From Chitinophagaceae bacterium (GTDB lineage: Bacteria > Bacteroidota > Bacteroidia > Chitinophagales > Chitinophagaceae): DNA of 43,739 bases. The stretch is from contig SEAD01000026.1 in the NCBI GenBank assembly GCA_004173355.1, forward strand, positions 1 through 43,739. The letters run 5' to 3'. A program made the position numbers and the translations under genes. Positions 1 through 43,739 of the stretch are shown here, piece by piece. Each line of letters begins with the position of its first letter. Within the stretch, counting starts at the first letter, position 1. The notes beneath the pieces are model-generated. The model was not told the DNA's origin, did no database searches, and was given only the letters and a program-made list of their open reading frames with translations.

Positions 1-600
1 CCCCCACCCGTGTTCCTGGTGGAACCGGCACAGGATGGTGAGCGTCGCCTCGAAGTCCGCAAGGATGTGGCAACCCCTTACATTTTTATCGGGCACCATG
101 TGCCGAATGCAAAAAGTGAAGACTACTACGCCCTGCGCCTGCTCAGCGATATCCTCAGCTCGGGTAAATCATCCCGCCTGTACTCCTCGCTGATCGACAG
201 ACAACAGCTGGCTACTACCGTGTTCAGTTCCTATGATGAAAGTTTTGACCCTACCCTCTTTGGCATCGCCGGTGTCACCAATAAAGGGGTGGATGTGGCC
301 GCACTCGAAACAGCTATTTATGCGGAAATTGAAAAAATCAAAACCGAAGGGGTGAATGCACGTGAACTGGAAAAAGTGAAAAACGGGAAGCTGATTGATT
401 TTTATGGCCAGGTGGAAACGATCAATGGAAAGTCCAACAACCTCGGTACCTACGAAGTGTTTTTTGGCGATTACAAAAAAATGTTTGAAGCACCGACCCG
501 TTACAACCAGGTAACTGCTGACGACATCAAACGCGTAGCCAACACTTACTTCAGGAAAAACAACCGCACTGTTGGTATACTCAAATCAAAAGTTGACTAA
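1..600 (+). CDS. M16 family zinc peptidase, C-terminal part (5' truncated by window edge)
   Basis: The reading frame is open from base 1, so the gene starts outside the window; the GTG at base 10 is only an internal valine. About 199 residues are visible. They match the C-terminal half of an M16 (pitrilysin/processing-peptidase-like) domain: a GKSSRLYSSLID segment followed by YDESFDPTLFGIAGV and a helical end. M16 proteins are made of paired homologous domains, and the HxxEH zinc site lies in the N-terminal half, so the catalytic motif is not visible here. The next gene, 18 bases downstream on the same strand, is a second M16 protein lacking the zinc motif. Active/inactive pairs of this kind form heterodimeric peptidases in many bacteria, so this one is inferred to be the active subunit, probably exported to the periplasm. 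Confidence 0.9.
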   Translation, partial: PPPVFLVEPAQDGERRLEVRKDVATPYIFIGHHVPNAKSEDYYALRLLSDILSSGKSSRLYSSLIDRQQLATTVFSSYDESFDPTLFGIAGVTNKGVDVAALETAIYAEIEKIKTEGVNARELEKVKNGKLIDFYGQVETINGKSNNLGTYEVFFGDYKKMFEAPTRYNQVTADDIKRVANTYFRKNNRTVGILKSKVD

Positions 601-618
601 CCCTTTCATACAAAAGTT

Positions 619-2019
619 ATGTACCAGAGATTAAAATATTGTTTAGCGGTTCTGCTCCTGATGCTGGCTGTTACGGCTTTCGCACAGGAGTACAAACTCC
701 CCGCTTACCAGAAGTTCACCCTGAAGAACGGTCTTACCGTTTACCTCATGGAACAGCACGATGTACCGATGATCAATGTATCGGCCGTTATCCCCGCTGG
801 TGCCGTCAATGATGGCGACAAGGCAGGACTGGCAGGCTTCACAGCACTTGCCCTGAAACACGGCACGAAAAATTTCAGCAAGGCAAAGATTGATGAGGAA
901 CTGGATTATGTGGCTGCCTCTGTAAATACGTACGCGTCCAAGGAATCGGCAGGGCTAAGCGCCGAGTTCGCCTCCAAAGACCAGTCACTCGTTTTCCCCA
1001 TCATCTATGACCTGCTCACTGCTCCCCTGTTTGATACGGCAGAATTTGCAAAGGAAAAAACAAGGGCGCTGGTGCGTTTGTCACAGGCAAAGGAAAGCCC
1101 GCGTTCAGTGATCAGTTCTGCGTTTGATAAATTCCTGTACGGGGAACACGTATATGGAAATGTGGTTGGCGGAACCATTTCATCCGTGACCGCGATGAGC
1201 ACCGCTGACCTGCGTGCGTTCTTCAAAAGCAATTACCGTCCGAACGGTACGGCCATCGCCATCGTCGGGGATTTCAACCCGAAACAGATGAAGGCCTATA
1301 TCACAACCGTTTTCGGGAAATGGGAAAAAACGGCAGCACCGGCTGAGAACCTTGCTGCGAAACCCATCAGCAAACCGGCATCCAACCGTGTGCTGCTGAT
1401 CAACAAGGACGATGCAAAAGAGACCACATTCATGATCGGGGCACCGGGTATCAGCCGCAACAATCCTGACTTCATTGCGGTAGATGTGATCAACACCCTG
1501 TTTGGCGGCCGGTTTACTTCCATGCTCAATGATGAGCTGCGGGTTAACAGTGGGCTGACCTATGGTGCCGGAAGCCGCTTTACCGCGCTGCGCAACGGCG
1601 GTAGTTTCATGATCAGTACATTTACTGCCGGCAAAACAACCGAACCTGCAATTGACAAGGCATTGGAAGTGCTGGCCAAACTGCATAAGGATGGTATCGA
1701 TGAGCAGGCGCTGCAGTCTGCCAAAAATTATGTGAAAGGGCAGTTTCCTCCCGACTACGAAACCAGTGGCCAGCTCGCGGGTTTGCTGACACAGATGTAC
1801 TGGTATGATTTCAACGAATCATTTATCAATAATTTCCAGAAAAATGTGGACGGGCTCACGCTCGATAAGGCAAAACAGATTATTAATACGTACTTCCCGA
1901 AAGACAAACTACAATTTGTCCTTGTCGGCAAGTCGTCCGATATTAAAAAGATAGCAGAGAAATACGGACCGGTGACTGAAGTGCAGATCACGGAAGAGCC
2001 ACCTAAAAAAGCATTCTGA
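619..2019 (+). CDS. M16 family peptidase-like protein, inactive (non-catalytic) partner subunit
   Basis: A 466-residue protein with a signal peptide (hydrophobic residues about 7-22, AFAQ cleavage region). Residues 30-200 form an N-terminal M16 domain and 200-440 the C-terminal half. Where active M16 enzymes carry HxxEH (usual context GLAHxxEH), this protein has GLAGFTALAL, with phenylalanine at about residue 74, so both zinc histidines and the catalytic glutamate are missing. The C-terminal half keeps the GGRFTSMLNDELR...SGLTYGA region, which contains the Arg/Tyr pair that contacts substrate in the non-catalytic subunit of heterodimeric M16 peptidases. It follows the upstream M16 gene by 18 bases, implying one transcript, and a strong terminator follows. 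Inferred role: substrate-binding half of a periplasmic peptidase. Confidence 0.93.
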   Translation: MYQRLKYCLAVLLLMLAVTAFAQEYKLPAYQKFTLKNGLTVYLMEQHDVPMINVSAVIPAGAVNDGDKAGLAGFTALALKHGTKNFSKAKIDEELDYVAASVNTYASKESAGLSAEFASKDQSLVFPIIYDLLTAPLFDTAEFAKEKTRALVRLSQAKESPRSVISSAFDKFLYGEHVYGNVVGGTISSVTAMSTADLRAFFKSNYRPNGTAIAIVGDFNPKQMKAYITTVFGKWEKTAAPAENLAAKPISKPASNRVLLINKDDAKETTFMIGAPGISRNNPDFIAVDVINTLFGGRFTSMLNDELRVNSGLTYGAGSRFTALRNGGSFMISTFTAGKTTEPAIDKALEVLAKLHKDGIDEQALQSAKNYVKGQFPPDYETSGQLAGLLTQMYWYDFNESFINNFQKNVDGLTLDKAKQIINTYFPKDKLQFVLVGKSSDIKKIAEKYGPVTEVQITEEPPKKAF

Positions 2020-2027
2020 TTTCCCGG

Positions 2028-2056
2028 AGCCAGGACAGGAAGTCCTGGCTTTTTTA
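2028..2056 (+). terminator. Rho-independent terminator after the M16 pair
   Basis: Perfect 9-bp stem AGCCAGGAC (2028-2036) / GTCCTGGCT (2042-2050), loop AGGAA, followed by a run of T. It separates the M16 pair from rlmH. Confidence 0.9.
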
Positions 2057-2081
2057 TTTCTTCATTTCAAACCAGCGATGT

Positions 2082-2555
2082 ATGAAAATCCAGTTCTGGT
2101 CGGTTGGTAAAACGCACGAACCTTATGTGAAAGCGGGTATCGACGAGTTCACCACAAGGATTTCGAGGTATTTCAAAGTGGAATGGGTCATCCTTCCGGC
2201 GCCAAAAAACTCTGCCTCACTGAGTGAACCCGAACTGAAAAAAAAAGAGGGAAAGCAGATCCTTGAACTGCTCGGCAGGGACGACCACCTTGTTGCGCTG
2301 GAAGAAACCGGCACCATGCTCAGTAGCGAAGGGCTGGCGGCCCTGCTGCAGTCACGCGCCAATGACAGCACCCGGCAGCTGGTATTCCTGATTGGTGGCG
2401 CATTTGGTCTTGATGAGGAAGTGCTGCGGCGTGCGAATACAAAATGGAGCCTGTCCAAGCTGGTGTTTCCCCACCAGCTGGTGCGGCTCATACTCGCAGA
2501 ACAGGTATATCGCGCCTGTACGATCCTGAAAAACGAAAAATATCACCACAAATAA
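2082..2555 (+). CDS. rlmH: 23S rRNA (pseudouridine-1915-N3)-methyltransferase RlmH
   Basis: A 157-residue protein of the usual length for this SPOUT methyltransferase, which methylates N3 of pseudouridine 1915 in helix 69 of 23S rRNA in assembled ribosomes. Visible family features are the MKIQFWSVGK start, the LDE(T/S)G-like segment LEETGTMLSSE, the SAM-binding knot region FLIGGAFGLDEEV (about residues 104-116), KLVFPHQLVRLILAEQVYRA, and the C-terminal KYHHK tail typical of RlmH. It begins just after the M16 terminator and precedes the rhomboid gene by 28 bases, so the two are probably co-transcribed. Confidence 0.97.
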   Translation: MKIQFWSVGKTHEPYVKAGIDEFTTRISRYFKVEWVILPAPKNSASLSEPELKKKEGKQILELLGRDDHLVALEETGTMLSSEGLAALLQSRANDSTRQLVFLIGGAFGLDEEVLRRANTKWSLSKLVFPHQLVRLILAEQVYRACTILKNEKYHHK

Positions 2556-2583
2556 TTTACATTCGTAACGAAGCAGATCAATT

Positions 2584-3222
2584 ATGCAGCTGACTATTAC
2601 GCTTTCCATCATCATCGTTACGGCCCTTGTTTCCTTTGGTTCGCTCAACAACCAGAAGATGCAGGATGACCTGATCTTTTACGGACCGGCCATTAAGGAC
2701 CAGAACCAGTGGTACCGCTTTATCACGCATGGCCTCATACATGCTGACCTGTTCCACCTTATTTTCAACATGTATGCATTGTATTCCTTTGGTACCCTGA
2801 TCGAACGGAATTTCTCTTCCCCTGTGCTGTTCGGTGAAACCGGGAGATGGATTTACCTGCTGCTCTACCTCAGTGCACTGGTGTTCGCCAGTCTTCCGGA
2901 TTACATCAAACACAAGGATAACTATCGCTATCGCAGTCTTGGTGCCTCCGGTGCCGTAGCAGCGGTCATCTTTGCCAGTATCGTACTGATGCCTGGCGGC
3001 TCGATCAGTTTATTTTTTATTCCCGGTATCCCTTCCTGGCTCTTCGGGATCCTGTACCTCGGCGTATCCGCCTACCTTGACCGAAAGGGAGGTACAAACG
3101 TCAACCATGGCGCACACTTCTGGGGTGCGCTTTACGGGCTGGTGTTTACCATTGCCTTCCTCAAGGGTTTTTCAGATTACGATTTCGTGGAGAACTTCCT
3201 GTACCAGATCGGGATTCGCTGA
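2584..3222 (+). CDS. Rhomboid family intramembrane serine protease
   Basis: A 212-residue membrane protein with about six hydrophobic segments. The rhomboid signatures are present: HADLFHLIFNMYAL (about residues 53-66; oxyanion-side His/Asn in TM2), GASGA (residues 120-124, catalytic Ser122 in TM4) and NHGAHFWGALYG (about 174-185, with His178 the likely partner histidine in TM6). Both catalytic residues are present, so it should be an active intramembrane protease cutting TM segments of unknown substrates. The 45-residue loop between TM2 and TM4 contains a hydrophobic helix (about 90-103). Its stop codon directly abuts the stop of the convergent tilS with no base between, leaving no room for a separate terminator. 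Confidence 0.95.
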   Translation: MQLTITLSIIIVTALVSFGSLNNQKMQDDLIFYGPAIKDQNQWYRFITHGLIHADLFHLIFNMYALYSFGTLIERNFSSPVLFGETGRWIYLLLYLSALVFASLPDYIKHKDNYRYRSLGASGAVAAVIFASIVLMPGGSISLFFIPGIPSWLFGILYLGVSAYLDRKGGTNVNHGAHFWGALYGLVFTIAFLKGFSDYDFVENFLYQIGIR

Positions 3223-4563
3223 TCAGTGATTGACCAGGGTGAGCCGGAACACTTGTTTTGTATGTGGTTTCACGCGGAAACGATTGTCGAGCCGCAGTCC
3301 CGGCAACCAGCATATTTTTTTACCCGTTTCCAGCACCCATACTTTTTCCTTTTCATGACGGGGCATTTTCAGGTCGGTCATGAAACGGGCAAGCTTTTTC
3401 TTTTTCACCATACCCAGCGGATAAAAATAATCCCCGGCTTTTACCGGGCGCAATACAAGCGGGAACAGGAGTTCGGCTGCATCAGCAAGTACACTATCCG
3501 CTCCAAGGTCCGGACTTTCGCCGTGGTACGGCACCGGTTCAACCAGCAGGCTGCCCCCCGGGAACTTATACGTTCCGGGACCATCAATCACTACCAGGCT
3601 TCCCTCCTCCGGTTGAATACCTGTAATCACCAGCCATTCGCGGTGGCGGATTACGCGATGGGTGGCGGAAGACACATAATGACCTGTTTCACTTTTACAC
3701 AATGCCAGCACATCACTCACTGCTGCGGGCGAAAAACCAAATCCCCGGAAAATTTCCCAGGCTACTGTTTCCTTGACCTCCGATGCGGCCAGCAGTTTGA
3801 CCGGCACACGGAAGTCGCTCCCATGTGGCAGCAAGAGTCGTTTGAGATGCCTGCCCAATGATTCTTGGTACAGGGTTTCGATGCCCGCAAACCGTAACTG
3901 GTTACCGGCAAGGTTTTCTTCTGCGGCGGGGAATACCGTAGTCACCAGTGGCAACAACTGATTACGGAAAAAATTCCGCGTATACTTGTTTTCTTCATTG
4001 CTGTGGTCATTGCGCCAGGCGATATGATTGGCGCCGGCCCATTCCACGAGTTCGGTTTTCCGCGCGAAAAGCAGGGGTCGCGCCACCGCACCGGACAGCG
4101 GTTTGATTCCCCTCAGGCCGGCGATACCCGTGCCCTTAAAAAAATTCATAAGCATCGTCTCGGTATTATCATCGAGATGGTGTGCGGTCAGGATGCGTGC
4201 CCTGGACGCCCCGCCCGCCGCCTGCAGCAGTTCATTGAACCATCTGTACCGCAGCTCCCGTGCAGCCATCTGGATAGACAGTTTATTCGAAGCAGCATAT
4301 CCTGCACTATCAAACCTTTTTGAGTGAAACGGAATTCCATGCGTGCCGGCATATACTTTTACCAGTTGTTCGTCCGCGTCGCTTTCCACACCACGCAGGG
4401 AAAAATTACAATGCGCAATGATTGTATGATAGCCGGCCAGGCGTGTCAGTTCGGCCAGGACCATGGAGTCCACGCCCCCGCTCACTGCCAGCACGAGTGT
4501 ATGTTGCGCCGGGAAGAGTTGCTGTGCACCGATGTATGACCTGAACCGCTGTAAAAGTTCCAT
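3223..4563 (-). CDS. tilS: tRNA(Ile)-lysidine synthase TilS
   Basis: A 446-residue protein. TilS attaches lysine to C34 of the CAU anticodon of a tRNA-Ile species using ATP, so that it reads AUA. The N-terminal PP-loop ATPase motif SGGVDS is at residues 28-33, followed by AHCNFSLRG and the LTAHHLDDNTETMLMNFFKGTG region characteristic of the family; the N-terminal domain spans about 20-220. The remainder holds the TilS substrate-binding domains, ending in a basic C-terminal domain (LRPVKAGDYFYPLGM...KKKKLARF) as in full-length enzymes. It starts 22 bases after the TPR gene on the same strand (likely one transcript) and converges exactly on the rhomboid gene. Confidence 0.97.
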   Translation of the reverse strand: MELLQRFRSYIGAQQLFPAQHTLVLAVSGGVDSMVLAELTRLAGYHTIIAHCNFSLRGVESDADEQLVKVYAGTHGIPFHSKRFDSAGYAASNKLSIQMAARELRYRWFNELLQAAGGASRARILTAHHLDDNTETMLMNFFKGTGIAGLRGIKPLSGAVARPLLFARKTELVEWAGANHIAWRNDHSNEENKYTRNFFRNQLLPLVTTVFPAAEENLAGNQLRFAGIETLYQESLGRHLKRLLLPHGSDFRVPVKLLAASEVKETVAWEIFRGFGFSPAAVSDVLALCKSETGHYVSSATHRVIRHREWLVITGIQPEEGSLVVIDGPGTYKFPGGSLLVEPVPYHGESPDLGADSVLADAAELLFPLVLRPVKAGDYFYPLGMVKKKKLARFMTDLKMPRHEKEKVWVLETGKKICWLPGLRLDNRFRVKPHTKQVFRLTLVNH

Positions 4564-4585
4564 GGAGAATTATCCGTTAACCGAA

Positions 4586-4897
4586 TTAAAAACTAAGTTC
4601 CTCGTAGGCGCCGCGCAACTCACCATAGGCATGCCGGTCATTTGCCGCCTGGCAGGCCTTCATGCCTTTTTCATACCATGCGAGGGCTTCCTCAGGATGG
4701 CCGGTCCGTTCAAGGAGTTTGCCCAGATGGTAATAGGAGCCGGTATAGGATGGCTCCCGGTCGAGTATTTCCGTAAATAGTAAGCGCGCTTCTTCATCCC
4801 TTCCCAGTTTCACATATTCGAGTGCAAGGGCATGCTGCAAAAATGCATCCCCTGGCTTCGAAACAAGGAATTCCTTTATTTTTTCGATCCTGTCCAC
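4586..4897 (-). CDS. Small tetratricopeptide-repeat protein
   Basis: A 103-residue protein beginning at a GTG codon (4897). Two to three TPR-like helical hairpins are visible: DAFLQHALALEYVKLGRDEEA (about 17-37), SYTGSYYHLGKLLERTGHPEEALAWYEKGM (about 49-78) and a final partial repeat. TPRs mediate protein-protein contacts; no enzymatic motif is present and there is no signal peptide, so it is probably cytoplasmic. It lies 22 bases upstream of tilS on the same strand and diverges from etfB. Partner unknown. Confidence 0.85.
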   Translation of the reverse strand: MDRIEKIKEFLVSKPGDAFLQHALALEYVKLGRDEEARLLFTEILDREPSYTGSYYHLGKLLERTGHPEEALAWYEKGMKACQAANDRHAYGELRGAYEELSF

Positions 4898-4919
4898 TGG
4901 TAATAAAATTTTTTGTGGT

Positions 4920-4953
4920 TTTGCCCGATTTAAATCCCCATCACTTATCTTTG
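4920..4953 (+). promoter_or_regulatory. Bacteroidota-type promoter for etfBA
   Basis: A -33 element TTTG (4920-4923) and a perfect -7 element TATCTTTG (4946-4953) separated by 22 bases, matching the TTTG / TAnnTTTG consensus used by the Bacteroidota primary sigma factor. The predicted transcript starts near 4960, giving a leader of about 48 bases before etfB. Confidence 0.65.
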
Positions 4954-5007
4954 TTTAGTTGCATAAACAACTAAATTCAGGTCCAACGGCCTCTAAAAAA
5001 ATTGCGT

Positions 5008-5751
5008 ATGAAGATCCTGGTATGTATCAGTAAAACGCCGGACACAACGGCAAAAATAGCTTTCACCGACAACAACACGAAATTCGATAACAATGGTGTG
5101 CAGTGGATCATCAATCCCTACGATGAGTGGTATGCACTGGTGCGTGCGATTGAGCTGAAGGAAAAAGATCCTTCGGTGGTGCTCCACCTGATTACTGTTG
5201 GCGGTGCAGATGCCGAACCAATTATCCGCAAAGCCCTGGCGTTGGGTGGTGACGAAGCCATCCGTGTGAATGCCGACAGCCACGACAGTTTTTATATCGC
5301 TTCCCAGATTGCCGCCGTGGCAAAGGATGGCGCATACGATCTAATATTTACAGGCAAGGAAACCATTGACTACAACGGTTCCTCCATCGGTGGTATGGTT
5401 GCTGAACTGCTCGACCTGCCCTTTGTGTCACTGGCAGCAAAGTTGGACCTTGCCGGTACCACGGCTACGCTGACCCGCGAAATTGAAGGTGGCGAGGAAA
5501 TCAATGAAGTGAACCTTCCACTGGTGGTCAGTGCGCAGAAAGGGATGGCCGAACAGCGCATCCCGAATATGCGCGGGATCATGGCCGCCCGGACGAAACC
5601 GCTGAAAGTAGTGGAACCGGCGGCGGCAGATAACCTGACTGCTGTCACAGGATTTGGTTTACCCCCGGCAAAAGCGGGTGTGAAACTGGTTCCCGCCGAT
5701 AATGTGGAGGAACTGGTGCGCCTGCTGCACGAGGAAGCCAAAGTATTTTAA
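5008..5751 (+). CDS. etfB: Electron transfer flavoprotein, beta subunit
   Basis: A 247-residue protein starting at ATG 5008 (MKILVCISK); a TTG six bases earlier is in frame but unlikely. EtfB carries AMP and, with EtfA/FAD, transfers electrons from acyl-CoA and other flavin dehydrogenases to the quinone pool. Family features seen are the start KILVCISKTPDT, INPYDEWYALVRAIELKE (about 36-53), LIFTGKETIDYNGSSIGGMVAELL (about 114-137) and the recognition-loop region PLVVSAQKGMAEQRIPNMRGIM (about 172-193), where the usual ADLRLNEPRY-type loop is replaced by a Gln/Arg-containing variant as in many Bacteroidota. It is followed 45 bases later by etfA. Confidence 0.96.
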   Translation: MKILVCISKTPDTTAKIAFTDNNTKFDNNGVQWIINPYDEWYALVRAIELKEKDPSVVLHLITVGGADAEPIIRKALALGGDEAIRVNADSHDSFYIASQIAAVAKDGAYDLIFTGKETIDYNGSSIGGMVAELLDLPFVSLAAKLDLAGTTATLTREIEGGEEINEVNLPLVVSAQKGMAEQRIPNMRGIMAARTKPLKVVEPAAADNLTAVTGFGLPPAKAGVKLVPADNVEELVRLLHEEAKVF

Positions 5752-5796
5752 TCCATCATTCATTCACCGGGTGTAACCCGACAAAATAACGATCAG

Positions 5797-6756
5797 ATGT
5801 CAGTATTAATTTTTGCAGATATAGCCGAAGGGCAGGTGAAAAAATCTTCCCTTGAAGCATTGAGCTACGGGTCAAAAGTTGCCGCCCAGCTTGGTACAAC
5901 TGCCGAGGCAGTGGTACTGGGTGACAATGCCGGTGACCTTGCTTCACTTGGTAAGTATGGAGTAAAAAAAGTGCATCATGTATCCAGCTCCACGCTGGAC
6001 AATTTTGATGCGCAGGTGTACACAAAAGTCATTGCCGAAGTGGCGTTGTCCGCCGGTGCCGATGTGATTGTATTGTCCAATAACCTCAACGGAAAAGCCA
6101 TTGCACCGCGACTATCGGCACGGTTGAAAGCGGGTCTTGTTTCGGGTGCAGTAGCGCTGCCTGACACTGCCAGTGGGTTTGTGGTGAGGAAAAACGTCTT
6201 TTCCGGAAAGGCATATGCCAACATTTCGGTGAGCACGCCTGTAAAAATTATCTCCCTCAACTCCAATGCGTATCCCGTCACAGAAGGGGAAGGCACGGCG
6301 GAAGTTGTGCCGGCAAACGTAACCGTGGACGCACCAAAGGTAAAAGTTACCGGCAGCACCAAGGCATCCGGCGAGGTATCGCTCACGGAAGCGGAGATAG
6401 TAGTAAGCGCCGGCCGCGGATTGAAAGGACCTGAAAACTGGGGCATGGTGGAAGACCTGGCGCATGTACTGCATGCCGCAACTGCCTGCAGCCGCCCGGT
6501 TGCCGATGCCGACTGGCGTCCGCATCACGAACACGTGGGACAGACTGGTTTCGCCATTGCGCCGAACCTTTATGTCGCCATCGGGATCTCCGGAGCCATC
6601 CAGCATCTCGCTGGTGTCAACCGCAGCAAGGTCATTGTGGTAATCAACAAAGACCCTGAAGCGCCATTCTTCAAGGCCGCAGACTATGGTATCGTAGGTG
6701 ATGCGTTTGAAATAGTACCAAAAATGACGGAAGCCATTAAAAAAATCAAGGGGTAA
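5797..6756 (+). CDS. etfA: Electron transfer flavoprotein, alpha subunit
   Basis: A 319-residue protein. The N-terminal alpha/beta domain spans about 1-190; the C-terminal FAD-binding domain contains VSAGRGLKGPENW (about 203-215) and the hallmark LYVAIGISGAIQHLAG followed by NKDPEAPFFKAADYGIVGD (about 262-305). This is the normal length and order for EtfA. With etfB upstream it forms the ETF heterodimer, cytoplasmic, funnelling electrons from fatty-acid and amino-acid oxidation. The two genes share the upstream promoter and end at a shared terminator. Confidence 0.97.
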   Translation: MSVLIFADIAEGQVKKSSLEALSYGSKVAAQLGTTAEAVVLGDNAGDLASLGKYGVKKVHHVSSSTLDNFDAQVYTKVIAEVALSAGADVIVLSNNLNGKAIAPRLSARLKAGLVSGAVALPDTASGFVVRKNVFSGKAYANISVSTPVKIISLNSNAYPVTEGEGTAEVVPANVTVDAPKVKVTGSTKASGEVSLTEAEIVVSAGRGLKGPENWGMVEDLAHVLHAATACSRPVADADWRPHHEHVGQTGFAIAPNLYVAIGISGAIQHLAGVNRSKVIVVINKDPEAPFFKAADYGIVGDAFEIVPKMTEAIKKIKG

Positions 6757-6777
6757 AAATCTCCCCCCAACATACCC

Positions 6778-6810
6778 GGCCGGATGATGTATATTCATCT
6801 GGCCTTTTTA
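6778..6810 (+). terminator. Rho-independent terminator after etfBA
   Basis: A 10-bp stem GGCCGGATGA (6778-6787) / TCATCTGGCC (6795-6804), one G-T wobble, followed by TTTTT. Confidence 0.88.
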
Positions 6811-6829
6811 TTTTACCAACCCCTCAACC

Positions 6830-7684
6830 ATGAAATTCAGAACGTCCCTCCTTTGCCTGTCCCTGCTTGTGTCATCTATCTGCAGCGCCCAGAAGAATTT
6901 TGAAGGCACTGTTGTTTATTCACTGAAAGAAAATAACAAATCGCAGGCTACCCTCACCATTGAATTCGGCCAGAAAGGGATCGCCGCCACATTTGCCGAC
7001 GACAATGGGCTGGACAAAGAACAGATCCTTGTGTTGTTTGATTCCCTTGCAGTGATCTCGATGAACACGGTGGAAAAAACCTACCGCCCCAAATATTACA
7101 AACTCGCCGGCATCAACACCTCTGCACCACCCATGATTGGTGGATATAAAACACGGCTGGTACCGGTAACCGGTGGTTCCAAAGGACTGGGTTATATGAC
7201 CGGTGCGGCGATGTATGTATCCGATGACCTCACATATGAAATACCTGCGGAAATGAAAGGTGCCGATGAGCTGATCATGGTAAGTGACAGCCGCGTGGTA
7301 CTTGGCTTCATGATGGGCGACCGGAATTCCGACAGCACCCTGACGTTTGATGCCGCCTGGGCCGACAGCGCATACAGGGGCGTTATAATCAAAGCAACCA
7401 GCGTGAAAGCGCATAAGCAGGACCTGTCGCTATTTACAATCCCCGCAGGATACACAAGGGCTGTGCCGTACGATGAAATGGCAATGGATGAAGTGATGGC
7501 AGACAGCACCATGGCAATGATGGACACGGCTGCGGCATACGATCCCGATACGATGGTAATGGACACGGCTATTGCCGAACTGACACCACCGCCGCCCCCA
7601 CCGGCAAAGAAAAAACCGGTGAAATCACCTGCAAAAAAACCGGCTAAAAAGGCCAGCTCCCCTGCCCGTAAGGAAGGGAACTGA
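6830..7684 (+). CDS. Secreted hypothetical protein with Met/Asp-rich and Lys/Pro-rich tail
   Basis: A 284-residue protein with a clear signal peptide (residues 1-20, SICSAQ cleavage region). The body (about 22-210) begins FEGTVVYSLKE, which resembles the start of exported Bacteroidota proteins of the DUF4412 / GLPGLI kind; this assignment is by look only. After about residue 215 the composition changes abruptly: a Met/Asp/Ala-rich stretch with repeated short MxMDTA-type units (about 217-247), a run of six prolines (about 253-258), then a Lys/Pro/Ala tail resembling histone H1 or TonB linkers. The tail may bind polyanions or peptidoglycan, or simply be disordered. It sits alone between the etfBA terminator and the next transcription unit. 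Confidence 0.8.
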   Translation: MKFRTSLLCLSLLVSSICSAQKNFEGTVVYSLKENNKSQATLTIEFGQKGIAATFADDNGLDKEQILVLFDSLAVISMNTVEKTYRPKYYKLAGINTSAPPMIGGYKTRLVPVTGGSKGLGYMTGAAMYVSDDLTYEIPAEMKGADELIMVSDSRVVLGFMMGDRNSDSTLTFDAAWADSAYRGVIIKATSVKAHKQDLSLFTIPAGYTRAVPYDEMAMDEVMADSTMAMMDTAAAYDPDTMVMDTAIAELTPPPPPPAKKKPVKSPAKKPAKKASSPARKEGN

Positions 7685-7829
7685 AGTGGCAGATAAAGTG
7701 CCGGGAACAGTTCCTGGTGGTATGGCGGATGAGGGTAAAGCATTATTTACCAGCGCCCCCGGCCCCGGCATTCAACTCATTTTTCAGGCTGTTTTTTTAA
7801 TCAAAATCCGTAGTTTCGTGTGATATTTT

Positions 7830-8438
7830 ATGAAGAAGATAGAATTGGAAATAGTCGCCCTTTCCCACAGCATTACCCAAACTCATTCATATGCCGTGGT
7901 ACTGGGTGAAGTGAACGGACTTCGTCGTTTGCCGATCGTGATCGGGGGATTTGAGGCGCAGGCAATTGCAGTGGCACTTGAGAAAATGAATCCCAGCCGC
8001 CCGCTGACGCATGACCTCATGAAAAACTTCCTGAACGCATTTGCGATCGACCTGCATGAAATCATTATCTGCGACCTGCAGGAAGGGATATTCTACTCCA
8101 AGCTGGTTTGTTCCTCCGACAATGACACCATCGAAATCGATTCCCGCACATCAGATGCACTTGCCCTGGCGGTCCGCTTCGGCTGCCCGATATATACTTA
8201 CGAAAATATCCTTGAAAGTGCGGGTATCCTGATGGAAGACACGGCAGGGACCGGTAAAAAGAAAAAGGCCAAACAGGAAGTGATGGTGGAAGAGTCCGGC
8301 ACCGTGACGTCCAACGAAGACCTGAAATCACTTTCCCTCGAGGAACTCAATACATTACTGAATGAGGTGCTGGAGTCGGAAGATTACATCCGTGCCATTG
8401 CAATCCGTGATGAAATAAACAGCCGCCGGAAAAAATAA
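7830..8438 (+). CDS. Bifunctional nuclease (DUF151) domain protein with C-terminal UVR motif
   Basis: A 202-residue protein. Residues 1-135 form the bifunctional nuclease (DUF151) domain: LPIVIGGFEAQAIAVALE (about 36-53), RPLTHDLMKNFL and DSRTSDALALAVRFGCPIY (about 104-122), the most conserved segments of the family. A Lys-rich linker (about 140-160) leads to LEELNTLLNEVLESEDYIRAIAIRDEINSR, a UvrB/UvrC (UVR) interaction motif. The DUF151 domain has reported DNase/RNase activity in some bacteria and plants; its role here is unproven. The UVR motif suggests coupling to a partner, as in UvrB-UvrC contacts or McsA/Clp-type proteins. ispE follows after 24 bases, so the two are likely co-transcribed. 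A weak -7-like TAGTTTCG lies at 7811-7818. Confidence 0.92.
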   Translation: MKKIELEIVALSHSITQTHSYAVVLGEVNGLRRLPIVIGGFEAQAIAVALEKMNPSRPLTHDLMKNFLNAFAIDLHEIIICDLQEGIFYSKLVCSSDNDTIEIDSRTSDALALAVRFGCPIYTYENILESAGILMEDTAGTGKKKKAKQEVMVEESGTVTSNEDLKSLSLEELNTLLNEVLESEDYIRAIAIRDEINSRRKK

Positions 8439-8462
8439 CAGGCTGCCGTCAACACATACAGC

Positions 8463-9272
8463 GTGGTCGTATTCCCCAATTGTAAAATCAATCTCGGACT
8501 GAAAGTCCTGCGCAAACGTGCAGACGGATACCATGACCTGTCCACGGTGTTTTATCCCCTTCCCTTTTATGATTCGCTGGAAATCGTTCAGTCACCGGTT
8601 TTTTCATTTACCCAGACCGGCCATCAGCTCTCCATTCCCGATGGGGAAAATATCTGTGTGAAGGCCTGGCAGCTACTGAAAAAAGATTTCCCTTCGTTGC
8701 CGGAGGTAGCAATGCACCTGCACAAAACCATTCCCGCCGGGGCGGGTCTGGGAGGCGGCAGTGCCGATGGGGCATTTGTGTTAAAACTGGCCAACCGGAA
8801 ATTCCGGCTGGGAATCCCGGAAGCAGAACTGACAGGCTATGCGCTGCAGCTTGGGAGTGACTGCCCGTTTTTTATCATCAACCGCCCGGCCATTGGCAAT
8901 GGGCGCGGCGAGATCCTTGAACCCGTTGCACTCGATCTTTCGCAGTACCAGCTGCTGATTGTAAACCCGGGCATCCACGTACATACCGGCCAGGCATTTT
9001 CATTCGTGCGGCCGTCTGCTACCGGGCCCGACCCTGCATCTATAATGGACATCCCCGTCACTGAATGGAAGAATGTTTTGCTGAATGATTTTGAACCAGG
9101 GGTGTTTTCCCTGCATCCGGAAATTGGCAAAATCCGCGACCGCCTGTATGAAGCGGGTGCCATCTATGCCGCTATGAGTGGCACCGGCAGTACGGTCTTC
9201 GGGTTGTTTGAAAAAACAACTCCCACGCCGTCATTTCCGGTTCACTACCTGGTGCGATCGTTTTACGACTGA
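8463..9272 (+). CDS. ispE: 4-diphosphocytidyl-2-C-methyl-D-erythritol kinase IspE
   Basis: A 269-residue GHMP kinase starting at GTG 8463. It phosphorylates CDP-ME at the 2-hydroxyl with ATP in the non-mevalonate isoprenoid pathway. Seen motifs: CKINLGLKVLRKRADGYHDL at the N-terminus (substrate-binding Lys and Tyr-His), the ATP-binding glycine-rich loop PAGAGLGGGSADGA (residues 91-104), LGSDCPFFI, and the C-terminal GHMP motif AMSGTGSTVFGLF. It ends with a 10-base tail-to-tail overlap with the convergent VOC gene. Confidence 0.96.
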   Translation: MVVFPNCKINLGLKVLRKRADGYHDLSTVFYPLPFYDSLEIVQSPVFSFTQTGHQLSIPDGENICVKAWQLLKKDFPSLPEVAMHLHKTIPAGAGLGGGSADGAFVLKLANRKFRLGIPEAELTGYALQLGSDCPFFIINRPAIGNGRGEILEPVALDLSQYQLLIVNPGIHVHTGQAFSFVRPSATGPDPASIMDIPVTEWKNVLLNDFEPGVFSLHPEIGKIRDRLYEAGAIYAAMSGTGSTVFGLFEKTTPTPSFPVHYLVRSFYD

Positions 9273-9754
9273 TCCAGCAGGCCCAGCAGCCCCTCCACAT
9301 CCAGCCTGTCGGTCGTCATCACCAGTTCGCCGGATGCCGATAATGGCCATTCGTCCCGCGGACGATCCCAGTATAACTCAACCCCGTTTCCATCGGGATC
9401 ATCCAGGTAGATGGCTTCCGAAACGCCATGATCGGATGCACCGGTAAGCGGATAACCCGCGTCCACCAGGCGTTTCAGGATAGCCGCCAGGTCGCGCCGT
9501 TCGGGATAAAGGATTGCGGTATGGTACAACCCGGGATAATTCCGGGGTGCCGGACCTGCACCTTTGCTGTGCCAGGTATTCAGCCCGATATGATGGTGGT
9601 AACCCCCAGCGGAGATAAAAGCTGCACTGTCACCGTAGTACTGCTGCAGCTCAAAACCCAGCAGGTCGCGGTAAAATTGCAGTGACCGTTCAAGATCCGC
9701 CACCTTGAGATGTACATGTCCGATGCGTGTGCCCGCCGGTACCTGGTAGTCCAT
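9263..9754 (-). CDS. VOC (glyoxalase/dioxygenase superfamily) protein, CatE-like
   Basis: A 163-residue protein counted from ATG 9754 (MDYQVPAGTRIGHVHLKV); an in-frame start 42 bases upstream adds a basic stretch unlike the family. One to two beta-alpha-beta-beta-beta modules of the vicinal-oxygen-chelate fold are visible. Probable metal ligands are the His in HVHLKV (about residue 13), His in YHTAIL (about 78) and Glu in GVELYWD (about 126). The pattern DPDGNGVELYWDRPRDEW resembles CatE / catechol-2,3-dioxygenase-like proteins, but the substrate cannot be told. Its end overlaps ispE by 10 bases. Confidence 0.88.
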   Translation of the reverse strand: MDYQVPAGTRIGHVHLKVADLERSLQFYRDLLGFELQQYYGDSAAFISAGGYHHHIGLNTWHSKGAGPAPRNYPGLYHTAILYPERRDLAAILKRLVDAGYPLTGASDHGVSEAIYLDDPDGNGVELYWDRPRDEWPLSASGELVMTTDRLDVEGLLGLLDQS

Positions 9755-9955
9755 TTTTGCTTTATTTAATGCCTTAAAAGTTTTACCTTTCCGCAAATCT
9801 CCGGATATAACAACAGATTACAGCATACTATCCATTCTTGGTTCCAACCTCGACCTGCTGAACCATTGACGGGCGCTGTCACCCGTGGGTGAGCCCTGCC
9901 CTTCCAGTGCTGTTATACAAGTCCGCATTTCCATTTGTTCATTCCAATCTTTTTT

Positions 9956-11188
9956 ATGCTCTCCCTGCACGAAAAGTCCGTCACCGGTAGTTTTATCGAT
10001 ATAGAATCACAGTATGGTGCCCACAATTACCATCCGCTGCCGGTTGTACTCGAACGCGGCCAGGGTGTGCATGTATGGGATGTGGAAGGCCGCCGGTATT
10101 ATGATTTCCTAAGTGGTTACTCCGCAGTGAACCAGGGCCACTGCCACCCCAAAGTGATCCAGGCGCTGGCACAGCAGGCGGGTAAGCTCACACTCACCAG
10201 CCGTGCATTCCACAATGACCAGCTGGGTGAATATTCAAAATATATCACGGGTCTGTTTGGCTATGACAAAGTGCTGCCGATGAACACCGGTGTGGAAGCG
10301 GTGGAAACGGCTATCAAACTTGCGCGAAAATGGGCCTATGAAGTAAAGGGCCTGCCAGAAGGAACCGCACAGGTGATCGTATGTGACGGGAATTTCCATG
10401 GACGGACTACCGGTGTGATTTCATTCAGCAACGACGAATCGGCGCGAAAGAATTTTGGCCCTTATTTACCAGGCTTTACCAGTATCCCCTTCAATGATGC
10501 GGGCGCCCTGGAACACGCACTGGCCGCGGAAAATGTGGCCGCTTTCCTGTTTGAGCCCATACAGGGTGAAGCCGGTGTGCTGGTGCCGGATGCGGGTTAC
10601 CTGACGAAGGTGCGGGAGCTTTGTTCCCGTGCAGGTGTGCTGATGATTGCCGATGAAATCCAGACAGGTCTTGGCCGCACCGGCAAGATGCTCGCCTGTG
10701 ATCATGAAAATGTACGACCCGATATACTCATTCTTGGCAAGGCCCTCAGTGCCGGTGTCCTACCGGTGAGTGCCGTGCTGGCCGATGATGAAATCATGCT
10801 GACGATCCGCCCCGGTGAACATGGGTCTACCTATGGCGGCAACCCGCTCGCCTGCAAGGTGGCCATCGCCGCCCTTGAGGTACTGCAGCAGGAAGGTATG
10901 ATCGCCAATGCGGAAACGATGGGACGGTTGCTTCGCGAGGGCATCCGTAATATCGGTTCACCTTATATATCCCTGGTGCGCGGAAAAGGCCTGCTGAATG
11001 CGATCGTTATCCGCCATGATGATCCCGAAGCAGCATGGCGGTATTGTATGGAACTGATGAAAAACGGGCTTCTCGCCAAGCCGACCCATGGCGACAAAAT
11101 CCGGTTTGCCCCGCCCCTTCCCATCAATGAATCACAGGTAGCGGAGTGTGTGGACATTATTAAACGTTCGCTAAGCGCCCTCGACTGA
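9956..11188 (+). CDS. rocD: Ornithine aminotransferase
   Basis: A 410-residue class-III PLP aminotransferase starting at ATG 9956; an in-frame TTG 21 bases earlier adds only a few hydrophobic residues. It converts ornithine plus 2-oxoglutarate to glutamate-5-semialdehyde plus glutamate. The signature start [16 protein letters not shown] is typical of ornithine aminotransferases, as are [30 protein letters not shown], the PLP-contacting [14 protein letters not shown] and the Schiff-base lysine in [16 protein letters not shown]. The last base of its stop TGA is the first base of the next gene's ATG, indicating translational coupling with a VIT1-like transporter. Confidence 0.95.
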
Positions 11189-11853
11189 TGGACAAAAAGG
11201 GTTTACCATTTCCGGCACAGGACTTCCTGCTCAACGTAATGATTGGCGCTGGTGACGGACTGATTGTACCATCCGCCCTGATAGCCATCCTTGCGTCCGG
11301 CGGTGCCGGCCAGCAAACGATACAGCATATATTGCTGATCGTTATTTTTCCCGCTGCACTGGTAATGGGTGTGGGCGGTTATCTCACGCGGAAGAATGCA
11401 GACCTGCAGCCGAGGAATTTTGTAAAGGATGAACTCGCTGGCGCCGACAGGGAAAAAACACGCGGTTTTTTTGCCAACCTGGGGATGAATGAAGAAATGC
11501 AGCAGCAGGCACTTGATGAGATGGCCAAAGACGATGAGGAATGGACCAGTTTTGTAGACCGCTATGATATAGATCCTTCGGTATTAAGTCCGGGCATTTC
11601 GGGTCTGATCATCGGGATCAGTTATGCAGTTGCTGCCAGCATTGCATTGCTGCCGTTCTTTTTCCAGCCACTGGTCATGTCTGCATTTTATATCAGTGTG
11701 GCTATTGCCCTGCCCTTGTTGTTTGTGCTGGGTGTTGTCAGGGCACGACTAACGGCACAGCCACCCCTCGCAGGCGGACTACGCCTGCTGCTCACCGGAC
11801 TGCTGGCAATCACCCTCTCCTGGTTTGCCGCCCGGTTTTTTGTATCCCCTTAA
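11188..11853 (+). CDS. VIT1/CCC1 family transporter-like membrane protein
   Basis: A 221-residue membrane protein. TM1 holds the family signature NVMIGAGDGLIVPSAL (about residues 12-27), then a second segment QHILLIVIFPAALVMGVGGYL (about 47-67). A cytoplasmic acidic/charged domain (about 70-125, rich in E, D and M) corresponds to the metal-binding insert of VIT1/CCC1 proteins, followed by three TM helices (about 131-150, 155-176, 188-210). The family moves Fe2+/Mn2+ out of the cytosol into vacuoles in plants and yeast; bacterial members are little studied. It overlaps rocD by one base, so its translation is likely coupled. Confidence 0.88.
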   Translation: MDKKGLPFPAQDFLLNVMIGAGDGLIVPSALIAILASGGAGQQTIQHILLIVIFPAALVMGVGGYLTRKNADLQPRNFVKDELAGADREKTRGFFANLGMNEEMQQQALDEMAKDDEEWTSFVDRYDIDPSVLSPGISGLIIGISYAVAASIALLPFFFQPLVMSAFYISVAIALPLLFVLGVVRARLTAQPPLAGGLRLLLTGLLAITLSWFAARFFVSP

Positions 11854-11867
11854 CCCTGGTTTCCTGT

Positions 11868-11907
11868 AAAAAAAAACCGCGCCCTGACCGAAATACGGCG
11901 GACGCGG
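11868..11907 (-). terminator. Rho-independent terminator, minus strand
   Basis: Read on the minus strand: an 8-bp stem CCGCGTCC / GGGCGCGG with one G-U wobble, an inner CCG/CGG pairing, and then nine T residues (plus-strand A run 11868-11876). Confidence 0.8.
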
Positions 11908-12127
11908 AAAGAGTTGGTCAGATCATGCCGACACATTACAGATGATTGCAGGGAAAACCTGTACATCAGACTTCATCAGCAGCAGGATATTGACTGGACA
12001 GTGGATTTATAAAAACGGGGAATATAAACGCTATTGCTACTGTTACTAACAGCAGGATCTTTGGGAGGGTACCAATTAAAAAAGTCCGGATCGATTGGGG
12101 GACGTGATTTAAATAGAAAGGTTTGGA
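11868..12127 (-). ncRNA. Candidate small RNA of about 260 nt, unknown family
   Basis: On the minus strand a TTTG (12160-12163) and a -7-like TATATTCG (12133-12140) are 19 bases apart, predicting a start near 12127. The same strand reaches a strong terminator at 11868-11907. No protein gene fits between. I do not recognise the sequence as 6S, tmRNA, SRP or RNase P RNA. The alternative is that the terminator simply ends a long 3' untranslated region of the metallo-hydrolase gene, which stops at 12265. Confidence 0.3.
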
Positions 12128-12264
12128 GAAATCGAATATAGATACAAATGGGTGAATGACAAATTTTAAGTTATTATTTTAGCCCTGATCAATAAAGTTT
12201 TTTTTGATATTAATCAACGATTGCATGTTTTATCATGCCATTGTCATGCACTCCCTGTAAATAG

Positions 12265-13134
12265 TTAGAATAAGCGCAGCTGCCTCGGTGGTTCGGGTGC
12301 ATCTGCGGAACGTATCGTTATCTGCCGGGCTACTTCCGCTATAACGACAGAACGTGCTACCGGCGCTGATTTCACGATTTCGTATACCTCTGACTCGCGA
12401 AAGCGGGATGCAACGATCACCGTTACACCATCCGCATGTTTGGTAAACATGGATTCCACGAGTTCGCGCCGGTTATTGTTACTGGAGAGATGTGACAACA
12501 ACAGGTGTGTGAGTGAAGGATTGCGATGACGGATAAAAAGATCCAATGCCTGCCGGTTGGAAAGATGCCCCTGTCCTCCGCGGATCCTGTTTTTGAGGAA
12601 CCAGGGATAACGTCCGTTTTCAAGCATTTCCTCACAATAATTGGATTCAAGGAATACGGCCTGGCATTCACTGAAATGTCTTATGACTTCCGCGCAGCAG
12701 TGACCGATATCTGTCAGCACACCAATATTGAGTCCGTCCTGCGACACCACAAAACTATGCGGGTCGGCAGCATCATGTGTCTTGGAAAACGCAGTGACAG
12801 CGAGTTTGCCGATCCTCACCACCCCGTTTCCGGAAAAGGGAAACACAAGATGCGGCTCCACGGGCAGGCCGCTGCCGCGGAGGGTGGCTTCGGTAATGTA
12901 CACCGGCACCTGGTATTTTTTAGATATCCCCGGCAGCCCGGTGACGTGGTCTGAATGTTCATGGCTGATAAAAATCGCTTTAACCCTTGACATCTCCAGT
13001 CCGAGCCGCGCCATCCGCCGTTCGGTTTCCCGGAGGGAAATGCCGGTGTCTACCAGCACTGCCTCCTCGCTGTTACCGATATAGTAACAGTTGCCATTAC
13101 TGCCCGAGTTGATTGAAGCGATCTGCAGAGCCAT
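12265..13134 (-). CDS. MBL-fold metallo-hydrolase, WalJ/YycJ-like
   Basis: A 289-residue protein from ATG 13134; an in-frame TTG six bases earlier is less likely. The start LQIASINSGSNGNCYYIG, then VLVDTGISLRETERRM, matches the WalJ/YycJ family of metallo-beta-lactamase-fold proteins. The metal site HEHSDH is at residues 58-63; further ligands are likely His in SKTHDAADPHSFV, Asp in GVLTDIGHC, and His in LLLSHLSSNNN. In Firmicutes WalJ is linked to cell-wall/two-component control and DNA repair; the role in Bacteroidota is not settled. Predicted cytoplasmic, two zinc or manganese ions. It lies after the pgk terminator, so is transcribed separately or by read-through. Confidence 0.9.
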   Translation of the reverse strand: MALQIASINSGSNGNCYYIGNSEEAVLVDTGISLRETERRMARLGLEMSRVKAIFISHEHSDHVTGLPGISKKYQVPVYITEATLRGSGLPVEPHLVFPFSGNGVVRIGKLAVTAFSKTHDAADPHSFVVSQDGLNIGVLTDIGHCCAEVIRHFSECQAVFLESNYCEEMLENGRYPWFLKNRIRGGQGHLSNRQALDLFIRHRNPSLTHLLLSHLSSNNNRRELVESMFTKHADGVTVIVASRFRESEVYEIVKSAPVARSVVIAEVARQITIRSADAPEPPRQLRLF

Positions 13135-13154
13135 TTTCAAAATTAACGAATCCT

Positions 13155-13182
13155 AAAAAAAAGTGCCCGGATTCCGGGCACC
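13155..13182 (-). terminator. Rho-independent terminator after pgk
   Basis: Perfect 8-bp stem GTGCCCGG (13163-13170) / CCGGGCAC (13174-13181), loop of 3, followed on the minus strand by eight T (plus A run 13155-13162). Confidence 0.9.
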
Positions 13183-13204
13183 TTCGATAATCTATGGGGA
13201 AAAT

Positions 13205-14398
13205 TTATTCCGAAACTGCCGCAATACCTGGCAGGCTCTTTCCTTCAAAATATTCGAGCATGGCACCACCACCGGTAGATACATAACTCACTTTATCGCT
13301 GAAACCAAACTGGTTGACCGCAGCTACAGAATCGCCGCCACCAACAAGTGAATAGGAACCCTTAGCCGTTGCCTCCGCAATTGCTGTTGCGATGGATTTG
13401 GTTCCTTTCTGGAACTTTTCCATTTCGAACACACCCATCGGACCATTCCAGAGAATGGTTTTCGACTGGCGGATCACATTGGTAAACTGTTCAATCGCTT
13501 TCGGTCCGATATCAAGCCCCATCCATCCATCGGGAATATTGTTTGTCGGCGATGCTGAATCATTTGCATCCGCTGCAAATTTATCGGCGATGATGGAATC
13601 CGATGGCAGGTGGATACATACATTTTTCGATTCAGCCTTCGCAAGCAGTTCCTTTGCTGTGTCGAGACGGTCATTCTCACAAAGCGAGTTGCCAATATTC
13701 CCGCCCTGGGCCTTGATGAATGTATAGGCCATCCCGCCACCGATAATAATATCAGTTGCGCGTTCGAGCAGGTTCTCGATGATCAGGATCTTATCGGACA
13801 CCTTGGCGCCACCGATAATGGCAACAAATGGTTTTTCTGATTTGTGCAGCACCTTTTCGGCACTGGCAACTTCTGCTTCCATCAGCAACCCGAAGAAACG
13901 ATTGGAAGGTTCAAAGAATTTTGCAATGACGGCGGTGGATGCGTGTGCGCGGTGGGCTGTGCCAAACGCATCATTCACCCAGACATCGCCGAGCTTCGCA
14001 AGTTTTTCTGCATAGCCCTCATCGCCTTTCTCTTCCTGTTTGTAAAACCGGAGATTTTCCAGCAGCAGCACCTCGCCCGGCTGCAGTGCTGCAGCAAGAT
14101 CAGTGGCATCCTGGCCAATCGAATCAGTGGCAAACTTTACATCGGTACCCAGCAATTCCTCCAGGTGTGCGACAATATGTTTAAGCGAGTATTTATCCGT
14201 CGGGCCATCTTTCGGACGGCCAAGGTGTGACATCAGGATTACACTGCCGCCATCAGCAAGTACTTTTTTGATAGTGGGCACCGCGGCCGTGATACGGGTA
14301 TCATCGGTGATTTCAAACTGGTCATTCAGGGGCACATTAAAGTCCACCCGGATCAGCGCTTTCTGGCCTTTGAAGTTATGGGATGAAAATTTTGACAT
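13205..14398 (-). CDS. pgk: Phosphoglycerate kinase
   Basis: A 397-residue enzyme of normal length that makes ATP from ADP and 1,3-bisphosphoglycerate in glycolysis (reversibly). Seen motifs: [10 protein letters not shown] (about 15-24), [19 protein letters not shown] (about 57-63), [27 protein letters not shown], the [10 protein letters not shown] hinge region (about 192-201), WNGPMGVFE and the C-terminal GGGDSVAAV...[15 protein letters not shown] nucleotide loop. It lies 150 bases downstream of gap on the same strand but gap has its own terminator in between, so the two are probably separate units or linked by read-through. Confidence 0.98.
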
Positions 14399-14510
14399 GG
14401 TCTGGGTTTAAAATGTTTGGAATGCTGACGCAGGTACGGTTGGCTTTATACCGGTCATAACCAGGCTGGCCTGCTGCATCACCGGGGACGATCCGGCGGC
14501 AGGCAGGAAA

Positions 14511-14538
14511 AGAAAAGGGAGTCATTAAAACTCCCTTT
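14511..14538 (-). terminator. Rho-independent terminator after gap
   Basis: Nine-bp stem AAAGGGAGT (14514-14522) / ACTCCCTTT (14530-14538), loop of 7, followed on the minus strand by a T-rich tail. Confidence 0.8.
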
Positions 14539-14548
14539 CCATCCCGGT

Positions 14549-15562
14549 TTATTTACCAATCTTCTGTGCGAAATAATGCACCGTGCGAACCAGCTGGCTC
14601 ACATAGCTCATTTCATTGTCGTACCAGCTCACTGTGCGCACCAGCTGGCTGTCACCAACTGTCTGTACCCTTGTCTGGGTAGCGTCAAACAGTGAACCGA
14701 AACTTGTACCAATGATATCGCTGCTTACGATTTCGTCTTCTGTATAACCAAAGCTTTCATTGGAAGCCGCTTTCATGGCAGCATTCAATTCTTCCACTGT
14801 GGTCTTTTTACCAAGTACCGCTGTCACTTCGGTGAGGGAACCGGTAAGGGTTGGTACACGCTGTGCGCTGCCATCCAGTTTACCTTTGAGTGCAGGCAGT
14901 ACCAATCCGATTGCTTTTGCAGCACCGGTGCTGTTCGGCACAATGTTCTGTGCTGCGGCACGTGCACGGCGCAGGTCACCCTTCGGATGCGGGGCATCCT
15001 GGGTATTCTGGTCGTTGGTATACGCATGGATGGTTGTCATCAGGCCATTCACGATCCCGAATTTCTCTTCCAGTACCTGTGCCATTGGCGCAAGGCAGTT
15101 GGTAGTACAGGATGCACAGCTGATGATGGTTTCGGTACCATCGAGGATATCATGGTTCACATTGAACACGATAGTTTTCAGGTCACCGGTAGCCGGTGCA
15201 GAGATCACCACTTTGCGCGCACCTGCGGTCAGATGGGCTTCAGCTTTTGCCTTGTCGGTGAAAAAACCTGTACACTCAAGAACTACATCCACTCCATGTT
15301 CTTTCCATGGAATCTGTGCAGGATCTTTCTGTGCATATATTTTAACCTCTTCACCGTTTACGGTGATTGAGTTCTCGGTTGATTGTACATCCGCATCAAA
15401 ACGACCCTGTGCGGTATCATATTTCAACAGGTGAGCCAATACTTTCGGACTGGTGAGGTCATTGATTGCTACTACTTCAATACCTTCTTTTTTATAGATC
15501 TGGCGATAGACCAGGCGGCCGATCCGTCCGAAACCATTGATAGCTACTTTAACTGTGCTCAT
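14549..15562 (-). CDS. gap: Glyceraldehyde-3-phosphate dehydrogenase, type I
   Basis: A 337-residue enzyme. It oxidises and phosphorylates glyceraldehyde-3-phosphate with NAD+. The Rossmann start [15 protein letters not shown] (residues 6-20) and the active-site [12 protein letters not shown] with catalytic Cys at about 152 are present, with the later motifs [38 protein letters not shown] and [14 protein letters not shown]. Asp35 in AINDLT follows the beta-2 strand, consistent with NAD+ preference. A good promoter lies upstream and a terminator follows. Confidence 0.98.
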
Positions 15563-15593
15563 TTAGAAATAGTTTAAGTTTTTTATTGAGGGC

Positions 15594-15626
15594 CGAAGTT
15601 ACTTATTTCCAAAGGAATTACGCAAA
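15594..15626 (-). promoter_or_regulatory. Bacteroidota-type promoter for gap
   Basis: On the minus strand TTTG (15623-15626) and TAACTTCG (15594-15601) are separated by 21 bases; the -7 element differs from TAnnTTTG at one position. Predicted leader of about 25 bases before gap. Confidence 0.55.
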
Positions 15627-15745
15627 TACATCAGGTGAAAGAACCCGAAGGCTGCCAAATCCGGGACCGGGCCTGCTGTCCGGGGGAGTGGCTCCGGTCA
15701 GCCTCATTTATCCCGAAAAAATTTCAGGGGAAAAATCAAAAAACA

Positions 15746-15777
15746 TTTGGCGGGAAAAACCCACGATCCTATCTTTG
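15746..15777 (+). promoter_or_regulatory. Consensus promoter for tRNA-Glu
   Basis: TTTG (15746-15749) and TATCTTTG (15770-15777) with a 20-base spacer, a perfect match to the Bacteroidota consensus. The transcript should start about 7 bases before the mature tRNA 5' end. This is the best promoter in the window and calibrates the others. Confidence 0.88.
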
Positions 15778-15790
15778 CACTCCCGAAAAC

Positions 15791-15862
15791 GGCCCGTTCG
15801 TCTAAGGGTTAGGACACCACCCTTTCACGGTGGTGATACGAGTTCGAATCTCGTACGGGCTA
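15791..15862 (+). tRNA. tRNA-Glu (anticodon UUC)
   Basis: A 72-base cloverleaf. The acceptor stem GGCCCGT / ACGGGCT pairs over 7 positions (one G-T), with discriminator A. The D arm is GTCT / GGAC, the anticodon stem CCACC / GGTGG encloses CTTTCAC with anticodon TTC, and the T arm ACGAG / CTCGT encloses TTCGAAT. The CCA end is not encoded and must be added post-transcriptionally. Confidence 0.97.
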
Positions 15863-15864
15863 CT

Positions 15865-15894
15865 AAAGGAGAAACAGGAGTTTCTCCTTTTTTT
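15865..15894 (+). terminator. Rho-independent terminator after tRNA-Glu
   Basis: Perfect 11-bp stem AAAGGAGAAAC (15865-15875) / GTTTCTCCTTT (15880-15890), loop AGGA, ending in a T run to 15894. Confidence 0.9.
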
Positions 15895-15988
15895 ATGTCT
15901 ATCCTTTTCACCCGCGTCAGGTTTTTTCCAGAAAAAACCCTTCCATGACCAGGTCAGGGAAGGGCTACGTTTTTATCAGCTGTTCCGG

Positions 15989-16384
15989 TTAACCGGCACC
16001 GGGTACTTCCCAGTCGAAATTGTTGATGCAGGGATCACATTTGAATTTAAGCACTTTACCGAGGCATTTGCCGGTGCTGCCCTTTTTGACCCAGACGTAA
16101 GCGAGGTCAACGTATTCTTCCACGTCTTTGCCATCATCATTTTTACCTTTTACAATGACGGAATAGGTTTCGCCATCCTTGTTTTTTTTCATGAACACTT
16201 CCGATACGGCCACGAGTGTGATGGACTGGTCATCACAACATCCGCAACGCAGCATCACGAACGCTTCCTTTTTAAGGTAACTGACTGCTTTTTCCGCCTG
16301 GGCGCGGCTGAGGACTGCGAGCTGGTCCGCCTTTGCAAAAAAACCGGCGAACATAAGTACGAGCACCAATAGGGATCTCTTCAT
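15989..16384 (-). CDS. Secreted hypothetical protein with conserved-looking cysteines
   Basis: A 131-residue protein counted from ATG 16384 (MKRSLLVLVLMFAGFFAKAD), which places a normal signal peptide (about 1-18) at the N-terminus; the open frame extends 99 bases further upstream but without signal-like sequence. The mature part has a CGCC cluster (about residues 46-49), a Cys in GKCLGK and a CDPC pair near the end, suggesting disulfides or metal binding. Not recognised as a named family. A perfect -7 element TATATTTG lies 35 bases upstream. Orphan gene, convergent with tRNA-Glu. Confidence 0.8.
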   Translation of the reverse strand: MKRSLLVLVLMFAGFFAKADQLAVLSRAQAEKAVSYLKKEAFVMLRCGCCDDQSITLVAVSEVFMKKNKDGETYSVIVKGKNDDGKDVEEYVDLAYVWVKKGSTGKCLGKVLKFKCDPCINNFDWEVPGAG

Positions 16385-16419
16385 TGAGGTTGTTTTTATG
16401 TGTACGATTAACTGTAAAA

Positions 16420-16427
16420 CAAATATA
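16420..16427 (-). promoter_or_regulatory. -7 element TATATTTG upstream of the secreted Cys protein
   Basis: Perfect TAnnTTTG on the minus strand 35 bases before the chosen ATG (16384). No good -33 TTTG is seen at the expected distance. Confidence 0.4.
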
Positions 16428-16580
16428 TCAATCATTGGACTTAACCGGTCATGGCATATTGTTTTGAAACAGTACTTCTGCATCCATGACCGGGATCCGC
16501 GGCCCGCGGTTGCATACTAACCAAATGGATAGTGCTGCATCCCGATGGTCAAACGGTTATGTGCAATCAAATCCGGGACC

Positions 16581-16588
16581 TACCTTTG
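16581..16588 (+). promoter_or_regulatory. -7 element TACCTTTG directly before the 16593 gene
   Basis: Perfect TAnnTTTG ending four bases before the ATG at 16593. With the usual 5-7 base distance to the start point, the transcript would begin at or next to the start codon (leaderless). No clear -33 TTTG. Confidence 0.4.
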
Positions 16589-16592
16589 AAGG

Positions 16593-17420
16593 ATGAAATA
16601 CCTGCTGCTTATTGCCTGTGTGGTTATAGTCCCTGTATTGGCCACCGCGCAGGAACCGTCCGGCACCCCTGCACCCCACCGCAACAAATTTTTCAAGGGA
16701 ATGTACCTGCAATGGGGCTATAATGTAGATGCCTACAGCAGGAGCAATATCCATTTCAGGATGTCAAACGGCGATAACTTCACCCTCCACCGTGCAAAAG
16801 CGCATGACTCCGGCGATTTTGATGCAGTACTTAAAAAGCCGGTGGAAATTTCCATCCCGCAATACAACTACCGCATCGGATTTTATCTCGATGAAAAACG
16901 AAGCAGGGCTATCGAGATCAATTTCGACCATACCAAATACATCCTGTCCGACTGGCAGAAAGTCCGCATCACCGGTACCATCGATGGTGAAAGCGTGAAC
17001 GGCGACAGCATCCTGAACCCACAGCAGTTCCTGCATTTCGAACATTCCGACGGCGCAAACTGGCTTCACATCAATTATGTGCATTTGGGAAAATTGCTCG
17101 GCAACCATGCCGGCACCCGTGATATACTGAGGTACATCTATAAAGCCGGCGCCGGTATCAATATCCCGCGTTCGGATATCCGGTACAAAGGCGAGCGGCT
17201 CAATAATGACTTCCATATTGCGGGGTACAATCTCGGTGTCGAAGGCGGGTTACGGTTCTATCCGCTGAAAAACCTGTTTATTGAGCTCACCGGAAAATCG
17301 GGGTATGTGCGTTATGTCAACGCGCTCGCCAATACCGTCGCCATGAAAGGCAACCGGGTAACGCATGGTTTTGCGTATGTTGAAGCCATCGCAACGATCG
17401 GGATAGATATCCACCTCTGA
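16593..17420 (+). CDS. Exported hypothetical protein, probable small outer-membrane beta-barrel
   Basis: A 275-residue protein with a signal peptide (residues 1-19, ATAQ cleavage). The mature part shows alternating hydrophobic/polar strands such as MYLQWGYNVDAYSR, YNYRIGFYLDE, AIEINFDHTKYIL, WLHINYVHLGKLL, GYNLGVEGGLRFYPLKNLFIELTGKSGYVRYVNAL and a final AYVEAIATIGIDIHL, consistent with an 8- to 10-strand barrel. The last residue is Leu, not the usual Phe. No named family recognised. A -7 element sits only four bases upstream. The lipoprotein at 17511 follows on the same strand. Confidence 0.8.
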   Translation: MKYLLLIACVVIVPVLATAQEPSGTPAPHRNKFFKGMYLQWGYNVDAYSRSNIHFRMSNGDNFTLHRAKAHDSGDFDAVLKKPVEISIPQYNYRIGFYLDEKRSRAIEINFDHTKYILSDWQKVRITGTIDGESVNGDSILNPQQFLHFEHSDGANWLHINYVHLGKLLGNHAGTRDILRYIYKAGAGINIPRSDIRYKGERLNNDFHIAGYNLGVEGGLRFYPLKNLFIELTGKSGYVRYVNALANTVAMKGNRVTHGFAYVEAIATIGIDIHL

Positions 17421-17510
17421 CCATTCAGGTTCCCCTGCTGAAATCCGGAGATGACGGCTGCGCCCGCCAACAACGGCAGGTTATTTGTATTATGCCAGCA
17501 AATCCCGGCA

Positions 17511-18011
17511 ATGAAATTTGTTTATTTAGTATTCCTGGCAACCGCGCTGTTTGCCTGCAATAATGATTCAGGCAGCGAAACTGAAGTGGACCCTGTACCG
17601 GATACATCAGCCATGCATGACCCCGCGCCTGTGATTACCACAGCTTCCACCCCGGTCAATACCCAGGTGGATTCGGTCATCCAGTTTAAATTCAACCGTG
17701 ATAGCTCCACCCTCACTGCAACCGGCAGGTTAACCTCTTCGAAAGACCGTATTGTCGGATACCTCGCCGCTGATCGGGAAGTGGATCTCACTGCCGTGCT
17801 GGAACCGGCGGACAAAAAACTGAATATTCGTTTTTCCCAGATCATCCTTCCGGATGGAAAAACAGACGGTCCGTTTGGCCAGAAACTCCAGTACAAACTA
17901 AAACAGGTGGGCACTTACCAGATTGTGATTGCACCCAATAATATGGCGGACGGTGCTACAAGCGGCGACTTTACCATAAGGCTGGGCGTCAGTCCCAACC
18001 CTCACGAATAA
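17511..18011 (+). CDS. Hypothetical lipoprotein
   Basis: A 166-residue protein from ATG 17511; the frame is open 60 bases upstream, but only this start puts a lipoprotein signal first (MKFVYLVFLATALFAC, lipidated Cys about residue 16). A Ser/Asp/Glu/Pro-rich linker follows (about 17-55), as is common behind Bacteroidota lipoboxes, then a beta-rich domain of about 105 residues (DSSTLTATGRL, KLNIRFSQIILPDG, GTYQIVIAPNNMADG) that resembles a small sandwich fold similar to inhibitor-of-peptidase or pre-peptidase C-terminal domains; this is inference only. A terminator follows. Confidence 0.8.
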   Translation: MKFVYLVFLATALFACNNDSGSETEVDPVPDTSAMHDPAPVITTASTPVNTQVDSVIQFKFNRDSSTLTATGRLTSSKDRIVGYLAADREVDLTAVLEPADKKLNIRFSQIILPDGKTDGPFGQKLQYKLKQVGTYQIVIAPNNMADGATSGDFTIRLGVSPNPHE

Positions 18012-18031
18012 ATTTTCCCATTCAACAAAGT

Positions 18032-18066
18032 AGCCTGCGGCTGTATTTATACAACGCAGGCTTTTT
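18032..18066 (+). terminator. Rho-independent terminator after the lipoprotein gene
   Basis: Perfect 8-bp stem AGCCTGCG (18032-18039) / CGCAGGCT (18055-18062), 15-base loop, then TTTTT. Confidence 0.85.
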
Positions 18067-18330
18067 CTATTGCAGATAAAAGCACGGATATTATTCGCCC
18101 GCAATGGTTTGCGTTGATAAGTTCCCGCCCTGGCCTTGAACGGAGTCATTATATTAGTAAGTATAGTCCCGATCGGGGGTAAACCGGAAAAACGCCTGAA
18201 AAAGATTAAATTAGAAAAAAAAGTACTAGATTAAGCAAGGATCACCGGTAATACCATTATCACCGGGGAACGTAAACAACCGTCCAGACTGTAAGCAATC
18301 CCCAAAAACCCACTTCATTGTGGGTTTTCT
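18067..18330 (+). other. Gap with a second, orphan terminator; possible small transcript
   Basis: After the 18032 terminator, about 230 bases carry no open frame of note but end in another good hairpin, AAAACCCAC (18305-18313) / GTGGGTTTT (18320-18328), T-rich on both strands. A 10-base palindrome CCCGATCGGG lies near 18168-18177 and CACCGG is repeated near 18243 and 18261. No consensus promoter was found, so a small plus-strand RNA is possible but unproven; the hairpin could also be a back-up terminator. Confidence 0.3.
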
Positions 18331-18336
18331 TTACAC

Positions 18337-18368
18337 AAAAAGGGCCGGCGAATCCGCCAGCCGCTTTT
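18337..18368 (-). terminator. Terminator after the 18389 lipoprotein gene
   Basis: Minus-strand stem GGCTGGCG / CGCCGGCC with one wobble and loop GATT, followed by CTTTTT; it begins some 20 bases past the stop codon. Confidence 0.75.
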
Positions 18369-18388
18369 CGTCCAGACATCAATATTGT

Positions 18389-19216
18389 TTAACGATACAC
18401 GTAGTTTGCTGTAAGTGACGTGTTGCTTCCCGGTACATTGGGAAACGAAACTTCCGTAGTCGTCTTTGTCACTTTTTTACCACTGACGGTAAATGTGATC
18501 TGCTGTGTTTTATCGGTGGTATAGGTCCCGCCTGTTGTCGGTTTCACCTTGCGGGTGATTTTTGAAGGCAGCATTTTGCGCTGGCTGAGCACCGGCAGGT
18601 TATAGATATCATAGTTCTCTGTCAGCAGCACATCATAATACATCTCCGGCATAAATGAAATCTCAGGTGACCAGGCTTCAATCTGGGAAAGCACCATGTT
18701 GTTGCCTGATTCTGTTTCTACGGAAAGCAGCATGCCGGCAGCATCATACTGGTAACCACTGCGGGTGCGGAGAGTTTTAGTACCGCCATTGGTTGAAAAA
18801 TACTTCATGGAATCCACAAGACCCTGGGCGTTGTAGGTGTACTCCAGGCGGAACTGCGATGCATTGTTGGACTTCTGTACATTTTCAACAAAGACCAGCT
18901 GGTTGTCGAGGTTGTAATTGTAGACATTCCTGTAGAGGGAGGCATCATCTGCAATGGTGGACAGCCTGCCCTGCGTCCTTTCAAATATTGTCTTTGCCGA
19001 AGAACCGCCCAGGTTATACTGTATCGTGCGGAGTGTACTGTCTGTATTATAGTCGAAATACCCGGTGAGTCCGTTGCCCCATTCCATCCTGTCCAGCGAG
19101 CCGGCAGGCACTGATGTACCCGGTGGCGGCACATCCTCCACAGCACTGTCCTTCATACACGAACCCAGGAGACTAACCACGCCGATCAGCAATCCGGCCT
19201 TCATAAATCGCATCAT
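18389..19216 (-). CDS. Hypothetical lipoprotein with YD-like sequence pattern
   Basis: A 275-residue protein with lipoprotein signal (MMRFMKAGLLIGVVSLLGSC, Cys at about 20). The mature part has several regularly spaced Y/N/G motifs reminiscent of Rhs/YD-type or DUF4595-like beta repeats: GYFDYNTDSTLRTIQY, YNLDNQLVFVENV, EYTYNAQGLVDSMKY, GYQYDAAGMLLSVE. These units of about 20-35 residues suggest a beta-rich repeat domain displayed on the outer membrane. Exact family and function unknown. It has its own terminator and lies downstream of the L,D-transpeptidase gene on the same strand (98-base gap). Confidence 0.8.
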   Translation of the reverse strand: MMRFMKAGLLIGVVSLLGSCMKDSAVEDVPPPGTSVPAGSLDRMEWGNGLTGYFDYNTDSTLRTIQYNLGGSSAKTIFERTQGRLSTIADDASLYRNVYNYNLDNQLVFVENVQKSNNASQFRLEYTYNAQGLVDSMKYFSTNGGTKTLRTRSGYQYDAAGMLLSVETESGNNMVLSQIEAWSPEISFMPEMYYDVLLTENYDIYNLPVLSQRKMLPSKITRKVKPTTGGTYTTDKTQQITFTVSGKKVTKTTTEVSFPNVPGSNTSLTANYVYR

Positions 19217-19314
19217 ATCTTGTTTTTTGCATCTTGACCCCGGCCTATGTTCAAACGTTGCATGAAGTGTCCCGAATCTTTGGTTTTTATCCCAGGGTTC
19301 AAACTATAAGTCAT

Positions 19315-20208
19315 TTATTTTGAAGGGGTATCGCGGTATTTTTCCGTTTTTGCCTGTTCGGCAAGAATTTTTTCCAGTTGTGGTTTCACCAGCCCGTTCA
19401 CGGCAGATTCCGTGATAGCAAGCGCTTTCGGATCATTCACGAGTGCCAGCCAGGGTTTTGGTCCGTCAAAGGGATAAGAACCAAATACAATCGCCGGGGT
19501 TCCGTTGGCCAGTACTTTTTCAGGTCCATCCAGTGTCCACTGGTCCGCCCATTCATACAGTTTTTTGGCATCGTTGGTCTGCAGCCGCAGGCAACTGTGT
19601 GATGCCGGGTATCCGGGTAATGCGTACTGGTGCCAGCCGATGCCTTCCTTGTTCTGGATATTAAAATTCCAGCGGAGATTCCACTCATCATTGAATGTGC
19701 TGGTTGTCTCTACTGCCTTCCAGTTGGAAAAAAATAACCCGGTGGGGGTTGGATCTTTTTTACGACCCATGTTGGTTGGGCCGGCCTGTACCAGGTTACC
19801 GTATTCGTACGCTGCAAAGGTCTGTGAGGGGTAAGAAAAGAAAACAATTTTTGACACATCGGACAGTGATGACACAGTTTCGGGAAAATGCATGTAGGAA
19901 GCCACATCACCTGAAAGATCATCCGGCACGAGAATGCTGTCAATCGCCGGGAGGTTTGCGCTATCGGTCCGGTTGACAGCGAGGATCACATCAATACCGG
20001 CGGTGTCTTTCAGATGGCGGCCCTTGCCCATCCATGATTTTACCGATTCGAAATGGTAACCATCACGGGATGGTTTCTTCCATTCGGGTTTTGGCCGGGA
20101 CGGTTTTGCTTTTTGCTTGCTGGTATCACCTGATGGCTGGTCGGGACCATTGCAGGAAAACACCAAAACTGATGAGAGTAAAAAGAGGGAATTGCGGATT
20201 ATTTTCAT
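19315..20208 (-). CDS. L,D-transpeptidase (YkuD-fold) lipoprotein
   Basis: A 297-residue protein with lipobox VFSC (Cys19). A Lys/Pro-rich linker follows (about 30-48). The catalytic domain, about residues 118-250, includes KIVFFSYPSQTFAAYE (the usual start of the YkuD fold), TPTGLFFSNWK and the active-site segment YPASHSCLRL with nucleophile Cys206 and upstream His193. The motif is SHSC where most family members have SHGC. The family forms 3-3 peptidoglycan cross-links or attaches proteins to peptidoglycan, acting in the periplasm. The lipid anchor would hold it on the inner or outer membrane. Monocistronic or with the 18389 lipoprotein downstream. Confidence 0.9.
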   Translation of the reverse strand: MKIIRNSLFLLSSVLVFSCNGPDQPSGDTSKQKAKPSRPKPEWKKPSRDGYHFESVKSWMGKGRHLKDTAGIDVILAVNRTDSANLPAIDSILVPDDLSGDVASYMHFPETVSSLSDVSKIVFFSYPSQTFAAYEYGNLVQAGPTNMGRKKDPTPTGLFFSNWKAVETTSTFNDEWNLRWNFNIQNKEGIGWHQYALPGYPASHSCLRLQTNDAKKLYEWADQWTLDGPEKVLANGTPAIVFGSYPFDGPKPWLALVNDPKALAITESAVNGLVKPQLEKILAEQAKTEKYRDTPSK

Positions 20209-20311
20209 AATGTTCTTTGCCCGCAGGGAAGGAATTTCATGCCAAATGCCTCAGTGGGAATTCTTTGGTGAAGTCTGGCATTGTTTTATAATCTCAGGTT
20301 TAAAACATTAT

Positions 20312-20428
20312 ATGCAAAACTGGTTACGTACGCTGATTGCGGGTTACGCGGGATACAAATGGGGCGGTGGATGCCTTGGATTTATCGCTGTTTTTGCGGT
20401 TGTGTACTGGCTTACGGGCCATTGCTGA
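20312..20428 (+). CDS. Very small (38-residue) single-pass membrane protein
   Basis: An ATG-started frame of 38 residues: an amphipathic start MQNWLRTLIAGYAGYK, a glycine turn WGGGCLG, and a hydrophobic helix FIAVFAVVYWLTG. The basic, Gly-rich first half and C-terminal TM helix look like small membrane proteins found in other Bacteroidota, recalled from memory only. No strong ribosome-binding site is visible, as is normal in this phylum. It converges with the 53-residue lipoprotein gene and a strong hairpin lies between the two. Confidence 0.5.
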   Translation: MQNWLRTLIAGYAGYKWGGGCLGFIAVFAVVYWLTGHC

Positions 20429-20466
20429 TAACAGCCTCGTGTAAACCGTCCGAAATTTCCAACCAC

Positions 20467-20494
20467 GGTGAAGGGGAAAACTTTTCCCCTCACC
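20467..20494. terminator. Bidirectional hairpin between two very small convergent genes
   Basis: GGTGA (20467-20471), one bulged A, GGGGAAAA (20473-20480), then TTTTCCCC (20482-20489) and TCACC (20490-20494): a near-perfect inverted repeat lacking a terminal T run. It lies 38 bases after the 38-residue gene and 25 bases after the end of the 53-residue gene. Confidence 0.55.
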
Positions 20495-20518
20495 TGGTTT
20501 CCTGAACTGGTTTACAGA

Positions 20519-20680
20519 TTATTTGCGGGCCTTTCCAACCAGCCAGATGATCACTCCGATCACCAGTGCCACCAGGAAAAATGCCCACCACATACCTGCC
20601 TTAAAGATTGTTTCCACTGCACCACAGCTGCTCAGGGTTACCAGCGTGAAAAGCATAACAAAGAGTATAGAATTCTTCAT
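20519..20680 (-). CDS. Small (53-residue) lipoprotein with a C-terminal membrane helix
   Basis: ATG 20680 to TAA 20519. The protein starts MKNSILFVMLFTLVTLSSC, a textbook Bacteroidota lipobox (Cys19), then GAVETIFKAGMWWAFF and a second hydrophobic helix LVALVIGVIIWLVG, ending GKARK. Lipid anchor plus a following TM helix would make a hairpin in the membrane. Similar short proteins with the GxVExIFKAGxWxG pattern are widespread in Bacteroidota (from memory) without known function. It lies 29 bases after the DUF4268 gene on the same strand, the third gene of a likely operon. Confidence 0.8.
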   Translation of the reverse strand: MKNSILFVMLFTLVTLSSCGAVETIFKAGMWWAFFLVALVIGVIIWLVGKARK

Positions 20681-20709
20681 GAGTGTTGTTTGGGTATAAA
20701 ATCCAACTA

Positions 20710-21165
20710 TTATACCATAAACATATCACGGGCCGCTGACCAGAAAACATCCAGTGCAATGATGCGGGGTTTGAAGAATGAAATGATAGCAGGCCAGTCT
20801 TCCCTGCTCAGTACATTGACGCCTTCGATGCTTACGATGATGCGGCTGATCTGCCTGCCATCTTCATCATATATTTCCGGATGCCACTCCCATTTTTCAC
20901 CGGTGGTTTTTCCCAGTACTTTTTCCAGTGTGACGAACTGCTGGTAGTAACGTTCCCGGATCTCCCTGTCGGGGTGTGAAATTTCCACCGACACAGAGGC
21001 TGTCCGTTTGTCCGCGTCCATCCGGAAGTAAAGGTGTTTCACCCCTGTTTTGTAGTTCAGCCAGTTCACCGCATCCCCCTCCGCTCCCTTGACAGGTTTC
21101 ATGTACTGTCCGAAGCTGGTCCAGAATGAACGCCGCACCTGTGAGGCTTCTTCGCGTGTATACAT
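20710..21165 (-). CDS. DUF4268 domain protein
   Basis: A 151-residue protein, apparently a stand-alone DUF4268 domain: start EASQVRRSFWTSFGQYM, then NWLNYKTGVKHLYFRMDADKRTASVSVEI (about 34-62), the ERYYQQF segment and a C-terminal WPAIISFFKPRIIALDVFWSAARDMF. No signal peptide, so cytoplasmic. DUF4268 often occurs near nuclease or restriction-like genes in other genomes, but here it is between two lipoprotein genes. Its ATG begins one base after the stop of the upstream lipoprotein (TAA, one base, ATG), indicating translational coupling. Function unknown. Confidence 0.85.
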   Translation of the reverse strand: MYTREEASQVRRSFWTSFGQYMKPVKGAEGDAVNWLNYKTGVKHLYFRMDADKRTASVSVEISHPDREIRERYYQQFVTLEKVLGKTTGEKWEWHPEIYDEDGRQISRIIVSIEGVNVLSREDWPAIISFFKPRIIALDVFWSAARDMFMV

Positions 21166-21166
21166 A

Positions 21167-21763
21167 TTAAGGTTTCAGGATTTTACCACGCACTGAGCCG
21201 GTTTCAAGCAGCATGGAGTCCCCGCCGGCATTAAAGAGTTTGCAACTGAACCTGGCCTGGAATACAGCCGTGGCAGCGGGATCCGCAAGGGGAGTAAACA
21301 GTTCGATGCGGAAACTGGTATCTGTCTGTGCATGGTTTTCGGTCGACCAGCTGATACCATTGCCATCGGTGAAATGGACCGCTGCCCCACCCTGGCCGGT
21401 ACTGTCACTGAATGCAAAGGGTTTTACACCTGTACTGAACATGGCAGCGCGCTCCTCCGCACCGGGCTGGTGGTCAAAAATACCAACCAGGCTCACGGTA
21501 ACGCTGCCCCTTGGGTCCGTGAGGATTTCAAAAATGCGGGTGCCTTCGTATACGTGGAAGGAATCGGGGCCCGGCGCTGCAATGGAATCAAATACGTTGT
21601 TGCCATAACTGGTACCCTGGGTGGATCCTTCGGCAAACCCGGTGAGCTGACCGTTGAGGGAAGCCACGAAAAAAAAGGGAAGTTCCGTTACCGGTGCTGC
21701 TTCCTCATCCGGGGTGCAGGAAAACAGAAGGACTAACGTCAAAAACAGGGATAAAATTTTCAT
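21167..21763 (-). CDS. Hypothetical lipoprotein
   Basis: A 198-residue protein from ATG 21763, chosen because it puts the lipoprotein signal first (MKILSLFLTLVLLFSC, Cys16); a start 27 bases upstream would add a Pro-rich stretch before it. The mature part is beta-rich: FFFVASLNGQLTGFAEGS, GSVTVSLVGIFDHQPG, AVHFTDGNGISWST, FRIELFTPLADPAATAVFQARFSCKLFN. This pattern resembles DUF6252-like or other jelly-roll Bacteroidota lipoproteins; I cannot assign a family. First gene of the coupled set with DUF4268 and the 53-residue lipoprotein; divergent from the phosphatase gene. Confidence 0.78.
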   Translation of the reverse strand: MKILSLFLTLVLLFSCTPDEEAAPVTELPFFFVASLNGQLTGFAEGSTQGTSYGNNVFDSIAAPGPDSFHVYEGTRIFEILTDPRGSVTVSLVGIFDHQPGAEERAAMFSTGVKPFAFSDSTGQGGAAVHFTDGNGISWSTENHAQTDTSFRIELFTPLADPAATAVFQARFSCKLFNAGGDSMLLETGSVRGKILKP

Positions 21764-21847
21764 ATTGGGGACCTTGGGAGGTGGCTGCAAATTCGGAAAT
21801 TTATTCCAGAATTAATATCCCCCTCCAGCCACGGGGAACCCATTCCT

Positions 21848-21855
21848 TACATTTG
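21848..21855 (+). promoter_or_regulatory. -7 element TACATTTG before the phosphatase gene
   Basis: Perfect TAnnTTTG ending 15 bases before ATG 21871. No -33 TTTG at the right distance. Confidence 0.4.
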
Positions 21856-21870
21856 CACAAATTCCGATTT

Positions 21871-23490
21871 ATGAGGCGAATACCAGTCCTGATTCTCATT
21901 TCCCTGTTAGCTGTCACTGCCATTCATGCCCAGAAACCCGAGCGACCAAAACTGGTGGTGGGTATAGTGGTGGACCAGATGCGCTGGGACTACCTGTACC
22001 GTTATGCCGACCGTTATGGAAAGGATGGATTTAACCGGATGGTAAAACAGGGATTTTCCTGTGAAAACACTTTTATACCATACACGCCAACTTATACTGC
22101 AGCAGGGCATACCTCTGTATATACCGGTTCTGTACCGGCAATTGACGGCATCATCGGGAATTCCTGGTACCGCCGTGACCTTAAACGCCAGTGGTATTGC
22201 GCCGAAGACAGCACGGTATCCAGCGTAGGTTCAACGTCTGCTGCCGGGAAAATGTCGCCGCGGAATATGTGGTCAAATACCATTACCGATGAGTTGCGCC
22301 TTGCCACCAATTTCGAAAGCAAGGCCATTGGCATTGCGTTGAAAGACCGTGGTGCGATCCTGCCGGCAGGACATGCCGCCAATGCTGCTTACTGGTTCGA
22401 CAACGCCACCGGGGGATGGATAAGCAGTACTTATTACATGAAAGAATTGCCGGAATGGGTGAAGGCCATCAATGACAAAAAACTGCCTGATCAATACCTG
22501 TCAAAAGACTGGACCACCTTGTATCCTGCCGGAACATACCGGCAAAGCACAGAGGATGACCGGCCTTTCGAAGGAAGTATACAGGGTGAGGACAACAGTT
22601 TCCCCCATACCACTTCCAGGCTGACGGGCAACAGATACGAAGCATTCAAACAAACGCCCGGCGGCAACACATTCACTTTTGATATGGCCAGGGCGACGAT
22701 CGATGCAGAGAAAATGGGACAGCGTGGTGTTACCGATTTTATTGCGGTAAGTTTTTCTTCAACGGATTATGTAGGGCATGCATTCGGGCCCAATTCAATT
22801 GAAGCAGAAGACACCTACCTGCGTTTTGACCGTGAGCTCGGTGAATTTTTCAAATACCTTGACACAAAAGTCGGTGCCGGTCAATACCTCGTTTTCCTGA
22901 CTGCCGACCATGGAGCGGCGCATATACCTGCATTCCTGAACGAGCACAACATGCCCGGCGGCACTGCTGATGATGCAGTGATCCAGCGATGGATCAATAC
23001 CAGTGCGGCAAAAAAATTCGGGATCCAGAAGGCGGTGGAAAGTGTGGGCAATTACCAGTTGTACCTCAACTACAGCGTACTTGATTCTGCAAAGATCGAC
23101 GTGAATGATTTCAAGACATGGGCGCTGGGCGAGCTCAAGGCGCACCCCGCCATCATGGCTGCCTACGACCTCGGCAACCTGTCCACCTCTACCCTGCCGG
23201 AGACGCTCAAAACCAGGATGACCAATGGTTTCAACCAGAAGCTGAGTGGCGACCTGCAATTTATCTTCATGCCCGGGTTTTTCGACGGGTCGAACAAAGG
23301 TACCACCCATGGCACCTGGAATCCATACGATGCGCATATCCCGCTGGTCTGGTATGGCTGGAAAATCAAGCCCGGGAAAACGAACCGGGAAACATATATG
23401 ACCGATATTGCAGCTACGGTAGCTGCCCTGTTGCGCATCCAGATGCCGAATGGCTGCGTAGGCAATGTTATCGAAGAAATCACGCGTTAA
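21871..23490 (+). CDS. PafA-like alkaline phosphatase (phosphate monoesterase)
   Basis: A 539-residue protein from ATG 21871, which gives a normal signal peptide (IPVLILISLLAVTAIHAQ). The alkaline-phosphatase superfamily layout matches the PafA type from Flavobacteria: metal-ligand Asp in GIVVDQMRWDYL (about 35), nucleophile Thr in YTPTYTAAGHTSVYTG (about 76), Asn in IIGNSWYRR (about 97), a Lys/Arg pair in ALKDRGA, then Asp and His in STDYVGHAFGP, Asp-His in TADHGAA, and His in THGTWNPYDAHIPLVWYG. It would release phosphate from monoesters in the periplasm with two zinc ions. PafA expression is often phosphate-independent. A 17-base gap leads to the acyl-CoA-binding gene. Confidence 0.92.
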   Translation: MRRIPVLILISLLAVTAIHAQKPERPKLVVGIVVDQMRWDYLYRYADRYGKDGFNRMVKQGFSCENTFIPYTPTYTAAGHTSVYTGSVPAIDGIIGNSWYRRDLKRQWYCAEDSTVSSVGSTSAAGKMSPRNMWSNTITDELRLATNFESKAIGIALKDRGAILPAGHAANAAYWFDNATGGWISSTYYMKELPEWVKAINDKKLPDQYLSKDWTTLYPAGTYRQSTEDDRPFEGSIQGEDNSFPHTTSRLTGNRYEAFKQTPGGNTFTFDMARATIDAEKMGQRGVTDFIAVSFSSTDYVGHAFGPNSIEAEDTYLRFDRELGEFFKYLDTKVGAGQYLVFLTADHGAAHIPAFLNEHNMPGGTADDAVIQRWINTSAAKKFGIQKAVESVGNYQLYLNYSVLDSAKIDVNDFKTWALGELKAHPAIMAAYDLGNLSTSTLPETLKTRMTNGFNQKLSGDLQFIFMPGFFDGSNKGTTHGTWNPYDAHIPLVWYGWKIKPGKTNRETYMTDIAATVAALLRIQMPNGCVGNVIEEITR

Positions 23491-23507
23491 CCAAAAAATC
23501 TGCAATT

Positions 23508-23765
23508 ATGGAACTGAAAGAACAATTTGAAAAAGCCACTTCCGAAAGCAAGTCGCTCCCCGATAAACCTTCCAACGAGGTGTTGCTCCAGCTTTATTCG
23601 CTGTACAAACAAAGCACTGAAGGTGATGTCAACACCGAGCCGCCTGCCAATCCTTTTGATTTTGTGAACAAGGCGAAGTACCAGGCCTGGACCGACCTGA
23701 AGGGCAAGACCAAAGAAGAGGCCATGCAATCCTATATCAACCTTGTTGAGAAACTAAAGGCATAA
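23508..23765 (+). CDS. Acyl-CoA-binding protein (ACBP)
   Basis: An 85-residue protein covering a complete ACBP domain: LKEQFEKATSESKSLP at the start, then LLQLYSLYKQSTEGDVNTEPP (about 25-45) and FDFVNKAKYQAWTDLKGKTKEEAMQSYINLVEKL (about 49-82), with the YxLYKQ, KAKYxAW and YI(x)LVxKL residues that line the acyl-CoA site. ACBPs bind long-chain acyl-CoA in the cytosol and occur in only part of bacteria. It is 17 bases downstream of the exported phosphatase gene, so probably on one transcript, but the two act in different compartments. A strong terminator follows. Confidence 0.93.
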   Translation: MELKEQFEKATSESKSLPDKPSNEVLLQLYSLYKQSTEGDVNTEPPANPFDFVNKAKYQAWTDLKGKTKEEAMQSYINLVEKLKA

Positions 23766-23780
23766 CTCCCCCAACAAAAG

Positions 23781-23815
23781 TCCCGGGGTTCCGATCAGGA
23801 GCCCCGGGATTTTTT
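23781..23815 (+). terminator. Rho-independent terminator after ACBP
   Basis: Stem TCCCGGGG (23781-23788) / CCCCGGGA (23802-23809) extended by four inner pairs (one G-T), 5-base loop, then TTTTTT. Confidence 0.92.
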
Positions 23816-23874
23816 ATGTCATAAATCGATTGAAGGAATGAGGCCGTGTATGAATTGCCGTTGCTGGATCACAA

Positions 23875-23897
23875 GCGGGAAACTGGTTGGTTCCCGC
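23875..23897. repeat. Inverted repeat just past the end of smc
   Basis: GCGGGAA (23875-23881) / TTCCCGC (23891-23897), loop of 9, no T run; a possible 3' hairpin of the smc transcript that lies 16 bases beyond its stop. Confidence 0.4.
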
Positions 23898-23912
23898 GCT
23901 GTTGAACAAAAA

Positions 23913-26900
23913 TTAATTCTGACTCTGGTTCAGGTTCCTGAAATCAACGCTCACCAGCTTACTCACCCCCGGCTCCTGCATCGTAACCCCATAAATCACA
24001 TCCACGGTACTCATGGTCGTTTTGTTATGCGTCACGATAATGAACTGTGAGTTATCGCTGAACTGGCGGATCATATTGGTAAACTTGCTCACGTTCGCAT
24101 CATCGAGTGGTGCATCCACCTCATCCAGGATACAGAACGGCGCCGGTTTGATCAGGTAGATGGCAAACAGCAGCGCGGTTGCCGTTAGTGTACGTTCACC
24201 CCCACTGAGCTGTGTCAGTGATGTCGGACGTTTGCCTTTTGGCCTTGCAACTACTTCGATACCGGTCTCCGCAAGATTGTCCGGGTTATCAAGGATCAGG
24301 TCGCAATGGTCATCTTCGGTAAACAGAGTCTTGAACACCTTTATAAAGTTTTCTTTCACCGCGTTGAAAGTTTCAAGGAATTTCTGGTTTGCGGTAGCTT
24401 CCACTTCCTCGATCGTTTTCAGCAGGCTGTCCTTGGCATTGACGAGGTCGGTCTTCTGTTCAACAATGAACTCATACCTTTTCTTCATTTCCGTGTAAGC
24501 CTCAATCGCCGTGGGATTCACCTCACCGAGATTCTCCAGGCGTTTCTTCATGCGGTCTGCTTTTTCCTGGAGTTCTTCCTGTGAAATATCGTTGACACGC
24601 TCCTGGTCCAGGATATCCTCGAGTTTGATCCTGAATTCCACATCCAGCCGTTCTTTTGTGCCGGCAAGCTGGAGTTTCAGTTCATTGAGTTTATCCTTGA
24701 TAGCGGCGAGCAGGTGTTCAATCTGTTCTTTCTCTTTTACTTTCTGGCGAAGGCTGCTTTCTTTTTCACTCAGCTGGTTCCGCACGTTGTAATAGGCCTG
24801 GTCCGCTTCATTGAGTGCCGACTCTTCGGAGGCACGGTTCTTCATCATGTCTACCAGGTTGTCCTCGATCTCGAGAAGTAAACCGGCAGACTGTTCGATA
24901 TTCTGTTTTGTATCTGACAGGGAGGCGGTGTTGGTACCGATCTGCTGGGTAAGGTCCTGGAGCTGGTTGCTCTTGAATTCCAGTTCCTGTTTCAGTCCGC
25001 TGATCTTGCTCTGCTGGCGGGTGATCTGGAGATTGAATTCATTGTACTGCCTGCTCGAATCATTGTAAGCGGCTTCTTCCTGTTTGAAGCTGTCTTCCGC
25101 TTCATTGAGGCGGTTGGCATTCATCTGCAGGTCTTCGCTGAGTGTAGCCAGTTCCTGGCGGATACCTTCCACGGATGACTGCGTCCCGGAGAGTTGTGAA
25201 TTCAGTTCTTCCAGCCGGTTGAGTCCCTGGTTCTGAAGCGCCAGCAGGTTTTCCAGTTTATTATGCAGGGAAAACACCTGGTTCGTCGCCTGCTGGATTT
25301 CTTTTTCTGTTTCGCGGATCGCCGATTCGCGGAGGTCCTCGCTGAATGCAATTACTTCATTGTGGCGGGCCTGGATAGTCGCACGGAGTTGTTCCACTAC
25401 CCCGTCCTGGGTGATGATGTCCTCTTCCAGTTTTTCGAGGTTTTTGACGCGACCGATTTTTTTACCTTCGATCATACCCACGCTGCCACCCGTCAGTGAA
25501 TATTTTCCCTTGACATATTTACCGGTCTTTTCAATCACCACGAAACCATTGCTGTTGGCCAGCACATCGTCGTTATCGGCGATGTACACATTCCCCAGCA
25601 GGTGTTCCGCGAGACCTCGGTATTTTTCTTCCACCTCGATCACACTCATGGCAGGTGTGCCACCTTCCAGTGTGTGGCCGGGAGCAGATGCGGGTTGTTC
25701 GTTTATTTTATCCAGCAGGAAAAAGTTGGCCTTCCCCTTTTTGTTTTCGTCCAGCAGGCGAACAGCCTGGAGTCCTTCTGCAAGGTTGTTGACCACGTAG
25801 TAGCTCAGGTATGGCTCGAGTACATTTTCCACTGCCGTCCGGAACTCCTCCTTTACATACAGGATGTCCGAGAGGATGGGTGAAGTATGGTTCCAGTTGC
25901 TGTTGTTATGGAGGAATTTAACACTGTCCGGGTATCCTTCCATCGAATCGATCATGCTCTTGAGCAGGGCATGCTCGTTTTTCTTTGAATCCAGGATCCT
26001 CGTCTGGGCCGCGAGTTCATTGCGGAGCCCATCGAGGACAGACTGTGTCTGGAGTATCTGTTCCTTTGTATTTTCCTGGTGCTGTTGCAGCTGTTCAAGG
26101 TCGGTCTTGCGGACTTCGAGTTCCTTTTCTTTTGTCTCAAGATCTTCCGACAGCTGCTGGCGCTGGTCTTCGCGTTGTGCCCGCTCATTTTCGATCTGAT
26201 CGATAGCACGTTGCAGGTTCTGGATCGAGGTATCTGCTACGGCTACTTTTTTCTCTGCCTCAAACTGGCTGCGTTGTACCTGCTGGTGTTCACTGCGGAG
26301 CTCGTTCAGTTCTGTGCGTTTTTCATCGAGTGCGCTGCGTTTGGTATCCACCTGTGAACGCAATGTTTCGAGCTGGGATGTAAGTCCACCCATTGACTCT
26401 TCTTCCTCGCCGATCTGCAGGGTGGTGAAGTCAATGCTTTCCCCGATTCCCTTGATCTGGCCTTCGGCTTTCTGCAGGAAACCGCTCAGGTTACCCTCGC
26501 GTTCCCTCAGGTACTCGAGGCGCTGTGCAGCAAGGTTTTTTTCATTTTCCTTACTCCGGACTTTTTCCACCAGTTCATTGAATGCGTGCTGCATGCCCTG
26601 GAGCTGGCGTTCTTTTTCGATGAACCCCAGTTTTTCCTGTTCGAGGTACGCTTCCTGGCCGGCGATATCGGCTTCGAGTGCGATGCGTTTGTCGGTCTCG
26701 GTATCCTGTTGTTCGTTCAGCTCTTTATACGTCAGGTTGAAGCCTTCCAGCGCCGCCTTTGCGAGCTCGATGCTTACTTCCCGGTAGTCTTTTTTGATCT
26801 CGTGGTATTTCTCCGCCTTTTTTGCCTGGCTTTCGAGAGCTTTCAGCTGGTTATTGATCTCAAACAGCAGGTCCTCGATACGTGCCAGGTCCTGTTCCGT

Positions 26901-27449
26901 GGCGTCCAGCTTGGATTTCGCTTCCTTTTTCCGGGTTTTGTAAATGGAAATCCCGGCAGCCTGTTCCAGCATTTTGCGACGGCTGTTTTCCTTATCCTTG
27001 ATCAGGTCATCCACCATGTCCAGAGCAATGATTGCATAGGAGTCGGTACTTATACCGGTATCCATGAAAAGGTTCTGGATATCCTTGAGGCGGCACTGCA
27101 CATCATTCAAACGGTATTCCGATTCCCCGCTTTTATAGAATTTGCGGGTCACAGTGACCGTGCTGAATTCGGTGGGAAGCAGGTTCCGCGTATTTTCAAA
27201 AGTAAGGCTCACTTCCGCGAGACCACTGGCAGAACGGGTTTTGGAACCATTGAACACCAGGCTGTCGAGATTTTCACTTCGCAGCGAGCTGATTTTCTGT
27301 TCGCCGATCACCCATCGGATACTGTCCACGATATTCGATTTCCCACAGCCATTCGGACCCACAATCCCGGTGATGTTATCATCGAAATTCACGATCGTTT
27401 TATCGGCAAAGCTTTTAAAGCCCTTTATCTCCAAGCTCTTTAGTCTCAC
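23913..27449 (-). CDS. smc: Chromosome segregation protein SMC
   Basis: An 1178-residue SMC ATPase from GTG 27449 (MRLKSLEIKGFKSFADKT). The Walker A is GPNGCGKSN (residues 31-39), with a QLxxxR-type region after it. Long coiled coils run about 165-500 and 660-1000, rich in Glu, Gln, Lys and Leu. The hinge lies near 510-640 (SMIDSMEGYPDSVKFL...; LSDILYVKEEFRTAVENVLEPYLSYYVV; GGSVGMIEGKKIG). The ABC signature LSGGERTLTA is near 1081 and Walker B CILDEVDAPLDDANV near 1106. SMC dimers with ScpA/ScpB organise and separate replicated chromosomes. ScpAB are not next to it here. It stands on its own on the minus strand. Confidence 0.98.
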   Translation of the reverse strand: MRLKSLEIKGFKSFADKTIVNFDDNITGIVGPNGCGKSNIVDSIRWVIGEQKISSLRSENLDSLVFNGSKTRSASGLAEVSLTFENTRNLLPTEFSTVTVTRKFYKSGESEYRLNDVQCRLKDIQNLFMDTGISTDSYAIIALDMVDDLIKDKENSRRKMLEQAAGISIYKTRKKEAKSKLDATEQDLARIEDLLFEINNQLKALESQAKKAEKYHEIKKDYREVSIELAKAALEGFNLTYKELNEQQDTETDKRIALEADIAGQEAYLEQEKLGFIEKERQLQGMQHAFNELVEKVRSKENEKNLAAQRLEYLREREGNLSGFLQKAEGQIKGIGESIDFTTLQIGEEEESMGGLTSQLETLRSQVDTKRSALDEKRTELNELRSEHQQVQRSQFEAEKKVAVADTSIQNLQRAIDQIENERAQREDQRQQLSEDLETKEKELEVRKTDLEQLQQHQENTKEQILQTQSVLDGLRNELAAQTRILDSKKNEHALLKSMIDSMEGYPDSVKFLHNNSNWNHTSPILSDILYVKEEFRTAVENVLEPYLSYYVVNNLAEGLQAVRLLDENKKGKANFFLLDKINEQPASAPGHTLEGGTPAMSVIEVEEKYRGLAEHLLGNVYIADNDDVLANSNGFVVIEKTGKYVKGKYSLTGGSVGMIEGKKIGRVKNLEKLEEDIITQDGVVEQLRATIQARHNEVIAFSEDLRESAIRETEKEIQQATNQVFSLHNKLENLLALQNQGLNRLEELNSQLSGTQSSVEGIRQELATLSEDLQMNANRLNEAEDSFKQEEAAYNDSSRQYNEFNLQITRQQSKISGLKQELEFKSNQLQDLTQQIGTNTASLSDTKQNIEQSAGLLLEIEDNLVDMMKNRASEESALNEADQAYYNVRNQLSEKESSLRQKVKEKEQIEHLLAAIKDKLNELKLQLAGTKERLDVEFRIKLEDILDQERVNDISQEELQEKADRMKKRLENLGEVNPTAIEAYTEMKKRYEFIVEQKTDLVNAKDSLLKTIEEVEATANQKFLETFNAVKENFIKVFKTLFTEDDHCDLILDNPDNLAETGIEVVARPKGKRPTSLTQLSGGERTLTATALLFAIYLIKPAPFCILDEVDAPLDDANVSKFTNMIRQFSDNSQFIIVTHNKTTMSTVDVIYGVTMQEPGVSKLVSVDFRNLNQSQN

Positions 27450-27515
27450 GGTATAATGTTTAAGTCAGACGGCGAATATACTGGAAGGCCCAGTAATAAC
27501 TCATTTGCCCATCCC

Positions 27516-27571
27516 CTGTTTATACACAGGCAATGGTGGAAAATGTGGGTATATTTTTATATGTGGAAAAC
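27516..27571. other. Cluster of DnaA-box-like sequences (candidate oriC-like or DnaA-regulated site)
   Basis: Two 9-mers fit TTWTNCACA: TTATACACA (27520-27528, plus strand) and TTTTCCACA (27562-27570, minus strand). Between them, two close variants on the minus strand, TTTTCCACC (27535-27543) and ATACCCACA (27544-27552), and an AT-rich stretch ATATTTTTATAT. The first box also sits inside an imperfect inverted repeat CCTGTTTATACACAGG. The density is above chance for a 55-base stretch, but an origin is only a hypothesis. Confidence 0.35.
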
Positions 27572-27629
27572 AGCCCGTCCGGGGCGTAAAACCACGCGGG
27601 AATGGCCGGGGATGGTGTTAACGCAAACA

Positions 27630-27652
27630 GGGCATCCCTGTCTGGGATGCCC
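27630..27652. terminator. Inverted repeat, possible terminator of the 27680 gene
   Basis: Perfect 9-bp stem GGGCATCCC (27630-27638) / GGGATGCCC (27644-27652), loop TGTCT. It lies 27 bases past the stop of the minus-strand gene at 27680 but has only a weak T tail on that strand. Confidence 0.5.
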
Positions 27653-27679
27653 GTATGTACTATCTGTTCCGGAGGGGAT

Positions 27680-28075
27680 TTATTTTACTTCGGCGTCGCT
27701 GTCCACCTGCTGTTCTTCAGGCTGGGCTTCGGGTTCGGCTTTTGCCTCCGCTTCTGCACCCGGTGCATCGTGGTTTTCAATCACGAGGGTGCAGTTTTTT
27801 GCCAGGGCAAAAGTATAGTGCCCGCTGCGGATGATGCCTTTGGTCACCTGGTCCTCATTGAGGATTTCCAGGAGTTCTGCCGCGATTGCGGGGAGTTTCA
27901 GCACGCTGTATTTTCCTTCCGTGACTTCAATGGAAAAGGTCAGGGACGGCTTTCGGGTCTTGGAATACTTGAGGAAATCAACCTGGTTGAGGGCTACGGA
28001 TTGGGTGCCTGTCGCAGATTTTTTCAGCAGTAACCGGATTAGTGGGAGGTATTTCCTCCAGGTGTAGGTATACAT
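27680..28075 (-). CDS. Conserved-looking hypothetical protein with acidic tail
   Basis: A 131-residue protein, no signal peptide. A folded part of about 95 residues starts MYTYTWRKYLPLIRLLLKKS, with basic patches and a segment KLPAIAAELLEILNEDQVTKGIIRSGHYTFALAKNCTLVIENH. From about residue 104 it changes to an Ala/Glu/Gln/Pro-rich acidic tail ending VDSDAEVK. Not recognised as any named family. The acidic tail could mimic nucleic acid or be a disordered linker. Neighbours: smc downstream on the same strand, coiled-coil gene upstream (109-base gap). Confidence 0.75.
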   Translation of the reverse strand: MYTYTWRKYLPLIRLLLKKSATGTQSVALNQVDFLKYSKTRKPSLTFSIEVTEGKYSVLKLPAIAAELLEILNEDQVTKGIIRSGHYTFALAKNCTLVIENHDAPGAEAEAKAEPEAQPEEQQVDSDAEVK

Positions 28076-28184
28076 GTCGAAAAATATTTTAATTCAATTA
28101 TTATAGTCCTGTTAGTGGGCGGAAATATAGATAATTATCGGGAGCAGGCAATGCGTTCTTTGAAACCCTTTACGGGCGTGGGTC

Positions 28185-28565
28185 CTACCGGACCTTTTTT
28201 ACAAACCGCGTGAAGCGGTCCTGCAATTCCTGCAGTCGTTCCTCCAGTCCGGAGTACCTTGTGAGTAACACTTCGTGTTCGGCCAGGGTGTCATCATTCA
28301 GGTGTCCATTTTTCACATTAAACTCAAAATCCGTTTTTTTGAGGTGAGTTTTAATGGAATGTTTGAGATCGTGGATGTTGACCAGCTGTACGTGAAACTG
28401 GTTGTGCAGCTGTTCCAGGTCGCGCAGCTGGTCAGTGGTCAGTTCCCTCGCCGCGAGCTGCTGCAACTGGTGCTGGCAATCGTTAAGTTTTTCCCGGTGT
28501 TCCCTGAGCCGGTCGCGCCAGGCAGTGCAGTTGTCGGAAATAACAGTTGTTTCAACCTGAATCAT
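28185..28565 (-). CDS. Hypothetical protein with predicted helical/coiled-coil structure
   Basis: A 126-residue protein, nearly all helical by composition: DRLREHREKLNDCQHQLQQLAA (about 19-40), TTDQLRDLEQLHNQFHVQLVNIHDLKHSIKTHLKK and LEERLQELQDRFTRFVKKV at the C-terminus, with heptad-like Leu spacing and no signal peptide. Not recognised. It may form a coiled-coil dimer. It lies between the 27680 gene and dnaG (divergent). Confidence 0.75.
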   Translation of the reverse strand: MIQVETTVISDNCTAWRDRLREHREKLNDCQHQLQQLAARELTTDQLRDLEQLHNQFHVQLVNIHDLKHSIKTHLKKTDFEFNVKNGHLNDDTLAEHEVLLTRYSGLEERLQELQDRFTRFVKKVR

Positions 28566-28769
28566 TGTTTTTGATTTGAAGGTGAATAATCTGTGAACCG
28601 GTGGTAATTTTCAGATGGCTACTGTAATTTAATGAAGTTTCGGATTAAAACCCGTCCCGCGGCCGGGTTATTTAACAGGACCCGGCGCTGGTGCGGGGTT
28701 TAGGGGTATCCGCTTACGGTTAGCCAGCTGTCGAGCGGCAGCTGCTGCTCTAATTACCATCGGGCAGGT

Positions 28770-28777
28770 TATCTTTG
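28770..28777 (+). promoter_or_regulatory. -7 element TATCTTTG before dnaG
   Basis: Perfect TAnnTTTG ending 10 bases before ATG 28788, giving a very short predicted leader. No -33 TTTG at the right distance. Confidence 0.45.
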
Positions 28778-28787
28778 CCGGCCAGGC

Positions 28788-30818
28788 ATGATTTCACAGG
28801 ATACCATACAGCAGATTCTCAGCCGCATCGATATCATCGATGTGGTGGGAAGTTTCGTAAAACTCAAACGCCGGGGAACGAATTACATCGGGAACTGCCC
28901 GTTTCACAACGAAAAGACCCCCTCGTTTACCGTTTCCCCGAGCAAGGAGATTTACAAATGTTTCGGCTGCGGTAAAAGCGGCAACACCATCAGTTTTGTG
29001 ATGGAACACGAGAAATACAGCTATGTGGATGCGCTGAAATGGCTGGCTGCCCGCTACAATATCACGATCGAGGAAACTTTTGTGAGTGATGAACAGCGCC
29101 AGCAGTACCAGGTTGCCGATAGCCTGTACATCGTCAACAATTTTGCCCAGGAATTTTTCAGCCGGATGTTGCTGGAATCCGAGGAGGGACAGGATATCGG
29201 ACTGTCGTATTTCCGGGAACGCGGTTTCAGGGAAGAGATTATCCGGAAATTCCAGCTGGGTTATTCCCCGGAGGCGCGGGACAGCTTTACAAAGGAGGCG
29301 CTAGCGAAACAATTCAATCCCGAGGTACTGCTCAAAACCGGATTGGTCAACAACCGGAATGAACAGCTCCAGGACAATTACCGCGGACGGGTGATCTTCC
29401 CGGTACACAACCAAAGTGGGAAGGTGCTTGGTTTTGGTGCTAGGATCCTGAAGAAGAATGACCGCGCCCCGAAATATATCAACACGCCCGAGAACGAGAT
29501 TTATGTAAAAAGTAAAATCCTGTATGGGGCATACCAGGCAAGGACCGCTATCGACAAAGCCGATGAATGCCTGCTGGTGGAAGGGTACACCGATGTAGTG
29601 TCGCTGCACCAGGCAGGTATTGAGAACGTAGTGGCATCGGGTGGTACTTCCCTTACAACCGACCAGATCCGGCTGGTACGTAAGTACACCAACAATCTCA
29701 CGATCATTTATGACGGTGATGCCGCCGGTGTGAAAGCCGCGCTGCGCGGACTTGATATGGCCGTTGAAGAAGGCCTGAATGTGAGGCTGGTACTGATTCC
29801 CGACAAGGAAGACCCTGACAGTTATGTCAACAAACTCGGCGCAGCGGCATTCAGCGAATTCGTGCAGAAAAACAAACGCGACTTCATCCTGTTCCAGCTT
29901 GAAGTGGCATTGAATGATGCCGGGACCGACAGCACAAAAAAACAGGAAGTGGTCAACCGCATGGCGGAAACCATTTCAAGGATTAACAAAACGGAAGACT
30001 TCACCCGCCAGCAGGATTATATCAAACAGGTTGCGGAAATCCTCAAGATCGATGAGGGCGGGATGCACTCGCTGGTCAACAAGTTTATCCGCGACCGGAT
30101 CAGTACCCAGGAACGCAAACAGCCTTTTGAGGATGCAAAGGCCCATGAGGAGAACGCACGCAAGGCACAGGAAACCGATTATGATGAAACCACTTTCAAC
30201 CTCCTTTTCAGGGATGAGATGCAGGAGCGCGAGATTGCGCGGATCCTCCTGGAGTATGGAGTGAAACAATATAATGCAGACCTCAAGGTAGGCGAATACA
30301 TCATGGCTGAATTACCCGATGAAAGCCTGATGGATAATGCGGACGTGATGAAACTCATCAACGCATTCAAGTACCTGCTTGAAAATAATCCGGACGGACT
30401 GAGCAAGAACTATTTCATCTACCACGAAGACAGCCAGCTCAGCACCCTCGCGGTCTCCCTGCTCAATTTCCCATACGAGGAAAGTGAACGATGGAAGAAA
30501 AAGGCATCCGGCGGTGGCTTCAGCCAGCGGCTGTTCCAGCAGAGCTACGAAGATTTTATCCGTGCGCTGGCACCCGACAACGAAGAGGCATTGGGAAAAT
30601 TCATGAAGATGGATGAAGACCGTACACATGAACAGGTGGACTCGGCCATTAATTACCTGAAGCTGCGCAAGATCAAACGCATGCTGCTGGAAAACCAGCA
30701 GGACATGGAGAAAGAACACACTGCTGATGAACGCGACATGCTGCAGCAGACACATGCCCACCTGAAACAAATGGAAATCGACCTGGTGAAATCACTGGGA
30801 ACAGTAGTGATCAAATAG
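28788..30818 (+). CDS. dnaG: DNA primase DnaG
   Basis: A 676-residue protein from ATG 28788. It makes RNA primers for replication forks together with the DnaB helicase. The zinc-binding CHC2 finger uses Cys37, His40 (CPFH), Cys58 and Cys61 (CFGCGKSG). The catalytic core holds FPVHNQSGKVLGFGARIL and KILYGAYQARTAI (about 205-260), then TOPRIM motifs LLVEGYTDVVSLHQAG and TIIYDGDAAGVKAALRGLDMA with catalytic Glu and Asp residues. The C-terminal helicase-binding part (about 430-676) is longer and more divergent than in E. coli, as is usual in Bacteroidota. It converges with purM after only 4 bases. Confidence 0.97.
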   Translation: MISQDTIQQILSRIDIIDVVGSFVKLKRRGTNYIGNCPFHNEKTPSFTVSPSKEIYKCFGCGKSGNTISFVMEHEKYSYVDALKWLAARYNITIEETFVSDEQRQQYQVADSLYIVNNFAQEFFSRMLLESEEGQDIGLSYFRERGFREEIIRKFQLGYSPEARDSFTKEALAKQFNPEVLLKTGLVNNRNEQLQDNYRGRVIFPVHNQSGKVLGFGARILKKNDRAPKYINTPENEIYVKSKILYGAYQARTAIDKADECLLVEGYTDVVSLHQAGIENVVASGGTSLTTDQIRLVRKYTNNLTIIYDGDAAGVKAALRGLDMAVEEGLNVRLVLIPDKEDPDSYVNKLGAAAFSEFVQKNKRDFILFQLEVALNDAGTDSTKKQEVVNRMAETISRINKTEDFTRQQDYIKQVAEILKIDEGGMHSLVNKFIRDRISTQERKQPFEDAKAHEENARKAQETDYDETTFNLLFRDEMQEREIARILLEYGVKQYNADLKVGEYIMAELPDESLMDNADVMKLINAFKYLLENNPDGLSKNYFIYHEDSQLSTLAVSLLNFPYEESERWKKKASGGGFSQRLFQQSYEDFIRALAPDNEEALGKFMKMDEDRTHEQVDSAINYLKLRKIKRMLLENQQDMEKEHTADERDMLQQTHAHLKQMEIDLVKSLGTVVIK

Positions 30819-30822
30819 GCAA

Positions 30823-31992
30823 TCAGTATTCCACCACGCCGCCCGGCGTGTGGACCCGTAATTCCTTTTTGGACGACTCTTCCACCCTGCCAATCACCCT
30901 GGCATCCACACCGAATTTTTGTGCGATGGCTATCAGTGCAGGGGCCGCTGATTCATTGGTATAAATCTCCAGCCGCGTACCCATATTAAACACCTGGTAC
31001 ATCTCGCGATCATCCGCACCACTGCTCTGACGGATAAGGTCAAATATCACCGGTGGGGTAAACAATGCATCTTTCACCACACGCATATTTCCCGGCAGGT
31101 ATTTCAGGCACTTGGTCTGTCCCCCGCCACTGCAGTGGATAAGGCCATACACATTCCCGAAATGTTTTTCAAGGATTTCTTTCATCACTGGTGCAAACGT
31201 ACGCGTGGGTGAAAGTAAAAGTTTACCAATTGTTGTTGTACCGCTCCCGGTCTCCACTTCATCTGTGAGCCGGTGTTTACCGATATATACCACCGAGGGG
31301 TCAAGCGCGGTGTTGTAGGATTCGGGGAAATTTTCTGCGTAATAACTGTTGAGGATATCGTGCCTTGCGCTGGTCAGCCCATTGCTTGCGATACTGCTGT
31401 TAGGCTCGGATTCGTAAGTTGCCTGGCCATACCCGCAGAGACCCACGATCACGTTGCCCGGCTGGATCAGGTCGTTGGTGACCAGCCGGTTTTTCGGCCA
31501 GCGGGAGGTCATGGTACCATTGACTGCGATGCTGCGCACCACATCTCCCACATCCGCGGTTTCCCCGCCCATGAAGGTGATATTTACCCCGAACGATTTC
31601 ATGGTATCAAAAAAAGCCTGGCTGCCATTGATTACGGCCTCCAGTACCTCGGCGGGGATCAGGTGTTTGTTGCGGTCGATCGTGGAGGAGAAAATGATCT
31701 GGTCGTAAATGCCCACACAGAGCATGTCGTCAAGGTTCATTACAATCGCGTCCTGTGCAATGCCCTTCCAGACGGATACATCCCCTGTTTCCTTCCAGTA
31801 GAGATAGGCGAGGATGCTTTTGGTACCTGCGCCGTCTGCATGCATGATATTCACCCAATCCCTGTCACCCGAGAGTACGTCCGGATAGACCTTGCAGAAT
31901 GCATTTTTATAAAGTCCCTGGTCGAGGTGGCGGGTGGCCGCGTGGACCTCTTCCTTCTGGGCGGATACGCCCCTTTTTGAATACAGGCTCAT
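30823..31992 (-). CDS. purM: Phosphoribosylformylglycinamidine cyclo-ligase (AIR synthase)
   Basis: A 389-residue protein; it uses ATP to close the imidazole ring of FGAM to AIR in purine synthesis. Motifs seen: DGAGTKSILAYLYWK (about 53-67), LDDMLCVG, ITFMGGETADVGDVV (about 140-154, phosphate loop), SIASNGLTSARHDIL, LIHCSGGGQTKCLKYLPGN and YQVFNMGTRLEIYT. It is about 40 residues longer than E. coli PurM, with an extended N-terminal part, a form common in Bacteroidota. It has a promoter upstream diverging from ribF and ends 4 bases from dnaG. Confidence 0.95.
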   Translation of the reverse strand: MSLYSKRGVSAQKEEVHAATRHLDQGLYKNAFCKVYPDVLSGDRDWVNIMHADGAGTKSILAYLYWKETGDVSVWKGIAQDAIVMNLDDMLCVGIYDQIIFSSTIDRNKHLIPAEVLEAVINGSQAFFDTMKSFGVNITFMGGETADVGDVVRSIAVNGTMTSRWPKNRLVTNDLIQPGNVIVGLCGYGQATYESEPNSSIASNGLTSARHDILNSYYAENFPESYNTALDPSVVYIGKHRLTDEVETGSGTTTIGKLLLSPTRTFAPVMKEILEKHFGNVYGLIHCSGGGQTKCLKYLPGNMRVVKDALFTPPVIFDLIRQSSGADDREMYQVFNMGTRLEIYTNESAAPALIAIAQKFGVDARVIGRVEESSKKELRVHTPGGVVEY

Positions 31993-32008
31993 GGGTGAAA
32001 TTGAGCCG

Positions 32009-32039
32009 CAAAACTAACCAATCGGCGTGCAACGAACAA
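32009..32039 (-). promoter_or_regulatory. Bacteroidota-type promoter for purM
   Basis: On the minus strand TTG (32037-32039) and TAGTTTTG (32009-32016), a TAnnTTTG match, are spaced by 20 bases. It lies 17 bases upstream of the purM ATG and 31 bases from the ribF -7 box. Confidence 0.6.
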
Positions 32040-32047
32040 TTTTCGAT

Positions 32048-32055
32048 TAGCTTTG
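32048..32055 (+). promoter_or_regulatory. -7 element TAGCTTTG before ribF
   Basis: Perfect TAnnTTTG ending 13 bases before ATG 32069; the -33 region overlaps the divergent purM promoter and has no clear TTTG. Confidence 0.45.
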
Positions 32056-32068
32056 CCGGATAATAATT

Positions 32069-32998
32069 ATGCAGGTACATAAAGACCTAGACCAGTTACC
32101 CTCCTTCCGCAATGCAGTCGTGACCATCGGCACCTTTGATGGTGTACATCTCGGACACCGGCAGGTAATTGAGCGTCTCAACACCCAGGCCCGTGTAACC
32201 GGTGGCGAATCCGTGATCATCACTTTCCACCCGCATCCACGCAGGATCGTATCATCCGCCATCCTCGGGATCCGGCTGATCAATACACTGGATGAAAAAC
32301 TGGAATTACTCCGGGATGCGGGAGTGGATCATGTGGTGGTGGTACCGTTTACTGAAGCATTTGCCAACCAGCCGGCGGAAGAGTATATCCGCAATTTCCT
32401 CGTAGGGCGTTTCCATCCGCATACCGTGATCATCGGGTACGACCACCGGTTTGGCCGCGACCGCAAGGGGGATTACCGCCTGCTCGAACAGTATGCACCA
32501 AAGCTGGGTTTCCAGTTGCAGGAAATTCCCAAACACCTGCTCAATGATATCGGTATCAGTTCAACGCGGATCCGTGAAGCCATGCTCAACGGTCAGCCGG
32601 GTACCGCGGCAAGCTTGCTTGGATATGAATTCTTTTTTTCGGGACTGGTGGTGGATGGTGATAAACTCGGGCGCCAGCTGGGCTACCCAACTGCCAACCT
32701 TCGTGTGGAAGACGAGGAAAAACTGGTTCCGGCCAACGGAATATATGCTGTTTATGCTTCGCTTGAAAATGTACCGGAACGGATCAGGGGCATGATGAGT
32801 ATTGGCTTCCGGCCGACGGTGGATGGGAAAAAGCGGGTCATTGAAGTCAATCTCTTCGATTTCAACCGCGATATTTATGGACAGCACCTGCGGGTTTATA
32901 CAAAAAAATACCTCCGGGAAGAAGTGAAATTTGATTCGCTGGACGCGCTGGTAAAACAGATCGACCAGGACAAACTGGACAGTCTCGCTGTCCTGTAA
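32069..32998 (+). CDS. ribF: Bifunctional riboflavin kinase / FAD synthetase RibF
   Basis: A 309-residue protein that converts riboflavin to FMN and then FAD. The N-terminal adenylyltransferase domain has VTIGTFDGVHLGHRQVIE (about 17-34, nucleotide-binding HxGH), TFHPHPR, and VIIGYDHRFGRDRKGDY (about 114-130). ISSTRIREAM is the family motif before the kinase domain. The C-terminal riboflavin kinase domain includes GLVVDGDKLGRQLGYPTANL, PANGIYAVYA, SIGFRPTVDG and EVNLFDFNRDIYG. Expressed divergently from purM, and ending at a strong hairpin. Confidence 0.97.
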   Translation: MQVHKDLDQLPSFRNAVVTIGTFDGVHLGHRQVIERLNTQARVTGGESVIITFHPHPRRIVSSAILGIRLINTLDEKLELLRDAGVDHVVVVPFTEAFANQPAEEYIRNFLVGRFHPHTVIIGYDHRFGRDRKGDYRLLEQYAPKLGFQLQEIPKHLLNDIGISSTRIREAMLNGQPGTAASLLGYEFFFSGLVVDGDKLGRQLGYPTANLRVEDEEKLVPANGIYAVYASLENVPERIRGMMSIGFRPTVDGKKRVIEVNLFDFNRDIYGQHLRVYTKKYLREEVKFDSLDALVKQIDQDKLDSLAVL

Positions 32999-33007
32999 AT
33001 CAAGGGC

Positions 33008-33037
33008 AAAAAAAACCTGCCGGTATACCGGCAGGTT
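33008..33037. terminator. Bidirectional terminator between ribF and the 33055 lipoprotein gene
   Basis: A 24-base perfect palindrome with arms AACCTGCCGGTA (33014-33025) / TACCGGCAGGTT (33026-33037). On the minus strand it is followed by a run of eight T (plus A run 33008-33015); on the plus strand by TTCGTTT. It serves the convergent lipoprotein gene best. Confidence 0.85.
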
Positions 33038-33054
33038 CGTTTATAAATTGCTGA

Positions 33055-33816
33055 TCAGTATTCGATCCGGTATTCCATTTTTTTAGCATCATCGAAAAAA
33101 TCTTCGAGGCTGCTGGTAATCGTTACTTTCTTTTTGTCTTCCGAAAGAACCAGGTTTGCCCCCGTTACTTTTTTGGCAGCATTGGGAAGATTGATCACCA
33201 CGGTGGTTTTACCCATACCCATACCGGCCACTTCCTTGAGACCCTGCAGCATTTCGTTATCAGCCATGGTAGCGTATTTGTCAGCATCCAGTTTGGTTTC
33301 GATCAGGCCTTTGCTGTAGGTGGTCACGAAATACTGGTCCACTCCTGCTTTCTCTCCATCGGGCATCATCCCTTCCGGCATACCTTCGCCTTCTCCACCT
33401 TCTTTCATCGTCTTTTTTGTGGCTTCCTGCATCACCTTACCGGTAAGTTTGTCAATCGCAGCGATATCGGCTACGTTTTCAAACGGGAAATCAACCTTGA
33501 ATGTAAACTGGTCCTGCGGCATATCCATTTTCACCTTGAGTACACCACCTTTCATCAGTTTGCGTTGTTCCGGCGTGAGGTCCGGCACGCTGTCGGCGAT
33601 TGCCGAAAGGTTGATAGTGGTATCCATGGGGCGGTCCATTTTCTCCATCTGCTCGCCCTGGCCGGACATTTTTGCCATACCCAGCAGACCACCCATATCG
33701 ATGGTGGTGGCAATGGTACCTTTACCGCTCTGGTTAATAGTGATTTCACGGGTGGTTTCGCAACTGCTCAGCATAATTACGGCAGAGGCAAGGAAACCGG
33801 TTAAAAGCTTGTTCAT
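33055..33816 (-). CDS. Hypothetical lipoprotein
   Basis: A 253-residue protein from ATG 33816 (MNKLLTGFLASAVIMLSSC, lipobox Cys19); the frame runs 42 bases further upstream without a signal. The mature part begins TTREITINQSGKGTIATTIDMGGLL and is rich in Met/Gly/Lys, with a low-complexity loop TKKTMKEGGEGEGMPEGMMPDGEK (about residues 140-160). Two beta-rich halves: FTFKVDFPFENVADI and TTVVINLPNAAKKVTGANLVLSED. The N-terminal pattern resembles exported domains of the LppM type, but that is a guess. No close family recognised. Confidence 0.8.
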   Translation of the reverse strand: MNKLLTGFLASAVIMLSSCETTREITINQSGKGTIATTIDMGGLLGMAKMSGQGEQMEKMDRPMDTTINLSAIADSVPDLTPEQRKLMKGGVLKVKMDMPQDQFTFKVDFPFENVADIAAIDKLTGKVMQEATKKTMKEGGEGEGMPEGMMPDGEKAGVDQYFVTTYSKGLIETKLDADKYATMADNEMLQGLKEVAGMGMGKTTVVINLPNAAKKVTGANLVLSEDKKKVTITSSLEDFFDDAKKMEYRIEY

Positions 33817-33893
33817 TCGTTGTTTATTAGTGATAGTAAGATGTAAAATCGCGCCCAAAGTTGCATAAATAAAAACAATTAATGCGGAATAAA

Positions 33894-34892
33894 TCAGGCC
33901 ATGATGCGGACCAGGAGTTCCTTCATCAGTGACCCGTCCCCCGCTCCCGCGTTATTGATTCCCACGCTGCGGAGGTTATACTGGTGCAGGAGCAGCAGGA
34001 TCCGTTCCACACCCTGGTAATTATAGGTACGGGAGGCGGCGATATATTCGCGGACCATGAACGGGGAAACGCCGATGGTGGATGCCATGGCCTTTTCATC
34101 CCCTCCACTGGATCCAAACACCATAAAGACCTTGCTGAAAAATGAATACAGCGCAGGCAGGATCAGCTGGATCGGTGCGGCCTTCGGGTTGCTTTCGAAA
34201 TACTGTATGATACGTACCCCTTTTGCAAGGTCACGTTTGGAGATGGCAGCCTGCAGTTCGAATACATTGAATTCCTTGCTTACACCAACATACTCCTCGA
34301 TATCCTCCTCGGTTATTTCTTTCCTTTTCCCAAGATTGATCACAATCTTGTCCACTTCATGCACCATGCGCGTGAGGTCATTCCCAATATGATCCACCAG
34401 CATGATCACTGCCTTCTGCCCGATGCCCAGGCCTTTTGACCTGACCATCCCGGCTGTCCATTCCGGAAGCTGGTTATCATACATCTTTTTTGTGGTCAGC
34501 ATCACCCCCTTCTCTTTAAGGGCCTTTGCAAATTTTGTCCGCGCATCCACTTTTTTATCCTTGTATGATACTACAAACACGGTGCTTGCCAGTGGCTGTT
34601 CCACGTAACCCTGCAGTTTGTCGACGTCCCTCATCAGCTGCGCCTCTTTCAGGAGCACCACCTGCCGTTCGGCAAACATGGGATAACGCCTGCAGGCATT
34701 GACTATGTCCGGCCAGCTGGCATCCCTGCCATAAAACACAGTAAGGTTGAATGATGCTTCCGATTCAGGTAAAATGTGGTGTTCTGCGTACTGCATGACT
34801 TCGTCGATAAAAAATTCCTCTTCGCCTTCAAGCCAGTATACCGGTTTGAAAACACCCTTCTTCCAGTCTGCAATAATTTTATCCGCGGCCAT
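33894..34892 (-). CDS. holA: DNA polymerase III, delta subunit
   Basis: A 332-residue protein. The delta subunit opens the beta sliding clamp as part of the clamp loader. The N-terminal domain start VYWLEGEEEFFIDEVMQYAE (about 18-37) and VNACRRYPMFAERQVVLLKEAQ (about 59-80) are typical, with FVVSYKDKKVDARTKFAKAL, LVDHIGNDLTRMVHEVDKIVI and EYVGVSKEFNVFELQAAISKRD further on. The last 90 residues form the helical collar (FFSKVFMVFG...SPFMVREYIAASRTY). It is divergent from the 35076 gene and 35 bases upstream of the 33055 lipoprotein reading frame. Confidence 0.93.
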   Translation of the reverse strand: MAADKIIADWKKGVFKPVYWLEGEEEFFIDEVMQYAEHHILPESEASFNLTVFYGRDASWPDIVNACRRYPMFAERQVVLLKEAQLMRDVDKLQGYVEQPLASTVFVVSYKDKKVDARTKFAKALKEKGVMLTTKKMYDNQLPEWTAGMVRSKGLGIGQKAVIMLVDHIGNDLTRMVHEVDKIVINLGKRKEITEEDIEEYVGVSKEFNVFELQAAISKRDLAKGVRIIQYFESNPKAAPIQLILPALYSFFSKVFMVFGSSGGDEKAMASTIGVSPFMVREYIAASRTYNYQGVERILLLLHQYNLRSVGINNAGAGDGSLMKELLVRIMA

Positions 34893-35016
34893 AAGCCGCT
34901 AAGTTACAGGGTTCATTGATTTTATTTTCTCCGATCACGGAAAACTACACTGAGGGTATTTCCTGATTCTGGCACGGTTTTCGGAAAAGAGGGACAAATG
35001 GATTTGATTTGAATTG

Positions 35017-35024
35017 TAGATTTG
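35017..35024 (+). promoter_or_regulatory. -7 element TAGATTTG before the 35076 gene
   Basis: Perfect TAnnTTTG 51 bases before ATG 35076, preceded by TTTG at 35003-35006 and 35008-35011, both too close for a standard -33. Predicted leader about 45 bases. Confidence 0.4.
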
Positions 35025-35075
35025 TGATAATCCATTGAGTAATAAACCATATATAAATTACAAAAACCCATCTGT

Positions 35076-36056
35076 ATGACAAACACGAATTACCCATCCG
35101 CCACTCCACAGAACGAACCACCAAGACAGAATAAAAGCAATAAAGGCCTCCTTATAGGTGTGCTTGTTGCTGCACTTCTTGGTACATGGGGATACCTCCT
35201 GTGGGACAAAAACAAATCTGGTGAAATGATCCAGGCTGCCAACGTACAAGGCGAAAGCTACATGACGCAGCGTGACTCACTCAAATTAATGTATGACGAA
35301 GCTGAGGTTCGTCTGGACTCTATCACCGGTGCAAACAACAACCTGCAGGGTGAAAAAAGCGACCTGCAAAAGCAGATTGATGCAAACAAGACAGAGATCA
35401 AACGTATCCTGAATGACAAAAATTCTACTGCCGCTGACCTGAAAAGGGCGCAGGGTCTGATCACTAACCTGAATGCACAGCTCGCTAACCTCGAGCAGGA
35501 AGTAGCACGTCTTACTGGTGAAAACCAGGAACTGACTGCGAATAACACACAGCTTTCCAGCGAGAAAGTAGTGCTTGAGCAAAACCTGCAGACTTCAGCA
35601 TCTGAAAAAGAAGCCCTCTCAACAACTGTTGATGTAGGTTCCACATTCAGTGCTGCCAACTTCAGCATCACTCCGGTGAATGAGAAGAAAAATGGTAAAG
35701 AGAAAACTACCTCTACTGCGAAAAGGGTTGACAAACTGGTTGTAGCCTTCGATGTAGAGAACAGGATCGCGCGTTCAGGTCCAGCTGACATGTACATCAT
35801 TGTTACCGCTCCTGATGGACAGGTAGTATCTGATGCAAGTCTCCAGTCAGCTACCCTTACTACCAGGACTGATGGCGACAAACCTTACACTACCAAAGTG
35901 CCTATCGATTACGAGCAGGGCACACGTAAAAACGTAGCATTCCCTATCCGCCAGGAAGATTTCCAGCGCGGTGACTATAAAATTGAAATTTATCATAACG
36001 GGTTCAAAATTGGCGAAGGCGTCCGGACCCTGAAAAAAGGTGGTTTATTCGGTTAA
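35076..36056 (+). CDS. Membrane-anchored coiled-coil protein (paralogue A of a tandem pair)
   Basis: A 326-residue protein. Residues 1-22 are polar and cytoplasmic-looking, then a single TM helix at about 24-42 (LLIGVLVAALLGTWGYLLW), a coiled coil about 65-185 (heptads, e.g. NLNAQLANLEQEVARL and SSEKVVLEQNL), and a C-terminal beta domain about 195-326 (DKLVVAFDVENRI, DMYIIVTAPDGQVV, IDYEQGTRKNVAFPIRQEDF, YKIEIYHNGFKIGEG). Most of the protein is predicted outside the inner membrane. Codons favour ACT, GCT, CGT, GTA more than neighbours, suggesting strong expression. It shares order and motifs with the next gene. A strong terminator follows. Family not recognised. Confidence 0.85.
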   Translation: MTNTNYPSATPQNEPPRQNKSNKGLLIGVLVAALLGTWGYLLWDKNKSGEMIQAANVQGESYMTQRDSLKLMYDEAEVRLDSITGANNNLQGEKSDLQKQIDANKTEIKRILNDKNSTAADLKRAQGLITNLNAQLANLEQEVARLTGENQELTANNTQLSSEKVVLEQNLQTSASEKEALSTTVDVGSTFSAANFSITPVNEKKNGKEKTTSTAKRVDKLVVAFDVENRIARSGPADMYIIVTAPDGQVVSDASLQSATLTTRTDGDKPYTTKVPIDYEQGTRKNVAFPIRQEDFQRGDYKIEIYHNGFKIGEGVRTLKKGGLFG

Positions 36057-36080
36057 AAGCAGTTGCAACTCCTGCAACAC

Positions 36081-36115
36081 AACCGTCTTTCCTTTCCAGG
36101 AGAGGCGGTTTTTTT
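36081..36115 (+). terminator. Rho-independent terminator after the 35076 gene
   Basis: Twelve-bp stem AACCGTCTTTCC (36081-36092) / GGAGAGGCGGTT (36099-36110) with two G-T wobbles, loop TTTCCA, then a T run. It separates the two tandem paralogues. Confidence 0.88.
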
Positions 36116-36217
36116 GTGCCTGCCCGTGACCCTGGACGGCAATTCACATTTTATGCACCGGTGCCTGCCCGCCCGTTCCGGCTATCCCGGGAAAGGATAT
36201 ATTTACCGGCGAACGTT

Positions 36218-37141
36218 ATGAAAGATATCAAGCCACTGCTTATTGCCATGCTGGCCCTCGGCCTTGCCGGCACCTGGGCCTACCACCTGTATGATAAAAC
36301 CCGGTACACGCGGATCCGCAACACCGTGTTTGTAAAAGATTCAGCCGCAATTGCTGATGCCGTGCGGGATTCCCTGGGCAAAGCGTTCAGCCTGGTGGAG
36401 CGCCAGTTGGATGCCCGCCTCGACTCAACTATCAACGCCGGTGATTCCATCGAAAACAAACTGCAGTCACGGGTAAGGGAAATCAACCGCCTGAAAGCGG
36501 AAATCAATGACATCCTGAACCGGCAGGTGGTGTCAAAGGCGGACCTTTCGCAGGCCCGGAGTATGATCGGGGAATTACAGGAAAGTGTGGACGGGCTGCA
36601 CAAACAAAACCTCAGCATGGAAGAAGAAAAAATCCAGTTGCAGGGAATGCTTTCGGAGATCAGCCGGAACGCCGACAGCCTGCAGAAGAATATCAGCCGC
36701 CTCAACAGCGAGAATGCCGGACTGATGGAAAAAATCAGCCATGGCGCATACTTTATCGCAAGTGAAGTACGGCTGGCGGCCGTGAGCACCAAAAACAATA
36801 AAGACCAGGAAACCGCTACTTCTTCAAGGGCCGACAAATTCCTGGTCATGTTCAGCATCCAGAACAATATCAACCAGTATGACAACGAGGAAATGTATAT
36901 CGTAATTACTGATCCGGCAAAAAAAGTCTTGCGCAAATCCGACTGGAGTTCAGGAACGTTTGATACGAAGAAAGGCGGCCGGCAGGACTACACACGTATC
37001 ATACGATTTGATTACGAACGCGGCGAGAAGAAGGACCTTCGTTTTACCCTTGACCTTGATGAATTTGAAAAAGGTACTTACGTGATGCAGCTCTGGCATC
37101 GCGGGACATTGGTCGGACAGGCAAGTAATACATTGAATTAA
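36218..37141 (+). CDS. Membrane-anchored coiled-coil protein (paralogue B of a tandem pair)
   Basis: A 307-residue protein from ATG 36218, chosen because it starts right before the TM helix (KPLLIAMLALGLAGTWAYHLYDK, shared GTWxYxLxDK with paralogue A); the upstream frame adds 34 residues lacking similarity. Coiled coil about 65-180; the C-terminal beta domain matches A closely: DKFLVMFSIQNNI, EMYIVITDPAKKVL, FDYERGEKKDLRFTLDLDEFEKGTYVMQLWHRGTLVGQ. The coiled coils also align (ILNDKNSTAADLKRAQGLI in A with ILNRQVVSKADLSQARSMI in B). Base use is more typical of the window than that of A. A -7-like TATATTTA lies at 36198-36205. Function unknown. Confidence 0.85.
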   Translation: MKDIKPLLIAMLALGLAGTWAYHLYDKTRYTRIRNTVFVKDSAAIADAVRDSLGKAFSLVERQLDARLDSTINAGDSIENKLQSRVREINRLKAEINDILNRQVVSKADLSQARSMIGELQESVDGLHKQNLSMEEEKIQLQGMLSEISRNADSLQKNISRLNSENAGLMEKISHGAYFIASEVRLAAVSTKNNKDQETATSSRADKFLVMFSIQNNINQYDNEEMYIVITDPAKKVLRKSDWSSGTFDTKKGGRQDYTRIIRFDYERGEKKDLRFTLDLDEFEKGTYVMQLWHRGTLVGQASNTLN

Positions 37142-37188
37142 CCCGACTGCTTCGACAATCTCCAAAACTTTGCTACTGAACAACGTGC

Positions 37189-37225
37189 AAAAAAAACCCG
37201 TCCATGCCTTAAGACACAGACGGGT
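37189..37225 (-). terminator. Rho-independent terminator after the TonB-dependent receptor
   Basis: Seven-bp stem ACCCGTC (37196-37202) / GACGGGT (37219-37225) with a 16-base loop; on the minus strand followed by a run of eight T (plus A run 37189-37196). Confidence 0.8.
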
Positions 37226-37248
37226 AATTTAAATGGACTGACGAGTCC

Positions 37249-40098
37249 TTAAAAGATATTATACCCGTAAGACACATAGTACAGTCCACCAACGGCAGGG
37301 CTACCATATCCGGAACGGTAGTAGTTGTTGCCGAGGTTGGTACCACCGATGCGCCATACGCTTTTGCTTTGTTTGGGACGGTAGGTTATCTGTGCATCCA
37401 CCGTAGTGTAATAAGGAAGTGTACCTGTTACAAATGTACCTTCATAGTAGTTGTTGTCCTGCCATTTCACCACTGCGTTAAATCCGATTCCCTTGTATAA
37501 ATTCTCGTTGCGGAGACCTACATTGAATCGGTATTTCGGTGCATTGAAGAAAGAAATGAACCCTTCCGGCAGGTCGCGGATCACATCGGAAAAGAGATTA
37601 CCATAAATGAAATAAGTACCCACTGCCTGGTAATCCGCACTTACACCCCAGCCATAGGTTTTAACCTTGGTGCTGGTGTTCTGCTGGTAGGAGAAGTTGG
37701 TTGACTGGCCTGGATCCAGCGCCTGTGCTGGTGTGGCGGCTTTCACCACAGCGGTACGTGCGAGGAAGTCAGTGTACTGGCTGTAGTAGAAATATCCATC
37801 CAGCAACAGCCTTTTTGCAACAAGCCCTTTATAACCGATTTCGTAAGAAGACACACTTTCCGGTTTCATCGCGGTGAACTGTGATTCCTGCAGAAGTGCC
37901 GGGTTACCCGCAGCACGGGCAGCAGCAACGCTCTCAGCGGTATAGGTACCGGTATTCAGCTGGTACTTATCCTGGAAATCAGGCAGGCCGCCAATCAGGA
38001 ACGCCGAACCGGTATTCAGGTTGATATACTGGTCCTGGTTGGTCGGGAAACGATACGCAGTCTGGTAAGACAGGCGTATGTTATTATCTTTTGCAACATG
38101 GAACACGGCAGTAACACGTGGGGTGAAACGACCTTCAAAGTTTTCGTGTTTATCATACCTGCCGGAAGCCGTCAGGGTAAGCAGTTCACCCAGGTCTTTT
38201 TTCAGCTGGATATAACCACCATACTCGTTTACCTTGATTACACCGAGTGTATCGGTAAAGAGCGTACCACGTGAGTTCAGCACGTTCTGGCGAAATTGTC
38301 CGCCTACCAGCACTTCCACCATTTCGGAGAAACCAAGCGTTTCTGAGAGGTTCAATTGCGCCTCACCCACCCAGAGGTCGGTGCGGTCAAGGAACTTCGC
38401 ACCTTGTGGCAGCGGGGTATTCATGATATTGTTTTTCGCCTGGTCGAAAGCGGCAGTTCCCGGCTGGAACCGGCGGGTACCACCGGCGCTATCAGCAAAT
38501 CCGCGCGCGAAGGCATGTGCCTGGTCGTAGCTGTTTGCCCCACCCGCACCTGCTGCTGCCATATAGGAAGTAAATGCGGCCACATACTGCGGATACCAGG
38601 TCTGGCTTGGCTTGTAGGCTTCGTTCATCAGGCGGCCAAGGGCTGTGGCCTGTGTTGCATCACCGGCATTTTCCTGGGTGGTATAACCTCGGACGAACCA
38701 GTTTTTGGCGCGGACTTCCAGTTTATGCTGTGCGATTTTGAGATTGCGGAGGGAGTAACGGTCAGCACCGGTGTACACAGTGGTACCTGTTCCGAAATAA
38801 GTGCTGAATGACGCTTCAATTCCCGGGGTGATCTTGTAGTGAAGTGCACCGGACAATTTGACGTTGTACGTGTTATAGTCTACCAGGTCGCGCTCCTTGT
38901 AACCTTCACGTGATACGTTCTGGTTGGGGATCAGGCCCGCCTGTAGTCCGTTATAAAATGGTGCCGTCTGGGAGTTTGATCCAAGGAATCCATTGATCTG
39001 CGCCTGCGAAGGAGTCATACCACCCGTTGCAGCCATATACTGCTGGATGAATGCCCTTGTACCGGAAGCGAGTACGAGGTTGGCGATGCCCTGCATGTTC
39101 TGGGATGTTTCGTCCCCATACATATTCACGCCATCATAGTTGGGATCACTGCTGCGGTTGCCACCAACAACCTTGCTCAGGATATTGGTCCTTGCCACGT
39201 TGCGGTAATCATCTGCTTCCCAGTCCTGCGCCTGCACCATCTGTGCGGAAAGTTTGAACGCAAATTTATCCTTGAATGCTTTTGCGTAACGGATGGTCCA
39301 GTCGTAATAAGGAGCCACACCACGGTTATCATCATTGATGTGGTTAATACCCTGTTTGATATTGAAACTCAGGCCCTGGTATTTGAAAGGGTTTTTGCTG
39401 GTGATCAGTACCGTGCCATTCATACCGCCGGAGCCATACAGTGCGGAGGAAGCACCTGCGAGAAGTTCCACGTTATCGACATCGAGTTCGGTTGGCCCGA
39501 TGATACTGCCCACCGAGAAGTTGAGACCCGGTGCCTGGTTATCCATCCCGTCGATCAGCTGGTTGAGTTTGGTATTACCGCTGCTCACGAATCCGCGGGT
39601 AGTAACCGTACGGAAAGTAAGACTGGCAGTGTGCATGTCCACCCCTTTCAGGTTGGCCAGCGCTTCATAGTAACTTGGGGCGGGCACATTCCGGAGGGTC
39701 GCACCGCTTAGGCGTTCAACAGTCACCGGAGATTCGAGGATCCGCGTTGGTGTACGTGTGGCGGCCACTACTACTTCCTGCCCCAGGGTAGTATTGGGTT
39801 TGAATTCAACGTCAACTGCCGTGGCAGCATCGGCCACCGTGATTTCAAGGTTGTCATAACCAATGGACGAGAGTACGAGAGTAACCGGGAGTTTGGGTAC
39901 AGAAAGGGAAAATGCCCCGTCCTGGTTGGAGTAGGTACCGGTACTGCTCCCTTTTACCACAACGGACACTGCCGGCACCACTTCTTTGGTCACGCTGTTT
40001 TTGATATTCCCCGACACAGTGATAGACTGTGCATGGGCTGCCAGCGCGAAAAGAATGGAGAGTAACCCTGCTGTAAAAAAGCGAAAGGTTTTTTTCAT
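37249..40098 (-). CDS. TonB-dependent outer-membrane receptor with carboxypeptidase-regulatory-like domain
   Basis: A 949-residue protein from ATG 40098, which gives a clean signal peptide ([21 protein letters not shown]); the frame is open 126 bases further upstream but without signal. Domains: N-terminal carboxypeptidase-D-regulatory-like domain about 25-105 ([23 protein letters not shown]); plug about 110-230 ([74 protein letters not shown]); then a 22-strand barrel to the C-terminus, ending [10 protein letters not shown]. No SusD partner adjoins it, so it is more like a stand-alone importer for iron complexes, vitamins or peptides than a polysaccharide system. A 145-base gap separates it from the divergent purC. 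Confidence 0.93.
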
Positions 40099-40243
40099 AA
40101 ATAAGCAATTTTTGTTCTGGAATAGGTCGGAAAAGTACACATTGTCAAGTACCTGCGAAAATTTAATTTTGATTGAAAGATTCCCGGGAAATATTGGAAT
40201 GAGCCGTTTTGTTGATAATTTCACCGCCTCATTTCAATTATCT

Positions 40244-41167
40244 ATGGCAACATTTTCGTTTCCGGCCCAGACGGCCTTCTACAGTGGAAAGGTAAGGGAT
40301 GTGTACACACTCGGTGACCTCCTGGTGATGGTGGCTTCCGACCGCATTTCGGCATTTGATGTAATCCTGCCACGGCCAATTCCTTATAAAGGACAGGTGC
40401 TGAACCAGATTGCAGCCTACATGCTCCGCTCTACCAGTGACATCTGTCCGAACTGGTTGCTGGAAGTGCCTGCACCAAATGTATCAATCGGTAAAAAATG
40501 TGATCCGTTTAAGATCGAGATGGTGGTACGCGGCAACCTGACTGGTCATGCCTGGCGAACGTATAATTCCGGCGCACGTATCCTTTGCGGCGCCGTGATG
40601 CCCGATGGTATGAGTGAAAACGATTATTTTCCCACGCCCATCATTACCCCATCCACCAAGGCCTCCGAAGGCCATGATGAAGATATTTCCCCGGAAGAAA
40701 TCATACAAACCGGGCTCGCCAGCCAGCAGGACTGGGAAATACTCAGCAACTATGCCCTTGCCCTTTTCGAACGCGGGAAGGAAATCGCAGCATCGCGCGG
40801 ACTCATCCTGGTGGATACTAAATATGAATTCGGCAAAATCGGGGAAACCATCTATCTCATGGATGAGATCCACACACCCGACAGCTCCCGTTACTTCTAT
40901 GCCGACGGTTTCGGGGAACGCCAGCAAAAAGGTGAGCGCCAGAAACAGCTCAGCAAGGAATTCGTACGGGAATGGCTGATCGAAAACAACTTCATGGGCA
41001 AAGAAGGCCAGACCGTTCCCGAAATGGCCGATCACTGGGTCAACACGATCTCCAGCCGCTACATCGAGCTGTACGAAAAAGTGATCGGCACTAAATTCGA
41101 AAAAGAAAATCTCAGCAACGACGAGACATTCGATAAAACGATCGCTGCATTGCAGCATCTGAAATAA
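40244..41167 (+). CDS. purC: Phosphoribosylaminoimidazole-succinocarboxamide (SAICAR) synthase
   Basis: A 307-residue enzyme from ATG 40244 ([21 protein letters not shown]); an in-frame ATG at 40199 would add 15 residues. It joins CAIR and aspartate with ATP in purine synthesis. Motifs: [28 protein letters not shown] (N-terminal ATP-grasp-like region, about 15-42), [32 protein letters not shown] (aspartate/phosphate binding), LVDTKYEFG and [12 protein letters not shown]. The length of about 307 is that of the longer, Bacteroidota/eukaryote-like PurC. It is divergent from the TonB receptor. A palindromic terminator lies 160 bases downstream. Confidence 0.96.
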
Positions 41168-41329
41168 GGTTTCCTGGGGCACAGCGTTCAAACACCGGGA
41201 AGTTTGGCCCGCTGTATTTGAAGGGCGGGGCACATGCGTTATGGGTTGTTAATTTAAAATGGCCGCTTCAAATAAGGCGTTGCCAATTCTTCCCGGGTTT
41301 GAACTCCTGATTCCAGAAGGCCTTAAATT
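41168..41329. other. Gap downstream of purC with weak tRNA T-arm-like stretch
   Basis: No gene is supported. Around 41290-41320 the plus-strand sequence CCCGGGTTTGAACTCC looks like a tRNA T-arm, but the stem does not pair well and no acceptor or anticodon arm can be built, so it is most likely chance or a decayed fragment. Confidence 0.4.
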
Positions 41330-41363
41330 ACTAACCCGCTGCAATTGCAGCGGGTTAGTTTTT
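41330..41363 (+). terminator. Strong palindromic terminator downstream of purC
   Basis: A 30-base perfect palindrome with arms ACTAACCCGCTGCAA (41330-41344) / TTGCAGCGGGTTAGT (41345-41359), followed by TTTTT on the plus strand. Confidence 0.85.
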
Positions 41364-41444
41364 ATTGGAACGTCCGTATTGTGAGATTTTTCTTTCGTCC
41401 TCCGATCCTTTTCGTTCAGCGCCTGGCGACCTTGAGGCTGGTGT

Positions 41445-41882
41445 TTACTTCGTCCTCCGTTCATTCTTCGGAACGTTCTGGCGGATTTGTTTTTTCTCGC
41501 CATTTTTTCCGTAGGTGTAACAAAGGTTGTCAACCACATACTGCGCTTCGCTGTAGGTCAGCCAGTATTCCACTACTTCACCACGGGTGATTGAGTTGTC
41601 GGTGTAGTTGTAAAGATCCATTACACCACGACGGCTGAGGTCCCCGTAAATTTCATCGCCTTCAAAAGGCTGGTAACCGATATTTCTTACCACGGTGTAA
41701 CCGTTGTAGGTTTCGATGACGATATATGGGCAATAGTTGTCGCTGTATACCACAACGCCACTTTCCTTATTCATCCAGTAGTCGGTTTCGTCGTAATCAT
41801 CGTGGTAACCCCTTCTTGAACAACCAGCAATGGCAACAGCCAGGAGGACCAGCAGGGCGGAGAACGTAAAGATCTTTTTCAT
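41445..41882 (-). CDS. Small acidic/aromatic lipoprotein
   Basis: A 145-residue protein with lipoprotein signal (MKKIFTFSALLVLLAVAIAGC, Cys21). The mature part is rich in Tyr and Asp (RRGYHDDYDETDYWMNK), then VVYSDNYCPYIVIETYNGYTVVRNIGYQPFEGDEIYGDLSRRGVMDLYNYTDN, with two or three beta-hairpins, and ends in a basic tail KNERRTK. No family name assigned; similar Tyr-rich small lipoproteins appear in Bacteroidota (from memory). Its ATG is 229 bases from the divergent lactonase gene. Confidence 0.8.
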   Translation of the reverse strand: MKKIFTFSALLVLLAVAIAGCSRRGYHDDYDETDYWMNKESGVVVYSDNYCPYIVIETYNGYTVVRNIGYQPFEGDEIYGDLSRRGVMDLYNYTDNSITRGEVVEYWLTYSEAQYVVDNLCYTYGKNGEKKQIRQNVPKNERRTK

Positions 41883-42110
41883 GATGTTTCAGTTTATCAG
41901 GTTAGTTTACTTGTGCTTTTTACAGTAGTAAGACTATGCCATACTAACGAAAGTTTGATTGGCACTTGTTAAAAGCAACTAAAAGAAATCCGGCACGTAA
42001 CCCCTTCCGGCAGGGCTTTTGAAGGGGAAGTGTTAAGAAAAACTTTATAAAGTATTCTACTGGCTAATTAGTAATTTGAAGCCCGTTTAACAACGCCTAA
42101 AATTACGCGA

Positions 42111-43229
42111 ATGAAAAAATGGCTCCTCTTCATGGCAACATCACTGGTTATCGGCGCCGCCGGCGCGCAGTCGCATTACCTGATCACCGGTACTTACACC
42201 GGCGGCCTGAGTAAAGGCATATATGTGTACTCATTTGACAGCAATACGGGTAAAACTGACAGCATAAGTATGGTGGAGGCATCCAACCCATCTTTCATCA
42301 CTCTTTCACCGGATCAGAAATATGCCTTCGTAGTGCATGAAAACGGAAAGGATGGCAAGGGCGGCACTGTATCATCGTATGCGTTCAATAAATCCCTGGG
42401 CCAGCTGACCCTTATCAATACCCAATCCACAGAAGGCGATTATCCCTGTTATGTGGAGATCGACAAATCCGGACGCTGGTTGTTTGTGGCCAATTACGGC
42501 ACGGGTAATTTCACCAGCTATCCTGTTTCAGATACAGGCTCCATCGGTGATCCCAAAGAGACCATCAAACATGTCGGTACCGGTGGTAACCCGGAACGCC
42601 AGGAAGGCCCGCATGTGCACTCGACCAATATTTCCCCGGACAACAAAAACCTGTATGTGGCGGATCTCGGCATCGATAAAATCATGTTATATGATTTCAA
42701 TGCAGCAGATGGTTCGATAAAACCTTCGCCGGCCGTATCGGCGGAATCACGGCCCGGATCAGGACCAAGGCATATCGCCTACCATCCCAACAACAAATGG
42801 CTGTACCTGATGGAAGAAATATCAGGTACCGTGACTGCGTATGAATTCAAAGCGGACAAATTCCGCGAACTGCAACGGATCAGCAGCGTGGAAAAAAATG
42901 CAAAGGGCGAAGCCGGCAGTGCGGATATCCATGTATCAGCAGATGGGAAATTCCTGTACGCTTCCAATCGCGGTGATTTCAACAATATTGTTATTTACCA
43001 GATCGACGGGAACAAAGGCACCCTGAAACAGGCCGGATTCCAGCCGGTACTCGGCAAGGGCCCACGGAATTTCAGTATTGATCCTTCGGGGAAATTCCTG
43101 CTGGTAGCCAACCAGGGATCGGATGAAGTAGTGGTGTTCAGCCGCAACGAAAAAACGGGCTTACTCACCGACTCAGGCCAGCGGATCTTGGTTGGGAAAC
43201 CGGTTTGCCTTAAATGGGCAACGAAGTAA
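42111..43229 (+). CDS. Exported lactonase-family (seven-bladed beta-propeller) protein
   Basis: A 372-residue protein with a signal peptide (MKKWLLFMATSLVIGAAGAQ). The rest is a seven-bladed propeller of the 6-phosphogluconolactonase (Pgl/YbhE) family: YLITGTYTGGLSKGIYVYSFD, NPSFITLSPDQKYAFVVHENGKD, YPCYVEIDKSGRWLFVANYGTGNFTSYPV, EGPHVHSTNISPDNKNLYVADLGIDKIMLYDF, GPRHIAYHPNNKWLYLMEE, SADIHVSADGKFLYASNRG and GPRNFSIDPSGKFLLVANQGSDEVVVF. Conserved His and Glu/Arg residues in HVHS and GPRH are kept. The signal peptide means it acts outside the cytosol, so its substrate is probably not the cytosolic pentose-phosphate intermediate. Ends at a strong terminator. Confidence 0.9.
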   Translation: MKKWLLFMATSLVIGAAGAQSHYLITGTYTGGLSKGIYVYSFDSNTGKTDSISMVEASNPSFITLSPDQKYAFVVHENGKDGKGGTVSSYAFNKSLGQLTLINTQSTEGDYPCYVEIDKSGRWLFVANYGTGNFTSYPVSDTGSIGDPKETIKHVGTGGNPERQEGPHVHSTNISPDNKNLYVADLGIDKIMLYDFNAADGSIKPSPAVSAESRPGSGPRHIAYHPNNKWLYLMEEISGTVTAYEFKADKFRELQRISSVEKNAKGEAGSADIHVSADGKFLYASNRGDFNNIVIYQIDGNKGTLKQAGFQPVLGKGPRNFSIDPSGKFLLVANQGSDEVVVFSRNEKTGLLTDSGQRILVGKPVCLKWATK

Positions 43230-43246
43230 AAACTTTTTGGATACAC

Positions 43247-43275
43247 AAAGACCAGCTGCAAGGCTGGTCTTTTTT
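43247..43275 (+). terminator. Rho-independent terminator after the lactonase gene
   Basis: Ten-bp stem AAAGACCAGC (43247-43256) / GCTGGTCTTT (43263-43272), loop TGCAAG, followed by a T run. Confidence 0.9.
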
Positions 43276-43277
43276 AT

Positions 43278-43739
43278 TTAGTCGCCGGAGTGCCGCGGCG
43301 AGCGGCTCCTTGCCTTGTTGAATACATTCCGTCCCTTGTCAATCCCCGCGCGTTTTTCCCGCTGCTCCTCTTCCGGCAGGTGGATGAAGTCCCGGCATTC
43401 CTGGCTGCAGCAGCCTTCCATTTGTTTGCGGCATTCATCGCACTGGATAAATAAGAGATGACAGGCATCATTTACACAATTCACATGTGTATCCGCAGGT
43501 TTACCACACTGGTGGCAGCTGGCAATGATCTCTTCGGTGATGCGCTCTCCCAGCCGCTGGTCAAACACAAAGTTTTTCCCATGGAATTTATTATCGAGCC
43601 CCTGCTCCTTTACCTGGTTGCTGTAATTAATGATACCGCCTTCCAGGTGGAACACATTCTTAAACCCTTTGTGCAGCATATATGCTGATGCTTTCTCACA
43701 ACGGATGCCCCCTGTACAGTACATGATGATATTCCGGTC
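43278..43739 (-). CDS. trhO: tRNA uridine-34 hydroxylase TrhO, C-terminal part (5' end beyond window)
   Basis: The frame is open to the right edge, so the start lies beyond the window; 153 C-terminal residues are visible. They contain the rhodanese active-site loop [15 protein letters not shown] with the catalytic Cys, then [19 protein letters not shown], the [11 protein letters not shown] segment and a Cys-rich zinc-like region ([29 protein letters not shown]), ending in a basic tail. This is the TrhO (UPF0176) layout; these proteins use oxygen to hydroxylate U34 of several tRNAs (ho5U). It converges with the lactonase gene, whose terminator lies between. Confidence 0.93.

Follow-up and report, generated by a model that had tools for sequence, protein, structure and literature searches.

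Introduction

Periplasmic force transducers of the TolA/TonB type are built from one transmembrane helix (TM), a long helical rod and a small C-terminal domain. The GldM/PorM proteins contain Ig-like domains. The Ppx/GppA enzyme family is familiar from the cytoplasm; we take its catalytic residues to be the Glu of an EEA motif and the Glu of the motif DIGGGSTE. GldM/PorM are described as the periplasmic shaft of the type IX secretion system (T9SS), 180 angstrom long and spanning most of the periplasm (PMC5790014). Among OmpA-type proteins, deletion of chu_0125 in Cytophaga hutchinsonii is reported to harm outer-membrane integrity (PMC5891637), and the structure of the OmpA-like domain of PorE is reported to contain a peptidoglycan fragment (PMC7192894).

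We analyzed positions 1-43,739 (forward strand) of contig SEAD01000026.1 from the Chitinophagaceae bacterium assembly GCA_004173355.1, a stretch of 43,739 nucleotides that we call the window. A preliminary description made from the sequence had placed two adjacent open reading frames at 35076-37141, and both were found there. We call them genes A and B. On balance we lean toward the reading that A is a core periplasmic rod anchored in the inner membrane and that B is a derived rod serving another protein, c9, with these functions inferred from computation. The features of the locus are:

35076..36056, + strand: gene A, 326 aa; short N-terminus, TM, helical rod and C-terminal Ig-like domain
Within gene A, from the AlphaFold2 model: TM inside the first helix (from residue 23) and helical rod up to residue 188
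35640..36053, + strand: C-terminal Ig-like domain and C-terminal tail of gene A, the segment used in alignment A6
36081..36110, + strand: terminator-like hairpin downstream of gene A, 13 pairs and a T tail
36218..37141, + strand: gene B (307 aa), a paralog that repeats the order of parts of gene A
36722..37138, + strand: C-terminal domain of gene B, homologous to that of gene A

Results

Genes A and B are paralogs with one order of parts

Both genes are intact open reading frames, separated in the window by 161 nt. For gene B we preferred the ATG at 36218 as the start codon; the GTG chosen by the ORF finder lies upstream at 36116. The shared motif GTWxYxLxDK and the shared C-terminal motifs reported earlier are present in both translations. 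The two proteins are 29% identical (52% positives) over 306 aligned positions by BLASTP (E 4e-44), and the similarity runs from end to end through the TM, the coiled coil and the C-terminal domain, which bears out the proposal that the common order of parts arose by a duplication that took in the coiled coil. Each protein has one TM segment near its N-terminus. The hydrophobic periodicity of both rods is strongest at 102-102.5 degrees, as expected for a heptad coiled coil; equally high peaks arose in 13 of 500 shuffles for gene A and in none of 500 for gene B. The coiled coil had been put at about 115 residues, of which the heptad periodicity holds while the helical part is nearer 140 residues in the model of gene A. 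Base usage differs between the genes as described, with a GC3 of 0.47 in gene A, 0.63 in gene B and 0.62 in the neighboring holA.

Gene A and the C-terminal profile, searched against the window's genome, each returned genes A and B only; the gene B profile gave three matches, two of which were listed. An Rfam search of 34500-37500 gave no match. A TAnnTTTG promoter box at 35017-35024 is not claimed, as the window holds 27 such sites where 25 are expected, and the promoter reading was dropped because the box occurs near the gene A start in just 9 of 80 gene A loci. Between holA and ribF lies a putative lipoprotein gene (33055-33858, - strand) that has no Pfam or NCBIfam family above cut-off and has relatives in 43 of 181 compared sequences, many of them overlapping.

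Structure model and family recognition

The AlphaFold2 model of gene A (mean pLDDT 81, pTM 0.45) contains helices at residues 23-86, 95-113 and 119-188 followed by an all-beta domain at 191-319 (pLDDT about 90), in agreement with the C-terminal beta domain predicted earlier; for gene B, the same fold would follow from homology. The domain of gene A is Ig-like. Its best fold match has a VIA Z of 9.6 (rmsd 2.8, 103 aligned), and its fold neighbors (VIA Z 8-9.6) comprise Ig/FnIII-type domains from AlkC, factor XIII and glycosidases, many of the last at Z 8-9. As modeled, this is a common fold that points to no particular function.

No listed match in Pfam-A or NCBIfam was above the curated cut-off for either protein (for gene A, among the best 25 of 30 Pfam rows by E-value), and no PDB sequence was related to the whole of gene A (E up to 1) or to the C-terminal profile (E up to 10), consistent with the earlier view that the family is unrecognized. 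In the literature searched, we found no paper on either protein or on the family. The matches below cut-off were mostly to coiled-coil models. Those to SMC, TolA_bind_tri, SH3_and_anchor and other coiled-coil profiles were set aside as composition effects, and the C-terminal domain alone (alignment A6) was therefore used to follow the distribution of the family. Alignment A6 omits one gene B row (L091) of the 41 proposed, and A5 lacks L040 and L062, both gene B rows present in A3. D[ST]x motifs were also counted, but for want of a control this count carries no weight here.

Gene A occurs throughout the class

The whole gene A protein matched 138 of 149 genomes of the order. Within the class, which we take to be Bacteroidia, the C-terminal domain profile (A6) matched 186 of 198 genomes (about 94%) and 114 of 121 genera. 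In a phylum-wide draw the same profile matched 86 of 98 class genomes and none of the 297 phylum genomes outside the class, counts based on the assumption that no unlisted genome without a match belongs to the class, as the kinship-sorted list suggests. The full-length profile A1 gave weak matches (E above 1e-6) in 36 phylum genomes outside the class, and those listed were short and fell nearly all in the helical part. In one family of the class (f24) the C-terminal domain was missing from all eight genomes drawn, a natural loss that could serve to compare function.

The neighbors of gene A differ between families, and no operon partner was common to the families compared. In the window's family, a terminator-like hairpin lies within 90 nt 3' of gene A in 62 of 79 loci, where shuffles predict 1.0. 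From the changing neighbors and the conserved 3' hairpin, gene A is read as a monocistron and a stand-alone core gene. The hairpin at 36081-36110 corresponds to the terminator that had been described between the two genes. The proposal that A and B are regulated apart is supported. The codon adaptation of gene A (0.707) is among the four highest of the 34 window ORFs and falls inside the range of the ribosomal reference (0.59-0.78, from 11 ribosomal ORFs, one of them doubtful). Gene B (0.637) and the c9 gene of the window's genome (0.636) are average. Thus codon usage hints that gene A is strongly expressed, which may explain the difference in base usage between A and B.

Three relatives in another family of the order (L252, L253 and L254) have much longer coiled coils, in proteins of 418-562 aa, so rod length varies across the order.

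c9 resembles Ppx/GppA enzymes in fold

The c9 gene is not visible in the window because in this genome it lies on another contig:

L186:2121-3386, - strand: c9 of the window's genome, on a 7.7 kb contig other than the A/B contig, with no family member beside it

The c9 protein has about 380 aa and, by eye, a hydrophobic N-terminus resembling a signal peptide; it appears to be exported. The model of one c9 protein (pLDDT 79, from a 24-row alignment) agreed best with the fold of Ppx/GppA phosphatases (3cer_A, VIA Z 25.4, rmsd 3.8, 298 aligned; Foldseek E about 1e-10), followed by NTPDases (Z about 19-21). At the sequence level, two c9 proteins of the window's family had no match to PF02541 in Pfam, c9 had no PDB sequence match of note, and the c9 of the window's genome matched TIGR03706 weakly (E 0.0013). 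A c9 relative in genome G201 (c9 profile E 9e-34) matched the Pfam Ppx-GppA family PF02541 above its cut-off (E 2e-15). HHalign detected no significant similarity between c9 and cytosolic Ppx (probability 2.3%, E 0.021). In that same non-significant register the Glu of the EEA motif falls on an invariant E157 and the Glu of DIGGGSTE on an invariant K185, so c9 seems to have a Lys where the DIGGGSTE motif has its Glu. In the wider class, c9 was found in 4 of 197 genomes beyond the window's, two of these weakly. A second, longer c9 relative, with open frames of 470-525 aa, occurs in ten genomes of the family (e.g. G890:C8:314933-315946).

Gene B and c9 occur together

The preliminary description looked to the co-occurrence of the A-B pair across the order. 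Gene A does have this range, but gene B has been found so far only in part of the window's family, where it reached at least 290 bits in 26 of 244 genomes. This threshold leaves out 10 lower-scoring gene-B-type members that adjoin c9; counting them would bias the comparison towards c9. Strong c9 matches were present in 36 of the 244 genomes (35 full-length and one fragment). They were found in 22 of the 26 gene B genomes versus 14 of the 218 others (Fisher p 4e-18, ignoring shared ancestry), one of the 22 being a contig-end fragment (G775). Four genomes had c9 without B and four had B without c9, three of the latter being 79-90% complete. By genus, c9 occurred in 14 of 16 gene B genera versus 5 of 85 others.

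Among the 35 genomes with full-length c9, a gene-B-type member adjoins c9 in 18, gene B is elsewhere in the assembly in 13, and neither holds in four; 'elsewhere' means non-neighbors in draft assemblies, far apart on one contig in some (e.g. G113, G135, G735 and G771). In the window's genome c9 is likewise not beside gene B. The order of the two genes varies: either may come first, and one pair is opposed. In 24 of 80 named related loci c9 sits between A and B. Eleven c9-adjacent members, ten of them below the 290-bit cut, group together with 27 gene B rows in a single clade (SH-aLRT 100). At loci L059 and L065, a third member of the family, shorter at 233-241 aa, is found among or alongside genes A, c9 and B.

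A reading of the tandem pair as the functional unit is not supported: gene A is nearly universal in the class, mostly without B, and the partner of gene B is most likely c9 rather than gene A.

The strongest alternative, which we consider unlikely but worth weighing, is that A and B are plain envelope spacers or tethers and that the link between B and c9 reflects genomic linkage and shared ancestry with no joint mechanism. The absence of an operon partner common to the families compared and the variable length of the coiled coil, up to a protein of 562 aa in one family, would suit such spacers. Across the 23 loci in which A, B, c9 and holA are all present, distances of c9 correlate with those of gene A as well (partial Mantel given B and holA, r 0.25, 25 of 2000 permutations); the correlation with gene B given A and holA was r 0.43 (0 of 2000 permutations). 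Against this alternative, B and c9 co-occur even when they are not adjacent: after removal of the eight adjacent cases, c9 was found in 14 of 18 gene B genomes versus 14 of 218 others (p 7e-12, again ignoring shared ancestry). They also remain neighbors despite changes in gene order. For gene A, a tether is plausible.

In genome G201, which belongs to another family of the class (f25; L187:5611-8866, - strand), the c9 relative that matches PF02541 stands in a row with an MFS transporter and then a gene A family member. This member groups with the copies of its own family, outside the gene B clade.

The C-terminal domain probably lies in the periplasm

Charges flanking the TM predict that the N-terminus is inside and the C-terminus outside in 41 of 45 gene A rows from the window's family, with the opposite in none. 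In other families the N-in orientation was predicted in 28 of 38 rows and the opposite in six. For gene B, 13 of 39 rows were for N-in and 11 against, so charge does not settle the orientation. Also in favor of this topology, cysteines are few after the TM, at 0.13-0.18 per protein in B and A versus 0.87 in other families.

The strongest evidence comes from fusion proteins that end in the A/B C-terminal domain:

L251:3697-6498, - strand: PD40/OmpA fusion protein ending in the A/B C-terminal domain
L283:1675-4746, + strand: PD40/OmpA fusion protein ending in the A/B C-terminal domain

These begin, by eye, with a signal-peptide-like stretch, followed by PD40 repeats, a carboxypeptidase-regulatory-like region, an OmpA domain and then the A/B C-terminal domain (match E 1e-22 in the first). 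They come from two genera and from 2 of the 100 genomes in that family. In NCBIfam they lie closest to the CHU_0125 family and T9SS_PorE (E 2e-78 to 2e-82), both below cut-off, with CHU_0125 scoring higher. Given these fusions and what is described for CHU_0125 and PorE, the A/B C-terminal domain is probably periplasmic, and its company suggests that it acts near the wall or the outer membrane. The TM anchor with a periplasmic rod and terminal domain that had been proposed for both proteins is thus supported for gene A by charge and through the fusions, whereas the charge of gene B leaves its side undecided.

It is improbable that the C-terminal part is instead cytoplasmic and that A and B scaffold cytoplasmic matters such as the chromosome or division machinery. 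Weak matches to SMC-like coiled-coil profiles would fit such a role, as would the positive charge of gene B, which is about equal after and before the TM, and a cruder charge count (fixed windows, no N-terminal amine) that found an N-side excess in just 67 of 122 rows. The charge bias of gene A (41 to 0) and of the other families (28 to 6) argues against it, as do the occurrence of the domain in OmpA/PD40 proteins with signal-peptide-like N-termini and the similar N-terminus of c9.

Gene B is diverged and conserved

In a tree of 122 rows (116 of the 191 distinct members, selected by a minimum length of 270 aa and by thinning at 75% identity, with 6 added), the gene B rows form one clade (39 rows, SH-aLRT 99) beside gene A of the same family. 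The tandem pairs at L028 and L030, from another family of the order, stand apart from gene B in this tree and appear to have duplicated independently. The stem branch of gene B is long, 0.81 in this tree and 1.11 in a second one, from which L062_9104p was left out for its long branch and in which A, B and other rows were thinned. Over the same 23 loci, distances were 0.76 for gene B versus 0.35 for gene A. Such branches and distances could mean that gene B is a loosely constrained duplicate being lost, which we think highly improbable, as gene B persists in 26 genomes of the family with its conserved motifs kept.

Discussion

Our preferred reading, a core rod A and a derived rod B serving c9, can be put as a mechanism. 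Proteins A and B would be anchored in the inner membrane with the N-terminus inside. Their coiled-coil rods of about 140 residues would cross the periplasm; with a helix rise of 0.15 nm per residue, a rod may reach about 20 nm if fully extended, with the Ig-like domain at its tip. As a core envelope component of Bacteroidia, A would serve to place something close to the peptidoglycan or the outer membrane. B would be a divergent duplicate recruited as a partner of c9 that is fixed in the membrane, perhaps as a docking post or regulator. Homology, distribution, phylogeny, fold models and the co-occurrence and linkage of B with c9 come from computation. Dimerization of A and B, the span of both across the periplasm, direct binding of B to c9, the target of c9 and the binding partner of A are what we infer.

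A bolder version, which we offer tentatively and hold to be rather doubtful, is that A is an unrecognized core rod running from the inner membrane to the wall or outer membrane in nearly all Bacteroidia, and that B and c9 form a periplasmic module handling polyphosphate or nucleotides, with c9 an exported enzyme or sensor of Ppx/GppA type working on a rod of A's family.

With its domain in about 94% of the class genomes sampled, codon usage in the ribosomal range and no Pfam or NCBIfam name, gene A is a candidate core part of the envelope. Gene B provides a handle, as its likely partner c9 comes from a known enzyme family; c9 can be assayed, and the function of the rod may therefore be approached through it.

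Among known systems, GldM/PorM are alike in having an inner-membrane TM followed by helical and Ig-like parts across the periplasm (the probable side in A and B), in occurring in Bacteroidota, and in length, the shaft of 180 angstrom being close to the extended A/B rod. They differ in that A and B have no sequence match to them and one Ig-like domain, and that A reaches 186 of 198 class genomes. By sequence, A and B are not GldM/PorM. The latter are encoded in the gldKLMN/porKLMN operon, and the neighbors of A and B in the compared loci are holA and varied genes, with a minority of the neighbor clusters compared with gld/por families; GldM/PorM chains were not among the 50 fold matches listed for gene A, which excludes nothing. 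That A and B are T9SS or gliding parts like these shafts is very improbable, since the common plan, the restriction to one class and the resemblance of the fusion partners to PorE are set against the lack of a sequence match to solved GldM/PorM chains (E up to 10), the genes' place beside holA and varied genes in the compared loci, and the higher score of the fusion proteins for the CHU_0125 family.

TolA/TonB-type force transducers have the same plan of one TM, a long helical rod and a small C-terminal domain, which in A and B is Ig-like; the TolA-binding-protein trimerization coiled coil of Pfam matched weakly, below cut-off (E 7.5e-5). The CHU_0125/PorE-type OmpA proteins carry the A/B C-terminal domain after their OmpA domain in two genera, whereas A and B are membrane-anchored rods with no PD40 or OmpA among the matches listed. 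The c9 protein differs from Ppx/GppA in that it appears to be exported, in the two c9 proteins that PF02541 does not match and in the seeming Lys at the DIGGGSTE position, but it shares its fold with the Ppx/GppA phosphatases and NTPDases, and a distant c9 relative scores above the Pfam Ppx-GppA cut-off.
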